From positions 1 to 60,793 of the forward strand of contig JAGWBB010000074.1 of assembly GCA_021296095.1 (NCBI GenBank): DNA of 60,793 bases, given 5' to 3'. The position numbers and the translations under genes are program-made. Under the pieces are notes generated by a model. That model ran no database searches. It saw only the letters and a list, made by a program, of their open reading frames with translations, and had not been told where the DNA came from. Each line of letters begins with the position of its first letter. The first letter of the stretch is position 1. Below are positions 1 through 60,793 of the stretch, one piece after another. This stretch comes from Desulfurellaceae bacterium. GTDB lineage: Bacteria; Desulfobacterota; Binatia; Bin18.

Positions 1-1
1 A

Positions 2-166
2 AGGGACACAACACGCGCCGCTTTCAGAACAGGCTTGATCGAAAACGGCGAAACATGGATGGCCATGATCCAAAGCCGCAACACGACCTCGCATACCTGT
101 AATGAGGACACTGCCAGCCAGATTGTTGCGGCGATTCTTGACACCTACGCAACGCCTTATTTGTGA
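2..166 (+). CDS. C-terminal end of an unidentified protein (5' truncated by window edge)
   Basis: An open frame enters from the left edge and runs 54 codons to a TGA at 164-166. The readable end has a stretch like TGLIENGETWMAMIQSRN followed by a helix-like tail ending ATPYL. The pattern, a small residue cluster then an exposed strand 'ENGETWMAMIQSR', loosely recalls the last strand of class C beta-lactamase-like serine hydrolases, but the catalytic part lies outside the window, so this is only a guess. It converges on the glutamine synthetase gene, with a hairpin between the two. Confidence 0.45.
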   Translation, partial: RDTTRAAFRTGLIENGETWMAMIQSRNTTSHTCNEDTASQIVAAILDTYATPYL

Positions 167-167
167 A

Positions 168-201
168 AGCCCGGCATAAGGCCTGAGAGGCGGGCCGGGC
201 T
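168..201. terminator. Hairpin between convergent genes, likely bidirectional terminator
   Basis: AGCCCGGC at 168-175 pairs perfectly with GCCGGGCT at 194-201, leaving an 18-nt loop. It starts two bases after the stop codon of the left-edge gene and its right arm touches the stop of glnII. There is no long T-run on either side, so termination efficiency is uncertain. Confidence 0.45.
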
Positions 202-1226
202 CAGCCGCACGTGGTTTCTAGCAGCGCGGCGCAGACCTGATAGGGGTCCATATTGGCGGCCGGTCGCCGATCCTCCAAATAGCCGCGTCCCTCGTTGGCC
301 GTGGCCATCGGAATACGCACCGAGGCACCCCGGTCGCTGATACCGTAGCGGAATTCGTGGATGCTGCACGTCTCATGCAGGCCGGTCAGGCGTTCTTCGT
401 TGTGGGCGCCGTACACCGCAATGTGTTCCTCGTGCCGTTTTTCCAGCGCCTCACAGGCGGCTTTCACCACTGCTAAGCCCCCCTCCTCGCGCATGGCTTT
501 CGTGCTGAAATTGGTGTGGGCGCCAGCCCCGTTCCAGTCGCCTTTGACCGGCTTGGGATGCAGGGTGGCATTGACGCCGAAATCTTCGGCGATGCGATAC
601 AACAGCCAGCGGGCGACCCACAATTGATCCGCTATCTCGGGCGCCCCTATCGGGCCGATCTGGAATTCCCACTGACCGGGCATAACCTCGGCATTGATGC
701 CGGAGAGGGCCAGCCCGGCTTCTAGACAGGCACTCATATGCGCCTCGACGATTTCTCGGCCAAAGACCTCATCGGCCCCAACGCCGCAATAGAACGGTCC
801 CTGGGGCGCGGGATAGCCACCCTCCGGCCACCCCAGAGGCGAGCGCCCGCGGAAAAACGTGTATTCCTGCTCAATGCCGAACCAGGGTTCGTGGTCTTGA
901 TACTGGTCTCGCAGTTGGACGAGGCGCACCCGCGTGTTGGACTCGTGCACGGACCCGTCCGGGAGCCGCACCTCGTTCATCACCAGGATATTGTCGCCGC
1001 GGCGGATGGGGTCAGGCACATAGTAAATGGGGCGGAGCAGACGGTCGCTGTCATGGCCTTGGGCCTGCATGGTGCTTGAACCATCGAATCCCCACAGGGG
1101 AATCTCTTCGAGGCTGCTGACCGGTCCGTCAAGGATTTTCGTTTTTGAGCGCAGCGTGGCCGTCGGTTGATTGCCGTCTATCCAGATGTATTCCGCGTGG
1201 GAAACGGAGAGGCTGTCGCAAAGCAT
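201..1226 (-). CDS. glnII: Type II (eukaryotic-like) glutamine synthetase
   Basis: Makes glutamine from glutamate, ammonia and ATP in the cytoplasm. At about 341 aa it has the length of the short GSII class rather than the ~470-aa GlnA class. Visible GSII signatures include AEYIWIDG near the N-terminus, LWGFDGSST, the metal/glutamate-binding stretch WFGIEQEYTFF, GINAEVMPGQWEFQIGP, the ATP-binding HPKPVKGDWNGAGAHTNFST, and RGASVRIP followed by GYLEDRRPAANMDPY. The ATG at 1226 is chosen; a TTG at 1241 would add five residues, and neither has an ideal Shine-Dalgarno. It is the last gene of an eight-gene minus-strand operon, 29 bp after the histidine kinase. GSII often coexists with GlnA, so it may be a condition-specific isozyme. 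Confidence 0.93.
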   Translation of the reverse strand: MLCDSLSVSHAEYIWIDGNQPTATLRSKTKILDGPVSSLEEIPLWGFDGSSTMQAQGHDSDRLLRPIYYVPDPIRRGDNILVMNEVRLPDGSVHESNTRVRLVQLRDQYQDHEPWFGIEQEYTFFRGRSPLGWPEGGYPAPQGPFYCGVGADEVFGREIVEAHMSACLEAGLALSGINAEVMPGQWEFQIGPIGAPEIADQLWVARWLLYRIAEDFGVNATLHPKPVKGDWNGAGAHTNFSTKAMREEGGLAVVKAACEALEKRHEEHIAVYGAHNEERLTGLHETCSIHEFRYGISDRGASVRIPMATANEGRGYLEDRRPAANMDPYQVCAALLETTCG

Positions 1227-1255
1227 GGAGAACGGATTCAATTCCCCTGCAATCC

Positions 1256-3652
1256 TCAGTGGAGCGTATCTGCCTGTTCCGCCTCGTTTCTGGCGGCGAC
1301 GGCTTCTGGAGGCGGCTCAAGCGGCAGGACAACCGTCATCTCGGTAAAAGCGTCCTCCTGGCTGTCCACACGAATCGACCCCCCGTGGCGGGTGAGGATG
1401 TCGGTGGTCAGCGACAGGCCGAGGCCGGTTCCCTCACCCGTCTTCTTGGTGGTCACGAAGGGCTCGAAGATCCGCTCCCGCATCTCCTCCGGGATGCCGG
1501 GGCCGTTATCGTGGACACAGAACTCGGCCCGATCCCCGAGGCGGCGGCTGCTCACGCGCAGCTGCGGGTCATAGTCATCGTCCGACTGCTGGCGCTTTTC
1601 CTCAATCGCCTGGCAGGCGTTCGTGACCAAGTTGAGAAATACCCGGCCGATGTCCTGCGGCACGACCTCCAGCGGCCCCATCTCCGGGTCAAGGTCCTCG
1701 CTCATCGTCACGTTGAAGTTCGAATTGTGGGCACGCATGGCGTGGTAGGCGAGGTCCATGTACTGCTTGAGCAGGGCGTTCACGTCGGTCTCCCGCCACT
1801 CGCCCGGCGTCGAGCGGGAATGCTCAAGCATGCTGCGTACGATGCCGTCAGCGCGCTGGCCGTGCTCCTTCACCTTCTGGAGGTTGAGCCTGAGATCGGA
1901 CAGGATGGCGTTGATTTCTTCAACAGTCTCAGCCTGGCCAGCCTGCCCGTCCTGGCCAGGCTGGCCAGGCTGGCCTTCCTCGATGATTTCCTCGATCTCG
2001 TCAATCAGTTCGACCGACACATCCGAGAAGTTGTTGATGAAGTTGAGCGGATTCTTGATTTCGTGCGCCACCCCGGCCGTCAGCTGGCCGAGCGAGGCGA
2101 GCTTTTGCTCGGCCACGACCTGTTCCTGCGCCTGTTTGAGATTCTCCAGGGTCTGCTCAAGCGTATGGTTCTTGGCGTCCAGCTCTTCGGCCAGCTTCTC
2201 GACCAGGTTCAGCCGCTGCACCTCCAGCGCATAGCGCCGGAACACTTCCAGGGCTTTGGCCATATCGGTCACCTCGTCATTGCCCCCCACCTTGACCGGT
2301 ACCTCCAGGTCACCGACGGCCATGGAGCGCATCGCAGTCGCCAGCCCGACCAGGCGACGGACAAGATGGCGTCCGACGAATAACCAGCCGATGAGGAAAG
2401 CGCCGACGGTGCTCAGGATGTTGAGCAGCACGAGCAGGACGATGCCGGTCTGGGCGGCAGACCGCGAGGAGTTGCTGGCTCTGACGGCCTCGCTGTTGAT
2501 CTCGGCCACCAGCTTGTTGACTTCAGCCAGCAGCAGTTCGGAAGCCGCCTGTCCTCGGGTCAGCGCTTCCTGTTCCTGTTCCAGCCGACGCAAGGCTTCC
2601 AGGCGCAGCGGAATGATACCGCCCTCGTCCGATTCCCCCATTTGCGTCAGGCGTTCCAGATCCTCGCCAAACAGGCGGTCGTGGGCGCGAACCGGCAGGG
2701 CCGCATAGGCGCGTCGGAAGTTCTGCACGGCGCTGTGGAAGCGCTCCTGCAAGGGCAACAGGAGCCCGCGGTCAGACAGACCGAGCGCCTCGTCCAGCAG
2801 CAGCACGGCGAGGTTGGCCTGGTGGTTGACCACAACCAGATTCCGATAGTAGGCGAGTTCGCCTTCAGACGCCCGCTCGGCGAGCGGACTCGGCCGGTCC
2901 GGCAGGTTGCGTAGCCCCTCGACCAGGTAAAAGGCCTGGTCGTCGATGGCGGTGGCAAGGTGCCGTTCGATGCGCCGGTTCGTCTCGGCCAGTTCCTCTC
3001 GGAGGCCCCCCAGGGTCTCGGCGATGACGAGGCGCCGGGCGGCCGATTGCTGGATCAACTCCAGGTAGGTGCTGAGTTCGCCCAGGTGGACTTCGATCAG
3101 CCGGGTCTGCACGCCGAAGGCGGAACGGGATTCCAGCTCTTGGATGAGCCCGCTGAGGGCGGCCCGCTCCCTGGCTATGGCTTTCGTCACCGCCTCGTGC
3201 TGCTGGGGCGAGTCAGCCGAGATGAGCCGTAGCGCCCCGGTGACCACGACGGCGCTTTGGCGAGCCGCGTCGACCGCACCGCTCAGGTTCGGGATGCTGT
3301 AATCCGAAAGCCGGATCTCGTAGTAGAGGATCTGGCGAAATGAAAAATAGGCCACCAGGCTGGCGCTCAGGGTGAGGAGGACACCGACCAGCAGGCCGAT
3401 ATACAGCTTCGGTCCAATCCCGAAGCGCATGCCGACATCCGCAGTGAGGAGTTGCACATAATTGGATCGATCGACGAGAGGGCGCTGTGACTCACTCCCG
3501 GCCCGACCTGCCTGTTCCGGTTTTGCTTCATTCACAGACGCCGCAGACTGCGGCGCGGACGCGGTGTCGGCAGAGGACAGCGAGTTCTCTTGTTGCTGCT
3601 CGTCGTGCTCACGCTTCCCTTTGGAATTGGAATCGGTGACAGGCTGACTCAT
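1256..3652 (-). CDS. Membrane sensor histidine kinase with large periplasmic domain and HAMP
   Basis: 798 aa. Residues 1-75 are a hydrophilic Ser/Gln/Ala-rich leader. TM1 is about 82-106, followed by a helical periplasmic domain of about 290 residues. TM2 (GIVLLVLLNILSTVGAFLIG) is near 400-425, then HAMP (LVGLATAMRSMAVGDLEVPV), a coiled coil, the HisKA box with the phospho-acceptor in VAHEIKNPLNF, and a HATPase domain with N-box NLVTNACQAI, DNGPGIPEEM and TGLGLSLTTDIL. Its ATG overlaps the stop of the upstream binding-protein gene (ATGA, 3649-3652), implying translational coupling. The helical sensor domain and the adjacent binding protein suggest that a ligand-loaded binding protein is the signal, as in TorT/TorS or LuxP/LuxQ; this is inferred from context. 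No separate DNA-binding regulator is adjacent; the likely partner is the receiver-PP2C protein two genes upstream. Confidence 0.92.
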   Translation of the reverse strand: MSQPVTDSNSKGKREHDEQQQENSLSSADTASAPQSAASVNEAKPEQAGRAGSESQRPLVDRSNYVQLLTADVGMRFGIGPKLYIGLLVGVLLTLSASLVAYFSFRQILYYEIRLSDYSIPNLSGAVDAARQSAVVVTGALRLISADSPQQHEAVTKAIARERAALSGLIQELESRSAFGVQTRLIEVHLGELSTYLELIQQSAARRLVIAETLGGLREELAETNRRIERHLATAIDDQAFYLVEGLRNLPDRPSPLAERASEGELAYYRNLVVVNHQANLAVLLLDEALGLSDRGLLLPLQERFHSAVQNFRRAYAALPVRAHDRLFGEDLERLTQMGESDEGGIIPLRLEALRRLEQEQEALTRGQAASELLLAEVNKLVAEINSEAVRASNSSRSAAQTGIVLLVLLNILSTVGAFLIGWLFVGRHLVRRLVGLATAMRSMAVGDLEVPVKVGGNDEVTDMAKALEVFRRYALEVQRLNLVEKLAEELDAKNHTLEQTLENLKQAQEQVVAEQKLASLGQLTAGVAHEIKNPLNFINNFSDVSVELIDEIEEIIEEGQPGQPGQDGQAGQAETVEEINAILSDLRLNLQKVKEHGQRADGIVRSMLEHSRSTPGEWRETDVNALLKQYMDLAYHAMRAHNSNFNVTMSEDLDPEMGPLEVVPQDIGRVFLNLVTNACQAIEEKRQQSDDDYDPQLRVSSRRLGDRAEFCVHDNGPGIPEEMRERIFEPFVTTKKTGEGTGLGLSLTTDILTRHGGSIRVDSQEDAFTEMTVVLPLEPPPEAVAARNEAEQADTLH

Positions 3653-4818
3653 GGCCGCGTCATTCTTCGCACGGGGCGAACCCGGCCCCGCTGGTCAATG
3701 ATCGTCAGATACACACGGTCGGACCCCTGGTTGTCGGCCGGACCGTAGCGGAGCAGGAAGCCGCCCAGGTCTATGCTCTCAGCCTCCAGCAACGCGTTCA
3801 GAAAGCCTTCGCGGGTCGGATTCAGACCAGCCAGCCGTACTCCTTCCACGACCAGGCGGCCGGCCAGATAACCTTCCAGCGACACAAAACCCGGCTCGCT
3901 GTCAGGGTCTATGGCGGCCAGGGCCTGCTGATATTGGGCGACCACGGGAAGGCTGGCATCGGTGGGAAAGGGGACGACTTGCGTCACATACACTCCAGCG
4001 CCGTCCGGACCGAGCTCCCGCGCCAGGGCCGCACCGCCGACAAAGGAGATAGTGATAAAATATGGGTTGAAGTCGAGGCGTCGCGCCCAGCGGATCAGGG
4101 CGGCGGCGGGCTTATAGGCACCGATGATGACAATCGCCTCGGGCCGGGGGCGGCGCAGGTCGAGCAGGGCGACTTTGACCGCCTCGGTATTGCGCGGATA
4201 GTCCGCTTCTACGACCAAGGGCAGATTGTAGCGAGCGACAGCGCGCCGGACGCCCGTCAGCCCGGCGCGGCCGTAGGAATCGTTCTGGTAGAGAATGCCG
4301 ATCCGTTGCACGCCCAGGTCGGTGGTCAAACGGGTCAGGATCTCCTCGGTTTCCTGGTAGTACGAGGCGCGCATGTTGACCACGTTGGAGCGCTGCCGTG
4401 CGTCGCGCAGGAACTCGGCCCCGGTAAAAGGGGCGATATAGGGCACCCCCGCCTCGGTGGCGATAGGCTGGGCGGCCATGGAGGTAGGGGTGCCGACGGC
4501 GCCGACCAGGGCGAAGACGTCGCGCTGGTCAATGAGCTGACGAGTGTTGGCGATGGCCGCCTCGGGCTCATACGCGTCGTCCAGAGACTCGAGGACGAAA
4601 CGGTGGCCGTGCACCCCGCCCTCCCGATTGATTTCCTCGAAGGCCGCCAGCAGGCCCAGACGCATGCCCTGCCCCAGTTCGCTGGCCGGCCCGCTCAGCG
4701 AGGCCGACTGGCCAAAGACCAGCTCGCCGGTCGTCTGAGCCGGACTGTCCGCCGGCACCAGCCCCAGCAGGGGAATGACGAACACGGCAACTCGGACACA
4801 GGCGAACAGGAAACGCAT
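3649..4818 (-). CDS. Periplasmic amino-acid-type (Leu/Ile/Val family) binding protein
   Basis: 389 aa, type I periplasmic binding fold of branched-chain amino-acid/amide ABC systems. It starts with a clear signal peptide (MRFLFACVRVAVFVIPLLGL, cleavage near DSPAQ), then GELVFGQSASLSGPASELGQGMRLGL and the family's AVVGAVGTPTS-like and APFTGAEFLR stretches. The reading frame extends much further upstream (to 5262), but that part is the out-of-frame shadow of the phosphatase gene; the ATG at 4818 directly precedes the signal peptide and lies 16 bp after the phosphatase stop. No ABC permease or ATPase is nearby, so it more likely feeds the adjoining histidine kinase than a transporter. Confidence 0.88.
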   Translation of the reverse strand: MRFLFACVRVAVFVIPLLGLVPADSPAQTTGELVFGQSASLSGPASELGQGMRLGLLAAFEEINREGGVHGHRFVLESLDDAYEPEAAIANTRQLIDQRDVFALVGAVGTPTSMAAQPIATEAGVPYIAPFTGAEFLRDARQRSNVVNMRASYYQETEEILTRLTTDLGVQRIGILYQNDSYGRAGLTGVRRAVARYNLPLVVEADYPRNTEAVKVALLDLRRPRPEAIVIIGAYKPAAALIRWARRLDFNPYFITISFVGGAALARELGPDGAGVYVTQVVPFPTDASLPVVAQYQQALAAIDPDSEPGFVSLEGYLAGRLVVEGVRLAGLNPTREGFLNALLEAESIDLGGFLLRYGPADNQGSDRVYLTIIDQRGRVRPVRRMTRP

Positions 4819-4834
4819 GGAGTACCGTCCGCAG

Positions 4835-6004
4835 TTAAGAAAGCGTGGCGTTGAGGCGCAGCGCAACACAGGTGATATCGTCCGACTGTGGGGCGTCCCC
4901 GGCAAAGTCCTGCGCGGCGTCGACCACCGTCTTGACGATATCGCCGACAGTCGCCCCGGCCAGGCTGGCAAGCGTCCGGTCGAGCAGCGCTTCTCCAAAT
5001 TCCTCCTGACCGGCGTTCTCGGCCTCGGTGATGCCGTCCGTATACAGGAAGAGGGTGTCGCCAGGGCAGAGCTGGATTTCGGCGTCGCGATATTCGTGCC
5101 CGGCGACCACTCCCAGCACCAAATTGCCCGTCGGCGGCACGATCTCAACCTGCGCATCGGCCCGCAACAGGCGGGGAGGATTATGGCCGCCGTTACAGTA
5201 GCGCAAGACGCCGCTGCGCAGGTCCAGCACCCCGTAGAAGAGGGTGACGAAGACACACCCATCGTTGTCCTCAGCCAGCAGATCGTTCACTTCGGTCAGA
5301 CAGCGGGCGGGTGACGGGGAGTTTCTGGCCGTGCTCTTGAGCAGGCTGCGGGTCACCGTGGTGAACAGGGCAGCCGGAACTCCCTTGCCCGAGACATCGG
5401 CAATGACCAAGCCGACCCGGTTATCATCCAGGCTGAAAAAATCGTAGAAGTCTCCGCCAATCTCCCGGGCCGGGATCATCCGCGGCTCAATGGCGTGGGT
5501 CTCGCTACTCAGCGAGTTCCTGGGCAGGATGGACATCTGCATCTGCTTGGCAACATCGAGTTCTCGGGTCAGGGCGACCAGCCGGTCTCTCGACTCCAGG
5601 GCGCTTTCCAGGGTTTGGAGATGCTTGAGTGTCTTTTCAATGGTGATTTCGAGATCGTTGAAGTCGATTGGCTTGGTGACAAAATCGAACGCCCCCCGGT
5701 TCATGGCGGTGCGGATGTTCTTCATGTCGCCATAGGCGGAAATAATGACCGCCCGGACCTCGGGTCGGGTGTCTTCGAGCTGGCTCAGCAGCGTCAGCCC
5801 GTCCATCACCGGCATGTTGATATCCGACAGAACGAGGTGAATGTCGGGGTGCTCGGCGAGTTTTTCGAGCGCTTCCTTACCGTTATGGGCAAAAACGAAA
5901 TCGAGTTCGCCTTTGCGGATCCGCCGGCGGAACTTCTGACGGACGAGCAGTTCAAGGTCTTCTTCGTCGTCTACCACGAGAAGCCGGATGGGTGATGCCT
6001 GCAA
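4835..6004 (-). CDS. Response regulator with PP2C-type (RsbU/SpoIIE) phosphatase output
   Basis: 389 aa. The N-terminal receiver (about 1-125) carries the acidic pair in VVDDEED, the phospho-acceptor Asp in LVLSDINMPVMDG, and the Lys of FVTKPID. A short coiled coil leads into a PP2C/SpoIIE domain: MQMSILPRN, AREIGGDFYDFFSLDDNRVGLVIADVSGKGVPAAL, YCNGGHNPPRLL and LFLYTDGITEAEN, so the metal-binding Asp residues are present. The start is TTG at 6004, fixed by an AAGGAGG Shine-Dalgarno nine bases upstream. It should dephosphorylate the STAS protein encoded next door once phosphorylated by the operon's histidine kinase. Confidence 0.93.
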   Translation of the reverse strand: MQASPIRLLVVDDEEDLELLVRQKFRRRIRKGELDFVFAHNGKEALEKLAEHPDIHLVLSDINMPVMDGLTLLSQLEDTRPEVRAVIISAYGDMKNIRTAMNRGAFDFVTKPIDFNDLEITIEKTLKHLQTLESALESRDRLVALTRELDVAKQMQMSILPRNSLSSETHAIEPRMIPAREIGGDFYDFFSLDDNRVGLVIADVSGKGVPAALFTTVTRSLLKSTARNSPSPARCLTEVNDLLAEDNDGCVFVTLFYGVLDLRSGVLRYCNGGHNPPRLLRADAQVEIVPPTGNLVLGVVAGHEYRDAEIQLCPGDTLFLYTDGITEAENAGQEEFGEALLDRTLASLAGATVGDIVKTVVDAAQDFAGDAPQSDDITCVALRLNATLS

Positions 6005-6033
6005 GGCCGACCGCCTCCTTTCGGAACAGGTGT

Positions 6034-6384
6034 TTAGAGACTGCTCAGGGCCTCATCGCGGCTGCCGTACACCGTCAGGATGCTATTGAAGCCGCTGATT
6101 TCAAAGATGTGCGCGATGTGTTCGGCCAGCCCGCAGAAGAGCGCTGCGCCGCCCTCCGTCTGCAGACGCCGGGCCGCCACCAGGAGCGTTCGCAGACCAG
6201 CGCTGCTGATATAGACCAGATGCTCAAAATCGAACACCAGCTTCTTCTCGCCCGCTTTGAGCTGTTCCTGGATAACGCTTTCCAGGATCTCGACGTTACT
6301 TCCGTCCACACGTCCCGAAGGACACACAATCGCAGCCTTTTCACTGCGCTCGGTTCGGACCGACAGGGTCTGCTCATTCGCCAT
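6034..6384 (-). CDS. STAS-domain anti-sigma factor antagonist (SpoIIAA/RsbV type)
   Basis: 116 aa single STAS domain. The phosphorylatable Ser sits in the canonical position (LVYISSAGLRTLLVAAR) after the predicted strand GEKKLVFDFEHL. In partner switching the dephosphorylated form sequesters the RsbW-like kinase. A strong TAGGAGGAAAG ribosome site precedes the ATG. Its start overlaps the end of the kinase gene by 11 bp, and the cognate PP2C phosphatase follows 29 bp later, making a complete antagonist-kinase-phosphatase set. Confidence 0.93.
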   Translation of the reverse strand: MANEQTLSVRTERSEKAAIVCPSGRVDGSNVEILESVIQEQLKAGEKKLVFDFEHLVYISSAGLRTLLVAARRLQTEGGAALFCGLAEHIAHIFEISGFNSILTVYGSRDEALSSL

Positions 6385-6835
6385 CGGACTTTCCTCCTAT
6401 CAGGTGACGCACCGTAATGCGATTCCGTCCGCCGACACGCTCATACGTGCTGCTATCGGCGAGCTGTTTAGCCAGAAAGACCCCCAGGCCACCAATAGGC
6501 CGGTCGGAGAGATCCAGACTGAGATCCGGCTCCGGGGCTTCCTCAAACGGGTTGAACGCCGGCCCGTTATCCTCAAGCTGGGCAACCACGGCGTCCCGGT
6601 CAACGGCCAGGCGCAGGCGCAACTCGGGTTCGGCAACCTCCGGCAAGCCATAGCTGACGCTGTTGGTGACGAGTTCGTCCAGAACGAGATTCAGGCGGCC
6701 TTGGAGATCCTGGGGCAGGGCGCGCGCCGCCCCGAAGTCCTCGACGGCCCGGGCCAGCACACTCAGGACCGACAGGTCGGGAGTCAGGGACAGCTCAACG
6801 ACATTGTCGCTTGGGAACGATTCGGAAGACGGCAT
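6374..6835 (-). CDS. RsbW-like serine kinase / anti-sigma factor (HATPase_c_2)
   Basis: 153 aa GHKL-fold kinase. Motifs: N-box LNLVLDELVTNSVSYG, G1 region LEDNGPAFNPFEEAP, and GGLGVFLAKQLADSSTYE. It lacks any phospho-acceptor His domain, as expected for SpoIIAB/RsbW proteins that phosphorylate a STAS antagonist and bind a sigma factor or another target. No sigma factor gene lies in the window, so the final output is unknown. It is nine bases after the alpha-E gene and overlaps the STAS gene. Confidence 0.9.
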   Translation of the reverse strand: MPSSESFPSDNVVELSLTPDLSVLSVLARAVEDFGAARALPQDLQGRLNLVLDELVTNSVSYGLPEVAEPELRLRLAVDRDAVVAQLEDNGPAFNPFEEAPEPDLSLDLSDRPIGGLGVFLAKQLADSSTYERVGGRNRITVRHLIGGKSDGE

Positions 6836-6843
6836 CAGCTTCC

Positions 6844-7830
6844 TCAGGTGCGCTCGCCGGACACGCGGGCTTCGGTCGGGTAATACACGTATGTCCGTTC
6901 CAGGGCTTCGTGGAACTTCCAGCCCAGGTCAATAAACTCGGTAAGTTCCTTCTCACCCCGCCCGCCCGCTGTCAAGTCGATGGCCGTTTGGCGGGAGAGG
7001 AGATCGTCCAGACGCCCGGCAATGTCGTGAGGCTCTGCCGGAGAACGCCCACGGACGGGCGGATCGATGACCTCCAGGCTGCCGCGCAGCCGGTCCACCG
7101 CAAAACGCAGCGAATAGGGGAACTCGGGGTCGTAGGCCAGAAAGTTGATGACCTCTGCACCGCTGATCTGGGCGCCGTGCAAATGGCAGTAGGTCTCGAA
7201 GGCATGACAGCCCTGGAGGAGACCGGTCCAGTCATTTTCCTCCTCGGCCGAGTCCTTGGCATGTGCGCCGATGAGGGCGGCGATGAGCTGGGCGCGCTCA
7301 ATGAATCGCCCGACACGCATGAAGTGCCAGCCCGCATCGCGGCGCATCGCACTGGCACACACGCCGTCAAAGAGCTGCACCGCCTCGCCGATAGCCCGGT
7401 ACAGCATAACGGGTTCTCTCTCCCAGACATCCACCAGGCTCGTGGCCCGCAGGCGCAGATACTCGCGGTTGAGGCTTGACCAGATCGCGTTGCTGAGAGA
7501 GTCGCGAACCTGCCGCGCGTTCTCCCGGGCTGCGGTCAGGCAGAAGATGATGGAGGCGGCATTGGCGGCCTCGAAGCTGAGGTAGTCGGTCAGGGTGTAA
7601 CCATCGGCGAAAAAGAAGGCGTCCTCGTCCTCTGGACCACCGTAGATCTCCGCACCGGGCGGACGTGTGCCGAGGCTGTGGAAAATCCGTCGCCAGCCAG
7701 CGGCAATTTCCTGGGCCGGGCTGGACGGCAGGCGTTCGAGCTGCAACTCAAGCAGGCGGGCGGTGTGCGCGACCCGCTCGAGGTAACGGTTCATCCAGTA
7801 GAAAGAATCGGCGACCCGGGCGAGTATCAC
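6844..7830 (-). CDS. Alpha-E domain protein (DUF403)
   Basis: 328 aa, all-helical alpha-E family. The diagnostic N-terminus ILARVADSFYWMNRYLERVAHTARLLE is intact, as are the internal REYLRLRATS and HFMRVGRFIERAQ stretches. The start is GTG at 7830, overlapping the stop of the ATP-grasp gene (GTGA). Alpha-E proteins are almost always paired with circularly permuted ATP-grasp enzymes, often also with a transglutaminase and a proteasome-like peptidase, and are thought to take part in synthesis or attachment of small peptides. Neither of those two companions is visible here. The biochemical role is unproven. Confidence 0.9.
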   Translation of the reverse strand: MILARVADSFYWMNRYLERVAHTARLLELQLERLPSSPAQEIAAGWRRIFHSLGTRPPGAEIYGGPEDEDAFFFADGYTLTDYLSFEAANAASIIFCLTAARENARQVRDSLSNAIWSSLNREYLRLRATSLVDVWEREPVMLYRAIGEAVQLFDGVCASAMRRDAGWHFMRVGRFIERAQLIAALIGAHAKDSAEEENDWTGLLQGCHAFETYCHLHGAQISGAEVINFLAYDPEFPYSLRFAVDRLRGSLEVIDPPVRGRSPAEPHDIAGRLDDLLSRQTAIDLTAGGRGEKELTEFIDLGWKFHEALERTYVYYPTEARVSGERT

Positions 7831-9320
7831 GGCGCATCCTGTTCAATCACCCAGGCGTCCTTGGACCCACCGCCCTGGCTCGAATTCACCACGATGCTGC
7901 CCTTACGCAGGGCCACCCGACACAGCCCGCCCGGCACCAAGCGGGTGTCTGCCCCGTGGAGCACGAAGGGCCTGAGGTCAACGTGACGGGCTTCGAGCCG
8001 TCCCTCAATCAGGCACGGCGCCCGGGACAAATCCAAGGTGGGCTGGGAGATGTAGTTCTCAGGATTGGCGCGGAGCGTGGCCGCAAACGCCTCCCGCTCT
8101 TCCCGGCTGGCGTGCATCCCGACCAGCATGCCGTAGCCGCCGGACTCGCCGACCGCCTTGACCACCAGCTGATCGAGGTGCTCAAGCGTGTAGGCCAGCG
8201 CCTCGGGTTCCCGGCACAAATAGGTTTCGACGTTATCCAGGATCGGCTCCTGGCCGAGGTAGTAGCGGATCATACGAGGCACATACGAGTAGATCGCCTT
8301 GTCGTCCGCCACACCGGTGCCCGGCGCGTTGGCGATCGCCAGATTTCCCGCGCGATAGACCTCAAACAGCCCGGGAACGCCGAGGCAGGAATCCGGGCGG
8401 AAGACTTCGGGGTCGATGAAGTCGTCATCGAGTCGCCGGTACAGCACGTCAACGGGCTGCAAGCCGCCAACGGTACGCATGTACAGCCGCTCCCCCTGCA
8501 CGACCAGATCATCGCCCTTGACCAGTTCGATACCCATTTCTCGGGCCAGAAAGGCGTGTTCGTAGTAGGCCGAGTTATAGACGCCCGGGGTAAGCAGGGC
8601 GATATGTGGCTCTTCCCCCTGCCGGGGCGAGAGGGAGCGCAGGATGCCCAGCAGTTCCCGACCGTAGTGGTCCACCGAGCGCACCCGGTAGTGGCGGAAA
8701 AGACGCGGGAAGGCGCGTCGAATCGCGTCCCGGCAGGCCAGCATGTACGACACCCCCGACGGGACGCGGAGGTTGTCTTCCAGGACCATGAATCCGTCTG
8801 CGGTGCGTACGATGTCACTCCCACACACCGAGACGTAGGCCCCGTGCTGCACCTGCACCCCCTCCATTTCAGGCCGATAGTTCGGGCAGCCGTGCACCAG
8901 GTCGCGCGGCACGGTGCCGTCGTTCAGGATATGACCCGGGCCGTACACATCGGCCAGAAACAGATTCAGGGCCTGCACGCGCTGAGTAAGCCCGCGTTCA
9001 AGGTAGTCCCACTCCTGGGCCAGCAGGAGACGAGGCACGCAGTCGATGGGGAAGACCCGCTCAATGGACTCGTCGTCCCCGTACACGGTGAAGGTGATGC
9101 CCTCGTGCAGGAATGAGCGGGTCACCCGATCCTGGAGCCGCTCCACTTCGTCCCTGGACATCCCGCCCAGCGCGTCGAGGAGCATGCGGTAGTGAGGGCG
9201 CGGCCGCCCCTCGGACTCGAAGGTCTCGTCGAAGAAGCGGTCCTCAATGTCGTAGCGTCCAAAGAGATCGGACATGTCGTCCCGACCGTTGCTCGATCCA
9301 GACGAATCGCTCAAGGTCAT
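7827..9320 (-). CDS. Circularly permuted ATP-grasp type 2 protein
   Basis: About 497 aa from ATG 9320 (MTLSDSSGSS); ATG 9275 (MSDLFGRYD) is an equally plausible start. Family landmarks are YRMLLDALGGM, LNLFLADVYGPGHIL, VCGSDIVRTADGFMVLEDNLRVPSGVSYML, the Arg-rich VDVLYRRLDDDFIDPE, VANAPG-like IANAPGTGVADDKAIYSYVP, and the C-terminal GSIVVNSSQGGGSKD. ATP-grasp enzymes of this clade are predicted peptide ligases acting with alpha-E partners (the next gene). It is the first gene of the eight-gene operon ending in glnII; the 77-bp gap upstream separates it from the DUF4276 gene. Confidence 0.92.
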   Translation of the reverse strand: MTLSDSSGSSNGRDDMSDLFGRYDIEDRFFDETFESEGRPRPHYRMLLDALGGMSRDEVERLQDRVTRSFLHEGITFTVYGDDESIERVFPIDCVPRLLLAQEWDYLERGLTQRVQALNLFLADVYGPGHILNDGTVPRDLVHGCPNYRPEMEGVQVQHGAYVSVCGSDIVRTADGFMVLEDNLRVPSGVSYMLACRDAIRRAFPRLFRHYRVRSVDHYGRELLGILRSLSPRQGEEPHIALLTPGVYNSAYYEHAFLAREMGIELVKGDDLVVQGERLYMRTVGGLQPVDVLYRRLDDDFIDPEVFRPDSCLGVPGLFEVYRAGNLAIANAPGTGVADDKAIYSYVPRMIRYYLGQEPILDNVETYLCREPEALAYTLEHLDQLVVKAVGESGGYGMLVGMHASREEREAFAATLRANPENYISQPTLDLSRAPCLIEGRLEARHVDLRPFVLHGADTRLVPGGLCRVALRKGSIVVNSSQGGGSKDAWVIEQDAP

Positions 9321-9396
9321 GTCTCTGGTATTGCTGTTTTTTCCTGCCGTGTCAATCTTGGTCTGGGACGTGTTTTTCACGGTCCGGAAACGAGAT

Positions 9397-10023
9397 TCAC
9401 TGCTGACACGATGTCGCCTCAGCAAGGGCATCGTGGAATTTCGTAAAGCCGACCGAGCGGTTACGCGCCGGGTTGATATAGGCGGCAACGGCCCGCGCCG
9501 TTTCCACCTTGCGTAATCCTGTCTTGAAATACCCACGCTCTTTCAATATCCGCTCGAACGCCTCCCAGGTTCCTCCCTGGACTGAGTCGGGATTGCGATA
9601 CCGGCTTTGATTCGGAACAGTCGGCGATATTTTCGGATAGGCGTTGCGCACAGCCTCCCAGTCACCGAAATACCACGCCTCCAACTCCTCAACAGCAATC
9701 CGATTGACCAATTGCCAGGACCGGTCATCCACTCGCGACCTCGTGCGCAGATTTGCTCCTGATGCTGCGTCTTCCAGTTGTTGCTTAAGCCGCAGGCAGT
9801 CATCGTCATCGCGGTCTACGACCACAACGATGCGCCAATCAGCGGGCAGCCATCGCGCGTAGCCCCTCAAACGATTTTCTAATTTTCCTAGCAGGTCGCG
9901 CTTGCCCTGGAACGTATGGATCTCGAAACTACGGTCTACGGGTAAAATGCACGGTAAGAGTTCTCGCAGAAACGCTTCCATTGAGAGCTCTTCAACGAGT
10001 AGTTCCAAGTGTCTGACAATCAC
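9397..10023 (-). CDS. DUF4276 protein, Toprim-like, partner of an AAA ATPase
   Basis: 208 aa from GTG 10023; the GTG overlaps the stop of the upstream ATPase (GTGA, 10020-10023), so the two are translationally coupled. DUF4276 features are clear: LELLVEELSMEAFLREL, FQGKRDLLGKLENRLRGYA, an acidic strand end IVVVVDRDDDDC, AVEELEAWYFGDWEAV, and a C-terminal SVGFTKFHDAL. The acidic VVDRDDDD arrangement resembles the DxD element of Toprim nucleases. Pairing with an SMC/OLD-like ATPase recalls two-gene anti-phage systems such as PARIS, so a defence role is inferred by analogy. In-frame sequence upstream of the GTG runs through the ATPase gene and is not used. Confidence 0.82.
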   Translation of the reverse strand: MIVRHLELLVEELSMEAFLRELLPCILPVDRSFEIHTFQGKRDLLGKLENRLRGYARWLPADWRIVVVVDRDDDDCLRLKQQLEDAASGANLRTRSRVDDRSWQLVNRIAVEELEAWYFGDWEAVRNAYPKISPTVPNQSRYRNPDSVQGGTWEAFERILKERGYFKTGLRKVETARAVAAYINPARNRSVGFTKFHDALAEATSCQQ

Positions 10024-11272
10024 CGCTTGGGGCCCCGTGGAGGAGCGGTCGGTACGCCTTGATTGACCAGCGGATCGCCCACGCCGAAATATCCCTCCAT
10101 CCACAGGTTCCCCAGCAGACCGCCGTGCTCCAGGAAATTGCGCACCCTGGGGAGATCGGCCACGTGCTGGGACTGCGTATAACTCTGCTCGTCACGCCAC
10201 AGGACGCGCACCTCTTCGGACTGCAAGGCATTCAGGAAAAAGGGCGAATGGGTGGTCACGAGCAACTGCGTGCGCTCACTGGCCGCGCGGCATTCCTCGG
10301 CCAGTTCGGACAGCAACCGGGGGTGCAGGAAGTTCTCCGGTTCTTCGATACCTAATGAAGGGCGGCGGTTGGGGGTCGTACAGCAGCACAAGGTAGGCCA
10401 CCAGCATCTTCAGGGTGCCATCGGAGGCGAAACGGGCCAGCACCGGATGGCTGAACGGGGCGTCCTTGATCTGCAACAGCAAGCGACCGTCGGGCACTGT
10501 CTCGGCCAGCACCCTCTCAATACGCGGCACCCGGCGGCGCAGCACATTGAAGATGTCATCCAATCGTTCTGGATGCTGTTCGGCCAAGTATTGGATGACG
10601 TTGGCGAGATTGTCGCCCGTTTTGCTCAGCCGTTCTTGGGGTCCTGCCTCGGGCTGTCCGCGCGCGCTATCGGCTGACAGGTAGGACACGTGCCAGCCGG
10701 TGATAAAGTCGCGCAGCGCTGCCACGCGCGGGTGCTCGGCGAACTGCCCTGGCGCGTTGACTGCCAGCAGGTCGGGGGATTTGAGCGGAATATCCGTCCG
10801 CCGTTCTTGGCTGTTAGGTCGGTCTCCGCTGATGGCCTGACCCTGGCCCTGGCGATAGTCAAGGAAACGAAACGGTTGCCCATAACTCCCCCGCTTCCAG
10901 CGCAGCCACTCCTCCACGACCACCGGTGCGCGGTCACGTTCATCAACGACCAGATGAAACGACCAGATGATAGGTGACGAGCGGGTAGCCGGGCTCACGA
11001 TACTTGATCTCGATGGTCACCGGTCCCTCTGCACCGCGCGTCTTCAGTTCCCTGGCCCGCCCACGTTTATCCCAAGCCCGGCGCAGCCCCAGTTCAAAGC
11101 ACTCGGCGAGAAATGCGAACACGTCAAAGACCGTTGACTTGCCGCTCCCGCTGGGGCCGAGCAGCACGGTCAAGGGCGTCATTTTCTTAAATTCGGCTTC
11201 CCGCAGCGCCCGGAAATTCTGTACCTTCAGAGACTCAATGCGCGCCGGGGAATGTTGCCGGTTTCCGGACAT
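10020..11272 (-). pseudogene. AAA family (AAA_21, SMC/OLD-like) ATPase, frameshifted twice
   Basis: Three reading frames together give one ABC/SMC-like ATPase. The first piece (from ATG 11272) has the N-terminal [17 protein letters not shown] and Walker [10 protein letters not shown]. The middle piece (about 10360-10960) holds the helical insert. The last piece carries the signature/Walker B and switch, [21 protein letters not shown] and LLVTTHSPFFLNAL. The first break is an exact 13-bp tandem duplication at 10945-10970; removing one copy restores [11 protein letters not shown]. The second is a +1 shift near 10350-10362, where YDPQPPPF should join LGIEEPEN. It is coupled to the DUF4276 gene. 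Either the system is inactivated here or the breaks are sequence errors. Confidence 0.85.
10945..10970. repeat. 13-bp tandem duplication disrupting the ATPase gene
   Basis: AACGACCAGATGA occurs twice head to tail at 10945-10957 and 10958-10970. The 13-bp unit is not a multiple of three, so it shifts the frame of the ATPase; collapsing it to one copy gives continuous coding sequence. This looks like a slippage or short duplication event. Confidence 0.95.
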
Positions 11273-11306
11273 GGCAAAGCGCCGCTGAACCTATGCGTTT
11301 TCATCC

Positions 11307-11732
11307 TCATTCCTCATCGGGCACATCCCGCCCCAGCCAAGGCATCAGGCGTGAGCCGGAGGGCGCGGCCATTCTGGCCAGCCAGCCGGCCCGCCGGGTG
11401 AGTTTCTTTTGCGCCACGATGGTCTTGTCCATCAGCAGGGCTTGGAGCGCGTTCAGCCAGCACTCGTAGTAGGTCGGCCTCGCGTCAGACGGCTGGCGGT
11501 CGGCCTCGCCGATGGCGGCGATCAGCCGCTGCTGGAACTCCGCCCAGGCGAAGTGGCCCCGCTCACACAGAGCCACCGCCATGGCAAAGGCAATGCCTTC
11601 CCACGGGTCTTGGAAGAGCAGCTCTCCGCTCTGCCGGGGCAGGGCTGTCGGTCCGGCCATATCGGCCACCCGACGGTCGGCGGCGGGTGGCCGGGGATGT
11701 GTGTCACGTGGGGCCTCGGGCACACCGATCAT
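11307..11732 (-). CDS. Nitrile hydratase accessory (activator-like) protein
   Basis: 141 aa from ATG 11732, which overlaps the stop of the alpha-subunit gene (ATGA). The core matches the nitrile hydratase accessory/beta N-domain family: [45 protein letters not shown], then [16 protein letters not shown]. Such proteins deliver or help load cobalt into the alpha subunit; they are homologous to the N-terminal part of the beta subunit. The roughly 35-residue C-terminal tail ([21 protein letters not shown]) is unusual for the family. An alternative ATG at 11660 would remove a Pro-rich leader. No full beta subunit lies nearby. Confidence 0.78.
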
Positions 11733-12322
11733 GGCGGGTCGGGTGACCAGGGGGGCTCTTGGGTGCCGGCCGGACGTTGGGGGAGTACCAGATAGCGGGT
11801 CTGGGCAGTGCTGTTCCAGACCAGGATTTCGCGCTCTGGAGCGATCTCCAGACCAAACTCGCTCAGGACTTCGCGTGGCCGGCCACCAATCCGAGAACGG
11901 TAGGCCGAGCTTTTGTACCAGAACGGGGGCAGGCCCAGGACCGGCCACGGATAACACGAACACAAGGTGCACACGACCGCGTTGTGAACCCCAGGCGTGT
12001 TCTCGACCACCGTCAGCTCCTCGCCCTGCAAGCCCCCAAAGCCCAACTCGGCAATCGCCTCGGCGCCGTTCCGCAGCAGCCGCTCCTTGTAGGCCGGATC
12101 GACCCAGGCCCGGGCAACCACCTTGGCCCCGTTCAAGGGTCCGATGTCGTTTTCGTAGGTGTCCAGGACGGCGTCAAGATCGGCCGGCGTGACGAGCCCG
12201 TCCTCTTCCAGGACAGACTCCAGCGCTTTGGCCTGGACCTCACGCGCCTTGTTTTCCACCCGGCTGAGCCGGCGCTGGGTGTAGGCCGGTGTTGGACCGT
12301 GGTGATCGTGCTGATCGCTCAT
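11729..12322 (-). CDS. nthA: Nitrile hydratase alpha subunit, cobalt type
   Basis: 197 aa from ATG 12322 ([15 protein letters not shown]). The metal-binding claw is [17 protein letters not shown]; Thr between the first two Cys residues (C-T-L-C-S-C) is characteristic of the Co(III) enzymes, whereas iron enzymes have Ser. Other conserved parts are [42 protein letters not shown] and the catalytic-site Arg. It converts nitriles to amides, normally as an alpha-beta heterodimer. Here it is followed only by the accessory protein, so the beta subunit must be encoded elsewhere, be replaced by the accessory protein, or be missing. Confidence 0.88.
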
Positions 12323-12450
12323 GGGCGGCACGCTAGTCTGGAACAGACGGCGAGTCAAACAAACGGGCTTGGACCGTGTGTGGTGCCGATCATCTTGCGT
12401 TCCCCACCCGTCCCGCGATAGGTATAGGCTGACACGAGGAGGAGACTACT

Positions 12451-13326
12451 GTGCACGAGTTTGATTTCGCCGCTCCAGACAGCTTGCAGCAGGCGGTCGA
12501 GCTGCTGGGTCGTGCCGACGGCGAGGCGCACGCCCTGGCCGGCGGGACCGACCTGATCCCCCAGATCAAAGAAAACCGGCGTCGCCCGAGTCTGGTGGTG
12601 GACATCAAAAAGATTCCAGAACTCAACGTGCTGTCATACGACGCCGCCGGCCTGCGCATCGGCGCGGCGGTGTCGTGTACCCGTATCGCCGAGTTTGACG
12701 CGGTCAAGCAACACTATCCGGCCCTGGCCGAGGCCTGCGCTCTGGTCGGCTCGTACCAGATTCAGAACCGGGCCGCCCTGGGCGGCAATATCTGCAACGC
12801 TGCACCCTCGGCCGATGCGGTGCCGCCGGTTCTGTCGTACGCCGGCAGGCTGCTGCTGGCCGGTCCGAACGGCCAGCGTGAGTTGGCGGCAGAGACATTT
12901 TTTACCGGTCCGGGGCAGACCGTCCTGGCCCGCGGAGAAGTGCTGGTCGCCATCCAGCTGCCGCCGCCGCCGGCCAACTCGGGCGCGGCGTATCTGCGCT
13001 TTATCCCGCGCGAGGAAATGGACATTGCGGTAGCCGGGGTTGGCTCCTTCGTTCAGCTCAGCGCCGACGGGCAGCGCTGCCAGCAGGCGCGGATCAGCCT
13101 CGCCTCGGTCGCTCCCACCCCGGTCCGGGCCGACGAGGCCGAGGCGTTTGTGGCCGGCAAGCCACTGGACGCGGCGACCATTGCCGAGGCCGGTGAGCTG
13201 GCGGCACGGGCGGCGCGGCCCATCTCGGATGTACGAGGCTCGGCCGCCTATCGGCGTGAGCTGGTCAAGGTGCTGACCCGCCGGACCCTACAGACGGCGC
13301 TGGACAGAGCCAGGAGAAGCGCATGA
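12451..13326 (+). CDS. FAD-binding middle subunit of a xanthine-dehydrogenase-family enzyme
   Basis: 291 aa. GTG start at 12451 behind a GAGGAGGAGA ribosome site. FAD-binding signatures of the CoxM/XDH-M family are present: ALAGGTDLIPQIKENRR, GAAVSCTRIAEF, and QIQNRAALGGNICNAAPSAD, followed by a CO_deh_flav_C domain. It accepts electrons from the iron-sulfur subunit encoded next and overlaps it by four bases. First gene of a three-gene medium-small-large operon. Confidence 0.92.
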   Translation: MHEFDFAAPDSLQQAVELLGRADGEAHALAGGTDLIPQIKENRRRPSLVVDIKKIPELNVLSYDAAGLRIGAAVSCTRIAEFDAVKQHYPALAEACALVGSYQIQNRAALGGNICNAAPSADAVPPVLSYAGRLLLAGPNGQRELAAETFFTGPGQTVLARGEVLVAIQLPPPPANSGAAYLRFIPREEMDIAVAGVGSFVQLSADGQRCQQARISLASVAPTPVRADEAEAFVAGKPLDAATIAEAGELAARAARPISDVRGSAAYRRELVKVLTRRTLQTALDRARRSA

Positions 13327-13799
13327 AACGGATGATAGAACTGACCGTCAACGGTGACTCCCACACCGCCATTATTGATGCCCGCGAGACCCTGCTCGAC
13401 AGCCTGCGCTATAAGCTGGACTTCATGGGTCCCAAGGAAGGCTGCGGAAACGGCAACTGCGGAGCCTGCACCGTCGAGTTGAACGGCCAGCTGGTCAACT
13501 CGTGTCTGGTCCTCAGCCTGGAAGCCGAAGGCGCCGAGATCAAAACGGTCGAAGGGGTAGCCGCCGGAGACCAGCTGCACCCTGTCCAGCGGGCCTTTAT
13601 CGACAACGCCGGGCTACAGTGCGGGTTCTGCACGCCGGGCTTTATCATGTCGGCCAAAGCCCTTCTGGAGCGTAATCCGAATCCCAGCGAGGCCGAAATT
13701 CGGCTGGCCATTTCGGGCAATCTGTGCCGCTGTACCGGCTATGACAAGATCGTCAAGGCCATTCAGGCCGCATCTCAGGCTCTGTCACGGGCCGCCTAA
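13323..13799 (+). CDS. (2Fe-2S) small subunit of a xanthine-dehydrogenase-family enzyme
   Basis: 158 aa with the two cluster domains of CoxS/XDH-S proteins: a plant-type ferredoxin domain (KEGCGNGNCGACTVELNG, with a fourth Cys in NSCLVLSLEAEG) and a helical C-terminal domain (GLQCGFCTPGFIMSAKALL and GNLCRCTGYDKIVKAI). It shuttles electrons from the molybdenum site to FAD. ATG 13323 overlaps the stop of the FAD subunit gene. Confidence 0.95.
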   Translation: MKRMIELTVNGDSHTAIIDARETLLDSLRYKLDFMGPKEGCGNGNCGACTVELNGQLVNSCLVLSLEAEGAEIKTVEGVAAGDQLHPVQRAFIDNAGLQCGFCTPGFIMSAKALLERNPNPSEAEIRLAISGNLCRCTGYDKIVKAIQAASQALSRAA

Positions 13800-13862
13800 G
13801 ACGAAGAGGCAGCGTGTCCTGCGACCCAAGGGTGATACGTTGCCTCTATGAGGAGAAGGTAT

Positions 13863-16148
13863 ATGGCAGAATATACGGTTATTGGCACGCGTTTGGCAAA
13901 GGTCGATGGTCCGGAGCGGGTGACCGGCAAGGCCGCCTTTGGCGCCGATCTGAGCCTGCCCAATATGCTGTGGGCCAAGCTGGTCCGCAGCCCCTACAGC
14001 CACGCCCGGATCAAAAAGATCGATCCCAGCAAGGCCCTGGCCCTGCCCGGGGTCAAGGCCGTCATCTGCGCCGACGATCTGCCGCCCCTGGCCAAGGGCA
14101 CGACCGCCCCGCTGGTCGGCGAGGTCAGCATCGACATGAGCGCTATCCGCGAGCTGGTCATGGCCTCGGACAAGGCCCGCTATCACGGCCAGGCCGTGGC
14201 TGCGGTGGCCGCCACCGATCCGTTTACGGCCGAGGAAGCGGCCGAGCTGGTCGAGGTCGAGTACGAAGAGTTGCCGGTGGTCGGCGACGTGATGGAGGCC
14301 ATGCAGCCCGACGCCCCGCTGGTGCACGAAGACTTGTACACCACCGAGGAAGCGACCCAGGAAAAGTCAGCCCACCCGAGCAATATCGCCACCCACATGG
14401 TGTACAGCCACGGCGACCCGGAGGCCGGTTTCAAGGAGGCCGATGTCGTCCTGGAAAAGACCTACACCACCCAGATGGTCCATCAGGGCTATATGGAACC
14501 CCAGGCGTGTGCGGCGCGGGTCGAACCGGACGGCAAGCTGACCGTCTGGACCTCGGCTCAGGGGCATTTTACCGTCCGCAACCAGCTCGTCGCCCTGCTG
14601 GATCTGCCGGCCAGCCGCCTGAACGTCATTCCGATGGAAATCGGCGGCGGCTTTGGCGGTAAGGCCCTGGCGCTGTTCGAGCCCACCGTGGCGACCCTGG
14701 CCAAAAAGACCGGCCGACCGGTCAAACTCGTCATCTCCCGTGAAGAGGTGCTGCGGGCGACCGGACCGGGTTCACCGGCGGTCATCACGGTCAAGGCCGG
14801 GGCCAAAAAGGACGGCCACCTGACGGCCGCCTCGGCCATCATGCGTTACGACGCCGGGGCGTTTCCCGGCTCGCCGGTCTCGCGCGGCCTGCTGGTCGGC
14901 CTGGCGCCGTACAAGCTGGCCAATATGCACGCCGAGGGCTATGACGTGGTCACCAACAAACCCCGGGTGGCCGCCTATCGGGCGCCGGGCGGGACGCCGG
15001 CCGGGTTTGCCGTAGATTCCCTGATGGACGAACTGGCCGAAGCCCTCGACATCGACCCGCTGGAATTCCGCCGTCGCAACGCGGCCGAGGAGGGCGATAT
15101 CCTGCCGCTCGGCATGCCGCTCAACCGCGTCGGTCTACGTCAGATGCTCGACCAGATCAAAACCCACCCGTGCTGGACCGACCCCCTGGAAGGTCTTAAT
15201 CGGGGCCGGGGGCTAGCCCTGGGCTACTGGATCGGCGGGTCTTTCACCTCCAGCGCCGAAATCAAGATCAACCCCGACTCGACGGTGTCGATCTTTGTCG
15301 GGACCGTCGACCTGACCGGGACACGGACGACGATCAGCCAGATGGTAGCCGACGAACTCGGGCTCGATCCCAGCGAGATCACCATCAAAGTCGGCGATAC
15401 CGATAGCGCGCCCTACGCCGACCTCAGCGGCGGCAGCCGGATTACGTATACGATGAGCGCGGCCACCCATCAGGCCTGTCAGGATGTCCTGGGGCAGCTC
15501 AAAGCCCGGGCTGCGGAAAAACTCAAGGTTTCACCCGACGAGGTCGAGTACGCCCAGAAAAAGCTGTGGGCCAAGAGCGATGCGAAGGCGGTGGTGACGC
15601 TGGAAGAGCTTGCCCGCGAGAGTGTGGCCTGGGGCAGCGGGCCGATCATCGGCAAGGGCAGCACGACCCGCATGCAGCCGGCCCACGCCTATGCGGCCCA
15701 CGTGGTCGACGTGGAAGTCGATCTGGATACGGGCAAGGTCCAGATCCTGCGCTACACCTGTTTCCAGGATGTTGGCAAGGCGATCAATCCGGCCCAGGTC
15801 GAGGGGCAGATTCAGGGTGGGGCGGTCCAGGGCATCGGCTGGGCGCTCAACGAGGAGTACGTCTTCGACAACGGGGTACTGACAAACGCCAGCCTGCTCG
15901 ACTATCGCTGCCCGGTTGCGCTGGATCTGCCGATGATCGAGGTCTCCTTGACCGAGGTCCCGGCCTCGGAAGGCCCGTACGGGCTGCGTGGGGTGGGCGA
16001 GGTGCCGATTGTGCCGCCTGCGGCCGCACTGGCCAACGCCATCTATCGGGCGACCGGCGCGCGCCTCCAGCAGCTGCCGATGAACCCGGAGCGTATATTC
16101 TGGGCGCTGCACCAGAAGACCGACCAGCCGCTGGCTGCGGCAGACTGA
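13863..16148 (+). CDS. Molybdopterin-binding large subunit of a xanthine-dehydrogenase-family enzyme
   Basis: 761 aa. ATG 13863 (MAEYTVIGTRLAKVDGPERVTGKAAFGADL) is chosen because AGGAGAAGG lies at the right distance; ATG 13848 in the same frame would overlap that site. Molybdenum-cofactor landmarks include GGGFGGKA, RAPGGTPAGFAVDSLMDELA, and the catalytic Glu in GVGEVPIVPPAAALANAI. The loop that defines carbon monoxide dehydrogenases (AYRCSFR form I, AYRGAGR form II) reads AYRAPGGTP here, so CO oxidation is unlikely; a purine, aldehyde or aromatic-CoA type hydroxylation is more plausible but the substrate cannot be read from sequence. Confidence 0.92.
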   Translation: MAEYTVIGTRLAKVDGPERVTGKAAFGADLSLPNMLWAKLVRSPYSHARIKKIDPSKALALPGVKAVICADDLPPLAKGTTAPLVGEVSIDMSAIRELVMASDKARYHGQAVAAVAATDPFTAEEAAELVEVEYEELPVVGDVMEAMQPDAPLVHEDLYTTEEATQEKSAHPSNIATHMVYSHGDPEAGFKEADVVLEKTYTTQMVHQGYMEPQACAARVEPDGKLTVWTSAQGHFTVRNQLVALLDLPASRLNVIPMEIGGGFGGKALALFEPTVATLAKKTGRPVKLVISREEVLRATGPGSPAVITVKAGAKKDGHLTAASAIMRYDAGAFPGSPVSRGLLVGLAPYKLANMHAEGYDVVTNKPRVAAYRAPGGTPAGFAVDSLMDELAEALDIDPLEFRRRNAAEEGDILPLGMPLNRVGLRQMLDQIKTHPCWTDPLEGLNRGRGLALGYWIGGSFTSSAEIKINPDSTVSIFVGTVDLTGTRTTISQMVADELGLDPSEITIKVGDTDSAPYADLSGGSRITYTMSAATHQACQDVLGQLKARAAEKLKVSPDEVEYAQKKLWAKSDAKAVVTLEELARESVAWGSGPIIGKGSTTRMQPAHAYAAHVVDVEVDLDTGKVQILRYTCFQDVGKAINPAQVEGQIQGGAVQGIGWALNEEYVFDNGVLTNASLLDYRCPVALDLPMIEVSLTEVPASEGPYGLRGVGEVPIVPPAAALANAIYRATGARLQQLPMNPERIFWALHQKTDQPLAAAD

Positions 16149-16284
16149 AGAGCAATCCGGTCGGTATGGGGGGGAGCTGCGGCCCCCGGTCCGAGACACG
16201 TCCGGTCCATCCCAGGCGGCCACCGCCTTCCCGGGCTCACGCGCCGGTGGAGGCCGGACTCTTTCTGCAAACGAGGATGAACAC

Positions 16285-17577
16285 ATGCCATCAGACACAG
16301 AGGCGCTGAGCTGGTCGCCGAGCGGGCTTGAAAGCCTGGCGCAGAAAGTCGGCACGCCCTTCCTGATGTATCGAGCCGATATCATTCGGGCCAAGATCGC
16401 CGCCATCACAGCCATGACCGACAGCCCGGGCTTGCAGGCCCGCTTTGCCATGAAAGCGTGTTCCGGCCACCAGGTCTTGCACGCCATGCGACAGAACGGG
16501 ATCTGGATTGACGCGGTCTCGGGCAATGAGGTCTTGCGGGCGCTACGCGCCGGGTTTCCGTCCGGTCAGAATCCGCCGACCATTCTCTACACCTCAGACG
16601 TGTTCCGCGACAACGCGCTAGAGGTCATCCGGGCCGAGAACATCCTGCCCAACCTCGGCACGCCGTCCATGATCGGAGCGCTGGCCCAGGCCGGCTATCG
16701 GGGCGCGGTTGGCCTGCGCCTCAACCCCGGCTTCGGGCACGGCCACGTCAAGGAGTGCGATACCGGCGGACCCAGCTCCAAACACGGGCTGTGGTACGAA
16801 GATATTGAGGCCATCAAACACGAGCTTGAGACGACCGGTTTCAAGGTCAGCCTGCTGCACGCCCATATTGGCACCGGGCCTGAGATTGCCGAGTTTCAGA
16901 CCAATATGCGCCGCCTGGTCGATTTTTTTGTCGAACGCCTGCCGCTCTTTCCCCAGGTTGAGGCGATCAACTTCGGGGGCGGCATTCCGCATCCGTACAA
17001 GCCTGGGGCGGCCCGCATCGACCTGGACGCCTGCGGAGCGGTGTTCCGTCACGCCCAGCAAGCGTTTCAGGAGGCGGCCAGGCGCAACATCCGGGTCGAG
17101 ATCGAGCCGGGCCGTTTTTTTGTCGCCGACGGGGCGTCGCTGATCACTCGGGTTCATGGCCTCAAGTCGACCCGGACGAACGAGAAAGGCCCGGGTCAGA
17201 AATTCGTCATGGTTGACGCCGGGTTCTGTGACCTGGTCCGTCCGGCCATGTACGGCTCCTACCACCACATCGAGGTCATCGGCAAAACCGGCCAGCCCGA
17301 GGAAGACCTGGTTGTCGCCGGCCCGATGTGCGAATCGGGCGACGTGTTTACCCGCGATGCCGACGAGGTGCTCGACCCCCGCCCCCTGCCAACCCCGGAG
17401 GTCGGCGACCTGATCGCCATCCACGACGCCGGCGCCTACGGCGAGACCATGAGTTCCAACTATAATTCGCTCGGCCGTGTGCCCCAGGTGTGGTGTGACG
17501 ATAATGGCGCCTACCTCGTCTCTCGGCGTCAGACGCTGGACGATATCATCCGGACCGAGTGTTTTGAGGAGTTGTAA
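16285..17577 (+). CDS. lysA: PLP-dependent decarboxylase, diaminopimelate decarboxylase family
   Basis: 430 aa fold-type III enzyme. Lys for Schiff-base formation sits in ARFAMKACSGHQVLHAM, followed by WIDAVSGNEVLRALRAGF, the His-bearing LLHAHIGTG, the PLP-phosphate loop NFGGGIPHPYKPG, EPGRFFVADGASLITRV, and the dimer-interface GPMCESGDVF and HDAGAYGETMSSNYNSL. The CESGD element and the GAYG-SNYNS tail fit LysA (meso-diaminopimelate to lysine), though lysine/ornithine or carboxynorspermidine decarboxylases share the fold. No other lysine genes are adjacent. Confidence 0.85.
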   Translation: MPSDTEALSWSPSGLESLAQKVGTPFLMYRADIIRAKIAAITAMTDSPGLQARFAMKACSGHQVLHAMRQNGIWIDAVSGNEVLRALRAGFPSGQNPPTILYTSDVFRDNALEVIRAENILPNLGTPSMIGALAQAGYRGAVGLRLNPGFGHGHVKECDTGGPSSKHGLWYEDIEAIKHELETTGFKVSLLHAHIGTGPEIAEFQTNMRRLVDFFVERLPLFPQVEAINFGGGIPHPYKPGAARIDLDACGAVFRHAQQAFQEAARRNIRVEIEPGRFFVADGASLITRVHGLKSTRTNEKGPGQKFVMVDAGFCDLVRPAMYGSYHHIEVIGKTGQPEEDLVVAGPMCESGDVFTRDADEVLDPRPLPTPEVGDLIAIHDAGAYGETMSSNYNSLGRVPQVWCDDNGAYLVSRRQTLDDIIRTECFEEL

Positions 17578-17617
17578 GCGGGGCACGGATGTACAGGTGG
17601 GCCGTGCGCCATCCCTC

Positions 17618-18418
17618 ATGTGGCCGGTCAGGACGACCCGCCTTGTCTGCCGCAGTGTGTGGGTCGCGGTCGCCTGCCTGTGCCTGTTGTCCGGCGGCTC
17701 GGGCGCGACGACCGAGGCTCCCCACACCGCCTTTTTCCAGGCCAACACCTTGTACAGCCAGGGCGACTACGACCGGGCCATCCACGCCTATGAACAGCTG
17801 CTGGCCGCAGGCCAACATAGCGGGCACGTGTATTTCAACCTGGGTAACGCCTATTTCAAAAATGGTCAGATCGGCCGGGCGATCCTGAACTACGAGCGGG
17901 CGCGGCGCATGACGCCCGGCGATACCGATATTCAGGCCAACCTGGCCTATGCCCGTTCCGTCGCCGGCACCGAGGACTGTCCGCCCAAGCTGTGGCAGAA
18001 CCTGGCTTTTCCCCTGACCCACCACTTGTCCACCGAAACCCTGGTGTGGATGACGAGCGCGGCCTACAGCCTGGCCCTGCTGACCTTTGCCGTGTACCGC
18101 GTGTGGTCGCGGCATGCCCGCTGGCTGGTGTCCCTGGCCCTGGTGTGGGTCGGGCTGTTTGCGCTAGCCGGGGGGTCGCTGGCGCGTCAGGTCTATGTCG
18201 ACAGCTGGCAACGGCCAGCCCTGGTCCTGGCCGACGGACAGACACCGGTCCGCTTTGAGCCGGCCGAAACCGGAACCGAGCACTTTGTCCTCAAACAGGG
18301 CGCGCTGGTCCGCCTGCTCGACAGCCGTCCGGGCTGGCATCAGATCGCCCGCTGCGACGGCCGGCGCGGCTGGCTGGCCGCACCCAGCCTGGAGCGCCTG
18401 TGGACAACCGACGATTAG
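17618..18418 (+). CDS. BatE-like protein: signal peptide, TPR repeats, two TM helices, SH3-like tail
   Basis: 266 aa from ATG 17618 (a GTG at 17597 is in frame). A signal-like segment (VWVAVACLCLLSGGSGA) precedes TPR units (FFQANTLYSQGDYDRAIHAYEQLL and VYFNLGNAYFKNGQIGRAILNYERARRM). Two transmembrane helices follow (VWMTSAAYSLALLTFAVYRVW; WLVSLALVWVGLFALAGGS), then a bacterial SH3-like tail ending RPGWHQIARCDGRRGWLAAPSLERLW. This domain order matches BatE proteins of aerotolerance (MoxR/Bat) operons, but no MoxR or VWA genes are present. The SH3 tail is duplicated at 20126-20227. Confidence 0.8.
   Translation: MWPVRTTRLVCRSVWVAVACLCLLSGGSGATTEAPHTAFFQANTLYSQGDYDRAIHAYEQLLAAGQHSGHVYFNLGNAYFKNGQIGRAILNYERARRMTPGDTDIQANLAYARSVAGTEDCPPKLWQNLAFPLTHHLSTETLVWMTSAAYSLALLTFAVYRVWSRHARWLVSLALVWVGLFALAGGSLARQVYVDSWQRPALVLADGQTPVRFEPAETGTEHFVLKQGALVRLLDSRPGWHQIARCDGRRGWLAAPSLERLWTTDD
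18302..18403. repeat. 102-bp direct repeat, copy 1 (within the BatE-like gene)
   Basis: Encodes ALVRLLDSRPGWHQIARCD and the following GRRGWLAAPSLERLW. It matches 20126-20227 with about six mismatches in 102 bases and no gaps. The two copies bracket a 1.7-kb block of decayed genes. Confidence 0.9.
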
Positions 18419-18754
18419 GGGCTGAATCGGCGGGCGTGGGTTTTTGAGCAAGTCAACGAGTGGTTTGCCAGGACCATAGCGGCGGAACACTTGATTCCGC
18501 AGCTGTTCCCTGGTGATGTCCTGCGTTTTGACTTGGCGGCGGCACATTGACGATTTGCAAGAGTTCAAGGAAAGATGTGAATATCTGGGACAGGTGCAGC
18601 GAAAAAGAGGGGGGCGGGGCTTCGATATCAGAGGACCTCGAAGCTGCCTTTGTTTCGGCGCAATCTCATACGACCTGCTGCGCAAGCTGGATGTGAATAT
18701 TTGCGGCCTACGAGCTTATGAGAACCGGGCGGCAAGCGGCCCGAACCGCCTGAT

Positions 18755-19013
18755 GAGGCCAGTGGCGTTACGGCAGCAGATCGGGCAGCCCCCGGTGGTC
18801 TGCACGGTCCGCGGCACCGACCGCTATGACCGCGCACTCGGGATCTGTCAGGACGCGACCGGCACGGACCTGAACGGCTGGTTGGTGGCCTACCGGCGCT
18901 ACTCGACGACCTCGGTGCCAAAGGAAGATCAAGCCAAGACGGCAAAATCAGGCATCTGGGCGGATGAGTTCGTGCCCCCCTGGAACTGGCGGTGTGGGGA
19001 CCGACTCGACTGA
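18755..19013 (+). pseudogene. Remnant of a thermonuclease (SNase-like) protein
   Basis: The translated C-terminal half matches secreted SNase-family proteins: VALRQQIGQPPVVCTVRGTD, RYDRALGICQDATGTDLNGWLV, AYRRYS and GIWADEFVPPWNWRCG. The N-terminal OB-fold half with the catalytic Asp/Arg residues is absent. Between NGWLV and AYRRYS the usual six or seven residues (a segment like RQGWAL) are missing in frame. The sequence before about 18755 has no recognisable nuclease features. The fragment could not encode an active nuclease. Confidence 0.65.
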
Positions 19014-19045
19014 CGCAACCGTAGCACGACAGAAAGGAGATACTG

Positions 19046-20075
19046 ATGTCTTTCCTGCTTCGCCTTTGCCTTGGGCTCACGGTCTTGGTGCCGTCTCTGG
19101 CGCACGCCCAACTCACCGGTGTCCTTGAGATTCCCGGCAACGGGACCACCGTGTCGGGCGTCGGGATGATCGCGGGCTGGAAGTGTGAGGCCGAGGGGGA
19201 CATCACCATCACACTCGACGGGGGAGCCCCTTTTCCCGCGACGTATGGGTTGTCCCGTGAAGATACCCGTGGGCGCTGTGACAATGACGGGAAGAATGGA
19301 TTTTTCAGCTACGCGAACTGGGGGACCTTGGGCGATGGAGAACACACCGTCGTCGCCTACGACCATGGCCAGGAGTTTGCCCGGAGTACGTTCTCGGTGA
19401 CAACCTTCGGGACGGAGTTCCTGACAGGAGCACACACCCAGGTCAGTGTCCCGGACTTTCCGCAGGCCGGTGAGACCACGAACGCAGCATCTGGAAGCGG
19501 ACTCGCGGGAACCGGTATGCCGAGCGACGCTCACGATGAATCCGGGAGAGACGTGCCGTGGCACCATCTCTCTTGAGCTTGAGACCTCCCGCCTGGGTGC
19601 GGTCAGCACCGGCTTTACTTTTGCGGTTGAGGCGGAGGGCCGGGGGTGCATCAGTATCAGTGGCATTCCTGCACTCGACTATTGCTATTCGGCCCGCCTG
19701 CCGGACGTGCTGGGGCGGATCGGGGTTACTGTCATCAGGAATGAGGATGGGAGTTGGACCATTGATCGCTTCCCCCTTGTTGATCTTGGGGAGTGCGTTG
19801 TTGACTTAACGGTACAGCCGGGAGCGAAGTGCCGTGGCTCTCTCGACCTGCCCGTTGGCGAGATTGACTTTACTTTTTTTGTGGAGGACAGCGGACGCGG
19901 GTGTATCGAGGCCGAGGTGGATGTGCCTCTCGTCGGTGATGAGGACATCGAGGCGTGTTTTGATGATCGTGAGGCGTTCCAAAAGGCGCTGAACAAAATC
20001 GACGACATTCTCGAAATCAGCGCGTTTGCCGCCGAGAACGTCGATGGCAGTTGGACTATTCTCGACTTCCTGTAG
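19046..20075 (+). pseudogene. Secreted repeat protein, split by a frameshift
   Basis: Starts at ATG 19046 after AAAGGAGAT. The N-terminal piece (to about 19478) has a signal peptide (MSFLLRLCLGLTVLVPSLAHA) and a domain with PGNGTTVSGVGMIAGWKCEAEG, RGRCDNDGKNGFFSYANWG and ARSTFSVTTFGTEFL. The frame then changes, and the rest (to 20075) contains two related units of about 90 residues, each with a Cys, PGxxCRG, FxVExxGRGCI, a second Cys region and a closing DGSWTI. Joined, they make one exported protein of roughly 340 residues of unknown function. The bare frame continues to 19576 with nonsense sequence. Confidence 0.7.
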
Positions 20076-20125
20076 GCGCATCCCCTCTCGCCGGAAAGCA
20101 CGGATGGCAGTGTGGGCAGCGGCCG

Positions 20126-20227
20126 GCGCTGGTCCGCCTGCTCGACAGCCGTCCGGGCTGGCATCAGATTGCCAGCTGCGACGTCCGGCGCGGCTGGCTG
20201 GCCGTGCCCAGCCTGGAACGCCTGTGG
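20126..20227. repeat. 102-bp direct repeat, copy 2 (orphan BatE tail)
   Basis: Repeats the SH3-like tail of the BatE-like gene at about 94% identity, reading ALVRLLDSRPGWHQIASCDV and then RRGWLAVPSLERLW. It is preceded by a short stretch coding QRPALV that also resembles the parental gene, but no complete gene surrounds it. It marks the right end of the decayed block and lies 36 bp before the end of the acyl-CoA dehydrogenase gene on the other strand. Confidence 0.9.
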
Positions 20228-20262
20228 CGACGGCTAGGGTTCACTGGCGCGCGGCCTGTCTC

Positions 20263-21416
20263 TTAACCCCAGGTCGCCTCGTCGCCTAGCAGCTCGAGCG
20301 TGTCGTCGGCGTCGACCGGGTGAAACAGGCCGGCCCGCACGTCACGGAAATAGCGCTCCAGGGGTAGCCGTTTGTAGTAGGAGATGCCGCCGACCGTGCG
20401 CATGGCCAGATCGACCACGCGGACCGAGTTTTCAATGGCGATCATCCGGGCGGCCACGCTTTTGCGGCCCCACATGCGGATGTCCTCGTGTTCGACCTCG
20501 GCCCCGGCTTTCCACATCGCCGCCCGCGCGCCCTCAATCAGGACGTCCATTTCGCCGACCTTGTTATACACGCTGGGCAGATGGCTCATTGGCTGCTTGT
20601 GCGGAAAGCGCGGGCGGTCGCGCATGAACTCGACCACAAAATTACGCGCCGCCACCGCAATGCCGATATATACCCCGCCCATGGAAAACGGGGCTTTGAG
20701 AAACAGGCTCAGGACGCCGCCCCGGGTGAAGACCGGCCGCTCCAGAAAAATCGCGTCGTCCGGGATAAAGGCGTCCTGGAGTTCGGTGCTGCGCGACTCG
20801 GTCGCCCGCATGCCCATCGTATTCCAGTCGTCTTTCATCAACAGGCCGGGGGTGTCGCGGGGAATCAGAAACGAAATGATCTTGCCCTCTTTGGGATTGT
20901 CGCTCGGTCCCCAGGTGGCCTCGGAAAAGTAGCGATCCAAGGCAATGCTCTGGGTGCTGAAGATCTTCTTGCCGCTGACCTTCCAGCCGCCGTCCATCGG
21001 TTCGGCCGTGGCCCTGGGCCGCAACACGGTGACCGCATTATTGGCCTCCGAGCCCGAGCCGCCGACAATCCAGCGGTTGGCCGCGATCTGGCGCAGCAGG
21101 GCTTCGGCCCGCGCGTCTTTGGTCGTGCGCCACACGTCGGTCACTACGCCGAGAATGTTGAAATGCATATTGATCGCCAGGGCGGTCGGACCACAGCCCT
21201 GAGCCAGGCGTTCCTGGGCCTTGATCCGCTCCAGCAGACTCACCCCACCTCCCCCCAGCTCGGTCGGAATGGTCATGATCGAGTAGCCCGTCTCGCGCAG
21301 CTGAAGGAGCGCTCTTCGTCGTGCTGGGCGGCGCGCAACGCAAAATCGTCGGCCATGCGGCCGGCTATCTCGATCCAGTGCTGCTCACCCGGGCTGTGAT
21401 GTTGTTGCATGTCCAT
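20263..21416 (-). pseudogene. Acyl-CoA dehydrogenase, N-terminal frameshift
   Basis: From ATG 21416 the first frame gives MDMQQHHSPGEQHWIEIAGR and MADDFALRAAQHDEERSF, then breaks near 21305. A second frame resumes with LQLRETGYSIMTIPTELGGGGVSLLERIKAQERLAQGCGPTA and runs to 20263. Conserved flavin/substrate parts are GGSGSEANN, KVSGKKIFSTQS, MGMRATESRSTELQDAF and the C-terminal MRTVGGISYYKRLPLERYFRDVRAG. About seven residues of the normal linker are absent at the break, which fits a deletion of roughly 19-22 nt. It lies directly downstream of the F420-dependent oxidoreductase gene on the same strand. Confidence 0.85.
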
Positions 21417-21434
21417 GCTGTTCCCCTCCGTTCC

Positions 21435-22334
21435 CTATCTGGGTGTGAGTCCGACTTCCCCGGCAAAGCGTTCCATCAGCCTCAGCACCTCGTCAAACTG
21501 ATCGGTCCAGGCAAAGAAGGCCAGGACAACGTGGTCCAGACCGCCGGCCTCATAGCGCGGCAGGGCGGCCAGCACGTCCTCGAAGCTGCGTTCGTACGAC
21601 AGGGCGGCATAGGTCAGCGAGTCGGGGTCGCGGCCGGCCTGCTCGGCCAGCCGTTTGATGGCCGCAATATCCCCGGCAAAGGCGTCCGGGTCACGCCAGA
21701 ACACGTGCCCATACCAGCCGTCGCCGAGCGTGGCGGTGCGCCGCAGGGCGCGCTGGCTGTGGCCGCCGATCCAGATCGGCGGATGCGGCTTCTGGACGGG
21801 TTTGGGCGCGCACACAATGTCGGAGAATTTCTCGTAGCGTCCATCAAAGTGGGCCTGGTCCTGGGTCCACAGCGCTTTCATAACCTGCAAGTATTCATCG
21901 GTCTGATCCCCACGCTGACGGTAGGGCGCGTGGAGCACCTCAAATTCCTCTCGCAGCCAGCCCGAGCCACCGCCGAGTATCACCCGTCCGTGCGACAAGA
22001 CATCCATGCTGGCCACCATCTTGGCCGTCACGACCGGATTCCGGTACGGCACAATCAGCACCCCGGTACCCAGCCGGACGGTCGTGGTACAGGCCGCGAC
22101 ATAGCTCAGGACGGTCAGGGGATCGAGAAAGTTATCGTTGCTGTCAACCGGGAACCTGCCCTCGGGGTGATACGGATACTTGGACTGGAGCTGGGCCGGA
22201 AACACGACGTGGTCGCCAACCCAGACCGAGTGATAGCCCAGCGTATCCGCCCGCTGGGCCACGGCCTGAATCCGCTCGACCACCTGCTCGCGGGCAAACG
22301 CGCCGATGTGGGGAAGCACAACGCCGAATTCCAT
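21435..22334 (-). CDS. LLM-class F420-dependent oxidoreductase
   Basis: 299 aa from ATG 22334, set by AAAGGAGGG nine bases upstream. Luciferase-like TIM-barrel features: MEFGVVLPHIGAFA, YHSVWVGDHVVFP, TVRLGTGVLIVPYRNPVVTAKMVASMDVLSHGRVILGGGSGW, and PPIWIGGHSQRALRRTA. The family uses reduced F420 or FMN to reduce or oxidise diverse substrates; the exact reaction is not readable. In-frame codons upstream of 22334 belong to the promoter region shared with the divergent membrane-protein gene. Confidence 0.87.
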   Translation of the reverse strand: MEFGVVLPHIGAFAREQVVERIQAVAQRADTLGYHSVWVGDHVVFPAQLQSKYPYHPEGRFPVDSNDNFLDPLTVLSYVAACTTTVRLGTGVLIVPYRNPVVTAKMVASMDVLSHGRVILGGGSGWLREEFEVLHAPYRQRGDQTDEYLQVMKALWTQDQAHFDGRYEKFSDIVCAPKPVQKPHPPIWIGGHSQRALRRTATLGDGWYGHVFWRDPDAFAGDIAAIKRLAEQAGRDPDSLTYAALSYERSFEDVLAALPRYEAGGLDHVVLAFFAWTDQFDEVLRLMERFAGEVGLTPR

Positions 22335-22485
22335 GCGCCCTCCTTTTGCCAGCCTCCGAAAAGCGGTGCCGGTCTTCTCAGCGTCTTGCCACGTTTTGGC
22401 CGAAAAGCCAAGAACCACAGGGCCACGTTCCAGCTTGACAGTCCCGCGACCTGACGGAAGACTTGAACGCTCAGGATGGAACATA

Positions 22486-23787
22486 ATGGACACGGGTGCA
22501 GGGAGAAAGCCGCAGCTTGTGGACGCGGTCGGACTGTGGTGCGCCCTGGGCTACGCGGTCCTGGCCGTTCTGGCCCGGCAACCCGGCGAACCGCAGCTGC
22601 CCGCCTTCGGCGTCCTCGTCATCTGGAGCGGTCTGCCGGTCTTCGGCCTGTTCCTGTACTTCCGCAGCCGTGAGGAGTCTTTTCCTGTCGGCCGGCTGCT
22701 GGTGTGGGCGATCGTGTTCAGGCTCTGCGGCTTGATCGGCGGACCGTTCTTCGAGGACGACTTCTACCGCTACCTGTGGGACGGCTACCGTTTTGCCACG
22801 ACCGGCAGCCCGTACGGCAGCCCACCCGAAGCGTTTTTTGTCGATCCGGGCGTTCCCCACGCCTTCCGCGCGGTGCTGGACCACATCAACCACCCCGAAC
22901 TGCCGACCATTTACGGTCCGACAATGCAGCTCGCCTTCCTGTTGAACTACTGGCTGTGGCCGGCCAGCGTTGCAGGCTTGCAGGCGCTCCTGATTCTTGT
23001 CGATCTGGCCAGCATAGGACTGCTGCTGCGCCTGGCGCCGGCCAGGAACGTCCTGCTGTACGCCTGGTGTCCCTTAGTCATCAAGGAGGTCGCCTTTACC
23101 GCCCACCCGGACGGTATCGGCGTGTGTCTGCTGCTGGCCGCAATCGTGCTCGTCCGGTCGTGCTACTGGCACGCTGCGGCCGTGTGTCTGGGGCTGGCTG
23201 TCGGGGCGAAGATATTCGCCCTGGTCCTGGCCCCGTTCGTGCTGGTCAGGGCCAGCGCCCGGCACTGGGCGCTGTTCGCGGCCGTGCTGGCCGGGCTGTA
23301 TGCCCCGTTCGCCCTGAGCGGTGGGACAGACCTGGAATCCCTGCTGGTCTTTGCCCGCGAGTGGGAGTTCAACTCGGCCGTCTTCGGGCTGGTGACACTC
23401 GCCGTGCCCGCATTCGAGACCAGGCTCGTGCTGGGGATAGTGTACGGGGGGTTCTGGGGTTGGTACTATTGGCAGTATTGTCGAAACGACGCGCGCGGCA
23501 TCCCGCGGGGCGACTGGCTGTACGGCGTGTTGCTCGTGGTGTCGCCCGTTATCAATCCATGGTACCTGCTCTGGCTGTTACCCTTTGCCACGGTCTTTCC
23601 AAGCGCGTGGGCGTGGACAGCCTCCGTGGCCGTCCTGCTGTCATATATGACCGGGCTCAACATGAACGACTACAGCCTGCAAGCCTATCAACAGCCGACC
23701 TGGGTGCGGCTTGTGGAGTTCGGTCTGATCCTGCTGGCGCTGACCTGGCCGTTGTTCGGAGCCCGTCTGCACGGCGCCGTCCGCTAG
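22486..23787 (+). CDS. Polytopic GT-C-like membrane glycosyltransferase
   Basis: 433 aa with about 10-12 hydrophobic helices. The loop after the second or third helix reads GPFFEDDFYRYLWDGYRFATTGSPYG, the acidic DD motif and following aromatic pattern typical of polyprenyl-phosphate-mannose-dependent GT-C enzymes (DUF2029/GT87-like). Later landmarks are AFTAHPDGIGV and SPVINPWYLLWLLPFA. It probably transfers a sugar from a lipid carrier on the outer face of the membrane; acceptor unknown. ATG 22486 lies about nine bases after AGGA. The DUF547 gene follows after 35 bp. Confidence 0.75.
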   Translation: MDTGAGRKPQLVDAVGLWCALGYAVLAVLARQPGEPQLPAFGVLVIWSGLPVFGLFLYFRSREESFPVGRLLVWAIVFRLCGLIGGPFFEDDFYRYLWDGYRFATTGSPYGSPPEAFFVDPGVPHAFRAVLDHINHPELPTIYGPTMQLAFLLNYWLWPASVAGLQALLILVDLASIGLLLRLAPARNVLLYAWCPLVIKEVAFTAHPDGIGVCLLLAAIVLVRSCYWHAAAVCLGLAVGAKIFALVLAPFVLVRASARHWALFAAVLAGLYAPFALSGGTDLESLLVFAREWEFNSAVFGLVTLAVPAFETRLVLGIVYGGFWGWYYWQYCRNDARGIPRGDWLYGVLLVVSPVINPWYLLWLLPFATVFPSAWAWTASVAVLLSYMTGLNMNDYSLQAYQQPTWVRLVEFGLILLALTWPLFGARLHGAVR

Positions 23788-23822
23788 ACTACAGACGCGA
23801 CCCTGCGCAAGGAGAAATGCTT

Positions 23823-24680
23823 ATGCGGTTTGTCCAGATCAAGAAGAGCCTCGCCCGTGCCAGGGACCGGATCATGCTGGGACTGCTCGGCGTCGCGCTG
23901 CTGGCCGGCGTTGCCAAGGCCGCCCCCGGCTCGGAACTGCTGTCAACCTGGGAGGCGAGCGTCGAAACCAACGCCGCGGCTATTGATCACAGCGCGTGGC
24001 AAAGCATCCTGGACACCTATCTCACCAGCCATCCGTCGGGCATCAATCGCTTCGATTACGCCGCGCTCAAGGCCAACGCCGAGGACGCCGCCAGGCTGGC
24101 CGACTATCTGACCTCGCTGCAGGAACTCGACCCGCGGCACTACTCCCGCCAGGAACAACAGGCCTACTGGATCAACTTCTACAACGCGCTCACCGTGCGG
24201 GTCGTGGTGGACGCCTATCCGGTGGACTCCATCCGCGACATTTACCAGGGCTGGTTGCCGCTCGGTCCCTGGGACGACGTACACGCCGAGGTCGCGGGCA
24301 TGCCGCTGACCCTGAACAATATCGAGCACGGCATCCTGCGCCCCATCTGGCGCGATCCGCGCATTCATTACGCCGTCAACTGCGCCAGCCACGGCTGTCC
24401 GAATTTATCCCCGACGGTGTATACCGCGGCCAATACCGAGGCACTGCTTGAGGCCGGTGCGCGCGCCTATATCAACCATCCCCGAGGCGTAAGCTTCGTG
24501 GACGACGACTTCCTGCTGATATCGAGTATCTACGAGTGGTATGTGGAGGACTTCGGCGGCACCGAAAAAACGGTCATCGACCATCTCATGCAGTATGCCG
24601 AGGAAGCACTCGCTGCGCGCCTCAAGACCTTCAGCGGATCGATAGACTACGAATACGACTGGAACCTGAACACACCCTGA
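23823..24680 (+). CDS. Exported DUF547 protein
   Basis: 285 aa from ATG 23823 (AAGGAG eight bases upstream; a second ATG at 23817 is too close to that site). Signal peptide region MLGLLGVALLAGVAKAAPG. The DUF547 core is unmistakable: NRFDYAALKANAEDAARLADYL, QEQQAYWINFYNALTVRVVVDAYPVDSIRDI, MPLTLNNIEHGILRPIWRDPRIHYAVNCASHGCPNL, and a C-terminal VDDDFLLISSIYEWYVEDFGG. The conserved Cys in NCASHGCP suggests a cysteine-peptidase-like fold. Function unknown; likely periplasmic. It forms an operon with the GT-C-like gene and converges on the barrel-protein gene. Confidence 0.85.
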   Translation: MRFVQIKKSLARARDRIMLGLLGVALLAGVAKAAPGSELLSTWEASVETNAAAIDHSAWQSILDTYLTSHPSGINRFDYAALKANAEDAARLADYLTSLQELDPRHYSRQEQQAYWINFYNALTVRVVVDAYPVDSIRDIYQGWLPLGPWDDVHAEVAGMPLTLNNIEHGILRPIWRDPRIHYAVNCASHGCPNLSPTVYTAANTEALLEAGARAYINHPRGVSFVDDDFLLISSIYEWYVEDFGGTEKTVIDHLMQYAEEALAARLKTFSGSIDYEYDWNLNTP

Positions 24681-24693
24681 GGGATCGCCATAC

Positions 24694-25602
24694 TCAGAAC
24701 GCGTAGGTGTCAAACGCGTAGCCGAGCGACACGCTGAACACGTCGGACGCTGCGGTATTCCGCCCCTCGATGACCGTCGCGTACTGGAACCCGAGGTTAA
24801 TGGTGTCCGTGATGGCGAGATGGAACCCACCGCCGATGAGTTCCATCTCCTCTTTGAGTTCGGGAAAGACCCCGGTGACCGGAGAGAAGCCAGGGTCGCC
24901 AATGTCGAAGCTGGACCACGGAGTGTCAACGCGCTGGTAGCTGATGTTCAGTCCCAGGCGATCAAACAGGATGATCCCACCCGACAAATTCAAAAAGAGA
25001 TTGTCCGGGATCCCGTCGGTCCGGGTTCGGTAGCCAAATTCCGAGGAGACGGCAGACATATCTCCGAAGAACTTGCCGGCCAGCCCCGAGACCTCAAAGC
25101 CGTCACCGCCGTCACCGATCGAATTGATGTCACCGCTTTCGTAGTCGCCAGCAATGATCCCGCCGATGCGTATAGCCAGACTGGGCAGCAGCGGGTTCTC
25201 GGTGATCGTCTCGTCGAGGAGGCGATAGGTGAGGCCCAGGTTCACATCGGCCAGACCGTCGGGACTCTTGTCGCTGATCGCGCCGTTGCCGCGTGAAGGG
25301 TCAAAGCCATAGTGGCCCTGCGCGTAGCCGATGCGCCCATCCAGGGCCAGCTGGTCCAACAAGCCGTAGCGTACCTCCAGATACGTCGTGTGCTGGACGA
25401 GTTCTTCGCCGACATTGCCCGGCGTCGGGACTTTTGTGGTGTTGCGATAAAATTCGTCCGCAGTCTGGTAGGTGTAAGACAGACTGATGTCGCCGCTGCC
25501 CGGAGCCGGCAGCCACGGCGAGCCGCCCGAGAAGGCGGGTGAGACGGTGAGCGCTATGACCGGAGCGGCCACGGCAAAGATGAATGCGTACAATCGCTGC
25601 AT
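24694..25602 (-). CDS. Outer-membrane beta-barrel protein
   Basis: 302 aa from ATG 25602 behind CCGGAGGAAG. A signal peptide (MQRLYAFIFAVAAPVIALTV) is followed by alternating amphipathic strands such as GDISLSYTYQTADEFY, TTYLEVRYGLLDQLALDGRIGYA and LGLNISYQRVDTPWSSF, and it ends with the C-terminal aromatic SVSLGYAFDTYAF typical of barrels inserted by BamA. It resembles the transporter-type barrels of the phenol/MetA-pathway family. It is 70 bp downstream of a small exported Cys protein on the same strand and probably shares its transcript. Confidence 0.8.
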   Translation of the reverse strand: MQRLYAFIFAVAAPVIALTVSPAFSGGSPWLPAPGSGDISLSYTYQTADEFYRNTTKVPTPGNVGEELVQHTTYLEVRYGLLDQLALDGRIGYAQGHYGFDPSRGNGAISDKSPDGLADVNLGLTYRLLDETITENPLLPSLAIRIGGIIAGDYESGDINSIGDGGDGFEVSGLAGKFFGDMSAVSSEFGYRTRTDGIPDNLFLNLSGGIILFDRLGLNISYQRVDTPWSSFDIGDPGFSPVTGVFPELKEEMELIGGGFHLAITDTINLGFQYATVIEGRNTAASDVFSVSLGYAFDTYAF

Positions 25603-25672
25603 GGATGTCTTCCTCCGGGTGTATAGGGATGTCACAGGCCCTGGGCGGCCGGGTGAGCGGACGGCGCGGGGC

Positions 25673-26044
25673 TCACAGCTGGTAGCGCCGGGTCAGGTAG
25701 TAGTGGACGAGTTCCTGTTCATCCGGCCTGCCCGCGCAGTCGGCGCCCTGACTCCCCGGACATAAGACCTGGATATGCTCATCGTCGGGCGTGCCCGGCT
25801 TGGCGTCCGCATCCCGGGCTTCGAGGCTGTTCTTGAGGCTCTGGGCGCGGGTCCGATCCAACTCCCCGCGCTGGATGGGACACGAGGAACAGACGAGCTT
25901 TTTGAAGGTGAGAGCCTTGCCCTGGGTGTAGGCGTCCCGGGGGCTGATGCCGCCGGCCGTCGTAATAGAGCCCGAGGTAAAGGCCGTCCCCGGCAAGAAG
26001 CTCCCTACGATGACCAAGGCCAGCAAACCGATACAATATTTCAT
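25673..26044 (-). CDS. Small exported protein with a CxxC motif
   Basis: 123 aa from ATG 26044 behind GGAGAGAGGGA. Signal peptide MKYCIGLLALVIVGSFLPG. The mature part has KLVCSSCPIQRGELDRTRAQ, a second Cys pair in VLCPGSQGADCAG and a charged end DEQELVHYYLTRRYQL. The CxxC lacks a following His, so it is not a c-type haem site; a metal or disulfide role is possible. First gene of a two-gene operon with the outer-membrane barrel. I do not recognise the family. Confidence 0.65.
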   Translation of the reverse strand: MKYCIGLLALVIVGSFLPGTAFTSGSITTAGGISPRDAYTQGKALTFKKLVCSSCPIQRGELDRTRAQSLKNSLEARDADAKPGTPDDEHIQVLCPGSQGADCAGRPDEQELVHYYLTRRYQL

Positions 26045-26245
26045 GATTCCCTCTCTCCTCTCCTGACATTCTTGCAAACTCTTAACGCGTCTGGAGTTAT
26101 AGGACAATACACATACCTACATTTACTCTGTATGTAAGATGAACAGCACACGCTTACCCGTCCCGGGACGGGGCAGCAGCCTCGCAGTCGGGTCAGAGGA
26201 GACGACATCGCACGGACCGGCTTCGTAGGATTGAGTCGCGCCGGT

Positions 26246-29200
26246 CTATCTCTCGGCCCAGCCCCCCAGGAGCATTCTGGCCTGCTGCAAATCCGCGGTG
26301 TCCAGCCCGGGGGCAAACCACCCGGACACCTCCGCGAGCAGCTGCCGTGCCTCAGCCGTTTTGTTCTGGGTCTGCCACAGCCGGCCCAGGCTCATGGCCG
26401 CCCGTAGCTCCAAAGACTTGGCCCGCTGTCTCCGGGCCGTCTCGGTCGCCCGCTGAAAACACACCTCAGCGGCGGACGTCTGGCGAGGGGTGCCCGTGTG
26501 GTCTTCGCGCGCGAGCAGGCACTCGCCCCTGCGCCGGTGTAGCTCGGCCTCATAGAAGCGCTCCCCGTGCTCTTCGACGGCCTGCAAGGCTTGGTCGAGG
26601 CTGTGCAGGGCGGCGTCCACCCGGCCCGTTTTGTCCTGCACCTCGGCCACCAGAGACAGAAAATACGGACGCAGCAACTCTGAGCCGGTCGCCTGCCAGG
26701 CGGCCAGTCCGTCTTCCAGCTGCGCCAAGCCGTCACCGGCCGGCGTCTGCATTGCCGTAGCCCAGCCCTGCAGCATCCGACCCATCGCCAACCAGTGGGG
26801 AAAGCCGTGTTTCTGGGACATGGCCACTGCGGCCGCAGCCGTGGCGTGGCTGGCCGACAGGTCGCCCCGCATCTGGTGCAACATGGCCAGCCAATTGTGG
26901 GCTGCGGCGAGGCTGTGGGGGAGGCCGTGGGCGGCGTCCAGGGCTTGCTGGCACTGGCGCAGAGCCTGGTCGGGATAGCCGAGCGCCCACACAGTCAAGG
27001 CGTTGTAAAACAGACACACCACCTTGGGATCGGAACCGTAGCGAAAGGCCAGGCTACGGTGGGTATCGGGCTGGTAGAGGGCAATCGCGTGTTCGAGATG
27101 CTCGCGGGCCAGGCCGAACTCACCCAGCCAGAACAAGGTGTTGCCGCACGCCCGGTGGACTTCGATCAGCGAGGCCGGATCGGGCAGACTGGAGGTCATC
27201 GACAGCAGCTGTTCGCCGAGTTCCCGGGCGGTGTGGAGTTCGCCCCGCATCTCATGGACCATCCACAGCCCGCGCAGGGCGGAAAACGCGCGGGACGGCT
27301 GACCAACCTGGTGGCCCAGTTCTTGGGCCCGGACGTAGGTGTCTTTGACCTCCGGGTCGGCATAGCCCTTGGTGGCAATCAGGCCGGGTCCACGCGTGGT
27401 GTGGAAATCCAGCTCGTGTTCGGCTCGCTCGGCTCCCTCGGGCAGGGATTTGAGCAGGGCCAAGCCCTGGCCCAGGTGTTCGACCGCTTCGACATAGGCC
27501 GAGCGTTCAAACGCACGTTGACCGGCACGTTTCCAGTAGTCGAGCGCCGCTTGCTGCAGACCCGCCTGGGTATAGTGGTGGGCAATCAGCTCGGGCTGGG
27601 TTTCGGCCGTCTCAGGAAAACGTTTCTCCAGGACGCGGGCAATATGGGCGTGCAGTTCGAGGCGCTGGCTTTTGAGCAGGGACTGATAGGCCGCGTCCTG
27701 AATCAGGGCGTGTTTGAAGACCCAGCGGGGGTGCGACGGCTCTCCCCGGCGGGAGATGATCTCGGCGACCGCCAGTCGCTCCAGACCGTGCTGCAAGGAC
27801 TGGTCGTCGAGCGACCATACGGCCCGCATCACCTCGTGGGGAAAAGCACGGCCCAGGGCGGCACCGAGCTGGGCGACCTCTTTGGCCGGGCCGAGCTGGT
27901 CGAGGCGGGCCATCAGCAGGTCGTGCAGGGTGGCCGGAATGGCCAGGTCAGGCGTCTGAGACGCGGACAAAGAGGATGATTCGGCGTCCAGCACCATCGT
28001 GGTCAGTTCTTCAATGAACAGCGGAATGCCGTCGGTCTTATCCAGAATCTGTGCGACGAGGGCATGTGGCAGGCCCCGATCGCCGGCCAACTCGGCGATC
28101 AGCTGGGCCGCCTGTTGGCGTTCGAGACGGCCCAGGCTGAGCTGTTTCATGTGCGGGCGCATAGTCCAGGCCGGCGTAAAATCAGACCGAAAGGTCAGGA
28201 CGACCAGCAGACGGGCGCCGGCAACCCGGTCAATCAGGACTTGGAGCAGATCCAGGGTCGAAGGGTCGGCCCACTGGATATCTTCCCACACGACCAGCAG
28301 CGGGCCTCTAGCGGCCTGTTGCAGCAGTCCGGCGACAATGGCCTGCTGGGTGCGCTGCTTCTGGCGCTGGGGGCTTCCCTGCCAGGCCGTATAGCGCTCG
28401 TCCAGCGGGATAGACAGCAGGGCTGCCAGCAGCGGGACGACTTCCTGGCGGCCAAAGGGGTGATCGGCCAGCAGGGTTTCCAGCCGGAGGAGCCTGTCGG
28501 CAGGCCGTTCCTCCGGCCCGGTCTGGATCTGGCGCTGGAAATACTCGATCTGGGGGTAGAAGGCGCTGTGCTGGAAGTGGTCCGAACAGCGAAATTCGAG
28601 TTCGGTGCCGCCCTCGGTCGGGATGACGGGATTTCCCGATGCCGGGCTCTCCGCTCAGCAGCACAACCTGGCCGGAGGCGTTCCTGGCCTTACGCCAACT
28701 GTCGAGCAATGCCGCCAGGGTCTCCTGGCGGCCGACCATGGGCGACAGGCCGCGGCGGACCGCAGCCCGAAAGCGATCCCGCGCGCCGCTCTCACGCAGG
28801 ACTTGATACACCGCTATCGGCTTGGACAGGCCGCGCAGCGGACGCTCGCCGAGCGCCCGCCACTCACACAGCCCCTCAACCAGACGGGCCGTCGCCCCGC
28901 TGATGACGACCGTATCGGGACGGGCCAGATTTTGGGGGTCTCGCCCAGCGCCAGCCGCTCGTGTCGCCCGGCACCGCCCATTTCCCCGACCACCACCTGA
29001 CCGGTATGAATGCCGACCCGCACCCGCAACGGTCGGGCGGCCTGCCTGAGCAGGGGCGAATCCTGGACCGCCCCGACGATGCGCAGGCCGGCCCGCACGG
29101 CCTGGATCGCGTCGTCCTCATGAGCGACCGGATGACCGAAATAGACCAGCAGCCCATCGCCCAGGTATTGGGCGATATAGCCGGCAAAGCCGGCCACCAC

Positions 29201-29425
29201 CTCTGCACACAGCTCCTGATAGCTGCGGATGACATCGCGCAGCTCTTCGGGGTCCAGTTGCTCGGCCAGGCGGGTGGACCCCACCACATCGCAGAACAGG
29301 ACGGTCAGCTGACGCCGCTCAGCCGCCGGGCGAGCCATCCCGGACACGGGCGTCAGGGCGGTGCCACACTGATCGCAAAACCTGGCCGCCGAGCGATTGT
29401 GGGTTCCACACTGGGGGCAGCGCAT
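26246..29425 (-). pseudogene. Class III cyclase / AAA ATPase / TPR regulator with two frameshifts
   Basis: One gene of about 1,060 codons is spread over three frames. Part 1 (from ATG 29425): double-zinc ribbon MRCPQCGTHNRSAARFCDQCG and a class III cyclase domain with both metal Asp positions (LTVLFCDVVGST; YLGDGLLVYFGHP), up to LALGETPK. Part 2 resumes with LARPDTVVISGATARLVEG and the Walker A GEPGIGKSR. Part 3 starts around TELEFRCSDHFQHSAFYP and continues through Walker B (LLVVWEDIQWADPST) and about 12 TPR-like repeats to 26246. At each break several conserved residues are absent (a missing stretch like LAARLQ after GETPN, and about seven after GKSR). Such cyclase-AAA-TPR proteins are signalling ATPases. 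A MFS gene precedes it by 21 bp. Confidence 0.85.
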
Positions 29426-29446
29426 TAATCCTCTTCCTTCGGACGA

Positions 29447-30610
29447 TTACGACGGACTGAGGGGCACCGAAGCCAGAAAGCGCGGCAGGGCACAGGCCGT
29501 CAGCCCGAGCGGAACGGCCAGCACAAGCGCCGCCCCAAAGACGTGGATCTGCTCGGTGACATAGCCGCCCAGCCAGGGGCCGAGGACAATGCCGATGCTG
29601 AAGGCAACGTTGTAGAAACCAAACGCCTTGCCGGCCTGGCCGTGGCTCAGCCCATCGGCAATCAGCGGCATGGACGGAGCCAGGGCGGCCGACAGGGCGA
29701 TGATCACAGCCAAGGCCAGGACGAGGAGCGCCTGCGACTCCAGGGTCAAAAACAGGCTCGGAATCAAGACAGCGGACGCGAGCAGACCCAGGATCATCGG
29801 TTCCTGGCGTCCGCGGCGGTCTGACCAGGCGCCGATCAGGGGTTGGCAAATCAGGGCTGCAGCGCCCCAGGCTGCAAACAACACCCCGATCTCCTGGCGC
29901 GACCAGCCGATCTGGGCCAGCTGGAGCGGAAGCAGCATCTCAATCGCGCCCAGCGCCGCGCAGCTTACCAGAATGACCAGACAGGCACTGGTCAGACGGG
30001 ACGACAAGAGCTGGCGCAGGGACGCCAGCGAGAGGGGCGGGTCATGCTCGGCTGGGGATTCGGTCGCCGCCATCCGGTCCGGAATGACAAAAAAGGCCAG
30101 AACGGCCAGGACAAAAGGCAGGACGGCAAAATACATGAACGGCTCGCGGGCCTGACCAAAACTGCCCAGCGCCGGCCCGCCAATCGCTCCCAGACTGAAG
30201 GCGATGGGCACGATGCTCATTTCCAGCCCGCGCTGGTCTTTATCCGCCAGACGGGCGGCCAGCGGCAGGGTCGCCGCCCAGGTTGCCGAGGCGGCCGCCC
30301 CCTGGGCCAGCCGACACAGCAGCAGGGGCCAAAAGCTCGACGCCATCGAAAACGCTACCGCAGTCAGGCCCAGCGCCAGCATTCCGGCCGTCAGCCACAG
30401 GCGCTCTCCGACCCGATCAACCACATAGCCAAAGGGCAGATACAGCAGCAGGGAGATCAGGCCATACGAGGCGTAAAAGATGCCGGCCCAGGTTTCGGTC
30501 AGCCCCAACTCCCGAGCCATAGACGGCAGCATGGGAATAATCAGGGTATAGCCGACCGAGTCGGCAAACATGATGGCGGCGGCAAGGGCCAACACAAACC
30601 AGCGTGACAT
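29447..30610 (-). CDS. MFS transporter
   Basis: 387 aa with twelve hydrophobic segments. The N-terminal half has FADSVGYTLIIPMLPSMARELGL and the MFS A-motif region GYVVDRVGERLWLTAGM; the second half repeats a weaker version (WGAAALICQPLIGAWSDRRGRQEP). This is the drug:proton antiporter-like branch. Substrate unknown. ATG 30610 faces the divergent SDR genes; the cyclase regulator follows on the same strand, so the two may be co-transcribed. Confidence 0.85.
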   Translation of the reverse strand: MSRWFVLALAAAIMFADSVGYTLIIPMLPSMARELGLTETWAGIFYASYGLISLLLYLPFGYVVDRVGERLWLTAGMLALGLTAVAFSMASSFWPLLLCRLAQGAAASATWAATLPLAARLADKDQRGLEMSIVPIAFSLGAIGGPALGSFGQAREPFMYFAVLPFVLAVLAFFVIPDRMAATESPAEHDPPLSLASLRQLLSSRLTSACLVILVSCAALGAIEMLLPLQLAQIGWSRQEIGVLFAAWGAAALICQPLIGAWSDRRGRQEPMILGLLASAVLIPSLFLTLESQALLVLALAVIIALSAALAPSMPLIADGLSHGQAGKAFGFYNVAFSIGIVLGPWLGGYVTEQIHVFGAALVLAVPLGLTACALPRFLASVPLSPS

Positions 30611-30798
30611 GGAATCCGTTTCATGCGCCCGTCACGGGCGGGAACTCAGGCCATGTGTTTTCCCGGCCTCGGGCAATGACGGGACCGGGCGGGCGTCGCC
30701 GGCCATGATACGCCACCAGCGTGGCGGAAGAAATGGGGTCGGCCTTGCCAAGCGGCGGGCGGCGTGTCTATATCCAGACCCACTAAGGAGGACCGTGC

Positions 30799-31566
30799 AT
30801 GGCAGGATTACTGAGCGGAAAAGTCGCGCTGGTCACCGGCGGCAGCACCGGGATCGGCAGAGCCTCGGCACTGACCTTTGCCCGGGAAGGGGCGCAGGTC
30901 GTGGTCGCCGACGTGGTTGAAGACAAGGCCAAGGAGACGGTGCGACTCATCAAGGAAGCGGGCGGCGAGGCCCGCTGCATCAAAACCGACGTGACCCGGG
31001 CGGCCGAAGTCGAGGCCATGGTCCGCTTTACTCTCGACGCCTATGGCCGGCTCGACTGTGCCCATAATAATGCCGGCATTGAGGGGACGGTCAGCAATAC
31101 GGCCGAGTACGCCGAGGCGGACTGGGACCGCGTTATTGGGGTCAATCTGACCGGGGTGTGGTTGTGCATGAAGTATGAAATTCCGCCCATGCTCGAGCAG
31201 GGCGGCGGAGCCATCGTCAACACCGCCTCGGGAGCCGGCCTGATCGGCGCTCCGGGCATGCCGGCCTATGTGGCCAGCAAGCACGGCGTGGTCGGCCTGA
31301 GCAAAACCGCCGCCCTGGAATACGCCAAGGCCGGTATTCGGGTCAACGCCATGTGCCCGGGGGTCATCGAAACCCCCATGGTCGAGCGTCTGACGGGCGG
31401 TAATCCGGGCATGATGGAAGGCTTTGTCGCCATCCATCCGGTTGGCCGGGCCGGCCAGCCCCAGGAAATCGCCGAAGCCGTGGTGTGGCTGTGCTCGGAC
31501 GCGGCCTCGTTCGTCACCGGCCACGCCATGTCGGTCGAAATAGGGAGGAGGACATGCCAGGATTAG
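30799..31566 (+). CDS. SDR-family NAD(P)-dependent oxidoreductase, first of a tandem pair (altered C-terminus)
   Basis: 255 aa classical SDR: cofactor loop TGGSTGIGRA, NNAG, catalytic Ser in NTASGAGL and YVASK. Start ATG 30799 after AAGGAGGACCG. Compared with its neighbour the protein ends abnormally: SFVTGHAMSVE is followed by IGRRTCQD instead of the usual DGGLVVQ end. The DNA reads TCGGTCGA and then directly AATAGGGAGGAGG, as if about 20 nt containing the last codons and the stop had been removed, so the frame runs 13 bases into the next gene. Activity is probably unaffected. Likely substrate a hydroxyacyl or alcohol compound; undefined. Confidence 0.85.
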   Translation: MAGLLSGKVALVTGGSTGIGRASALTFAREGAQVVVADVVEDKAKETVRLIKEAGGEARCIKTDVTRAAEVEAMVRFTLDAYGRLDCAHNNAGIEGTVSNTAEYAEADWDRVIGVNLTGVWLCMKYEIPPMLEQGGGAIVNTASGAGLIGAPGMPAYVASKHGVVGLSKTAALEYAKAGIRVNAMCPGVIETPMVERLTGGNPGMMEGFVAIHPVGRAGQPQEIAEAVVWLCSDAASFVTGHAMSVEIGRRTCQD

Positions 31567-32315
31567 TCACCGCCAAGGTTGCGCTGGTCACCGGCGGGGG
31601 GTCGGGCATCGGCCGGGCGACGGCCCTGACCTTTGCCCGGGAAGGAGCGCAGGTTGTGGTATCCGATGTCGTGGCCGAGGCCGGCCAGGAGACTGTGCGG
31701 CTGATTGCCGAGGCCGGAGGCGAGGCGCGCTTTGTGGCCGCCGACGTGTCCCGTGCAGCCGAGGTTGAGGCGCTTGTCGCCGGCTGTGTTGAGGCCTACG
31801 GGCGGCTCGACTGCGCCCATAATAACGCCGGCATCGAGGGGCCGGGCGCTCAGACGGTTGACTATGACGAGGCCGCCTGGGAGCGAGTCATTGCCATCAA
31901 CCTGACCGGGGTGTGGTTGTGCATGAAGTACGAGATCCCCGAGATGCTGAAACACGGCCGCGGCGCCATTGTGAATACCTCGTCGGCGGCCGGCCTGTTG
32001 GGCTTTCGGGGCGGCTCGGCCTATGTCGCCAGCAAACACGGTGTGCTGGGCCTGACCAAAACCGCCGCCCTGGAATACGCCAAGGCCGGCCTGCGGGTCA
32101 ATGCGGTGTGCCCCGGCGCCATCGATACCCCAATGATGGGACGCATCACCGGCCATAAGCCGCAGCGGGCCGAACGCATGGCGGCCAGCGAACCGGTCGG
32201 GCGTATGGGCAGCCCCCAGGAAATCGCCGAGGCGGTGGTGTGGCTGTGCTCGGACGCGGCCTCGTTCGTGACCGGCCACGCCATGTCGGTCGATGGCGGG
32301 CTGGTCGTGCAGTAG
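31554..32315 (+). CDS. SDR-family NAD(P)-dependent oxidoreductase, second of a tandem pair
   Basis: 253 aa from ATG 31554, preceded by GGGAGGAGGAC. Complete classical SDR: TGGGSGIGRAT, NNAGIEG, NTSSAAGLLG, YVASKHGVLGLTKTAALEYAKAG, CPGAIDTPM and the normal end MSVDGGLVVQ. Closely similar to the preceding gene over its whole length, so the pair arose by tandem duplication. The two may form a hetero-oligomer or act on related substrates. Confidence 0.9.
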   Translation: MPGLVTAKVALVTGGGSGIGRATALTFAREGAQVVVSDVVAEAGQETVRLIAEAGGEARFVAADVSRAAEVEALVAGCVEAYGRLDCAHNNAGIEGPGAQTVDYDEAAWERVIAINLTGVWLCMKYEIPEMLKHGRGAIVNTSSAAGLLGFRGGSAYVASKHGVLGLTKTAALEYAKAGLRVNAVCPGAIDTPMMGRITGHKPQRAERMAASEPVGRMGSPQEIAEAVVWLCSDAASFVTGHAMSVDGGLVVQ

Positions 32316-32319
32316 CGCC

Positions 32320-33109
32320 CTACTGACCGACCCAGAGCAGCGTCGCACAGCCCAGCGCCCAGCAGTAGTAGGCAAACGGCGACAGACTCCGAGCCTTGCG
32401 GAATGCTGGCGTAGCCGACCCCGGCCGCGACCAGGCTGCCGAGCGCGTACGAGGCCACATCAATCCCGCCGACCACGTCTTCCCAGTGCGACACGAGTTG
32501 CAGGCCAAAAGCGCCGCCAACGGCCGGGATGGACAGCAAAAATGAATAGCGGACCAGCAGCTCACGCTCCAAGCCGAGGAAGACCCCGGTCGCAATCGTG
32601 CTTCCTGATCGGGACAGACCCGGGATAAGCGCCAGCCCCTGGGCCAGTCCGATCAACACCGAGTCGCGCACGCGCATCTCGGCCAGGCTTCGACCCGACG
32701 GCCGTACCCTGTCGGTGGTAAACAACAAGCCGCCGGTGACCAGCAGGGCCAGCCCGGCGGCGTGCGGATCGCTGAACAGGGCCTCAAAGTGCTGACGAAA
32801 GCTGAGACCGATGAGCAGAGTCGGGACGGAGCCGGTTGCCAGCAGCCCCAGCAGACGCCGCGATCTTGCAGCCTGGGGATGGTGGGAGGACACGCACGAC
32901 ACAGCCAGGAGATACAGGTCGTGCCGAAAATAGACACACACCGCAGCCAGCGTACCCAGGTGGAGGGCCGCGTCGAGCAGCACGCCGGGTTGAGAGAAGC
33001 CGGGGATGCTGTGCTGGGCCACCACCAGATGGCCCGAGCTGCTGACCGGCAGGAACTCGGTCAAGCCTTGCAGCAGGCCGAGCAACACCACCGGCAGGCT
33101 GGACGGCAC
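32320..33109 (-). CDS. uppP: Undecaprenyl-diphosphatase UppP (BacA), frameshift near C-terminus
   Basis: Recycles the lipid carrier of cell-wall synthesis by removing a phosphate from undecaprenyl pyrophosphate. Start GTG 33109 after AGGGAGA. Family motifs are LLQGLTEFLPVSSSGHL (catalytic Glu) and ALIPGLSRSGSTIATG. The main frame is good to about 32395 (GVGYASI). The correct C-terminal helix then continues in another frame: FRKARSLSPFAYYCWALGCATLLWVGQ, stop 32320. Five to seven residues of the last loop are missing at the junction, consistent with a deletion of about 14-20 nt. Without the shift the frame reads on across the antisense of the SDR gene to 32021, which is not real coding sequence. 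Confidence 0.85.
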
Positions 33110-33134
33110 CGGCGTCTCCCTGTGAGTCGGGCCC

Positions 33135-34337
33135 TCAGACCGAAAAGATGTGGATGGAGGCTGCCGCGTTTTCTCCGCCCAGCACTCCACCGCCGTTTTC
33201 GGTCAGCCCCACCCGCGCGCCGGATACCTGGCGTTGCTCGGCCTGACCGCGCAACTGCCAGAAGATTTCGGCGATCTGAGCGACTCCGGTGGCACCCACC
33301 GGATGCCCCTTTGCCAGTAGGCCGCCGCTGGGGTTGACCGGCAGGCGGCCGCCCAGGGACGTGACGCCATCGGCAACCAGCTGACCGCCCCGGCCCGGCT
33401 CGCACAGCCCCAACTCCTCGTACACCAGCAGCTCGGCCGGCGCCGTGGCGTCGTGCACCTCAACCACGTCGAGATCGTCCGGTCCGAGTCCGGCCATGGC
33501 GTAGGCTTTGTTGGCCACCTTGGCCACAATGCCGGGCGCGTGGGGGTCGTGTTCCTGGCTCGAGCCGAGCGTCGACGCTCTGACAAAGACCGGTGTGGAC
33601 GTCAGCTGTCGGGCTTTGGCGGCCGTGGTGACGATGACCGCAGCCGCCCCGTCGCCGATCGGCGAACACATCATCCGGGTCAGCGGCTCGGCAATCAGCG
33701 GGGCGGCCAGGACCTCTTCGACCGTGCGCGGCGTCTGGTACTGGGCGTGCGGATTGAGGCTGCCGTTGGTGTGATTTTTGGCCGCAATCCCGGCGTAGTG
33801 CTCTTTGGTCGTCCCATACTCGTCCATGTGGCGGCGGGCCAGATTGGCGTAATAGTCCATGAACACACTGCGGGATTGGCCCGCTCCGACACTCTGCTCG
33901 CCGCTCATTTCGCGTGCAAACGCGTCGGCCTGCTCCAGGTCGATAGCGCTACCGATGGCCTCGAAGGTGCGGCGCTTTTCGGCATGGAAGAGCTTCTCCA
34001 TGCCCAGCGCCAGGACCGTGTCATACATGCCCGAGGCCACGTACAGCCAGGCCAGATGGAACGCGGTGGACGAACTCGCACACGCGTTTTCGGTATTAAT
34101 CACCGGAATGCCGCCGATCCCCATCTCGCGCAACACAACCTGGCCGCGAATGCACTCCTGGCCGGTGATCAGGCCGGCCACCGCGTTGCCGACCGCAGCG
34201 GCTTGCAGCGCCTGGGGTTCGATACCGGCCGTGCGCAGGGCGTGGTCAACGGCCTCCCGAGCCAGATCCTTCATGCTCCGATCAATATATTTCCCAAAAC
34301 GGGTCATGCCCGCGCCAACGACGGCGACCTCTCGCAT
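33135..34337 (-). CDS. Thiolase-family protein (SCP2/acetyl-CoA C-acyltransferase type)
   Basis: 400 aa from ATG 34337 after AGGAGGGACAT. The nucleophile Cys is in VINTENACASSSTAFHLAW; HDATAPAELLVYEELGLCE and NPSGGLLAKGHPVGATGVAQIAEI carry the conserved His residues. The C-terminal GGGVLGGENAAASIHIF is the degenerate fourth motif seen in SCP-x-like thiolases, where the usual CxG is replaced by GGG, so these often act as lipid-transfer-like or side-chain thiolases. It is 25 bp upstream of uppP on the same strand. Confidence 0.88.
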   Translation of the reverse strand: MREVAVVGAGMTRFGKYIDRSMKDLAREAVDHALRTAGIEPQALQAAAVGNAVAGLITGQECIRGQVVLREMGIGGIPVINTENACASSSTAFHLAWLYVASGMYDTVLALGMEKLFHAEKRRTFEAIGSAIDLEQADAFAREMSGEQSVGAGQSRSVFMDYYANLARRHMDEYGTTKEHYAGIAAKNHTNGSLNPHAQYQTPRTVEEVLAAPLIAEPLTRMMCSPIGDGAAAVIVTTAAKARQLTSTPVFVRASTLGSSQEHDPHAPGIVAKVANKAYAMAGLGPDDLDVVEVHDATAPAELLVYEELGLCEPGRGGQLVADGVTSLGGRLPVNPSGGLLAKGHPVGATGVAQIAEIFWQLRGQAEQRQVSGARVGLTENGGGVLGGENAAASIHIFSV

Positions 34338-34484
34338 ATGTCCCTCCTGTCCAAAGGGAATCGTCATCTCCCCTGGATAGCTTTTGTCATCACAATTACC
34401 CTTTGCTCAATCTTCGCCAATGCGCTCCAACGTGCTAGGCTGGGCAGCTTAGCAGGCAGGACAGCAAACGCAAAGGAGACCGGT

Positions 34485-34715
34485 ATGGAAGACGCACTGG
34501 CGGTGGTGGGGAATTGGATCGGTTTACTCAAGGCGGCCAAGTTTGCCGTGGCCGAGGTCAACCGCGACTGTGAGGAACGTGTCGCTGCCGGCAGCACCGA
34601 GGCCGCAGACGAGTTCCGCCACGACCTCGATACGGTCTTTGAAACCCTGAGCGCCCTGATCGTCGGTCTGGAGGAGCAGGCAGAAGTCCTGGAAGACGAG
34701 TTGGAAGACGACTGA
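34485..34715 (+). CDS. Small acidic protein, unknown
   Basis: 76 aa, ATG 34485 with AAGGAGA seven bases upstream. Sequence is mostly helical and ends with an acidic run (EEQAEVLEDELEDD). No known domain is recognised. It stands alone between the divergent thiolase gene and the convergent gspK gene. Confidence 0.6.
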   Translation: MEDALAVVGNWIGLLKAAKFAVAEVNRDCEERVAAGSTEAADEFRHDLDTVFETLSALIVGLEEQAEVLEDELEDD

Positions 34716-34759
34716 GGGGTGGGCTTTAGACCCCGGACGGCTCGGGCCCGGAACGGCTC

Positions 34760-34783
34760 AAAAGGGAATTACGATTCCCTTTT
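34760..34783. terminator. Terminator hairpin at the end of gspK
   Basis: AAAAGGGAAT (34760-34769) and ATTCCCTTTT (34774-34783) form a perfect 10-bp stem with loop TACG. A-runs on one side and T-runs on the other make it usable in both directions for the convergent small-protein gene and gspK, whose stop codon lies in it. The stem sequence is related to the longer palindrome at 36424-36476. Confidence 0.65.
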
Positions 34784-35731
34784 CCAATCCTGCCAGCGCA
34801 GGAGGCGAAAGCGGCCAGCCCCAGTCCGTTCGACCACCCCCGCTACCCGCCGCGTCACCTCGCTCTCATCCACAAAGCCCACACTCTCGATGGTCATCAC
34901 GCTCGGCGGGCTCAGACTGCCCGGACTCTGGCCATAGGCGACCAGCAGGCTGGAGGCGTCGGGTCCAGACATCTCGGACCGCTGCTGGACAAGCTCGGCG
35001 GCTTCCTCGGCTCCGATGCCTAAAATCGCCTGCAAAACTACCGGACCGGCTGTCATCAGGTTGGTCTTGTCCGCCCCGTCGGCGCCGCGTCGTCCGCCGT
35101 ACACGGTGAAGACATCCGTCAAAACGCGGTCGTACAGCCGGCGGCTGATCCCGCGTACCAGCAGCAGTTCGTCCGGGGTGTCAAACGGACCGTCCTTGGC
35201 CGGATAGGGCAGCGGCAGGCTGAGATAGTAGTCGCTTTCGACCCCATTCAAACGCTCCAGGGGATCTGGATCGCGCCAGTCCAGAATCGCGTCGGTCAGC
35301 GCCTCACCCCACTCGGGCTCAAAGTCGAGATGGGTGAACACCGCCCGCAGGGCGTCCTCGGCAACGGTATTGATGTTGATCTTGCCGCCCTCATCGCTGA
35401 CCCGGACCCGATAGCCACCCGCGCCAAACGTCTCCCTGACCCAGCGTCCGTCCCCCCGCAGCCACACCTCGACCGGCTCGAGCGGAGCAGACGGATCGAG
35501 CGCGCCGGGAGTATTGAGCGCGTCCTGGCCCAGCTGGACCGCCCGCAGAATGGCGTGCAGGGCTCGATGAAAGCCGGCCTGGGCCAGATAATAGGCTCGG
35601 GTTTCCTGCTCGTGGGTCAACGCCGTCAACGCCTCGACCCGCATCGTGCGTGACAGCTCAAAGGCCAGCACCATCAGCGCCATCAGCGCCCACAGCACAA
35701 CCACCAGGACGATGCCCCGCTCGTTTCTCAT
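34769..35731 (-). CDS. gspK: Type II secretion minor pseudopilin GspK
   Basis: 320 aa. Short prepilin leader MRNERGIVLVVVLWALMALMVLAFELSRTMR, unusual hydrophobic helix and large globular domain with SDEGGKININTVAED, LTDAILDWRDPDPLERLNGVESDYYLSLPLPYPAKDGPFDTPDELLLVRG: the calcium-site and helix-hairpin-helix region typical of GspK. GspK caps the pseudopilus tip with GspI and GspJ. ATG 35731 overlaps the gspJ stop. Confidence 0.93.
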   Translation of the reverse strand: MRNERGIVLVVVLWALMALMVLAFELSRTMRVEALTALTHEQETRAYYLAQAGFHRALHAILRAVQLGQDALNTPGALDPSAPLEPVEVWLRGDGRWVRETFGAGGYRVRVSDEGGKININTVAEDALRAVFTHLDFEPEWGEALTDAILDWRDPDPLERLNGVESDYYLSLPLPYPAKDGPFDTPDELLLVRGISRRLYDRVLTDVFTVYGGRRGADGADKTNLMTAGPVVLQAILGIGAEEAAELVQQRSEMSGPDASSLLVAYGQSPGSLSPPSVMTIESVGFVDESEVTRRVAGVVERTGAGRFRLLRWQDWKRES

Positions 35732-36462
35732 CGGCGGCCCCGCCTACGGCGGCGGCCCTCCCCGTCTCCACTCTGGGGGCTCGCCCACAGCTCTGAGGGA
35801 GCGGTACGGACCTGAATCGGAACCTCCAACTCCCACTCCAGGGGTAGCTGGCCGAGCTGGGCGCGCCAGGCGCAGCGGATTGCCCTGGGCAGACGCCGAT
35901 ACTCCTGGCCATCCCACTCATCGGTCCACTCGTCCTCAGCCCACTCATCGTCGGTCTCAGCCCGCCCCAGATAGGCCCAGTTCAGTTCGTCCACCTCGGG
36001 TAGCAACTGCGTTTCCTGCACCACACCACCCTCAACCCCGTCTATCAAATCGATCGGCAGCACAGGGGCGGCGGTCCGCACCCACAGGCCCACCCGCCCG
36101 TCCTCTTCCCTGAGGAAATAGGTGATTTTGCTCAGTCCGCCGGCCTCGGCTCGCCCGTCTCCGGAGATGAAACTCAGCTCCTGAGATGCGCCGAAAAAAT
36201 ACACAAAGGTTTCGCCCTCGTCCTGCAGGGTGAGCGGATAGGCCGACTTGAGCTGACGGGTCAGCAGCGACAGCGCGGCCCGGGCATGCTGGTTATCGAG
36301 CGCCCGCGCCGTTCCCCGCCGAGTGGATTCGGTCCCGATGTTGAAGGCGGCGTAGACCGCCACGATGATCATGCTGACAATGGTCAGGCTGATCATCAGT
36401 TCCAGCAGGGTAAACCCGCCTGACAAAGGGAATCGTGATCTCATTCCCCATAATACGATCAT
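35728..36462 (-). CDS. gspJ: Type II secretion minor pseudopilin GspJ
   Basis: 244 aa from ATG 36462, preceded by AAAGGGA; an internal ATG at 36444 is the alternative. Prepilin cleavage and methylation site in SGGFTLLELMISLTIVSMIIVAVYAAF. The globular part has ARAALSLLTRQLKSAYPL and an acidic insert DDEWAEDEWTDEWDGQE, ending in an Arg-rich tail GEGRRRRRGRR. The palindrome at 36424-36476 covers the start region. Confidence 0.88.
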   Translation of the reverse strand: MIVLWGMRSRFPLSGGFTLLELMISLTIVSMIIVAVYAAFNIGTESTRRGTARALDNQHARAALSLLTRQLKSAYPLTLQDEGETFVYFFGASQELSFISGDGRAEAGGLSKITYFLREEDGRVGLWVRTAAPVLPIDLIDGVEGGVVQETQLLPEVDELNWAYLGRAETDDEWAEDEWTDEWDGQEYRRLPRAIRCAWRAQLGQLPLEWELEVPIQVRTAPSELWASPQSGDGEGRRRRRGRR

Positions 36463-36476
36463 CACGATTCCCTTTG
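36424..36476. repeat. Perfect 16-bp inverted repeat over the gspJ start
   Basis: CAAAGGGAATCGTGAT (36424-36439) and its exact complement (36461-36476) flank a 21-nt spacer. The right arm, read on the minus strand, supplies the gspJ ribosome site (AAAGGGA) and the first base(s) of the ATG, and the left arm lies just inside the gene. Folding of the mRNA would hide the site. Related half-sites (CCAAAGGGAATCGTCAT at 34353, GGCAAAGGGAACGATGAGG on the minus strand near 37705) suggest a dispersed short motif. Confidence 0.85.
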
Positions 36477-36479
36477 GCC

Positions 36480-36950
36480 TCACGACTCGCGCCCTCCGTC
36501 CAGCCCGACCTCGTCCTCTTCGATGACCGTCCGCAGCGAGCGCAGGATAAAGACCTTGGGTTCGAGGTACTCCTGCCACACAATCCGTACCTCGATTTCT
36601 TTGAGATGCAGAAAATCCGTCGGGCCGTCCTCATCGGCAGGCGGGCGGTCGTCATCAGCGTCGGGATAGATCTCCCGCACCCGGACCTGCCAGCTATAGC
36701 CGCCCGGTAATTCCCCACCGCCCTCGCCGTCTTCAAGGACGTCCAGGGCAAAGGTGCGATCCATCACATTTTGTCCGTACAGCGCAGCCTGGGTTCGGGA
36801 CGAGGCTTTGCTGCCCAGCCGGACGCTGCCGGCGAAGAGTTCCAGAAGGGTGACGAGGCCGACCGCCAATATCATCAGGGCGATCATGATTTCGAGCAGG
36901 GTGAAGCCGGCCGTGTGATGCAGCCTGGCCCCGTGGTGTGGCCTGTCCAT
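36480..36950 (-). CDS. gspI: Type II secretion minor pseudopilin GspI
   Basis: 156 aa from ATG 36950 (MDRPHHGARLHHTAG) with AGAGGA upstream; ATG 36977 is also in frame. Prepilin segment AGFTLLEIMIALMILAVGLVTLLELFAGSVRLG, then a GspI-like domain with YGQNVMDRTFALDVLEDGEGGGELPGGYSWQVRVREI. It nucleates the tip complex with GspJ and GspK. Confidence 0.88.
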   Translation of the reverse strand: MDRPHHGARLHHTAGFTLLEIMIALMILAVGLVTLLELFAGSVRLGSKASSRTQAALYGQNVMDRTFALDVLEDGEGGGELPGGYSWQVRVREIYPDADDDRPPADEDGPTDFLHLKEIEVRIVWQEYLEPKVFILRSLRTVIEEDEVGLDGGRES

Positions 36951-36957
36951 GCCCGTC

Positions 36958-37440
36958 TTAGTCCTCTTCACGTTCATGGCGGATGCTGACCGTACCCAGA
37001 AGCGGATCGAGAGCGACGACAAAGACCAGCTCGGAGCCTCTCTCTCGTCCGTCCCGGGCCTGCTCAATCCGAATTTCTCCTCCGGAATTTGTCCCGTCCG
37101 GATAAAAATGAAACTCCACCTCGTCGTCTTCGCCACGCCACCGGCCAGAAGCCGATAACACACCGTCCCGGGACGCCACCTCGACCACCTTGCCGCCGTG
37201 GCGGTAGGCATTGCTGTTCGGATCCACCACAAAGACCTGGGCCTGGGCGCGCTGGACGGCATACACGCGCATCAGGCTGAGCGCCGAGCGCAGCCGCCAG
37301 GCGGTCTGCTCGGGATCGCCCCGGCCCAGCCACTGGCCGACCATCGGCATCGCCAAGCCGGCGGCCACGGCCATGATGAGCACGACCAGCAGGAGTTCCA
37401 GCAGGCTGAAGCCTGCGGTCTGTTTCCACGTCGGACGCAT
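36958..37440 (-). CDS. gspH: Type II secretion pseudopilin GspH
   Basis: 160 aa. Prepilin site KQTAGFSLLELLLVVLIMAVAAGLAMPMVG and a GspH-type beta-rich domain with LRSALSLMRVYAVQRAQAQVFVVD and HFYPDGTNSGGEIRI. It is seven bases upstream of gspI. The major pseudopilin GspG and the core GspC-F genes are absent from the window. Confidence 0.9.
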   Translation of the reverse strand: MRPTWKQTAGFSLLELLLVVLIMAVAAGLAMPMVGQWLGRGDPEQTAWRLRSALSLMRVYAVQRAQAQVFVVDPNSNAYRHGGKVVEVASRDGVLSASGRWRGEDDEVEFHFYPDGTNSGGEIRIEQARDGRERGSELVFVVALDPLLGTVSIRHEREED

Positions 37441-37471
37441 CGTCTGGACGCTCGGCGCGGCGGGGGCGTGC

Positions 37472-37660
37472 CTACTCGTCTGCCGGGGCGTTTTTCAGGG
37501 CCTGTATTTTGAACACAATGACCAGACAGGCCAAACCGCTGGCCACCAGACAGCGGACCTCGCTGAACGGCGCCGGCGAGGCCAGCAGTTCTTGGCCGCA
37601 CACAAAGATCACTATCGCCATCAGGCCGATCATGACCCGGTCCCAGAGTTTGCGCATCAT
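37472..37660 (-). CDS. Small two-helix membrane protein upstream of gspH
   Basis: 62 aa from ATG 37660 behind GGGAGAGGG. Two predicted transmembrane helices (VMIGLMAIVIFVCGQELLA and RCLVASGLACLVIVFKIQAL) and a short cytosolic tail. No known family recognised. Its position at the head of the gspHIJK unit, 31 bp before gspH, suggests a link to the secretion system. Confidence 0.6.
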   Translation of the reverse strand: MMRKLWDRVMIGLMAIVIFVCGQELLASPAPFSEVRCLVASGLACLVIVFKIQALKNAPADE

Positions 37661-37722
37661 CCCTCTCCCAAAGTCAGCGACGACAGCCTGTTGAAGCAGA
37701 ATGTCCTCATCGTTCCCTTTGC

Positions 37723-38898
37723 CTAGCGGATCGCGTCCATCCGGCGGGTCAGATCTTTGGTAATATTTTTCTGATGCGCCTCCAAGGTCCCACCGCCGAT
37801 CTCCAGCAGCTTGGCGTCGCGCCACAGGCGTTCGACCACATACTCGCTGAAATAGCCGTAGCCGCCCAAGACCTGCATGGCGTTGTCGGCCACCTGCTTG
37901 GCCATAGTGGTGGCGACGAGCTTGACCCCGTCGGAGTCGATCCGCTGGCCCGGGGAGTCGAGGTTCATACGCGCCGCGGTGTGGTAGACATAGGTGCGGG
38001 CGGCCATGTACTGGGCGTAGGAATCGGCAATATAGCGCTGGACTTGCCCAAACGAGTTGATCGGCTCGCCGTAGGCGGTACGTTCGCTGGCGTAGCGAGT
38101 CATGACTTCGACGCACCGTGCGGCGATCCCGGTTGACATGGCCGCGATCGTGACCCGTTCGATTTCCAGGTTACGCATCATGTGCAGCAGGCTCTCGCCC
38201 TCCTGGCCCAGACGGTTCTCAGCCGGCACCGCGCAGTCCTCGAACACCAGCTCGGCGGTCATCGAAGCCCGCATCCCGGTTTTGCCGTGCAGGCGTTGGC
38301 CGAGTGAAAAGCCGGGGAAGTCTTTCTCGACCACAAACGAGCTCAGGCCCTGGTCGGTCTTGGCGTAGACCAGGAAAATATCGCCCAGCGTCGTGTCGTC
38401 CACAGCACCATTGGTGATGAACATCTTGCGGCCGTTCAGGTAGTACATGTCCCCGCGCCTGACCGCCTGAGACTTCATGCCCAGCACGTCGGTGCCGGCC
38501 GACGGCTCGGTCATGCACATGCCGCCCACCCACTCGCCCGACATGACTTTCTCGAGATAGCGACGGCGCTGTGCGTCGTTGGCGTTCCGGCAGAAATTGT
38601 TCACGAACAGCATCGCGTGAGCCAGATAGGCCAGACACAAGCCCGGATCAACCGCCGACAGCTCCTCGTGAACGATGACGGCCGCCACGGCATCCATACC
38701 GGCCCCGCCGTAGCGCTCCGGTACCGAGATACCGAGCAGACCCAGGTTGCCCAGCTGGCGGAACAGGTCGAGGTTGAAGCGTTCCTGCCGGTCCGATTCA
38801 AGCGCCTGGGGTTCGACCTGTTCGCGGGCGAAATCTCTCACTGTTTGGCGCAGCAGGACGTGTTCCTGGCTCGGTTCAAAAAGGCTGTCGGTTCCCAT
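37723..38898 (-). CDS. Acyl-CoA dehydrogenase
   Basis: 391 aa full-length enzyme. Flavin and substrate motifs: GGMCMTEPSAGTDVLGMKSQA, YYLNGRKMFITNGAVDD, GKTGMRASMTAELVFEDCAVP, and the C-terminal QVLGGYGYFSEYVVERLWRDAKLLEIGGGTLEAHQKNI. The catalytic base position of short-chain/isovaleryl-type enzymes reads GGT (E of RDAKLLEIGGGTLE nearby), so branched- or short-chain acyl-CoA substrates are plausible. ATG 38898. The amidohydrolase gene lies 22 bp upstream on the same strand. Confidence 0.9.
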   Translation of the reverse strand: MGTDSLFEPSQEHVLLRQTVRDFAREQVEPQALESDRQERFNLDLFRQLGNLGLLGISVPERYGGAGMDAVAAVIVHEELSAVDPGLCLAYLAHAMLFVNNFCRNANDAQRRRYLEKVMSGEWVGGMCMTEPSAGTDVLGMKSQAVRRGDMYYLNGRKMFITNGAVDDTTLGDIFLVYAKTDQGLSSFVVEKDFPGFSLGQRLHGKTGMRASMTAELVFEDCAVPAENRLGQEGESLLHMMRNLEIERVTIAAMSTGIAARCVEVMTRYASERTAYGEPINSFGQVQRYIADSYAQYMAARTYVYHTAARMNLDSPGQRIDSDGVKLVATTMAKQVADNAMQVLGGYGYFSEYVVERLWRDAKLLEIGGGTLEAHQKNITKDLTRRMDAIR

Positions 38899-38920
38899 AC
38901 CGCGCTCTCCCCGGGCGGCC

Positions 38921-40381
38921 TCAGGCCGGTGCCTGGTCCTGGGTCACACAGGCGCGGACCTGCGACTCAATCGCCGTGCCGGCAAAGAAGTCGGGGTTCA
39001 TGCTCGTCCACAGCCGGACCGGATTGGCAAACACAAAGTCACGAAAATCGTCCTGGCTGAGCACGCCGTCCTCAACCCCTTCGTAGGCCTCGCCCAGTAC
39101 GTCGGTCATGTCCGGCACGTCAAAGTGGCCGATGTCCGAGCCGAAGACCGCGTTGAGTTTCGCCCCAAACGGATTGACCTGACGGTTGAACGCCCAGGCG
39201 TTGACCGGGTCATCCGCCTCACAGCCGAAATAGAAATTCGACACGAACAGGTCCCGAATGTCCTCGGCGCGCTCGATCTGACACCGGGCGAAGTCGTCGA
39301 GCTGCTCGGGTTTGTCGGTCAGCAGCCCCTGACCGATGGACGAGCGCAGTTCACCGACCTTGTCCACCACCCCGGCAGAACCGTAGCGCCGGATCAGGTC
39401 AACGAGGAGTTCATGGTTCAGGTTGGCCGGATTGACCGCCTCCAGCGCCCCGGGATTGCGCTTGCTCCAGTGGCCGATCAGATCGCTGTACAGGCCGCAC
39501 GCCCAGCCGACTCCACCCTCCAGAAACGAGAAACGCAGCCGGGGAAAGCGCCGGGTCACCCCGTTCATGAAGATGGACTTGCACACGGCTTCGCTGGCTG
39601 CGGCAAAGTGGCCGATGTGGTTATACACAAAGTTGGAGATCGAGGTCCGCAGCCCGATGCCCGACGAGGCCGAATGAAAGCTGGGTGGGATACCGAGTTC
39701 CACACACTTGGCCCACACCGGGTCGTAGTCGTGCTCGCTATCCAGCCCCAGAGTATCGTGCCACTGGGCGTAGCGGCTGGCCTCGGGCGTGTGTCTGGCC
39801 ACCGCCGGGACCGGCCGGCGCTGGAGGCTGGCCAGCATGGCCGCCTTGGTGCCGCAGTGCGCGGCCACAAACTCCAGCTCTTCAACCGCCTCCTGGGGCG
39901 TGTGCATGGGAATCACCGCAGCCGGGGTCAGCCGGTCCTCCAGGCCCTTGAACTGCTCGGCCGTATACATATTGAACGCGCGGCAGGCCGCCCGGCGCAC
40001 CTCCTCGTCGCGCAGAAAGGGGGCAAACAGGGCGCCCCCGGTAGGATACATGACCGAAAAGTCCAGCCCCAGCTCGCCCATCCGTTCGTACAACAGCCTG
40101 GGCAGCATGGCCGTGGCCCGGTCACGCGTATTCTTGGTCGGCACCCCCCACCAGGCGGGTTGCAGCATCCGCCGCTCACGGCGCTCCTGGCCGGACATCT
40201 GAGCCCACTTCTTATTGCCAAACTGGTTGGCGACTTTCTGGTAGCGCTCGACAATGCGCTGGCCGCCGACCTGGTGCAGATAATCCATGGCCGCGGGTTC
40301 AAACTCGATCCAGTGACCATCGGAATCGATCACCGGGTGAGATAAACGGGCGTGGATATGTGCGGCTGATGCGTGTGGCAT
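38921..40381 (-). CDS. Amidohydrolase-2 family protein
   Basis: 486 aa from ATG 40381, preceded by GAGGAGGAAA. TIM-barrel metal-dependent hydrolase of the ACMSD/amidohydro_2 group: HPVIDSDGHWIEFEP (metal ligand region), FSVMYPTGG, FHSASSGIG, FLEGGVGWACGLYSDLIGHW, FGSDIGHFDVPDM and the C-terminal NPVRLWTSMNPDFF. Members act as decarboxylases or hydrolases on aromatic or cyclic substrates. Likely one operon with the acyl-CoA dehydrogenase. Confidence 0.85.
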   Translation of the reverse strand: MPHASAAHIHARLSHPVIDSDGHWIEFEPAAMDYLHQVGGQRIVERYQKVANQFGNKKWAQMSGQERRERRMLQPAWWGVPTKNTRDRATAMLPRLLYERMGELGLDFSVMYPTGGALFAPFLRDEEVRRAACRAFNMYTAEQFKGLEDRLTPAAVIPMHTPQEAVEELEFVAAHCGTKAAMLASLQRRPVPAVARHTPEASRYAQWHDTLGLDSEHDYDPVWAKCVELGIPPSFHSASSGIGLRTSISNFVYNHIGHFAAASEAVCKSIFMNGVTRRFPRLRFSFLEGGVGWACGLYSDLIGHWSKRNPGALEAVNPANLNHELLVDLIRRYGSAGVVDKVGELRSSIGQGLLTDKPEQLDDFARCQIERAEDIRDLFVSNFYFGCEADDPVNAWAFNRQVNPFGAKLNAVFGSDIGHFDVPDMTDVLGEAYEGVEDGVLSQDDFRDFVFANPVRLWTSMNPDFFAGTAIESQVRACVTQDQAPA

Positions 40382-40588
40382 GGGTTTCCTCCTCGTGCGC
40401 CGGACAGCTCGGACTTCCAGCCTCACCGATTGCTGCGCACAATGCAACTCCGGTCGGTGCTGGACTGTCCTCGCCTTTCCCCTAAACGCTCGGCGCGGAC
40501 AGGTCAAGATGTGACGGGCGGGAGACGGGCCGGAGGCTGGCGTCGGCGGTGTCGTGGAAGGCAGGTCTGAGGAGCAGGTGAGAGTACC

Positions 40589-41359
40589 TCACGACACCAG
40601 ACAGGCTTGGAGCGGAACAATTGCCAGAGAGTCCGGACCCAGACTGTATCCGGAAATCCGATGCTGCAGTACCGGATAGGACGGTGTCTCGCCCGAACGG
40701 AGTTGCTCCGTTCTCTGGAGAACCTGGCGGACGTATTGCCGAGTCTCCACATAGGGCAGGTATTGACGCTCCTCCAGGATGGTCGGACCCATATTGTAGG
40801 CGGCTAAGGCGGCCGACCGATCAGCAAAACGGGTCAGCATGATTTTGAGATAGGACAGTCCACCGTAGACCAGGACCGGCAGGGAGTGCTCCGAGGGAGA
40901 CAGGCCGACTTCTTCGAGGGCGACCGGTCCGATTTGCAGAGGTCCGCGGCTACCCCGGCTACCCGGTTTCATCGGATCACGGGCGTCACTTTCCTGAATC
41001 AGCAGGGCAACGGCCAAGGTCTCGTCAAGTCCCAACTGACGGGCCAGACAGCGGGTATACTGCTCGAGGGTGAGTCTGCTGTATGACTGGGACTTGCTCT
41101 GTTGCTGAGGGGAATAGTCGGTGGCTGGCAACTGCGGAGTCGCCGCTATCCGTTTGATTTGGCTCGGCTCTCGACTCGGCTCTTGGCTCAACTCTTGGCT
41201 CAACTCTTGGCTCAACTCTTGGCCCGGTTCTTGCGCGGGTGTCAGCGCCGAACTCGTCGGCGGTCGCAGGACGAGGAACCCGACGCTCAGCAGGACGACA
41301 CCAAGGCAGGCATAATGCCACGCCGGATGGGTCAGCGAGGGAGACGGGGCAGCATTCAT
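40589..41359 (-). CDS. Membrane-anchored lytic transglycosylase
   Basis: 256 aa from ATG 41359 (MNAAPSPSLTH). AAGGAG lies 11 bases upstream of it, while a second ATG at 41368 is too close. One N-terminal transmembrane helix (YACLGVVLLSVGFLVLR), a linker of tandem ELSQ units, then an SLT domain: LGLDETLAVALLIQESDARD with the catalytic Glu, GSRGPLQIGPVALEEVG, SYLKIMLTRF and SAALAAYNMGPTILEERQYLPYVETRQYVRQVL. It cleaves peptidoglycan glycan strands. Divergent from putA. Confidence 0.82.
   Translation of the reverse strand: MNAAPSPSLTHPAWHYACLGVVLLSVGFLVLRPPTSSALTPAQEPGQELSQELSQELSQEPSREPSQIKRIAATPQLPATDYSPQQQSKSQSYSRLTLEQYTRCLARQLGLDETLAVALLIQESDARDPMKPGSRGSRGPLQIGPVALEEVGLSPSEHSLPVLVYGGLSYLKIMLTRFADRSAALAAYNMGPTILEERQYLPYVETRQYVRQVLQRTEQLRSGETPSYPVLQHRISGYSLGPDSLAIVPLQACLVS
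41181..41222. repeat. 12-bp tandem repeat coding the ELSQ linker
   Basis: The unit TCTTGGCTCAAC is repeated three times plus a partial fourth copy, coding repeated ELSQ on the minus strand. Degenerate versions continue on both sides as EPGQ, EPSR and EPSQ. Such in-frame repeats can vary in number and change linker length without breaking the gene. Confidence 0.9.
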
Positions 41360-41551
41360 ACGACACATTTCTCCTTGAGACGAAACTTTTCCTGAGTATG
41401 CGCAAATCGGCAAAACTGGAGGAAAGAGACAGGGGTAGCCCGTATCAGTCTTCGGAAGCGATGCAGGACGGGGGCGGGATGTCACCCGAATTGATTCGCC
41501 GGGACAAGTCTCGTAGCATGGGAGACATACGGCGCGCGCGGGAGATCCGGT

Positions 41552-44500
41552 ATGGCGGCATTTCAGTATCCAGGGTCCGCGACTACAGACGCCTCGCTCG
41601 ACCAACTTGCTGAGCGGGCGGTTGCTCTGGCCGCCCGCCTTTTGGCCAATGCCAAACAGCAGCAGAACGACCAGGAACTCGCCCACAGTAGCAAAATTGC
41701 CCGCATGATGGAAGACCCACCGGGCAAAGCCCTGACTCTGGCGCTGGCCGACCAAGCCTTCCGCAGCCGCGCTCCGGCCCGAATTGCCGACCAGCTCAGA
41801 CACCTGATCGAGCAGTATGGGGTGCCACACTACTTCGCCGTGTGGGAACAGGCCGGCCTCTTTCTGGCCGGTCTGATGGCCACCTACATGCCCCAGCTGG
41901 TCGTGCCCCGGGTGGCGGCCAAGCTGCGCAACGAAACACACGGGGTAATTCTTCCGGCCGAGGAACAGGAGCTGCGGGCCTATCTGGATGAGCGCTACCG
42001 GACCGGCACCCGGCTCAACCTCAACCAGCTGGGAGAGGCCATCCTGGGCGAGCGCGAAGCCAACCACCGTCTCCATACCTATCTCTCTCTGTTAGAGCGT
42101 GATGATGTTGAGTATATCTCGGTCAAGATTTCGTCCATCGTCAGCCAGATCAACCTCGTCGCTTTCGAGCAGACCCTGGACGCCATCACACACCGTTTGC
42201 GTGTCTTGTATCGGGCGGCGATGGCTCGTAGCTATCTCACTCCGAGTGGGCAACGGGTCGCCAAATTTATCAACCTGGACATGGAGGAATACCGCGACCT
42301 GCACCTGACGCTGGAAGCCTTTCGGCGGGTGCTGAGCGAAGAAGAGTTTCTACACTATCGGGCGGGTATCGTCCTCCAAGCCTATCTGCCCGACTCGTAT
42401 CCGCTCCAGCAGGAGCTGACCCGCTGGGCTCGGCAGCGGATCGAGCGAGGAGGAGCGCCGATCAAGCTGCGTATTGTCAAGGGCGCCAATCTGGCCATGG
42501 AGCGCATTGAGGCCGGCCAGCGCGGCTGGGAGCAGGCGCCCTATCCCACCAAGCTCGAGGTTGACGCCAACTATAAACGGATGCTGCACTACGGCTGTCG
42601 CCCGGCCCACGCCCGGGCGGTGCGGCTCGGCATTGCCAGTCATAATTTGTTTGACATTGCCTACGGCCTGCTGCTGCGAGACTACTACGGTGTTGCGGAC
42701 GAGGTCGAGTTCGAGATGCTGGAAGGCATGGCCAACCATCAGGCCCGGGCAGTCCAGCAGCACGCCGGCGGGCTCCTGCTCTACGCCCCGGTCGTCAAAC
42801 AGCAGGATTTCCACAGCGCCATCGCCTACCTGGTGCGCCGGCTGGACGAAAACACCACGCCCCACAACTTTCTGCACGACGTGTTTGGGCTCGAACCGGA
42901 CAGTCCCGCCTGGAACAGGCAAAAGGCAGCCTTTATGGACGCCGTCCGCGCCCAGGCGAGTATCCCGTCCGGACCGCGCCGGACCCAGGACCGGACGGCT
43001 GCGGTCCGGCCCCTGCCCCTCGACGCCGCCTTTGTGAATACGCCGGACACCGATTGGTCGCTGCCTCACAACCAGCGCTGGGTCGCGGATATTGTCGTCC
43101 GCTGGAGCCGTCGGACACCCGAACCGATTCCGCTCCAGATCAGCGGCGCGTTCATTGGCGAGGCGTATCCAGGGCAGGGCCGGGACCCGTCCCGCCCGTA
43201 CGCCGTCGCCTACCACTACGCCCAGGCCCGCCATGATCATATTGACCGGGCTCTGGATACCGCCCGACGGGCCCAAGCGGACTGGGCAGCCCGCCCGATT
43301 TCAGAACGCAAGAAGCTGTTGGGTCAATGTGCCGAGGCCTTGGCTCGGGATCGTGGGGAGTTGATCGGGGCGGTCATGCTGGACGGTGGAAAAACCGCCG
43401 CCGAGGCTGACGCCGAGGTCTCCGAGGCGGTCGATTTTGCCAACTACTACGCCCGGTGTCTCGACAGTCTGGAGACCCAGCTGAACGACTGTGCCTACGC
43501 CCCGCTAGGCACCGTCCTGGTCGTACCGCCCTGGAATTTTCCGCTGGCAATTCCCTGCGGTGGCGTCCTGGCCGCCCTGATGGCGGGCAATACGGTCATC
43601 CTGAAGCCCGCCCCGGAAGCCGTCCTGGTCGGCTGGCAGCTGTGTCACAGGCTGTGGGAGGCGGGCATTCCGAAAACCGTTCTACAGTTCCTGCCGACCC
43701 GTGACGACGCGGTCGGCACGGCTCTGGTCAGCGACGCCCGGGTCCAGGCGGTTATCCTGACCGGAGCGTATACGACCGGCCGTCTGTTCCAGGCGTGGAA
43801 ACCGGACATCAGGCTCCTGGCGGAGACCAGCGGCAAAAACAGCCTGATCGTCACCGCCCTGGCCGATAAGGATCAGGCGATCAAGGAGCTGGTTCACTCC
43901 GCCTTCGGCCACGCCGGCCAGAAATGCTCGGCCGTCAGCCTGGCAGTCCTGGAGGCCGAGGTGTACGACGATCCGAGCTTTTTGCGCCAGCTTCGGGATG
44001 CCGCAGCCAGCCTCCAGGTTGGCCCGGTCTGGGACCTAGCGAGCAGGGTCACTCCCCTGATTCGGGAACCGAGCCCCGAGCTGTGGCGAGCCCTGACACG
44101 CCTGGACGACGGGGAATCGTGGCTCCTGGAGCCCAAGCCCGTCACTCCCCAGCTGTGGTCGCCCGGCATCAAGCTGGGCGTTCAACCCGGTTCCTTCTTT
44201 CACACCACCGAGTGTTTCGGACCGGTGCTGGGGCTGACGCGGGCCGACAACCTGGACCACGCCATATCAATCGTCAATACCTCCGAGTTCGGCCTGACCA
44301 GTGGCATCCACAGTCTGGACGACCGCGAAACCGCCCGCTGGCAGGAGCGAATCGAGGTCGGCAACGCCTATATCAACCGCTCAACCACAGGCGCGATTGT
44401 CCGCCGCCAGCCTTTTGGCGGCTGGAAAAAGTCGAGCTTCGGGGGCGGTGCCAAGGCGGGCGGGCCGAACTATGTGCTGAGCTTGGGCCGCTGGAGCCAA

Positions 44501-45110
44501 GCCCGGCTGCCGCGCCGACAGCTCGAACCTCCCCCCGCGCTGGCCGCTGTGCTGGACGACCTGATCGCCCTGGGCCAGACCCACGGCTTGTTGACCGAGC
44601 CCGAGACCGCCGTGTTGCGGGCCAGCGCCGGCAGCTATACCTACGCCTGGCGCGCCCACTTCGCCCAGGCGCACGACCCGAGCCGGGTCCCGGGAGAGCG
44701 CAACACCTTTCGCTACCGACCGCTCACACAGATTGTGTTCCGCATCGAAAAGAACGACCCATGGCGCACCATCGGACAGGTTCTGCTCGCGGCCACTATC
44801 TGTCAGGGACAGGTCACGATCAGTGTTGCGCCACAGGCTCCCAGCCTCGTCCCGCTGACGGCCCTCGGGCTCGAAGGCGCGTCTGTGTCAGCGCCTGGCC
44901 CGGTCCGGGGCAGACCGGCTGCGCGTCCTGGCCCCCGTCTCCCGGCCGGTCCAGGAGGCGGCCAACGCCGCTCACGTCCCGATTGTCGACGAGCCGGTGC
45001 TGGCCAACGGCCGCCTCGAACTGCGCCACTATGTTCGCGAGCAGACGGTGTCTGAGACGACCCACCGATATGGCAATATCCTGCCCCAGCCGAGGGCGGG
45101 AGCAGCCTGA
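41552..45110 (+). CDS. putA: Bifunctional proline dehydrogenase / glutamate-semialdehyde dehydrogenase (PutA), C-terminal frameshift
   Basis: Oxidises proline to glutamate through P5C. Start ATG 41552 after GGGAGA. The proline dehydrogenase barrel spans roughly residues 60-460 (YISVKISSIVSQINL, KFINLDMEEYRDLHLTLEAF, IKLRIVKGANLAMERIEA, SHNLFDIAYG). The aldehyde dehydrogenase domain follows (about 520-980) with catalytic Glu758 in LLAETSGKN and Cys792 in HAGQKCSAVS. The frame stays good to about 44885 (VPLTALGLEG). The expected C-terminus then continues in another frame (LCQRLARSGADRLRVLAPVSRP, VLANGRLELRHYVREQTVSETTHRYGN) to the stop at 45110; left alone, frame 1 ends at 45055 with nonsense. 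Some residues are missing at the break. No DNA-binding domain, so it is not self-regulating. Confidence 0.92.
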
Positions 45111-45116
45111 CCGACC

Positions 45117-46838
45117 TCACTCGTCGGCCAGGGCAAAGACCCACAACACGCCACCCTGGGGCACATGGACGGTGCGGCCAAAGGCTTTGTCGAGCAGTTC
45201 CTGTTTGCGCTGGGCATCCACACCCCAGCCGGACTGCACAGCAATATACTGCACGCCGTCAATCGCGTAGCTGCTGGGCACGCCGGTCACCCCCGAGTTA
45301 GTCCGCTGCTGCCACAGCACCTCGCCGCTTGTGGCGTCAAAGGCACGGAAGTAGCGGTCGTTGGTGCCGCCCGAGAACACCAGACCCCCGCCGGTGGTCA
45401 GCACCGGGCCCCAGTTGTGGGACCGAAAGGTCGTCGTCCAGACCTGTTTGCCGGTGTTCATGTCCCAGGCTTGCAGCTCGCCGATATGCTCTTTTGCGTC
45501 CTCGTGCAGGATGATCTCGATATCCGAGATTTTCAGCCCGACAAACAGATCGCCCGGCCGGTAGGTGGCCGGCTCGCCCTGCATGGCGCCGCACAGATTT
45601 TCGTTGGCCGGGATGTAGACATAGCCGGTCTTGGGATTATAGGCCGACGGCGGCCAGTCCTTGCCACCCCACACCGAGGGGCAGAACTCGGCCCGCTTGC
45701 CGATATCGGGGATCTTGTCCGGGTCGTACTCGGGCCGGCCGGTCTGGGGATCGAGCCGGGTGAAGACGTTCTGGCGGACAAACGGCTGGGCATCGACAAA
45801 GCCGATTGTATCGGCGCTGCGCTCCAACAGCCACAGGTAGCCGTCGCGCCCGGCGTGGACCAGACCCTTGAAGGTCCGGTCGTCGCGGCGCACGTCGAGC
45901 AACAGCGGGGCCGACACCTCGTCCCAGTCCCAGGACCCGTTCCAGTGGTACTGGTGATAGCCCTTGAGTTCACCGCTGTCGGCGTCGAGGGCGATGACCG
46001 AGGTGGCGTACAGATTATCGCCGGGACGGGCGCTGCCCATGAACGGCCCGCCGTTGCCCGTCCCCCAGTAGGTCAGATTCGTCTCCGGGTCATAACTTCC
46101 AGTGATCCATATCGACACCCCGCCGGTCTTCCAGCTGTCCCCGGCCCAGGTGTCGTGCCCGGGCTGGCCGGGACCCGGAATGGTATGGGTTTTCCACACC
46201 GACTCGCCCGTCTCGGCGTCGAATGCCTGGATGAAGCCCCGAATCCCCATCTCGCCGCCGGACATGCCGACAATGACCTTGCCCTTCACAATCAGCGGGG
46301 CCAGGGTCATGTAATAACCGGCCAGGTAATTCTCGACCTCGGTCTCCCATACTACCGCGCCAGTCTTGGCGTCCAGCGCTACCAGATAGGCGTCAACCGT
46401 GGCCAGGTAAACCTTGTCCCCATACAGGCCGACCCCCCGGTTGGTCGGGTGCAGCTGGAACAAATCCTCGGGCAACTCACGGCGGTAGCGCCACAGCAGG
46501 TCGCCTTTTCTGGCGTCCAGGGCCAGCACCTGATTCTGCGGTGTCGTAATGAACATCACCCCGTCATTGACAATCGGCGGGGCCTGATGACCCTCATCGA
46601 CTCCGGTCGAGAAGGTCCACACCGGCACCAGACGCTTGACATTCTGAGGTGTGATCTGATCCAGCGGGCTATAGCCCCAGCCGTCATAGGTCGCCCGGTA
46701 CATCAGCCAGTTTTCCGGCTCGGGCTTGAGCAGGCGCTCGTCGGTGATCGGGCTGTAGGTGTCAAGCGCCTGGGCTGCGGCAAAGCCGGGCAGTCCTCCC
46801 AGGACCAGCATAACGATGAGAACAATGAGTGTGGGCAT
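45117..46838 (-). CDS. PQQ-dependent alcohol dehydrogenase, lanthanide-type active site
   Basis: 573 aa periplasmic quinoprotein. Signal peptide MPTLIVLIVMLVLGGLPGFAAAQ. Beta-propeller repeats carry tryptophan-docking motifs (ALDAKTGAVVWETE, AFDAETGESVWKT, AWDMNTGKQVWTT, AFDATSGEVLWQQ). The catalytic segment reads NGSWDWDEVSAPLLLDV. The second Asp, two after the catalytic one, is the residue found in lanthanide-dependent XoxF/PedH enzymes where calcium enzymes have Ala, Ser or Thr. The vicinal Cys-Cys pair usual before NRG is missing (LHPTNRGVGLYG). ATG 46838 after GAGGAAA. No cytochrome domain; the electron acceptor must be separate. Confidence 0.9.
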   Translation of the reverse strand: MPTLIVLIVMLVLGGLPGFAAAQALDTYSPITDERLLKPEPENWLMYRATYDGWGYSPLDQITPQNVKRLVPVWTFSTGVDEGHQAPPIVNDGVMFITTPQNQVLALDARKGDLLWRYRRELPEDLFQLHPTNRGVGLYGDKVYLATVDAYLVALDAKTGAVVWETEVENYLAGYYMTLAPLIVKGKVIVGMSGGEMGIRGFIQAFDAETGESVWKTHTIPGPGQPGHDTWAGDSWKTGGVSIWITGSYDPETNLTYWGTGNGGPFMGSARPGDNLYATSVIALDADSGELKGYHQYHWNGSWDWDEVSAPLLLDVRRDDRTFKGLVHAGRDGYLWLLERSADTIGFVDAQPFVRQNVFTRLDPQTGRPEYDPDKIPDIGKRAEFCPSVWGGKDWPPSAYNPKTGYVYIPANENLCGAMQGEPATYRPGDLFVGLKISDIEIILHEDAKEHIGELQAWDMNTGKQVWTTTFRSHNWGPVLTTGGGLVFSGGTNDRYFRAFDATSGEVLWQQRTNSGVTGVPSSYAIDGVQYIAVQSGWGVDAQRKQELLDKAFGRTVHVPQGGVLWVFALADE

Positions 46839-46880
46839 ACCGATTTCCTCGCTGTGTGCTACCAGCGTTCTCCGCCTCCC

Positions 46881-48179
46881 TCAGGCGACCGGCCGGAACT
46901 CGATGTGCAGCTCCTTGAGCGCCCGCAGGGCGAAGTTGGGGGCGACGCCGAAGTCGTTCCTGCCCGGCGCAAACCACATCTCGTCAACCCGCTCCAGCAG
47001 CGTCTTGAACGACCAGTACAGCTCGCGCCGGGCCAGCGGCGCACCCAGGCAGTGATGGACGCCGGAGCCAAAAGCCAGATGCCGGCCGGGCTTGTCGCGC
47101 TCCAGGTCCAGCGTCTCGGGGCAGGCAAACTCCCGCTCGTCGCGGTTGCCGGCGGCGTAGCGCAGGTTGATCAGCGCTCCCTTGGGAATGCTGACGCCGT
47201 GCAGCTCGATGTCTGCGGCGGCCACCCGGAACAGTCCCTGTACCGGGCTTTCCAGACGCAGCACCTCCTCAACAAAGGTGCGCAGGTAGGTGTCCGGCTC
47301 GGCCTTGAGCATCCGCCAGGCCGGTGGGTTGTCGATGAGCAGCTTCACGCCAAAGCCGATGGCGTTGGTCGAGGTCTCGGCGCCTCCGACAAAAGTGTCG
47401 GCCATCATTTCGGCGTGCAGCTCATTATCGTTAAGCGGCCGCCCCCACTCGGGAATGACACGGTTGACCAGCTCGGACAGCAGCGTGTCATCGGGCTCCT
47501 TGCGCAGCCGCTCGAAGATGGGCTGAAAGTAGTGCTGGGCCTCGATCTCCATCTCCACCGACCAGTGTTCCTCGGCTTCGGTCTGCATCATACCGAGACG
47601 TTGGACCCAAGCGTCGGTCCAGGCTTTGATCTTCCAGATGTCCGCTTCAGGAACGCCCATTTGGCGGCCGATAATAATCAGGGGCAGTGGGACGGCGAAC
47701 TGCCTAACCCAGTCGCAACGGCCGTCGTCGATGAAGGCATCGATCAGCCTGGCGGCGGTTTCCCGGACGAAAGGGTCCATCTCGTTGATCTTCCGGGGGC
47801 GAAACGCCTCGTTGAAGATGGCTCGCATCTGCCGGTGGTTGGGGTCGTCACGGGCGGCCAGCGTCTGGGCCGGCACCCAGCCCCTGTCCTCGTACAGCTT
47901 CAGTATCCGCTTCGCGCGTTGCGGGTCGATCCGATTCCGTCCGCCGCTCTGCCCGCCGCGCATGCTGCTGACGAAGTGTTCGGTGTCGAGCAAGACCTGG
48001 TGCAAATCCTCGAAGCGGGTAATGACGTAGAAGCCGGTCAGCGGATCGCGCCACACCGGCGCCTCGTCGCGCAGCTTCTGGTAGGCGTGATACGGACAGT
48101 GCTGCAGGGCCACATCCAGCAGCTTGATGTCGTCAAGGGATTCCGGCACGACCGGCCGGTAGGGCGCTTTTGCGGTCAT
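46881..48179 (-). CDS. Cytochrome P450
   Basis: 432 aa soluble bacterial P450. Landmarks: I-helix FVGGAETSTNAIGFG (acid-alcohol pair E-T), K-helix EEVLRLESPVQG (ExxR), and the haem-binding loop HLAFGSGVHHCLGAPLARREL with the proximal Cys near residue 377. ATG 48179 after AAGGAA. Class I, needing a ferredoxin and reductase; the only iron-sulfur protein nearby is the exported Rieske protein upstream, which is an unlikely partner. Substrate unknown. Confidence 0.95.
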   Translation of the reverse strand: MTAKAPYRPVVPESLDDIKLLDVALQHCPYHAYQKLRDEAPVWRDPLTGFYVITRFEDLHQVLLDTEHFVSSMRGGQSGGRNRIDPQRAKRILKLYEDRGWVPAQTLAARDDPNHRQMRAIFNEAFRPRKINEMDPFVRETAARLIDAFIDDGRCDWVRQFAVPLPLIIIGRQMGVPEADIWKIKAWTDAWVQRLGMMQTEAEEHWSVEMEIEAQHYFQPIFERLRKEPDDTLLSELVNRVIPEWGRPLNDNELHAEMMADTFVGGAETSTNAIGFGVKLLIDNPPAWRMLKAEPDTYLRTFVEEVLRLESPVQGLFRVAAADIELHGVSIPKGALINLRYAAGNRDEREFACPETLDLERDKPGRHLAFGSGVHHCLGAPLARRELYWSFKTLLERVDEMWFAPGRNDFGVAPNFALRALKELHIEFRPVA

Positions 48180-48262
48180 TGAGATTTCCTTGGCCTGATT
48201 TTCCCCGGGATTCTTTCACCTTCATACCGGACGCGCAACGCGGCTGCGGGGAGCTGCCCGCC

Positions 48263-48880
48263 TCACGTTCTCTTGCCGCCGACTCTTCCGCTGAACGGCC
48301 CAGCGACCGACAGGCTACCCCCGACCAGTTGCAGCGGCAGGACCGGCAGCGGCTTGGGCGCCGGACCGCCGTGAATACGCGCCCGGTCTTTTGGATCAAA
48401 GGCCGAGGAGTGACACGGACACACAAAGTGTTGTTGTTCGGCGTCCCACTCGGAGATATTGCAGCCAGTGTGAGTACACACCCCGGAGTAGGCGATAATG
48501 CCCTCCACCGCGACCTGCCGGGTTTTCGGACTCAGCTCTTGCTGGGCAAAACGGACCAGCAGAATCTGGTTCAGGCGCGACCGGTCGCGGGCGACCTGGC
48601 TGGCCGCGTCTCTGGGATAGGCCAGGACCGGCGGGCCGCCGAGCGGGATGTCATCGAGGGTAATCAGGCGGCCGTCGTTTTCCCAGAAGGGATAGACCAG
48701 CTCGTCCCCGGCTTGGGGCGGAAGTCTTCTGGGATCGTCCTTTTTCTTTGGGGCAGTCGCCGCGCTGTCGGCCAGCACCAGGCCCGCTCCGGCCGCTCCG
48801 ATCAGCGACTTGAGCAGCGTCCGACGGCTGACACGCCGACCGTGCGGACAGTCGCTGCAATTCACAAGACTCCTCGGCAT
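48263..48880 (-). CDS. Tat-exported Rieske (2Fe-2S) protein
   Basis: 205 aa from ATG 48880. A twin-arginine-like segment (GRRVSRRTLLKSLIGAAGAGLVLAD) follows a Cys-rich start (NCSDCPHG). The Rieske cluster ligands are CTHTGCN and CPCHSSAFD. The arrangement resembles ubiquinol-cytochrome c reductase iron-sulfur subunits without the cytochrome b partner. It lies 83 bp upstream of the P450 and PQQ dehydrogenase genes on the same strand, so it may accept electrons in the same periplasmic pathway. Confidence 0.85.
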   Translation of the reverse strand: MPRSLVNCSDCPHGRRVSRRTLLKSLIGAAGAGLVLADSAATAPKKKDDPRRLPPQAGDELVYPFWENDGRLITLDDIPLGGPPVLAYPRDAASQVARDRSRLNQILLVRFAQQELSPKTRQVAVEGIIAYSGVCTHTGCNISEWDAEQQHFVCPCHSSAFDPKDRARIHGGPAPKPLPVLPLQLVGGSLSVAGPFSGRVGGKRT

Positions 48881-49048
48881 GGAGGTTCTTCTACGTGCGG
48901 AGCGGAGCCGAGTCAATTGCGGCCGGAGACAACGGCTCGGCAGAATACGACGAACGAAGAGAGAAGACCGAGCAGGAACCGGCCCAAAAACGTTCCTGCC
49001 TAACTCTGAGGTGCCAGGCTTGTCTTCTCACACAAATACCGATAAATC

Positions 49049-49065
49049 GTTACCCATAAGGTAAC
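49049..49065. promoter_or_regulatory. Palindromic operator candidate for the toxin-antitoxin operon
   Basis: GTTACC-CATAA-GGTAAC is a perfect 6-bp inverted repeat with a 5-base centre, 17 bp before the toxin start. It sits in an AT-rich stretch that would suit a promoter. The downstream antitoxin has a helix-turn-helix domain and could bind it; this is inference from position and symmetry only. Confidence 0.45.
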
Positions 49066-49082
49066 TTAAATGAGATATCAGT

Positions 49083-49418
49083 GTGGAAATCTTCTTTCGG
49101 AGCCGTAGGCTCGCCAGAACGTTCAGCTCCAGCGACGCTCTCCGGCAAGCGTACGGTGACCGCATGGCACGGACAATCATGAACCGTCTTGCAGTTCTCA
49201 AGAATGCCCAGACCTTATCGCTGGTACCGGCAACCCGGCCAGAACGCCGACACCAGCTCACGGGCGGTCGAGGCGGGCAGTACGCCGTTGATCTCGTCCA
49301 TCCCCACCGGCTCATTTTTGTACCGCGCCACAAACCGCTCCCACGTCGGACGGGCGGTGGGCTCGACACGGACCGGGTGACCGCAATCACTATTCTCGAA
49401 GTTATCGACTACCACTGA
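49083..49418 (+). CDS. higB: RelE/HigB-family toxin
   Basis: 111 aa from GTG 49083. The N-terminal EIFFRSRRLARTFSSSDALRQAYGDRMARTIMNRLAVLKNAQTL and the later HQLTGGRGGQYAVDLVHPHRLIFVP follow the HigB fold, though longer than typical by about 15 residues. It should be a ribosome-dependent mRNA interferase. It precedes its antitoxin by 14 bp, toxin first as in hig loci. Confidence 0.75.
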   Translation: MEIFFRSRRLARTFSSSDALRQAYGDRMARTIMNRLAVLKNAQTLSLVPATRPERRHQLTGGRGGQYAVDLVHPHRLIFVPRHKPLPRRTGGGLDTDRVTAITILEVIDYH

Positions 49419-49432
49419 GGGAGGGCAAGGCC

Positions 49433-50533
49433 ATGGCCACGGAGACCAATCAGTACCGACCCGACTACGCCGTCCCACCGGGCGTAATCTTAGAGGAACG
49501 CCTTGCGGCGCACGGCATCTCCCACGCCGAGTTCGCCCGGCGCTGCGGTCGTTCCGCAAAGCTCATCAGCGAGATCATTGCAGGCAAGGCTCCGCTTGAG
49601 CCGGCGACTGCGCTGCAATTCGAGAAAGTCCTGGGCGTCGATGCGGGCATCTGGCTCGGCATTGAAAAAGATTATCAGCTGCACCGGGCACGCGAGGCTG
49701 AGGCGGAAGAGACAGAAGGAGTGAGCTCGTGGGCGCGGACATTTCCTCTGAAGGAGCTGATAAAACGCAGAGTCATAGAAAAGCCCGCCTCTAATTCCGA
49801 CGCGGTGTCCAAACTGCTGACCTTCTTTGGGGTCGGGTCGATCAACGCATGGTGCGTGAAGCACGAACGAATGAGTGTCGCCTATCGGCACTCGCCGAGT
49901 TTTGCGAGCGATAAAACGGCGCTGGCAACGTGGCTGCGACTCGGAGAGCTGGAGGCTGAACAGCAGGAGGGTGGCGATTACAACGCGGCTCGATTCAAAC
50001 AGGCGTTAAAGGAAATTCGAGGACTCACACGAGTCCCGATGGCGAGTGCCATAGAAAAGGCGTGGCAGCTCTGCAACGGCACCGGCGTCGTGCTTGCGCT
50101 CGTCAAACCTCTCCCGAAGACTGCTCTCAGCGGTGCAGCCTGGTGGCCCACCCCTCGCAAGGCAGTGATCGAGCTTAGCGCTCGCTATAAAACAGGCGAT
50201 CATCTCTGGTTCAGCCTGTTTCACGAGGCTGCTCATCTCCTTCTGCATAGCAAGAAGGGCATTTTTATCGACTGGACGAATGGGAAGGAGGAACGTACCG
50301 ACATCGAAGCACAAGCCGATGCCTGGGCGTCCGACTTTCTTGTGCCTCGCTCCCATTGGGAACAGTTCACTGCCGCGGGTGCGTATAGTGAGAGCGCTGT
50401 TCGTCAATTCGCCGAGGAACAGGGCATAGCCCCGGGCATCATTGTCGGGAGACTTCAACATGAAAGACGTCTACCCTGGCGGACGCCGCTGAACAGCTTA
50501 AAGGTCCGGCTGAAGTGGGGAACGACAGCATGA
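49433..50533 (+). CDS. HTH antitoxin fused to ImmA/IrrE metallopeptidase domain
   Basis: 366 aa from ATG 49433 after GAGGGAGGG. The N-terminal third is a HigA/Xre-type helix-turn-helix (PPGVILEERLAAHGISHAEFARRCGRSAKLISEIIAGKAPLEPATALQFEKVLGV). The C-terminal half is an ImmA/IrrE peptidase domain with the zinc motif LFHEAAHLLLH and a downstream E in DIEAQADAWASDFLVPRSHW. It likely represses the operon and neutralises HigB; the peptidase domain may allow self-cleavage or regulated release. Confidence 0.88.
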   Translation: MATETNQYRPDYAVPPGVILEERLAAHGISHAEFARRCGRSAKLISEIIAGKAPLEPATALQFEKVLGVDAGIWLGIEKDYQLHRAREAEAEETEGVSSWARTFPLKELIKRRVIEKPASNSDAVSKLLTFFGVGSINAWCVKHERMSVAYRHSPSFASDKTALATWLRLGELEAEQQEGGDYNAARFKQALKEIRGLTRVPMASAIEKAWQLCNGTGVVLALVKPLPKTALSGAAWWPTPRKAVIELSARYKTGDHLWFSLFHEAAHLLLHSKKGIFIDWTNGKEERTDIEAQADAWASDFLVPRSHWEQFTAAGAYSESAVRQFAEEQGIAPGIIVGRLQHERRLPWRTPLNSLKVRLKWGTTA

Positions 50534-50685
50534 GCGGCCCGGCGATATCATCATCGGGGACAATGAAGGGTAGCCCTGTGGGTCGGGTTAGCCGGAGGCG
50601 TAATCCGACAGCCCGGCTGAAAGTTGGACTCAGGAGCTTGTATTGACAGCAAGCCTCCCCCTCCGCTAGAACACGATCTCCTCAG

Positions 50686-50750
50686 GCCGGGATGGCGGAA
50701 TTGGCAGACGCAGTGGATTCAAAATCCACCGAGTCTCGCTCCCGGCACCA
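50686..50750 (+). tRNA. tRNA-Leu(CAA) with a 22-nt internal deletion
   Basis: The gene begins GCCGGGATGGCGGAATTGG, has a normal D arm and an anticodon arm GTGGA-TTCAAAA-TCCAC (anticodon CAA), and ends with acceptor TCCCGGC plus encoded CCA. The variable arm and the first half of the T arm are missing between 50731 and 50732. A second copy of the 3' half at 52463 holds exactly those bases; inserting its 22 nt gives a perfect 87-nt tRNA-Leu with a 5-bp variable stem and GCGAG-TTCGAGT-CTCGC T arm. As written the RNA could not fold as a tRNA. Confidence 0.8.
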
Positions 50751-50962
50751 ATCTTTAGGTACTTACATGATCCCACCATTTTCGACCTTGCCGAAATTGT
50801 CCGCCCCAGTCGGTGGGCAAAGAGGATCGCACGCTGGGCCGGGTGGCGTGGGCGGGGCCGCAAGCCGGCGGGACGGTGATAGGCTCGGATCGCGCACGCT
50901 ACAGAGTGCTGGTTGAGATAGTGTTGGGACGAAGGATATGAGGAAAGGAAAGTGTTTCGACT

Positions 50963-51520
50963 GTGGCGCTAACTCCAACTCTCAAGTCGATGGAAGACCT
51001 CTTTGGAAAGCTTGAACGGGAGGCTCATCGCGCATGGCGTGCGGATGAGGAAATCGGGGTGGAGCAGGCAATCTCTCAGGCCGATCATTTCTACAATTTT
51101 TGTGTAACCGCGCATGCAATGAAGGATTACTTTTTTGAATCCATAAAGATCGTTGAGGATGCAGACAAACAGTCATACCGTGAGAAATGGAATAAGGATA
51201 AAATTCTCCTCGCCGCCACGGAGATCGCGAACGCCTCGAAGCATTTCATATTGAGAGACAGAAAGACGAGAGACCCAAAAGAAGTAAAGACCAACAACGT
51301 GGAGCCAACGACAAGGGAAGCGGAAGTCTTCCAGCTTACCGTCTCTGATGAAAAAATCGCCTTTCAGGAGAAGTCCGCAATCCAGCCGGATTTGATTATT
51401 GAACTCGAGAACGGGGAAAAGTGGGGCCTGTGGAATTTTAAAGCCCATATCATAGATTATTGGGCGAAGTGCCTTATAGCACTCAATCCTGAGTGGATAC
51501 CGGGACACGAGGCAAAGTAG
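50963..51520 (+). CDS. Unrecognised protein in the tRNA-flanked segment
   Basis: 185 aa from GTG 50963 (VALTPTLKSMEDLFGKLEREAHRAWR), with AGGAAAGGAA about ten bases upstream; ATG 50990 is an alternative. It contains ADHFYNFCVTAHAMKDYFFESI and IANASKHFILRDRK, a His-bearing helical arrangement. No transmembrane or signal segments. Codon use appears more AT-rich than the neighbours, supporting lateral origin. I do not recognise a family. Confidence 0.6.
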   Translation: MALTPTLKSMEDLFGKLEREAHRAWRADEEIGVEQAISQADHFYNFCVTAHAMKDYFFESIKIVEDADKQSYREKWNKDKILLAATEIANASKHFILRDRKTRDPKEVKTNNVEPTTREAEVFQLTVSDEKIAFQEKSAIQPDLIIELENGEKWGLWNFKAHIIDYWAKCLIALNPEWIPGHEAK

Positions 51521-51761
51521 GGCGGAGCGCCACGGCATTGCACTGGGTATGATGGTGGGAGGTCTGGGTGGTCCTTGCAGCAACAAAAATAGAGGTGCAG
51601 CCAAGCTCCTGGGTGCTCAGTGGTCTGAGTTTTTGCTACATTTTTGCTACACCTCAATTCTTCTTTGAGCGCAGCGATATTTTTGCCTTCATCAGGAAGG
51701 GTCACCTGAACGAGGTTAGCGAGACGATCCCGTTGCCGTTTTATGAGTAAGGAGAGCCATA

Positions 51762-52301
51762 ATGGAGGAGCGAAGCAGGTATAGGCCCGTACTGGTCCTG
51801 GCGCCGGGCATGTGGCTAGCAGGGGGGACCTGGGTGCTTGCCCAGGTGGATATGGAGGGTTCGGGTTTCACCCTGAAGAATTACAAAACCTACCTAAACT
51901 GCGCTGTGGGGACTCGGGAAGACATGCTGACGGATGAAGAGCATCAAGCATTCGTGTGTGCAGGGCAGACGATGAACTCCCCGATGACCTCCATTATCAT
52001 CCTTGCGGACCAGGAGGGTCCTCTTGAGATACGACTCAACATAGGAGAGCAATCCCATCCCCACAACCGCATCCCTGTGGCTATCCGCATTGACAAACAC
52101 TCCCCTGTCAGTAGAACGGCATACTGGAACAGCATAAATCGTGTCGCTGTGATTCCGGATCAAGACCTTGCCCGTTCTCTCCTGGATGAGTTGGCCACAG
52201 GGTGGCGCGTCGTTATTCGGGTTGGGCTCGCACAAGGACACATCGAACTGCATGGGTCGGCCGCTGCGATTGCCGACTTCCGCAGCAGAATACGACCTTA
52301 A
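51762..52301 (+). CDS. Probable exported protein, weakly IalB-like
   Basis: 179 aa from ATG 51762 with AAGGAGAGCC upstream. A hydrophobic N-terminus (VLVLAPGMWLAGGTWVLAQV) may be a signal peptide. The rest, with IPVAIRIDKHSPVSRTAYW, LLDELATGWRVVIRVG and IELHGSAAAIADFRSRI, vaguely follows the beta-rich pattern of invasion-associated locus B proteins. The assignment is weak. Between this gene and the preceding one (51521-51761) I see no gene. Confidence 0.5.
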   Translation: MEERSRYRPVLVLAPGMWLAGGTWVLAQVDMEGSGFTLKNYKTYLNCAVGTREDMLTDEEHQAFVCAGQTMNSPMTSIIILADQEGPLEIRLNIGEQSHPHNRIPVAIRIDKHSPVSRTAYWNSINRVAVIPDQDLARSLLDELATGWRVVIRVGLAQGHIELHGSAAAIADFRSRIRP

Positions 52302-52462
52302 ACTGGGAAATTCTGTTGCCCGGTGGCTCGGCCCGTCGTCAACGTCTCTTGGATGGTCCAGTCTAGTGTCATCCGGCAACCAAATGCACAATGAGGGGCA
52401 GGAGAACCATTTGATCGTGAACATTGAGATCCATGACAAAGCCCAGCTCGTTAGGTGGACAA

Positions 52463-52512
52463 AAAATCCACCGCTGGAGACAGCGTGCGAGTTCGAGTCT
52501 CGCTCCCGGCAC
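52463..52512 (+). other. 3' fragment of tRNA-Leu (possible attachment-site copy)
   Basis: Matches the 3' half of the tRNA-Leu at 50686 from AAAATCCACCG to CCCGGCAC, and has the intact variable arm (CGCTG-GAGA-CAGCG) and T arm missing from that copy. It has no D arm or 5' acceptor strand, and the base after CCCGGCAC is T rather than the start of CCA. The preceding GGTGGACAAAAAATCCACC forms its own hairpin mimicking an anticodon arm. It is not a functional tRNA. Confidence 0.8.
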
Positions 52513-52558
52513 TCATGCAAGCGGGCGACAGCTGCCTGTGACGACAAGAGGCATGTCC

Positions 52559-53623
52559 ATGACACAAGACGCATACGAGCTTGAGGATCAGGCCGATCTG
52601 ATCGAGTTTTACTTTGAGCAGGGCGTGACCGACGGCCTGCCGGTCGTCCCGCCAACCGAACAGCGGGTGCAGGCCATGCTGGCCGCTACCCGACGGCCTG
52701 CGGATGAGGTGATTGCTGCGGTGCCACCCAACTATGCCGACGCCACGGTCGAGAAGATCGCCGTCAACGCCGTCATGGCCGGCTGCAAACCGGCCTATCT
52801 GCCGGTGGTGATCGCCGGTGTCCAGGCCATGTGTGATGAGCGGGCGAACCTGCACGGGGTGCAGGGCACGACCCATACCGCCACGCCCCTGTTTATTGTC
52901 AACGGCCCGATTCGCCACCAGCTCGACATCAACTGCGCCACCGGCGTGTTCGGCTCGGGCTGGCGGGCGAACGCCACGATCGGCCGGGCGCTGCGGCTCA
53001 TCATGGTCAATATCGGCGGCGCCCAGCCCGGAGAAATCGACAAATCGGCCATGGGCCACCCCGGCAAGTACACCTATTGCATTGGCGAGTATGAGGAGGT
53101 GAGCCCGTGGGAACCGCTGCACGTTGAGCACGGCTACGGGCGGCAGCAGAGCACCATCAGCGTATACTGCTGCGATGCGCCCCAGTGCATCAGCAACCAC
53201 GGCAGCCGGACCGCCCGGGGTATCCTGAGCACGATTGGGGCCAGCATGAGCGTCGGCTGGAGTGACAAGACATATTTGTCGGCCAATTATCTGGTCGTCA
53301 TCGGTCCCGAGCACGCCGAGACGATTGCCGCCGACGGCCTGGACAAGCGGGCCGTCAAACGCTTTCTGTATGAGAATGTCCGGCGACCATTGCACGAGCT
53401 GCTGCCCGGCCCGGACGGCAGCGAGGGCCTCAACCCCGAGCGTCTGCCCGGCTGGCTCGACGCCACCAACACGGCCAGCCTCATTCCAAAAGTCGCCAGC
53501 CCGGACAATATCATTATCGCCGTTGCCGGCGGCACGGCCGGGCGCTTTTCGGTCCATATGTGTGGCTGGGGGGGCGGCGCGGGCAGCAGCCAGCTTGTCA
53601 CCGTCCCGATTGACGACAACTGA
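52559..53623 (+). CDS. UGSC-selenoprotein partner, unknown enzyme
   Basis: 354 aa from ATG 52559 (an ATG at 52553 is also in frame; AAGAGG lies upstream). No family is recognised with certainty. Conserved-looking elements are VTDGLPVVPPTEQRVQAML, several Cys/His positions (VMAGCKPAYLPVV, VQGTTHTATPLFIVNGPI, LDINCATGVFGSGWRANATIGRALRL, KYTYCIGEYEE, VYCCDAPQC) and Gly-rich strands near the end (IIIAVAGGTAGRFSVHMCGWGGGAG). No signal peptide. Its stop is 23 bp before the selenoprotein start, so the two form an operon and probably one redox or sulfur-handling enzyme. Confidence 0.65.
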   Translation: MTQDAYELEDQADLIEFYFEQGVTDGLPVVPPTEQRVQAMLAATRRPADEVIAAVPPNYADATVEKIAVNAVMAGCKPAYLPVVIAGVQAMCDERANLHGVQGTTHTATPLFIVNGPIRHQLDINCATGVFGSGWRANATIGRALRLIMVNIGGAQPGEIDKSAMGHPGKYTYCIGEYEEVSPWEPLHVEHGYGRQQSTISVYCCDAPQCISNHGSRTARGILSTIGASMSVGWSDKTYLSANYLVVIGPEHAETIAADGLDKRAVKRFLYENVRRPLHELLPGPDGSEGLNPERLPGWLDATNTASLIPKVASPDNIIIAVAGGTAGRFSVHMCGWGGGAGSSQLVTVPIDDN

Positions 53624-53646
53624 TAGACCCACAGGAGGAATCAGCC

Positions 53647-54198
53647 ATGGCCAAACTCTACAACCCGACCGCCGCCCCGGTGCAGGCCAGCGCCTCGCTC
53701 GCCGCCCGCGTCCCGGATCTGCGCGGCAAGACGATTGGCTTGCTCGATATCAGCAAAGCCAAGGGTAATTTCTTTCTCGACCGGCTCGCCGAGCGGCTTG
53801 AGGCCCAGTTCCAGCCGGCTGAGATCATCCGGCGCATGAAGCCGACCTTTGCCCGTCCCGCCCCAGCCGACACCCGCCAGGAGCTGGCCCAGAAGTGCCA
53901 TCTGATCATCGAAGCCCTGGCCGATTGAGGCTCGTGTACAACGTGCAGTGTGCACGACGGAATCTTTTTTGAAAAAGCCGGCATTCCGGCGGCGGTCTTT
54001 GCCACTACCGAGTTCAGCAATGCGGCGCGCGCCCAGGCCAAGGCTCTGGGGCTGCCCGATTTTGAGGTCATTCTGGTTGAGCATCCCATTCAGCCCCTGA
54101 CCGCGGAGGAGGTCCACGGTCGGGCCGATGCGGTCTTTGCGCAGTTGCTCACCAAACTGACCGGCGGCTCGTCCCTGGGGTTGCGGGCTGCGGGCTGA
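53647..54198 (+). CDS. UGSC-motif selenoprotein (in-frame TGA = selenocysteine)
   Basis: 183 aa if TGA 53926-53928 is read as selenocysteine-94. The frame is continuous across it: IIEALAD-U-GSCTTCSVHDGIFFEKAGIPAAVFATTEFS, the signature from which UGSC proteins take their name, with Cys97 and Cys100 close by. Before the TGA are VPDLRGKTIGLLDISKAKGNFFLDRLAERL and RPAPADTRQELAQKCHLIIEALAD. After it come LPDFEVILVEHPIQPLTAEEVHGRADAVFAQLL and the stop at 54196. ATG 53647 has GGAGG nine bases upstream. A SECIS-like stem-loop follows the TGA. Read conventionally the gene would stop after 93 residues and lose its conserved half. The fold resembles glycine/sarcosine-reductase-type selenoproteins; reaction unknown. 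Confidence 0.9.
53932..53957 (+). promoter_or_regulatory. Candidate bacterial SECIS hairpin
   Basis: TCGTGTAC (53932-53939) pairs with GTGCACGA (53950-53957) in an 8-bp stem including one G-U pair, closed by a 10-nt loop AACGTGCAGT that contains GU. It begins three bases after the TGA at 53926-53928, putting the loop 12-21 bases from it, close to the spacing used by SelB-dependent bacterial SECIS elements inside the coding region. The bases also code GSCTTCSVH, so the RNA structure is compatible with the motif. Confidence 0.7.
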
Positions 54199-54230
54199 GG
54201 ACCGGGCCAGGGGCGACCGACCGGTTGCCC

Positions 54231-55253
54231 CTACTGGACATCGGCAATCTTCAGCAGCTGCTTGCCCAGATTCTTGCCCTCAAACAGACGCAGGAAGGTG
54301 CGCGGGGCATTGGCAAAGCCTTCCTGAATATCCTCCTGATGGACGAGCTGCCCGCTGTCCAGCCAGCCGCTCAGCTCCTGCACGCCCTCGGCAAAACGCC
54401 GGTAGTAATCGACCAGAATAAAGCCCTCCATGCGCGCCCGCTGGAGAATCAGGTTGAAATAGTTCTTGGGGCCGGGCTGGAGTTCTGCGTCGTTGTAGCG
54501 GGAAATGCCGCCGCACAGCACAATGCGCGCCTTCATCGCAATCTGAGCCAGCACCGCGTCCAGAATCTCGCCGCCGACATTGTCGAAAAAGATATGAATG
54601 CCGTCCGGGCACAGCTCCCGCAGCCGGGCGGCGACATCTTCAGACTTGTAATCGATCGCCGCGTCAAAACGGGCCGCATCGGTCAACCAGGCGCACTTGT
54701 CCGGTCCGCCGGCGATGCCGACCACACGGCAGCCCTTGATTCTGGCGATCTGGCCGGCAATAGAGCCGGTGGCGCCGGCCGCCCCGGACACGACACACAT
54801 CTCGCCGCCCTTGGGCTGGCCAAGATCGAGCAGCCCGAAATAGGCGGTCAGGCCGGTGATGCCCAGCACGCCCAGGGGTGCGGTCAGCGAGGCGCTGGCC
54901 GGAATCTTCGAGGCCGGCATCAGGCCGCCTTTACCGGTAGTGACGGCGTACTCCTGCCAGCCGAATCCGCCCTGCACGCAGTCTCCGGGCTGATAGTCGG
55001 GGTGTTTGGAGGCGACCACCTGTCCGGTGGCGACGGCCCGCATGACCTCACCAATCTGGATCGGCGGAATATAACTCGGCCGGTCGTCCATCCAGCCCCG
55101 CATAGCCGGTTCAAAGGCGATATAACAGTTGCGGACCAGGAACTGGCCGTCTTCGAGTTCTGGCACGGGCGCTTCGTGATACTGAAAATTCGACTCGGTG
55201 ACCATGCCCTGGGGGCGGGAGGCCAACAGCCACTGGCGGTTCATGTCTGCCAT
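54231..55253 (-). CDS. NADP-dependent medium-chain oxidoreductase (zinc-independent, CurA-like)
   Basis: 340 aa from ATG 55253, chosen because AAGGAGA lies seven bases upstream; an ATG at 55259 is too close. Features of leukotriene-B4 12-hydroxydehydrogenase/CurA enzymes: NFQYHEAPVPELEDGQFLVRN, GWMDDRPSYIPPIQIGEVMRA, the cofactor loop VVSGAAGATGSIAGQIA, GIAGGPDKCAWLTD, and IHIFFDNVGGEILDAVLAQI. It reduces C=C bonds of enones with NADPH. The structural and catalytic zinc Cys residues are absent, as expected. Confidence 0.88.
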   Translation of the reverse strand: MADMNRQWLLASRPQGMVTESNFQYHEAPVPELEDGQFLVRNCYIAFEPAMRGWMDDRPSYIPPIQIGEVMRAVATGQVVASKHPDYQPGDCVQGGFGWQEYAVTTGKGGLMPASKIPASASLTAPLGVLGITGLTAYFGLLDLGQPKGGEMCVVSGAAGATGSIAGQIARIKGCRVVGIAGGPDKCAWLTDAARFDAAIDYKSEDVAARLRELCPDGIHIFFDNVGGEILDAVLAQIAMKARIVLCGGISRYNDAELQPGPKNYFNLILQRARMEGFILVDYYRRFAEGVQELSGWLDSGQLVHQEDIQEGFANAPRTFLRLFEGKNLGKQLLKIADVQ

Positions 55254-55401
55254 ACACATTCTCCTTACTCGGTCGGGTCAGATGTAGCGCTCTGGCACGC
55301 CGACTGCAAGATAGTTATACCTTGCACACCCTGGGGGATATCTCCTCTGGAATGGTCGCTTGGGGAGGGAGCGCGCTTAGCCTCGGCAGCCTTGTGGTAA
55401 A

Positions 55402-56220
55402 TCAGCCTCGGCTGAAAGACTGGCGGATGATACGGGCGACCTCGGCCGGCTTTTCCATGGGCAGGAAATGGCTGGTGCCCGGAACAGTGACCAGGCTGCC
55501 CTGAGGCAAGCGCCGGGCGGCTTTTTCCGCCACCGCGAACAGGGGCGGGTCTGTCTGCTCGCCGCGGATGACCACGGCCGGACACACGACCCGGCTCATC
55601 AACAGGAGCCCTGGCAAAGACGTGGGCCTCGACCGTGACCGGGCACTTGAGCCGAATGGTGCCGTCCGGCAGGTCGGTCGTGCCGTGGTTGACGTAATCC
55701 CACAAGACGGCTTCTTGCCAGCCGGCAAAGGCGGCTTTTGTCCGGTAGGCGTCAAACAGCTGTCGGCGCGAGTCCCACACCTCACGCCGCCGCAGGGTCT
55801 GTTCGACCAGGGACCGGTTGGCCACCCGCTCCCGTGCGGAAAGGTCACCGGCTCAAGCAGGGCCAGCCCCTTCACCCGGCCGGCATGGCTGGCCGCATAG
55901 CCGGCCAGCAGGGCCGCCCCGCCTGAATGGCCTACGCCATAGAAATCCTGGAGCCCCAGGGCGGCAATCACCGCCGCAAGGTCCCCGGCCATGTCTTGCC
56001 AATGAGAGTCTCGTAGAGCCGGCTTGTCGCTGTCGCCCTGACCGCGCAAGTCAAGGGTGTATACGTGGTAAGCGTCTTCCAGATGCCGGATCAGCTCCCG
56101 GTAGACCCGGCCCAGAAAGCCGTTGGCGTGCACCAGCAGAACCTCCGGCCCACCGCCGCCCCAGTCGGCGACGTGGAGTTTGACGCCGTCCGCCTCAATA
56201 AATCGGCTGCGGGGCTCCAT
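55402..56220 (-). CDS. Alpha/beta hydrolase with two internal frameshifts
   Basis: Start ATG 56220 (MEPRSRFIEADGVKLHVADWGGG); ATG 56250 is an alternative. Nucleophile elbow GVGHSGGAALLAGYAA, oxyanion region LLVHANGFLG, acid/base near VPGTSHFLPMEKPAEVARII. Frame 1 is correct to about 55840 (EPVTFPHG). The next about 80 residues (ERVANRSLVEQTLRRREVWDSR to CPVTVEAHVFARA) are in a second frame, and from about 55600 (LLMSRVVCPAVVIRGEQTD) frame 1 is correct again. Both breaks look like short deletions whose lengths together restore the frame, so one open frame survives but its middle is nonsense. Confidence 0.8.
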   Translation of the reverse strand: MEPRSRFIEADGVKLHVADWGGGGPEVLLVHANGFLGRVYRELIRHLEDAYHVYTLDLRGQGDSDKPALRDSHWQDMAGDLAAVIAALGLQDFYGVGHSGGAALLAGYAASHAGRVKGLALLEPVTFPHGSGWPTGPWSNRPCGGVRCGTRADSCLTPTGQKPPLPAGKKPSCGITSTTARPTCRTAPFGSSARSRSRPTSLPGLLLMSRVVCPAVVIRGEQTDPPLFAVAEKAARRLPQGSLVTVPGTSHFLPMEKPAEVARIIRQSFSRG

Positions 56221-56374
56221 GGCGTTCTGGTGTAAACCACGTGTGGGCATTTGTCCAGCAAGGCAAACGAGGTGTATCGGCGGGGTGTGTCCACTTGCAC
56301 ACGCCCCCCGACCTTTAGTAAAAGGCAGGCTGAGACTGACCCTAATTCCTGATTCTTCCAAAGGAGGACCACGT

Positions 56375-56761
56375 ATGAGTGCCCAAGAGATCGAAGCCCT
56401 GACCAGAGAGTTCTTTGACACCTTCGCCCGCAATGATTTGGCCGCAACGGCGACCATGCTGTCCGACGACCTTGAGGTCATTGACCACGTGCCCTATCGG
56501 TTCGACACCAAGCAGGAATTTGTCGAGTTCCTGCAGGGCGCCATGGCCGGCATTGAGTCCGGCACCTTTGGCTGTCGTCAGCTGTCATGCCGGGTGTTCA
56601 ATGACAACGGGGCGGTGGCCAACATGTACGACACCTTCTCGGGCATGGGCAAAAACGGCAAACCCCTGAGCACACACGGCCGCACCAGCCTGGTGTTTGC
56701 CAAAGAGGGCGGTCAGTGGAAGATCGTCAGCTGCCACTTCTCGCCGCTGCCTGGCCACTAA
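56375..56761 (+). CDS. NTF2-like (SnoaL) protein, first of a tandem pair
   Basis: 128 aa from ATG 56375 behind AAAGGAGGACC. A single cone-shaped NTF2-like domain: EIEALTREFFDTFARNDLAATATMLSDDLEVIDHVPYRFDTKQEFVEFLQGAMAGIES, then RQLSCRVFNDNGAVANMYDTFSG, TSLVFAKEGGQWKIVSCHFSPLP. About 75% similar to the next gene. Such domains bind small hydrophobic ligands or act as isomerases or hydratases. Confidence 0.82.
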   Translation: MSAQEIEALTREFFDTFARNDLAATATMLSDDLEVIDHVPYRFDTKQEFVEFLQGAMAGIESGTFGCRQLSCRVFNDNGAVANMYDTFSGMGKNGKPLSTHGRTSLVFAKEGGQWKIVSCHFSPLPGH

Positions 56762-56804
56762 AAGCGAAACGTGACGCCAGCTCTTCTCTACACGTTTCGC
56801 TTTT
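56760..56804. terminator. Perfect 14-bp hairpin between the tandem NTF2-like genes
   Basis: AAAAGCGAAACGTG (56760-56773) pairs exactly with CACGTTTCGCTTTT (56791-56804), with a 17-nt loop. The T-run at the right end makes it a rho-independent terminator for the first gene. It leaves only a few bases before the AAGGAGGACCG ribosome site of the second gene, so it could also act as an attenuator that lowers expression of that copy. Confidence 0.7.
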
Positions 56805-56820
56805 CTAAGGAGGACCGCTC

Positions 56821-57204
56821 ATGAGTGCAGAAATCGAGGCCCTGACCAACGAATTTTTCGCCGCCTTTGGCAGAAACGATCCCCAGGCTGCGCTGGACCT
56901 GCTGTCCGACGACCTTGAGGTCATTGACCACGTACCCTACCGCTTCGATAACAAGCAGGAGTTTGTCGAGTTTCTCCAGGGTGCCATGGCCGGCATCGAG
57001 TCGAGTACGTCCGCCATACGTCAGCTGTCGTGCCGGGTGTTCAACGACAGCCTGGCCGTCGCCAACGGCTACGACACCTTCAGCGGGGTGACAAAAGACG
57101 GCCAGGCCCAGAACCTGAACGGCCGGACGACGCTGGTGTTTGCCAAAGAGGGCGGCCAGTGGAAGATCGTCAGCTGCCATTTTTCGCCGCTACCAACGCA
57201 CTAG
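56821..57204 (+). CDS. NTF2-like (SnoaL) protein, second of a tandem pair
   Basis: 127 aa from ATG 56821 with AAGGAGGACCG upstream. Same fold and motifs as the previous gene (IEALTNEFFAAFGRND, VIDHVPYRFDNKQEFVEFLQGAMAGIESS, RQLSCRVFNDSLAVANGYDTFSG, TTLVFAKEGGQWKIVSCHFSPLP), about 75% similar. Gene duplication with divergence is the simplest explanation. The 174 bp before the next gene hold no coding sequence I can support. Confidence 0.82.
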   Translation: MSAEIEALTNEFFAAFGRNDPQAALDLLSDDLEVIDHVPYRFDNKQEFVEFLQGAMAGIESSTSAIRQLSCRVFNDSLAVANGYDTFSGVTKDGQAQNLNGRTTLVFAKEGGQWKIVSCHFSPLPTH

Positions 57205-57378
57205 ACGCACCTTTCGCCTCCCTCCCATCGGGGAAGGGAGCGGCCCCCCGTCCGTGGTGGTGAGCGCCGGGGCCAACTCGGCGCTCACTCCCACCCTGTC
57301 CGGGCCTGACCGAGCACCGCCCGGCGCCTGTCTGGTCCGAACGTCTCTCACCCCTCTGCCTTCCTAGAGGAGGACGGT

Positions 57379-58374
57379 ATGCAAATCGGGCTGAGTCTGA
57401 ACGGCGATCAGGTCACGCTCGAAGAAACCCTCCAGTTTGCCCGCCAAGCCGAGGCCCGGGGCTTTGCCTCGATCTGGGTGCCGGAAGCCTGGCGGGACGC
57501 CTTCGTGCCCCTGACCGCCATCGCGCTGCAAACCAGCCGGATTCGCCTTGGCACCGCCATCGCTCTGGCCCTGGCGCGCAGCCCGGTCCTGATGGAAAAG
57601 GCGGCCGCGTCACTCGACGAGCTGTCCCACGGTCGCCTCACTCTCGGCATCGGCCCCGGCCCAAAGGCCTGGAACGAGAACTGGCACAATGTCACGTTTC
57701 ACCCGCCGGCCGCCTACATCCGGGAATATACCGAGGTGTTGCGGCTGATGTGGTCGGCGCACTCGGGGAGGCGCATCAGCTACGCCGGCACCTATCTCAA
57801 CATCACCGACTATGAGCGCTTCGGGCGGCCGTATCGGGAGCGCGTTCCGATCTACTTCGGGGCGGTCATGCCGCGCTTTCTGCGGGCCGCCGGGGCGACG
57901 GCCGACGGCTTGTGCGTGGCCTCTTTTCATACCGCTCGGTATCTGCGCGAAGTCGTCCACCCCAACCTCAAGGCCGGACGCGGCTCGACGGATCGCAAGC
58001 AGGAGGTTGTCACGACCGTCATCTGCGCGGTCGATCCCAACGGCGACGCGGCCAGACAGCGGGTCAAGGGCCAGCTGGCCTTTTACGCCAGCATTCCGTA
58101 CTACGACGTGGTGCTCGACCTGCACGCCTTCGGTCGGGACACAACGCGTATCCGCGAGGCAGCCCAACGCGGCGACAGCGCCGGGATGATCGCCGGGGTG
58201 AGCGACGAGATGGTGGATCAGGTGGCTATTGCCGGGACCCCGCAGGAATGCCGCGAGCAGCTGGCCCGGCACGACGGGCTGGTCGATGAACTGATCCTCA
58301 CCTCACCCTCGTTCGGCCTGGACCGGGCCGAGATTGTGCGCAATCACCAGCAGCTGCTGGCCGCCTTTCCCTGA
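57379..58374 (+). CDS. LLM-class F420-dependent oxidoreductase
   Basis: 331 aa from ATG 57379 with AGAGGAGGACGG upstream. Barrel features: MQIGLSLNGDQVTLEETLQFARQAEARGFASIWVPEAWRDAF, SRIRLGTAIALALARSPVLMEKAAASLDELSHGRLTLGIGPGPKAW, VPIYFGAVMPRFLRAAGATADG, AGTPQECREQLARH. It belongs to the methylenetetrahydromethanopterin-reductase-like group that uses F420. It is followed by a second LLM gene 35 bp downstream, then an amidase pair. Confidence 0.9.
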   Translation: MQIGLSLNGDQVTLEETLQFARQAEARGFASIWVPEAWRDAFVPLTAIALQTSRIRLGTAIALALARSPVLMEKAAASLDELSHGRLTLGIGPGPKAWNENWHNVTFHPPAAYIREYTEVLRLMWSAHSGRRISYAGTYLNITDYERFGRPYRERVPIYFGAVMPRFLRAAGATADGLCVASFHTARYLREVVHPNLKAGRGSTDRKQEVVTTVICAVDPNGDAARQRVKGQLAFYASIPYYDVVLDLHAFGRDTTRIREAAQRGDSAGMIAGVSDEMVDQVAIAGTPQECREQLARHDGLVDELILTSPSFGLDRAEIVRNHQQLLAAFP

Positions 58375-58409
58375 AGGCGCGTTACGGGCCAGCCCCAGAA
58401 AGGAGAGCC

Positions 58410-59258
58410 ATGTCCTATCCGGTTCGCTTCGGCATTCAGACTCCCCAGCAGAACAGCAACAGCTGGTCCGATATGCTGTCGGTGTGGCAGGAAGTCGAGC
58501 AGCTCGGCTTTGATACGGCCTGGGTGTTCGACCATTTCCTGCCCATTTTTTCCGATCCGACCGGTCCCTGCATGGAGGGCTGGACCAGCCTGTCAGCCCT
58601 GGCCATGGCGACCAGCCATATCCGGCTCGGCGTCATGGTCAGCGGCAACACCTACCGTAATCCGGCCGTGCTGGCCAAGATCGCCACGACCGTCGATATC
58701 ATCAGCCACGGGCGCCTGATCCTGGGCATGGGCGGTGGCTGGTTTGAGCGTGAACACACGGCCTTCGGCATCCCGTTTCCCGGCATCGGCGAGCGCCTGG
58801 GCCGGCTTGAGGAGTCCCTGAGCGTCGTCAAGCGGCTGTGGACCCAGAACACCACGAGTTATACCGGACGCTACTATCAGCTGGACGACGCGCCGTTCCT
58901 GCCCAAACCGGTCCAAAAGCCGCACCCGCCGATCCTGGTCGGCGCCTCGGGCGAGCGGGTGGCCCTGGGCATTGTCGCCCGCCACGCCGACATGTGGAAC
59001 AGCTTTGGGCCACCGGCGCTGTTCCGGCACAAGATCGCCAAGCTGGCCGGGCACTGTCAGCGCATCGGGCGCGACCCGGACACGATAGAAAAGTCGGTTC
59101 TGGTGACCGGCATGTTTGCCCCCGACGAGGCCCACGAACAGATCGAGGACTATGTGGACGCCGGGGTGACCCACATCATCTTTTCGGTTGAAGTCGAGCA
59201 GGACCGGGAGACGATTCGGGCCTTTGCCCGGGATGTCATGCCGGCCTTTCGGACTTGA
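58410..59258 (+). CDS. LLM-class F420-dependent oxidoreductase (TIGR03560-like)
   Basis: 282 aa from ATG 58410 after AAAGGAGAG. It begins VRFGIQTPQQNSNSWSDMLSVWQEVEQLGFDTAWVFDHFLPIF, the layout of the shorter TIGR03560-type enzymes, then TSHIRLGVMVSGNTYRNPAVLAKIATTVDIISHGRLILGMGGGWFEREHTAFGIPFP, PHPPILVGASGERVALGIVARHADMWN, and a C-terminal DAGVTHIIFSVEVEQDRETIRAF. Different subgroup from the preceding gene, so not a recent duplicate. Substrate unknown. Confidence 0.9.
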   Translation: MSYPVRFGIQTPQQNSNSWSDMLSVWQEVEQLGFDTAWVFDHFLPIFSDPTGPCMEGWTSLSALAMATSHIRLGVMVSGNTYRNPAVLAKIATTVDIISHGRLILGMGGGWFEREHTAFGIPFPGIGERLGRLEESLSVVKRLWTQNTTSYTGRYYQLDDAPFLPKPVQKPHPPILVGASGERVALGIVARHADMWNSFGPPALFRHKIAKLAGHCQRIGRDPDTIEKSVLVTGMFAPDEAHEQIEDYVDAGVTHIIFSVEVEQDRETIRAFARDVMPAFRT

Positions 59259-59295
59259 CGGCCGCCGTCGCGCAGCACAAAGGAGGACACGCGCA

Positions 59296-59526
59296 ATGGA
59301 CACCAAAGACATCATCGTCGCCAAGCTGGCCGAGTGGGACCTGGAGCTGAGCGACGCCGAGCTTGAACAGCTGGTCGAGCCGTACGAAAACCTGCTGCGC
59401 TGGCGCGGGACGGTCGAGGACATGCTCCGCGCCCGGCCGATTGCCGACGGCATGCAGTTCCCCGAGAGCGAGCCCCTGCTGAGCCACGCGCTCGACAAGA
59501 GTGACAAGAAAGGAGGTGCCGCATGA
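59296..59526 (+). CDS. GatC/AtzG-like small partner of the amidase
   Basis: 76 aa from ATG 59296 with AAAGGAGGACA upstream. Short helical protein with LSDAELEQLVEPYENLLRWRGTVEDML and a terminal MQFPESEPLLSHALD, resembling the extended tails of GatC/AtzG proteins that wrap around amidases. Its stop overlaps the amidase start (ATGA), which supports a two-subunit enzyme. The assignment rests on length, position and pattern. Confidence 0.65.
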   Translation: MDTKDIIVAKLAEWDLELSDAELEQLVEPYENLLRWRGTVEDMLRARPIADGMQFPESEPLLSHALDKSDKKGGAA

Positions 59527-60793
59527 GCGCCGACCACGACCTCGCGTATGTGTCGATTGCCGAGCTGTCGGACCGGATTCAGAACAAGGACATTTCTCCG
59601 GTTGAGGTTGTCCAGGCCACGCTGGAGCGGATAGACCGGCTCGAGCCGCAGCTCAACGCCTTCAATACGGTCTTCGCCGATCAGGCCCTGGCCGAGGCGC
59701 GCCAGGCCGAGACCGACATCGGGCGGGGGACCTACCGGGGGCCCCTGCACGGCATTCCCATCGGCATCAAGGACATCTACGAGTGCGGACCGACGACCTG
59801 CGGCTCGGAGTCGCTGGCCGACTACGTTGCCGACCAGGACTGCACCTCGGTCGCCAAACTCAAACAGGCCGGAGCGATTGTGGTCGGTAAAACCGCGACC
59901 TATGAGTTTGCCTACGGCTTTCCCACCACCCAGTCGTATTTCAAGCCGACCCGCAATCCGTGGAGCCTGGCCCACGACGCGGGTGGTTCGAGCAGCGGCA
60001 CCGCAGCCTCGACTGCGGCCGGCCTGGCCTACGCCGGCATGGGTTCGTGTACCGGCGGCTCAATCCGCTGGCCGGCTCAGGCGTGTGGGATTGTCGGGCT
60101 GAAGGCGACCTACGGGCGGGTCAGTCGGGCCGGCGTCTACCCCTTGTCGTGGAGTCTGGACCACACCGGTCCGCTGGCCCGCAGCGTGACCGACGCGGCG
60201 CTGATGCTCCAGGGCTGCGCCGGCCACGATCCGCTCGATCCCGCCTCGGCCAAGGTGCCGGTGCCCGATTTCACGGCCAAGCTCGGCCAGGACGTCACAG
60301 GCATGCGCATCGGCCTGCTGCGCTCACTGTACGAGGACAACTGCGATCCAAAGCTGCTCGGCCCGTATAACGCGGCGGTCCAGAAGTTTGCCGACCTCGG
60401 CGCGCAGATCGTTGACCTGGCGTCGATCAGCCTGACCCAGATGCAGGCCATTGAGTGGCCGGGCCTGTTTGCCGACTGCGCGACGATTCACGTCAACAAC
60501 GTGCGCCACGCGGGCGATAAGTATAACCCGCACGCCAAGCTGTTCGTGGCCTACGGACTGCTGGTCAGCGGGGCGCAGTATCTGATGGGCGCCCAGGCTC
60601 GGGCTCAGGTTCGGGACGATTTGATCGGCGCGCTCGAAACCGAGGTGGACGTGCTCATGCTGCCGACCTCGGGTTTCCAGATCAACACCATTCAGGACCG
60701 CTCGCCGGGGCCCAGCATTGTGTCGAAATCCTTCTCGGTCTACACCCCGATCTTCAACTTCACCGGGCTGCCGGCCCTTCAGGTGCCGTGCGG
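59523..60793 (+). CDS. Amidase-signature enzyme (3' end outside the window)
   Basis: At least 423 aa, open at the right edge. Ser-Ser-Lys catalytic triad: Lys in HGIPIGIKDIYE, cis-Ser in DAGGSSSGTAASTAAGLA, and nucleophile Ser in SCTGGSIRWPAQACG. The start ATG 59523 overlaps the small partner gene. Other family signs are AGAIVVGKTATYEFAYGFPTTQS and GLKATYGRVSRAGVYPLSWSLDHTGPLARSVTDAALML. It hydrolyses an amide such as a carboxamide or a biuret/cyanuric-type compound; the target cannot be deduced. Confidence 0.92.
   Translation, partial: MSADHDLAYVSIAELSDRIQNKDISPVEVVQATLERIDRLEPQLNAFNTVFADQALAEARQAETDIGRGTYRGPLHGIPIGIKDIYECGPTTCGSESLADYVADQDCTSVAKLKQAGAIVVGKTATYEFAYGFPTTQSYFKPTRNPWSLAHDAGGSSSGTAASTAAGLAYAGMGSCTGGSIRWPAQACGIVGLKATYGRVSRAGVYPLSWSLDHTGPLARSVTDAALMLQGCAGHDPLDPASAKVPVPDFTAKLGQDVTGMRIGLLRSLYEDNCDPKLLGPYNAAVQKFADLGAQIVDLASISLTQMQAIEWPGLFADCATIHVNNVRHAGDKYNPHAKLFVAYGLLVSGAQYLMGAQARAQVRDDLIGALETEVDVLMLPTSGFQINTIQDRSPGPSIVSKSFSVYTPIFNFTGLPALQVPC

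Follow-up and report, generated by a model that had tools for sequence, protein, structure and literature searches.

The window, by which we mean the whole stretch of 60,793 nucleotides that was analysed, contains an ATPase gene and a DUF4276 gene side by side on the minus strand. In the following, G000 denotes the window's own genome, G008 a congener (genus g1) and G011 a genome of genus g4. The locus consists of the following features:

10020-11272, minus strand: AAA/ABC-type ATPase gene of HEC-01A type, with two breaks in its frame
10943-11272, 10276-10998 and 10020-10391, minus strand: readable pieces of the ATPase, open reading frames in different frames
9397-10023, minus strand: DUF4276 gene for a predicted Toprim-fold nuclease, intact, GTG start
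10945-10970, no strand: exact 13-nt tandem duplication, frameshifting (Tandem Repeats Finder and a script)
10350-10358 (about 10354), minus strand: frameshift by one extra base directly ahead of the Walker B codons (seen against G006 and G011)
10395-10410 (about 10400), minus strand: in-frame 3-nt insertion in the ATPase (ortholog alignment)
11270-11294, no strand: junction of a rearrangement, with the ATPase gene start on one side and a broken nitrile hydratase gene ending on the other (G008 homology breakpoints)

The GTGA overlap between the two genes in the original prediction was borne out by the sequence coordinates, the ATPase stop TGA occupying 10022-10020 and the GTG that starts DUF4276 occupying 10023-10021. 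The DUF4276 gene is open over 208 codons from this GTG and retains every residue that is invariant in the family alignment. The intact G006 ortholog of the ATPase has 412 amino acids, and the window pieces are 85-90% identical to it. At the junction upstream of the ATPase, the window is homologous to contig C696 of G008 from 11294 upward and to contig C265 of G008 up to 11269; to the right, the G008 copy has a flank different from that of the window.

The ATPase had been described as split by an exact 13-bp tandem duplication and by a separate +1 shift near 10355, and both lesions were recovered. The duplication at 10945-10970 was found in two repeat searches and by comparison with orthologs, the 13-nt insertion being peculiar to the window copy when set against those of G006, G008 and G011. 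Exact tandem repeats with a period of 10-40 number three in the 60.8-kb window, this one included; by a rough estimate (length x 4^-10 x 4/3), fewer than 0.1 of them would be expected by chance. The second shift, seen as the frame change between the open reading frames 10276-10998 and 10020-10391, corresponded to the extra base at about 10354 in the ortholog alignment. The in-frame insertion at about 10400 was not part of the original description. Because the ATPase cannot be read whole from one frame, the window pair is predicted to be inactive. The aligned frame of the ATPase contains no in-frame stops, and dN/dS among G000, G006 and G008 is 0.14-0.19. From this low dN/dS it follows that the damage is either recent or not real, and the ATPase was probably under purifying selection until recently.

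In Pfam, the DUF4276 gene matched PF14103 (E 6e-31) and the ATPase pieces matched AAA_21, AAA_15 and AAA_23. When compared with PADLOC models, residues 7-206 of the DUF4276 protein matched HEC-01B (PDLC04202, E 1e-85), and the three ATPase pieces matched HEC-01A (PDLC04182) with E 1.6e-36 (10943-11272), 1.6e-70 (10276-10998) and 8.1e-39 (10020-10391). HEC stands for 'Hma-embedded candidate' (PMC12988326), and one paper in the literature searched mentions HEC-01 in passing as a defence system. DUF4276 was not named in any paper found by our literature search. Both window proteins thus match the HEC-01 models, and their genes are adjacent and on one strand, as in relatives. The window copy differs in that its ATPase is broken and the pair lies outside any Hma or R-M operon. 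The window pair is a further member of the widespread HEC-01 candidate kind, disabled in the assembly. The earlier description of a related defence pair of the PARIS/OLD sort was therefore right about the pairing of an ATPase with a Toprim-like protein, but imprecise in its names, since the models that match are HEC-01A and HEC-01B.

By both model and profile, the ATPase matches PtuA, OLD (6p74), AriA and Rad50/SMC proteins, with the PtuA ATPases of Septu and retron systems as the top fold matches of the model. The partner of those ATPases is the PtuB nuclease (HNH, according to the structure titles), whereas the partner here is DUF4276. The locus resembles PARIS in that separate ATPase and Toprim genes adjoin, with the Toprim effector encoded beside the ATPase, and in the weak AriA profile matches. 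The effector of PARIS is AriB, which is of DUF4435 type, whereas the effector here is DUF4276. Membership in PARIS was rejected: Pfam returned only DUF4276 at E up to 1, without an AriB/DUF4435 model, and the 13 families that PADLOC listed up to E 1 did not include AriB. Towards the OLD family (GajA, class 1 OLD) the likeness concerns both proteins, as the ATPase resembles 6p74 and DUF4276 resembles the Toprim domains 6nk8 and 6njw. In OLD classes 1-3, however, the ATPase and Toprim domains lie in one protein (PMC10568477). Two genes are found in the window and in 80/80 relatives (the best 80 of at least 541), and membership in classical OLD (classes 1-3) was rejected as well. We likened the locus to PARIS and OLD in its working and did not file it there, because the effector is DUF4276 and the domains lie in separate genes. 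The intact G006 ortholog also matches NCBIfam antiphage_MADS3 (E 2.6e-33), the model of MAD3, the ATPase of MADS. Its 115.8 bits compare with a MAD3 cut-off of 420 and no MADS operon was seen, so that membership in MADS was rejected.

To judge the fold of the DUF4276 protein, we used an AlphaFold model (pLDDT 92.2) and a family alignment of 55 proteins, the window copy included. Strands and helices alternate in the model. The alignment has 14 invariant columns, among them E13, S16, D72, D74, E115, E117, W119 and D148; E13 is placed just past strand 1 and D72 ends strand 3. VIA-align ranked OLD Toprim domains 1 and 3-5 (6nk8 with Z 10.9, 6njw with Z 10.3), the hypothetical archaeal protein 2p62 second (Z 10.5) and the PARIS chain 8ux9_A sixth (Z 8.9), and unrelated rows reached Z 7.7 or less. 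By itself, Foldseek returned nothing from the PDB at E 0.001 or better, and a profile search of the PDB found no relative. The predicted structure thus places a conserved Glu and a DxD (E13, D72 and D74, 55/55) on a Rossmann-like core, as expected of a Toprim domain. The Toprim fold with its acidic cluster had been put forward as something a structure prediction should reveal, and the model with its OLD Toprim matches and invariant acidic residues agrees with it. DUF4276 is accordingly a predicted Toprim-fold nuclease, probably metal-dependent, that would cut DNA or RNA.

Relatives were collected by scanning the contigs of named genomes with the DUF4276 alignment, and the best 80 of at least 541 loci were retained. 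These 80 stem from Pseudomonadota, Latescibacterota, Acidobacteriota, Planctomycetota, Cyanobacteriota, Chloroflexota, Methanosarcina and others, and the nearest named relative among them is a Candidatus Binatia MAG (L050, taken to be G006). In 80/80 of these best relatives the ATPase lies directly upstream of DUF4276, on the same strand and in one frame, although this set, having been chosen by a good DUF4276 match, is biased towards intact systems; L055 and L095 are truncated at contig ends, and in L102, taken to be the G011:C626 record, about 27 residues are missing in frame. The distance from the ATPase end to the first aligned DUF4276 base ranges from -13 to +37 nt in the same 80. In a tree of 43 ATPases phyla were mixed, with 16 label changes against a minimum of 9 and a shuffled mean of 22.6; the tree is a quick one with many open forks. 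This mixing fits transfer, without being proof of it. No matching protein was found in the phage records searched, and nine plasmid records had a match, all below 60% identity.

Within 6 kb of the pair, homologs of hsdR were found in 20/80 loci, of hsdS in 16/80, of both in 14/80 and of either in 22/80, leaving 58 of these best 80 (of at least 541) with homologs of neither gene in the flanks. The order hsdS-ATPase-DUF4276-hsdR was confirmed with Pfam in L067, L069 and L088. A neighbour scan covered 147 genes (73 + 74) of 277 picked, namely the nearest one on either side of the pair. With Pfam, HSDR_N was found in 4/73 and 4/74 of these genes and Methylase_S in 5/73 and 3/74, and the mad5 model matched 5/73. 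Ribonucleotide reductase small chain matched 6/73 of the scanned genes (nearest neighbours in L050-L089). As a control we took the 40 other genes of the window, a weak one since they come from one genome only; none of these 40 matched an R-M model of PADLOC. One of them matched PADLOC PD-Lambda-2_B (E 5.9e-39). The window is not a defence island. The expected link to defence loci was thus seen in relatives, with type I R-M genes at 22/80 (best 80 of at least 541), but not beside the window copy. A missing acidic cluster together with a missing link to defence loci had been named beforehand as speaking against the defence reading; both were examined, neither was found, and the reading was not refuted.

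We also compared the closest copies. The G006 pair is intact and lies at a different genomic place. The G008 ortholog adjoins the same ATP-grasp gene as the window copy and has lost 51 ATPase codons including Walker B as well as 143/209 DUF4276 codons. The G011 ATPase misses 27 codons in frame. None of the copies in G006, G008 and G011 shares a lesion with the window. At synonymous sites, G000 and G008 diverge by 0.18 in two flank genes and by the same 0.18 in the final quarter of the ATPase taken with what remains of DUF4276, but by 0.42-0.44 over the preceding three quarters of the ATPase (G008 = L045:8720-9800). The latter is more than twice the flank divergence, which points to exchange of part of the ATPase in G000 or in G008. 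G000 has two further pairs. The pair on contig C29 (L042:5741-7520) has open frames, and its DUF4276 lacks 48 codons (144 nt) in frame, DxD included. The pair on contig C22 is intact and forms a cassette of about 2 kb (L043:5050-7054) whose matching site in G008 is empty. Damage thus affects 3/4 copies in genus g1 (window, G000:C29 and G008:C265, with G000:C22 intact) compared with 0/6 in genus g2 (G001, G002, G003, G004, G006 and G007); this contrast is small and was seen after the fact, and G011, with its in-frame deletion, stands outside the count, as do the more distant ATPase matches.

Damage was also found elsewhere in the window. Over the 40.7 kb that could be compared with G008, other genes carry further frameshifting length differences. 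Unshared differences comprise 19 nt at 11757, 23 at 28626, 19 at 28935, 17 at 31539 and 17 at 32399. The matches of many relatives end exactly at 31539, and at least that difference is therefore peculiar to this assembly. Further differences from G008 lie at 34387, 22420 and 23808; overall they measure 10-23 nt and are mostly not multiples of three. Several fall in unrelated genes, mostly without obvious direct repeats. A 24-nt minisatellite of about three copies (41159-41233) differs from G008 by one unit. The difference at 11757 is a 19-nt deletion that breaks the nitrile hydratase alpha-beta gene (11307-12340), a gene that most of the best relatives have as a single open frame of about 360-370 residues. 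Mismatches beside the deletion are biased to G (15/22 changes), suggesting that the sequence is poor there. On contig C22, of whose first 14 kb 4.9 kb could be compared with G008, length differences were confined to two short stretches. Either the genome is eroding or the assembly is faulty. Given the frameshifting deletions in unrelated window genes, general gene decay or faulty assembly accounts for the lesions just as well as a loss of the ATPase/DUF4276 system in particular.

The frameshifts could be faults of assembly or sequencing, with the ATPase intact in the real organism, and we consider this a serious possibility, if somewhat short of an even chance. The unshared frameshifting length differences from G008 in unrelated genes favour it, as do the G-biased mismatches beside 11757 and the ATPase's stop-free aligned frame with low dN/dS; an exact 13-nt copy would also be expected if contig ends had been joined with their overlap unmerged. 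However, no G bias was found at 10947, the G008 ortholog is broken too, by other lesions, and the second G000 pair is without its Toprim DxD segment, which together make decay plausible in the genus. The low dN/dS and the aligned frame without stops would suit programmed frameshifting that restores the whole ATPase as well, but this would require two sites of different kinds, neither of them common to orthologs, and is extremely improbable. The original prediction had called the pair inactivated or phase-variable. The frame is indeed broken in the assembly, but phase variation did not hold up. An exact two-copy coding repeat can in principle expand and contract, and as a switch it would turn the system on and off; against this, the independent second frameshift would keep the gene off whatever the repeat length, the orthologs in G006, G008 and G011 lack the repeat, and the ATPase is in one frame in 80/80 relatives (best 80 of at least 541). 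We rejected such a switch on account of the second frameshift and the three orthologs, and hold it to be very improbable.

A different alternative concerns the effector. DUF4276 may have the Toprim fold without being a nuclease effector, and may instead regulate or bind nucleic acid. The G000:C29 pair, with both frames open despite the in-frame loss of DxD, agrees with this, but the catalytic-type acidic residues are invariant in 55/55 proteins, and we judge this alternative improbable. With a probability of about 0.72, we interpret the locus as a two-gene anti-phage candidate of HEC-01 type in which a sensor ATPase gates a Toprim-fold DUF4276 nuclease, the ATPase frame being interrupted in the assembly. 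In intact relatives, the OLD/PtuA/Rad50-like ATPase would most likely be the sensor, complexed with the DUF4276 protein. It would gate DUF4276, the Toprim-fold metal-dependent nuclease encoded directly behind it, and sensing of infection (perhaps of blocked restriction or foreign DNA) would release or activate this nuclease. PARIS and OLD (reviewed in PMC10568477) served as the model: infection is sensed by the ATPase, which in turn controls a Toprim nuclease. It is from this analogy that we infer complex formation, the trigger, the nuclease substrate and the anti-phage effect.

With this analysis, DUF4276 gains a fold and a probable active site, and the HEC-01 candidate is linked to the OLD/PARIS way of working. 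Since type I restriction genes lie near about a quarter of the relatives (best 80 of at least 541), a guard or back-up role can be tested directly on intact pairs. The copy in the window is of minor importance, except as an illustration of the way in which such a pair may be lost. One could go further and imagine, as an unlikely extension, that HEC-01-type pairs guard restriction as mobile two-gene cassettes, often between hsdS and hsdR, and that, being able to harm the host, they were repeatedly disarmed in one genus by independent lesions of the ATPase or of the catalytic Toprim segment. The G001 pair (L047:336-10813) is flanked by a DUF1156 gene on one side and a Swt1-HEPN/DUF499 gene on the other.

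Follow-up and report, generated by a model that had tools for sequence, protein, structure and literature searches.

Locus and gene content

The window is the whole stretch of DNA analysed, 60,793 nucleotides of contig JAGWBB010000074.1, which belongs to a metagenome-assembled genome of 4.32 Mb in 185 contigs. Positions 53647-54198 of its forward strand form one frame, which encodes 183 residues if the TGA at 53926-53928 (codon 94) is read as selenocysteine. The features of the locus are as follows:

52553-53623, + strand: gene of the presumed obligate partner protein (356 residues), directly upstream of the UGSC gene; from adjacent and fused loci in a genome survey
53633-53638, + strand: Shine-Dalgarno sequence AGGAGG of the UGSC gene, ahead of the ATG at 53647; from the sequence
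53647-54198, + strand: UGSC-family selenoprotein gene; matches to PF24696 and NF041046, AlphaFold2 model with a mean pLDDT of 93.8
53926-53928, + strand: UGA codon assigned to selenocysteine 94; TGA in 8/8 close orthologues and in 7/7 copies of the same genome
53935-53937, + strand: codon of Cys97, the conserved partner of Sec94 (UxxC); invariant in 39 homologues
53941-53957, + strand: putative SECIS hairpin, stem 53942-53947 with 53951-53956 and loop GUG at 53948-53950; from covariation

The full translation scored 172.7 bits with the Pfam model PF24696 (UGSC; cut-off 25), and the whole protein 164.2 bits with the NCBIfam model NF041046 (UGSC (seleno)protein; cut-off 125). This agrees with the family membership proposed in a preliminary description of the locus. 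When the parts before and after the TGA were compared separately with PF24696, they matched with 60 and 91 bits, respectively, each at the expected model positions. The motif that gives the family its name is encoded by TGA-GGC-TCG-TGT (53926-53937). The family corresponds to the 'UGSC-containing protein' described from Global Ocean Sampling data in 2008 (PMC2398784).

The upstream gene ends with tandem in-frame stop codons, TGA-TAG, at 53621-53626. The second stop may serve as a safeguard in a genome that decodes UGA. Further upstream, 49433-50533 encodes a helix-turn-helix protein with an IrrE/M78 peptidase-like part, an architecture resembling that of antitoxins or repressors.

Decoding of the in-frame UGA

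Conventional translation with table 11 ends after 93 residues, the fragment length given in the preliminary description, and offers a possible GTG start at 53950. On these grounds the TGA could be a true stop or a nonsense mutation, followed by a decaying remnant or a separate gene. The comparative data speak against this. Codon 94 is TGA in all eight orthologues compared, and each of the seven UGSC genes of the genome contains exactly one in-frame TGA. In the eight orthologues dN is about a tenth of dS on either side of the TGA. For the seven more distant ones, the part after the TGA has a dN of 0.08-0.11 and a dS of about 0.9-1.3, a constraint equal to that on the preceding part; the nearest orthologue (L027) has a similar ratio at smaller distances. 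The in-frame starts beyond the TGA (GTG 53950, TTG 54145 and TTG 54181) all lack a Shine-Dalgarno-like site. A nonsense mutation and an arrangement of two genes were therefore rejected, based on the selection past the TGA and the lack of a ribosome site at the later starts. The genome also encodes the complete selenocysteine machinery, namely tRNA-Sec (anticodon TCA), selA, selB and selD. The stop or nonsense reading is thus exceedingly improbable and appears, judging from these comparative data, to be refuted in practice already.

selB and selD adjoin in this genome, and selD itself contains an in-frame TGA. selA and the tRNA-Sec gene are neighbours on opposite strands (loci listed for both arrangements: L042 = G000:C46 and L043 = G000:C9).

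Among 198 genomes of the phylum, 22 contain UGSC. All 21 genomes with the TGA form have selA, and one selA-less genome (G092) has UGSC in the Cys form, so that homologues carry U at this position, or C in a single genome without selA. Since selA occurs in 183 of the 198 genomes (92%), this correlation is consistent with recoding but weak when taken alone. One relative (G033; loci L062, L073 and L130-L134) has 18 UGSC copies, mostly fusions. Several of the copies lack the U/C-G-S-C motif, as if some had become non-catalytic. An interpretation of the non-TGA paralogues in G033 and G048 as simple Cys forms was rejected, as the motif is lost in most of them.

Taken together, the family matches before and after the TGA, the selenocysteine machinery, the seven TGA-containing copies, a dN far below dS and the covarying hairpin described below lead us to accept recoding. 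Based on this comparative evidence, the UGA at 53926-53928 is almost certainly read as selenocysteine in a true selenoprotein gene. SelB and tRNA-Sec would decode the codon, directed by the hairpin at 53941-53957, to yield the 183-residue protein, as comparative genomics suggests. The observation in the preliminary description of one frame that is coding on both sides of the TGA (its coordinates, the codon number and the peptide), with conserved sequence after it and no ribosome site for a second gene, is confirmed, and its interpretation as a selenoprotein is supported. Both findings that it had named as refuting, a genome without Sec machinery and a lack of homologues with Cys or U at the site, were checked and do not apply. 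With conventional gene calling, seven genes of this genome would be truncated at the active site.

Putative SECIS element

Covariation was analysed in 30 distinct sequences from 34 genes, in which the 42 bases from the TGA onwards align without gaps; ten divergent members, mostly fusions, whose hairpins differ, were left out. In the aligned 7-bp stem (columns 16-22 with 26-32), 94% of the cells are paired. Cells changed on both sides numbered 17, compared to 3.1 in shuffles, with double changes in four pairs, and the covariation score was reached by none of 500 shuffles. With the U of the UGA taken as base 1, the loop carries an invariant G23 and U24 in the 30 distinct sequences. At the present locus, the hairpin has 6 bp and a 3-nt loop (GUG) starting 19 nt after the UGA; its outer position (53941/53957) is A-A here and U-A in most sequences.

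Loop and spacing are in line with the published rule for bacterial SECIS elements (PMC13188914). The same source gives an energy threshold of ≤ -7.5 kcal/mol, of which the conserved hairpin falls just short with -6.3 kcal/mol alone and -7.4 kcal/mol in its region. The minimum-energy fold of the region (-12.3 kcal/mol) is not the conserved hairpin (-7.4 kcal/mol) but a long stem just after the TGA. This stem was rejected as the SECIS element because it does not covary; a role within the close orthologues, all of which are able to form it, is still possible. Hence, of the stem-loop with GU in its loop proposed in the preliminary description, a SECIS-like hairpin with compensatory changes is present at 53941-53957, whereas the stem said to start three bases after the TGA shows no covariation.

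L063, the only true Cys form, has C in place of the invariant loop U, and a central pair is disrupted. These changes fit a loss of the need for a SECIS element, judged from the sequence of one case only. A scan of the region against Rfam returned nothing relevant.

Obligate partner gene

At the UGSC loci examined, the partner gene lies on either side of UGSC, in the same orientation, or is fused to it; in L063 it is located further downstream. In the fused form, found in other genomes, the order is UGSC-partner, with the partner joined at the C-terminal end of UGSC. A profile search of the 198 genomes detected the partner in 22/22 genomes with UGSC and in 1/176 genomes without it (G169), the latter as a contig-end fragment only. 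Copy numbers of the two genes match in most genomes, with seven and seven in the present one. These distributions indicate that UGSC and its partner very probably form an obligate pair.

The partner protein matches no Pfam or NCBIfam family. A fusion of UGSC to a domain called Unknown_1 was reported in 2008 (PMC2398784), and this domain is probably the same protein as the partner. For a natural fusion (L047), AlphaFold2 yielded a confident model with a pLDDT of 90.0 and a pTM of 0.88. A Foldseek search with this model gave no match at E ≤ 0.001; the UGSC domain filled the list, so that the partner part was barely probed. The partner was also considered as a homologue of GrdE, which found no support, with an hhalign probability of 0.2% against one GrdE-like sequence. 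It was sought at GrdB/PrdB-like loci and none was found there. The apparent N-terminal extensions of UGSC in L045 and L068 were rejected as fusions, as they are out-of-frame overlaps with the partner gene.

Active-site residues and predicted fold

Only P7, L25, Sec/Cys94 and Cys97 are invariant in the 39 homologues. The preliminary description had placed Sec94, Cys97 and Cys100 in one redox centre. The first two are present in 39/39 homologues and Cys100 in 18/39, which is why we consider Sec94-Cys97 to be the redox pair and do not retain Cys100.

In the AlphaFold2 model of the UGSC protein (mean pLDDT 93.8), five strands alternate with helices, and the helix that follows the third strand has Sec94 at its start. 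Structural neighbours among the matches listed have common flavodoxin-like folds, the top ones being CheY-, lumazine-synthase- and periplasmic-binding-like, and thioredoxin is absent among them, although an absent match does not amount to proof. Sequence searches of solved structures with the UGSC profile, the fusion profile and a GrdB returned no relative. The fold of UGSC is predicted to be flavodoxin-like and not thioredoxin-like as in the literature, where reviews list UGSC among the thioredoxin-like folds; the model calls this label into question.

The fold bears on a second reading, according to which the protein does contain selenocysteine but serves as a general thiol-disulphide or peroxide oxidoreductase, with Sec94-Cys97 as a thioredoxin-like pair and the partner as client or reductant. 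The UxxC motif, the fold assignment in reviews and work on the peroxidase activity of GrdB, a relative, cited in PMC3091704 are all in its favour. The predicted flavodoxin-like topology, in which Sec94 follows the third strand, and the nature of the top structural matches argue against it, and the strict pairing with a single partner and the many paralogues per genome are better explained by a substrate-specific enzyme. We regard this reading as a serious candidate, though one that we would not expect to hold.

Less probable still, and in our view unlikely, is that the selenocysteine site binds a metal or cofactor, or belongs to a redox-active assembly, rather than attacking a substrate as a nucleophile. 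The best natural-protein match to the UGSC model, chain H of the methyl-coenzyme M reductase activation complex (8s7v_H; Z 10.7 over 138 residues), would be compatible with such a role. Its rmsd of 5.3 is high, however, a de novo design ranks first in the list, and the scores of many common alpha/beta folds come close, so that the match may reflect the fold only. In addition, apart from Sec94 and Cys97, no set of metal ligands is conserved among the 39 homologues.

Relation to GrdB and PrdB

For a profile comparison with UGSC, GrdB and PrdB-like selenoproteins from the phylum surveyed were translated across their in-frame TGA. The alignment places Sec on Sec and is ungapped for 21 residues, with conserved E, G and P at positions +15, +18 and +20 after Sec and a later HP. 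hhalign gave a probability of 95.7% and a score of 61.3, compared to 23.3 for the best of 40 column shuffles; an earlier GrdB/PrdB set had scored 51.5 versus 19.4 for shuffles. The homology spans about 70 residues around Sec. With good confidence, albeit on profile evidence, the Sec domain of UGSC can be considered distantly homologous to the one in GrdB and PrdB.

The GrdB model of Pfam (PF07355) and the GrdB/PrdB models of NCBIfam miss the single UGSC sequence, for which only UGSC was reported at E values up to 10. Matches of PF07355 (GRDB) in L074-L093 stop at the residue before Sec, and because they end just before this codon, the model is blind to the relation. PF07355 was probably built from truncated proteins and thereby misses the active-site domain. 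UGSC is a relative of GrdB and PrdB and is not filed here as a member of either.

The genome also encodes two PrdB/GrdB-like selenoproteins (L085 / L116 in G000:C56, and G000:C17:4421-4975). Both have one in-frame TGA, exactly where the Pfam GRDB model ends.

Proposed function

Several of the UGSC paralogues have catabolic genes as neighbours: a CoA-transferase III is found near three copies, and an amidohydrolase, a cyclase and an SDR also occur. These neighbours point to small-molecule catabolism. Genes for a cytochrome P450, a Rieske protein and a luciferase-like monooxygenase in the window (46881-48179, 48263-48916 and 57379-58374, respectively) are in keeping with a catabolic region.

The mechanism proposed for PrdB (PMC3091704) starts with an attack of the selenolate on the alpha carbon of the substrate, which the partner subunit holds. 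A Cys of PrdB would then split the selenoether, and the Se-S bond would be reduced by an electron-transfer protein. As UGSC retains Sec, a Cys at +3 and an obligate second subunit of its own, chemistry of the PrdB type on another substrate is considered most likely. The UGSC protein would be one subunit and the upstream-encoded partner the other, a physical complex that we infer from the genomic association. By analogy to PrdB, the reaction would begin with an attack of the Sec94 selenolate on a carbon of the partner-bound substrate. Cys97 would then resolve the C-Se adduct into a Se-S bond, to be reduced again by an external thiol system. Overall, the substrate would be cleaved reductively in the course of small-molecule catabolism. 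UGSC and its partner thus most likely act as a two-subunit reductive selenoenzyme in the breakdown of small molecules, with a reaction that we infer. The whole chain, i.e. a recoded UGSC forming a two-subunit reductive selenoenzyme with the upstream partner by a PrdB-like mechanism, rests in its last part on analogy and could equally well hold or fail.

Because the partner is unlike the one GrdE-like sequence compared (0.2%), the pyruvoyl half of the glycine and proline reductase mechanism has no shown counterpart in the pair. UGSC has multiplied to seven genes here and to 18 in a relative. We tentatively suggest, as a possibility somewhat short of a probable one, that UGSC and its partner represent a new branch of reductive selenoenzymes of the GrdB/PrdB type with a different substrate-holding subunit, acting on diverse small molecules in hosts that are not amino-acid fermenters. 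With an obligate partner and relatives for which a mechanism has been proposed, UGSC becomes a testable enzyme instead of an unknown.

Comparison with known systems

The UGSC family itself is already known; what is new is the obligate partner and the relation of the active site to GrdB and PrdB. No mention of the pair or of this relation was found in the literature searched, a body outside which many subscription journals lie. With other members of the family (NF041046 / PF24696, PMC2398784) the present protein shares the whole-length match, the U-G-S-C motif, the Sec codon and the putative SECIS element. It is distinguished by seven copies in one genome and an unfused upstream partner and is otherwise an ordinary member.

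A motif of the UxxC type is common to UGSC and the thioredoxin-fold selenoproteins (Prx-like, Trx-like). The latter differ in topology, with the motif after the first strand in thioredoxin and after the third strand in the predicted flavodoxin-like arrangement of UGSC. Compared to GrdB (TIGR01918; glycine/betaine/sarcosine reductase) and PrdB (D-proline reductase), the third Cys of the UxxCxxC motif is not conserved in UGSC, and the UGSC partner has no similarity to the one GrdE-like sequence tested. The spacing U-x-x-C ... E-x-x-G-[IV]-P ... HP is shared by all three, and UGSC continues for about 90 residues after Sec, as does PrdB of C. sticklandii (Sec 152 of 242, PMC3091704).
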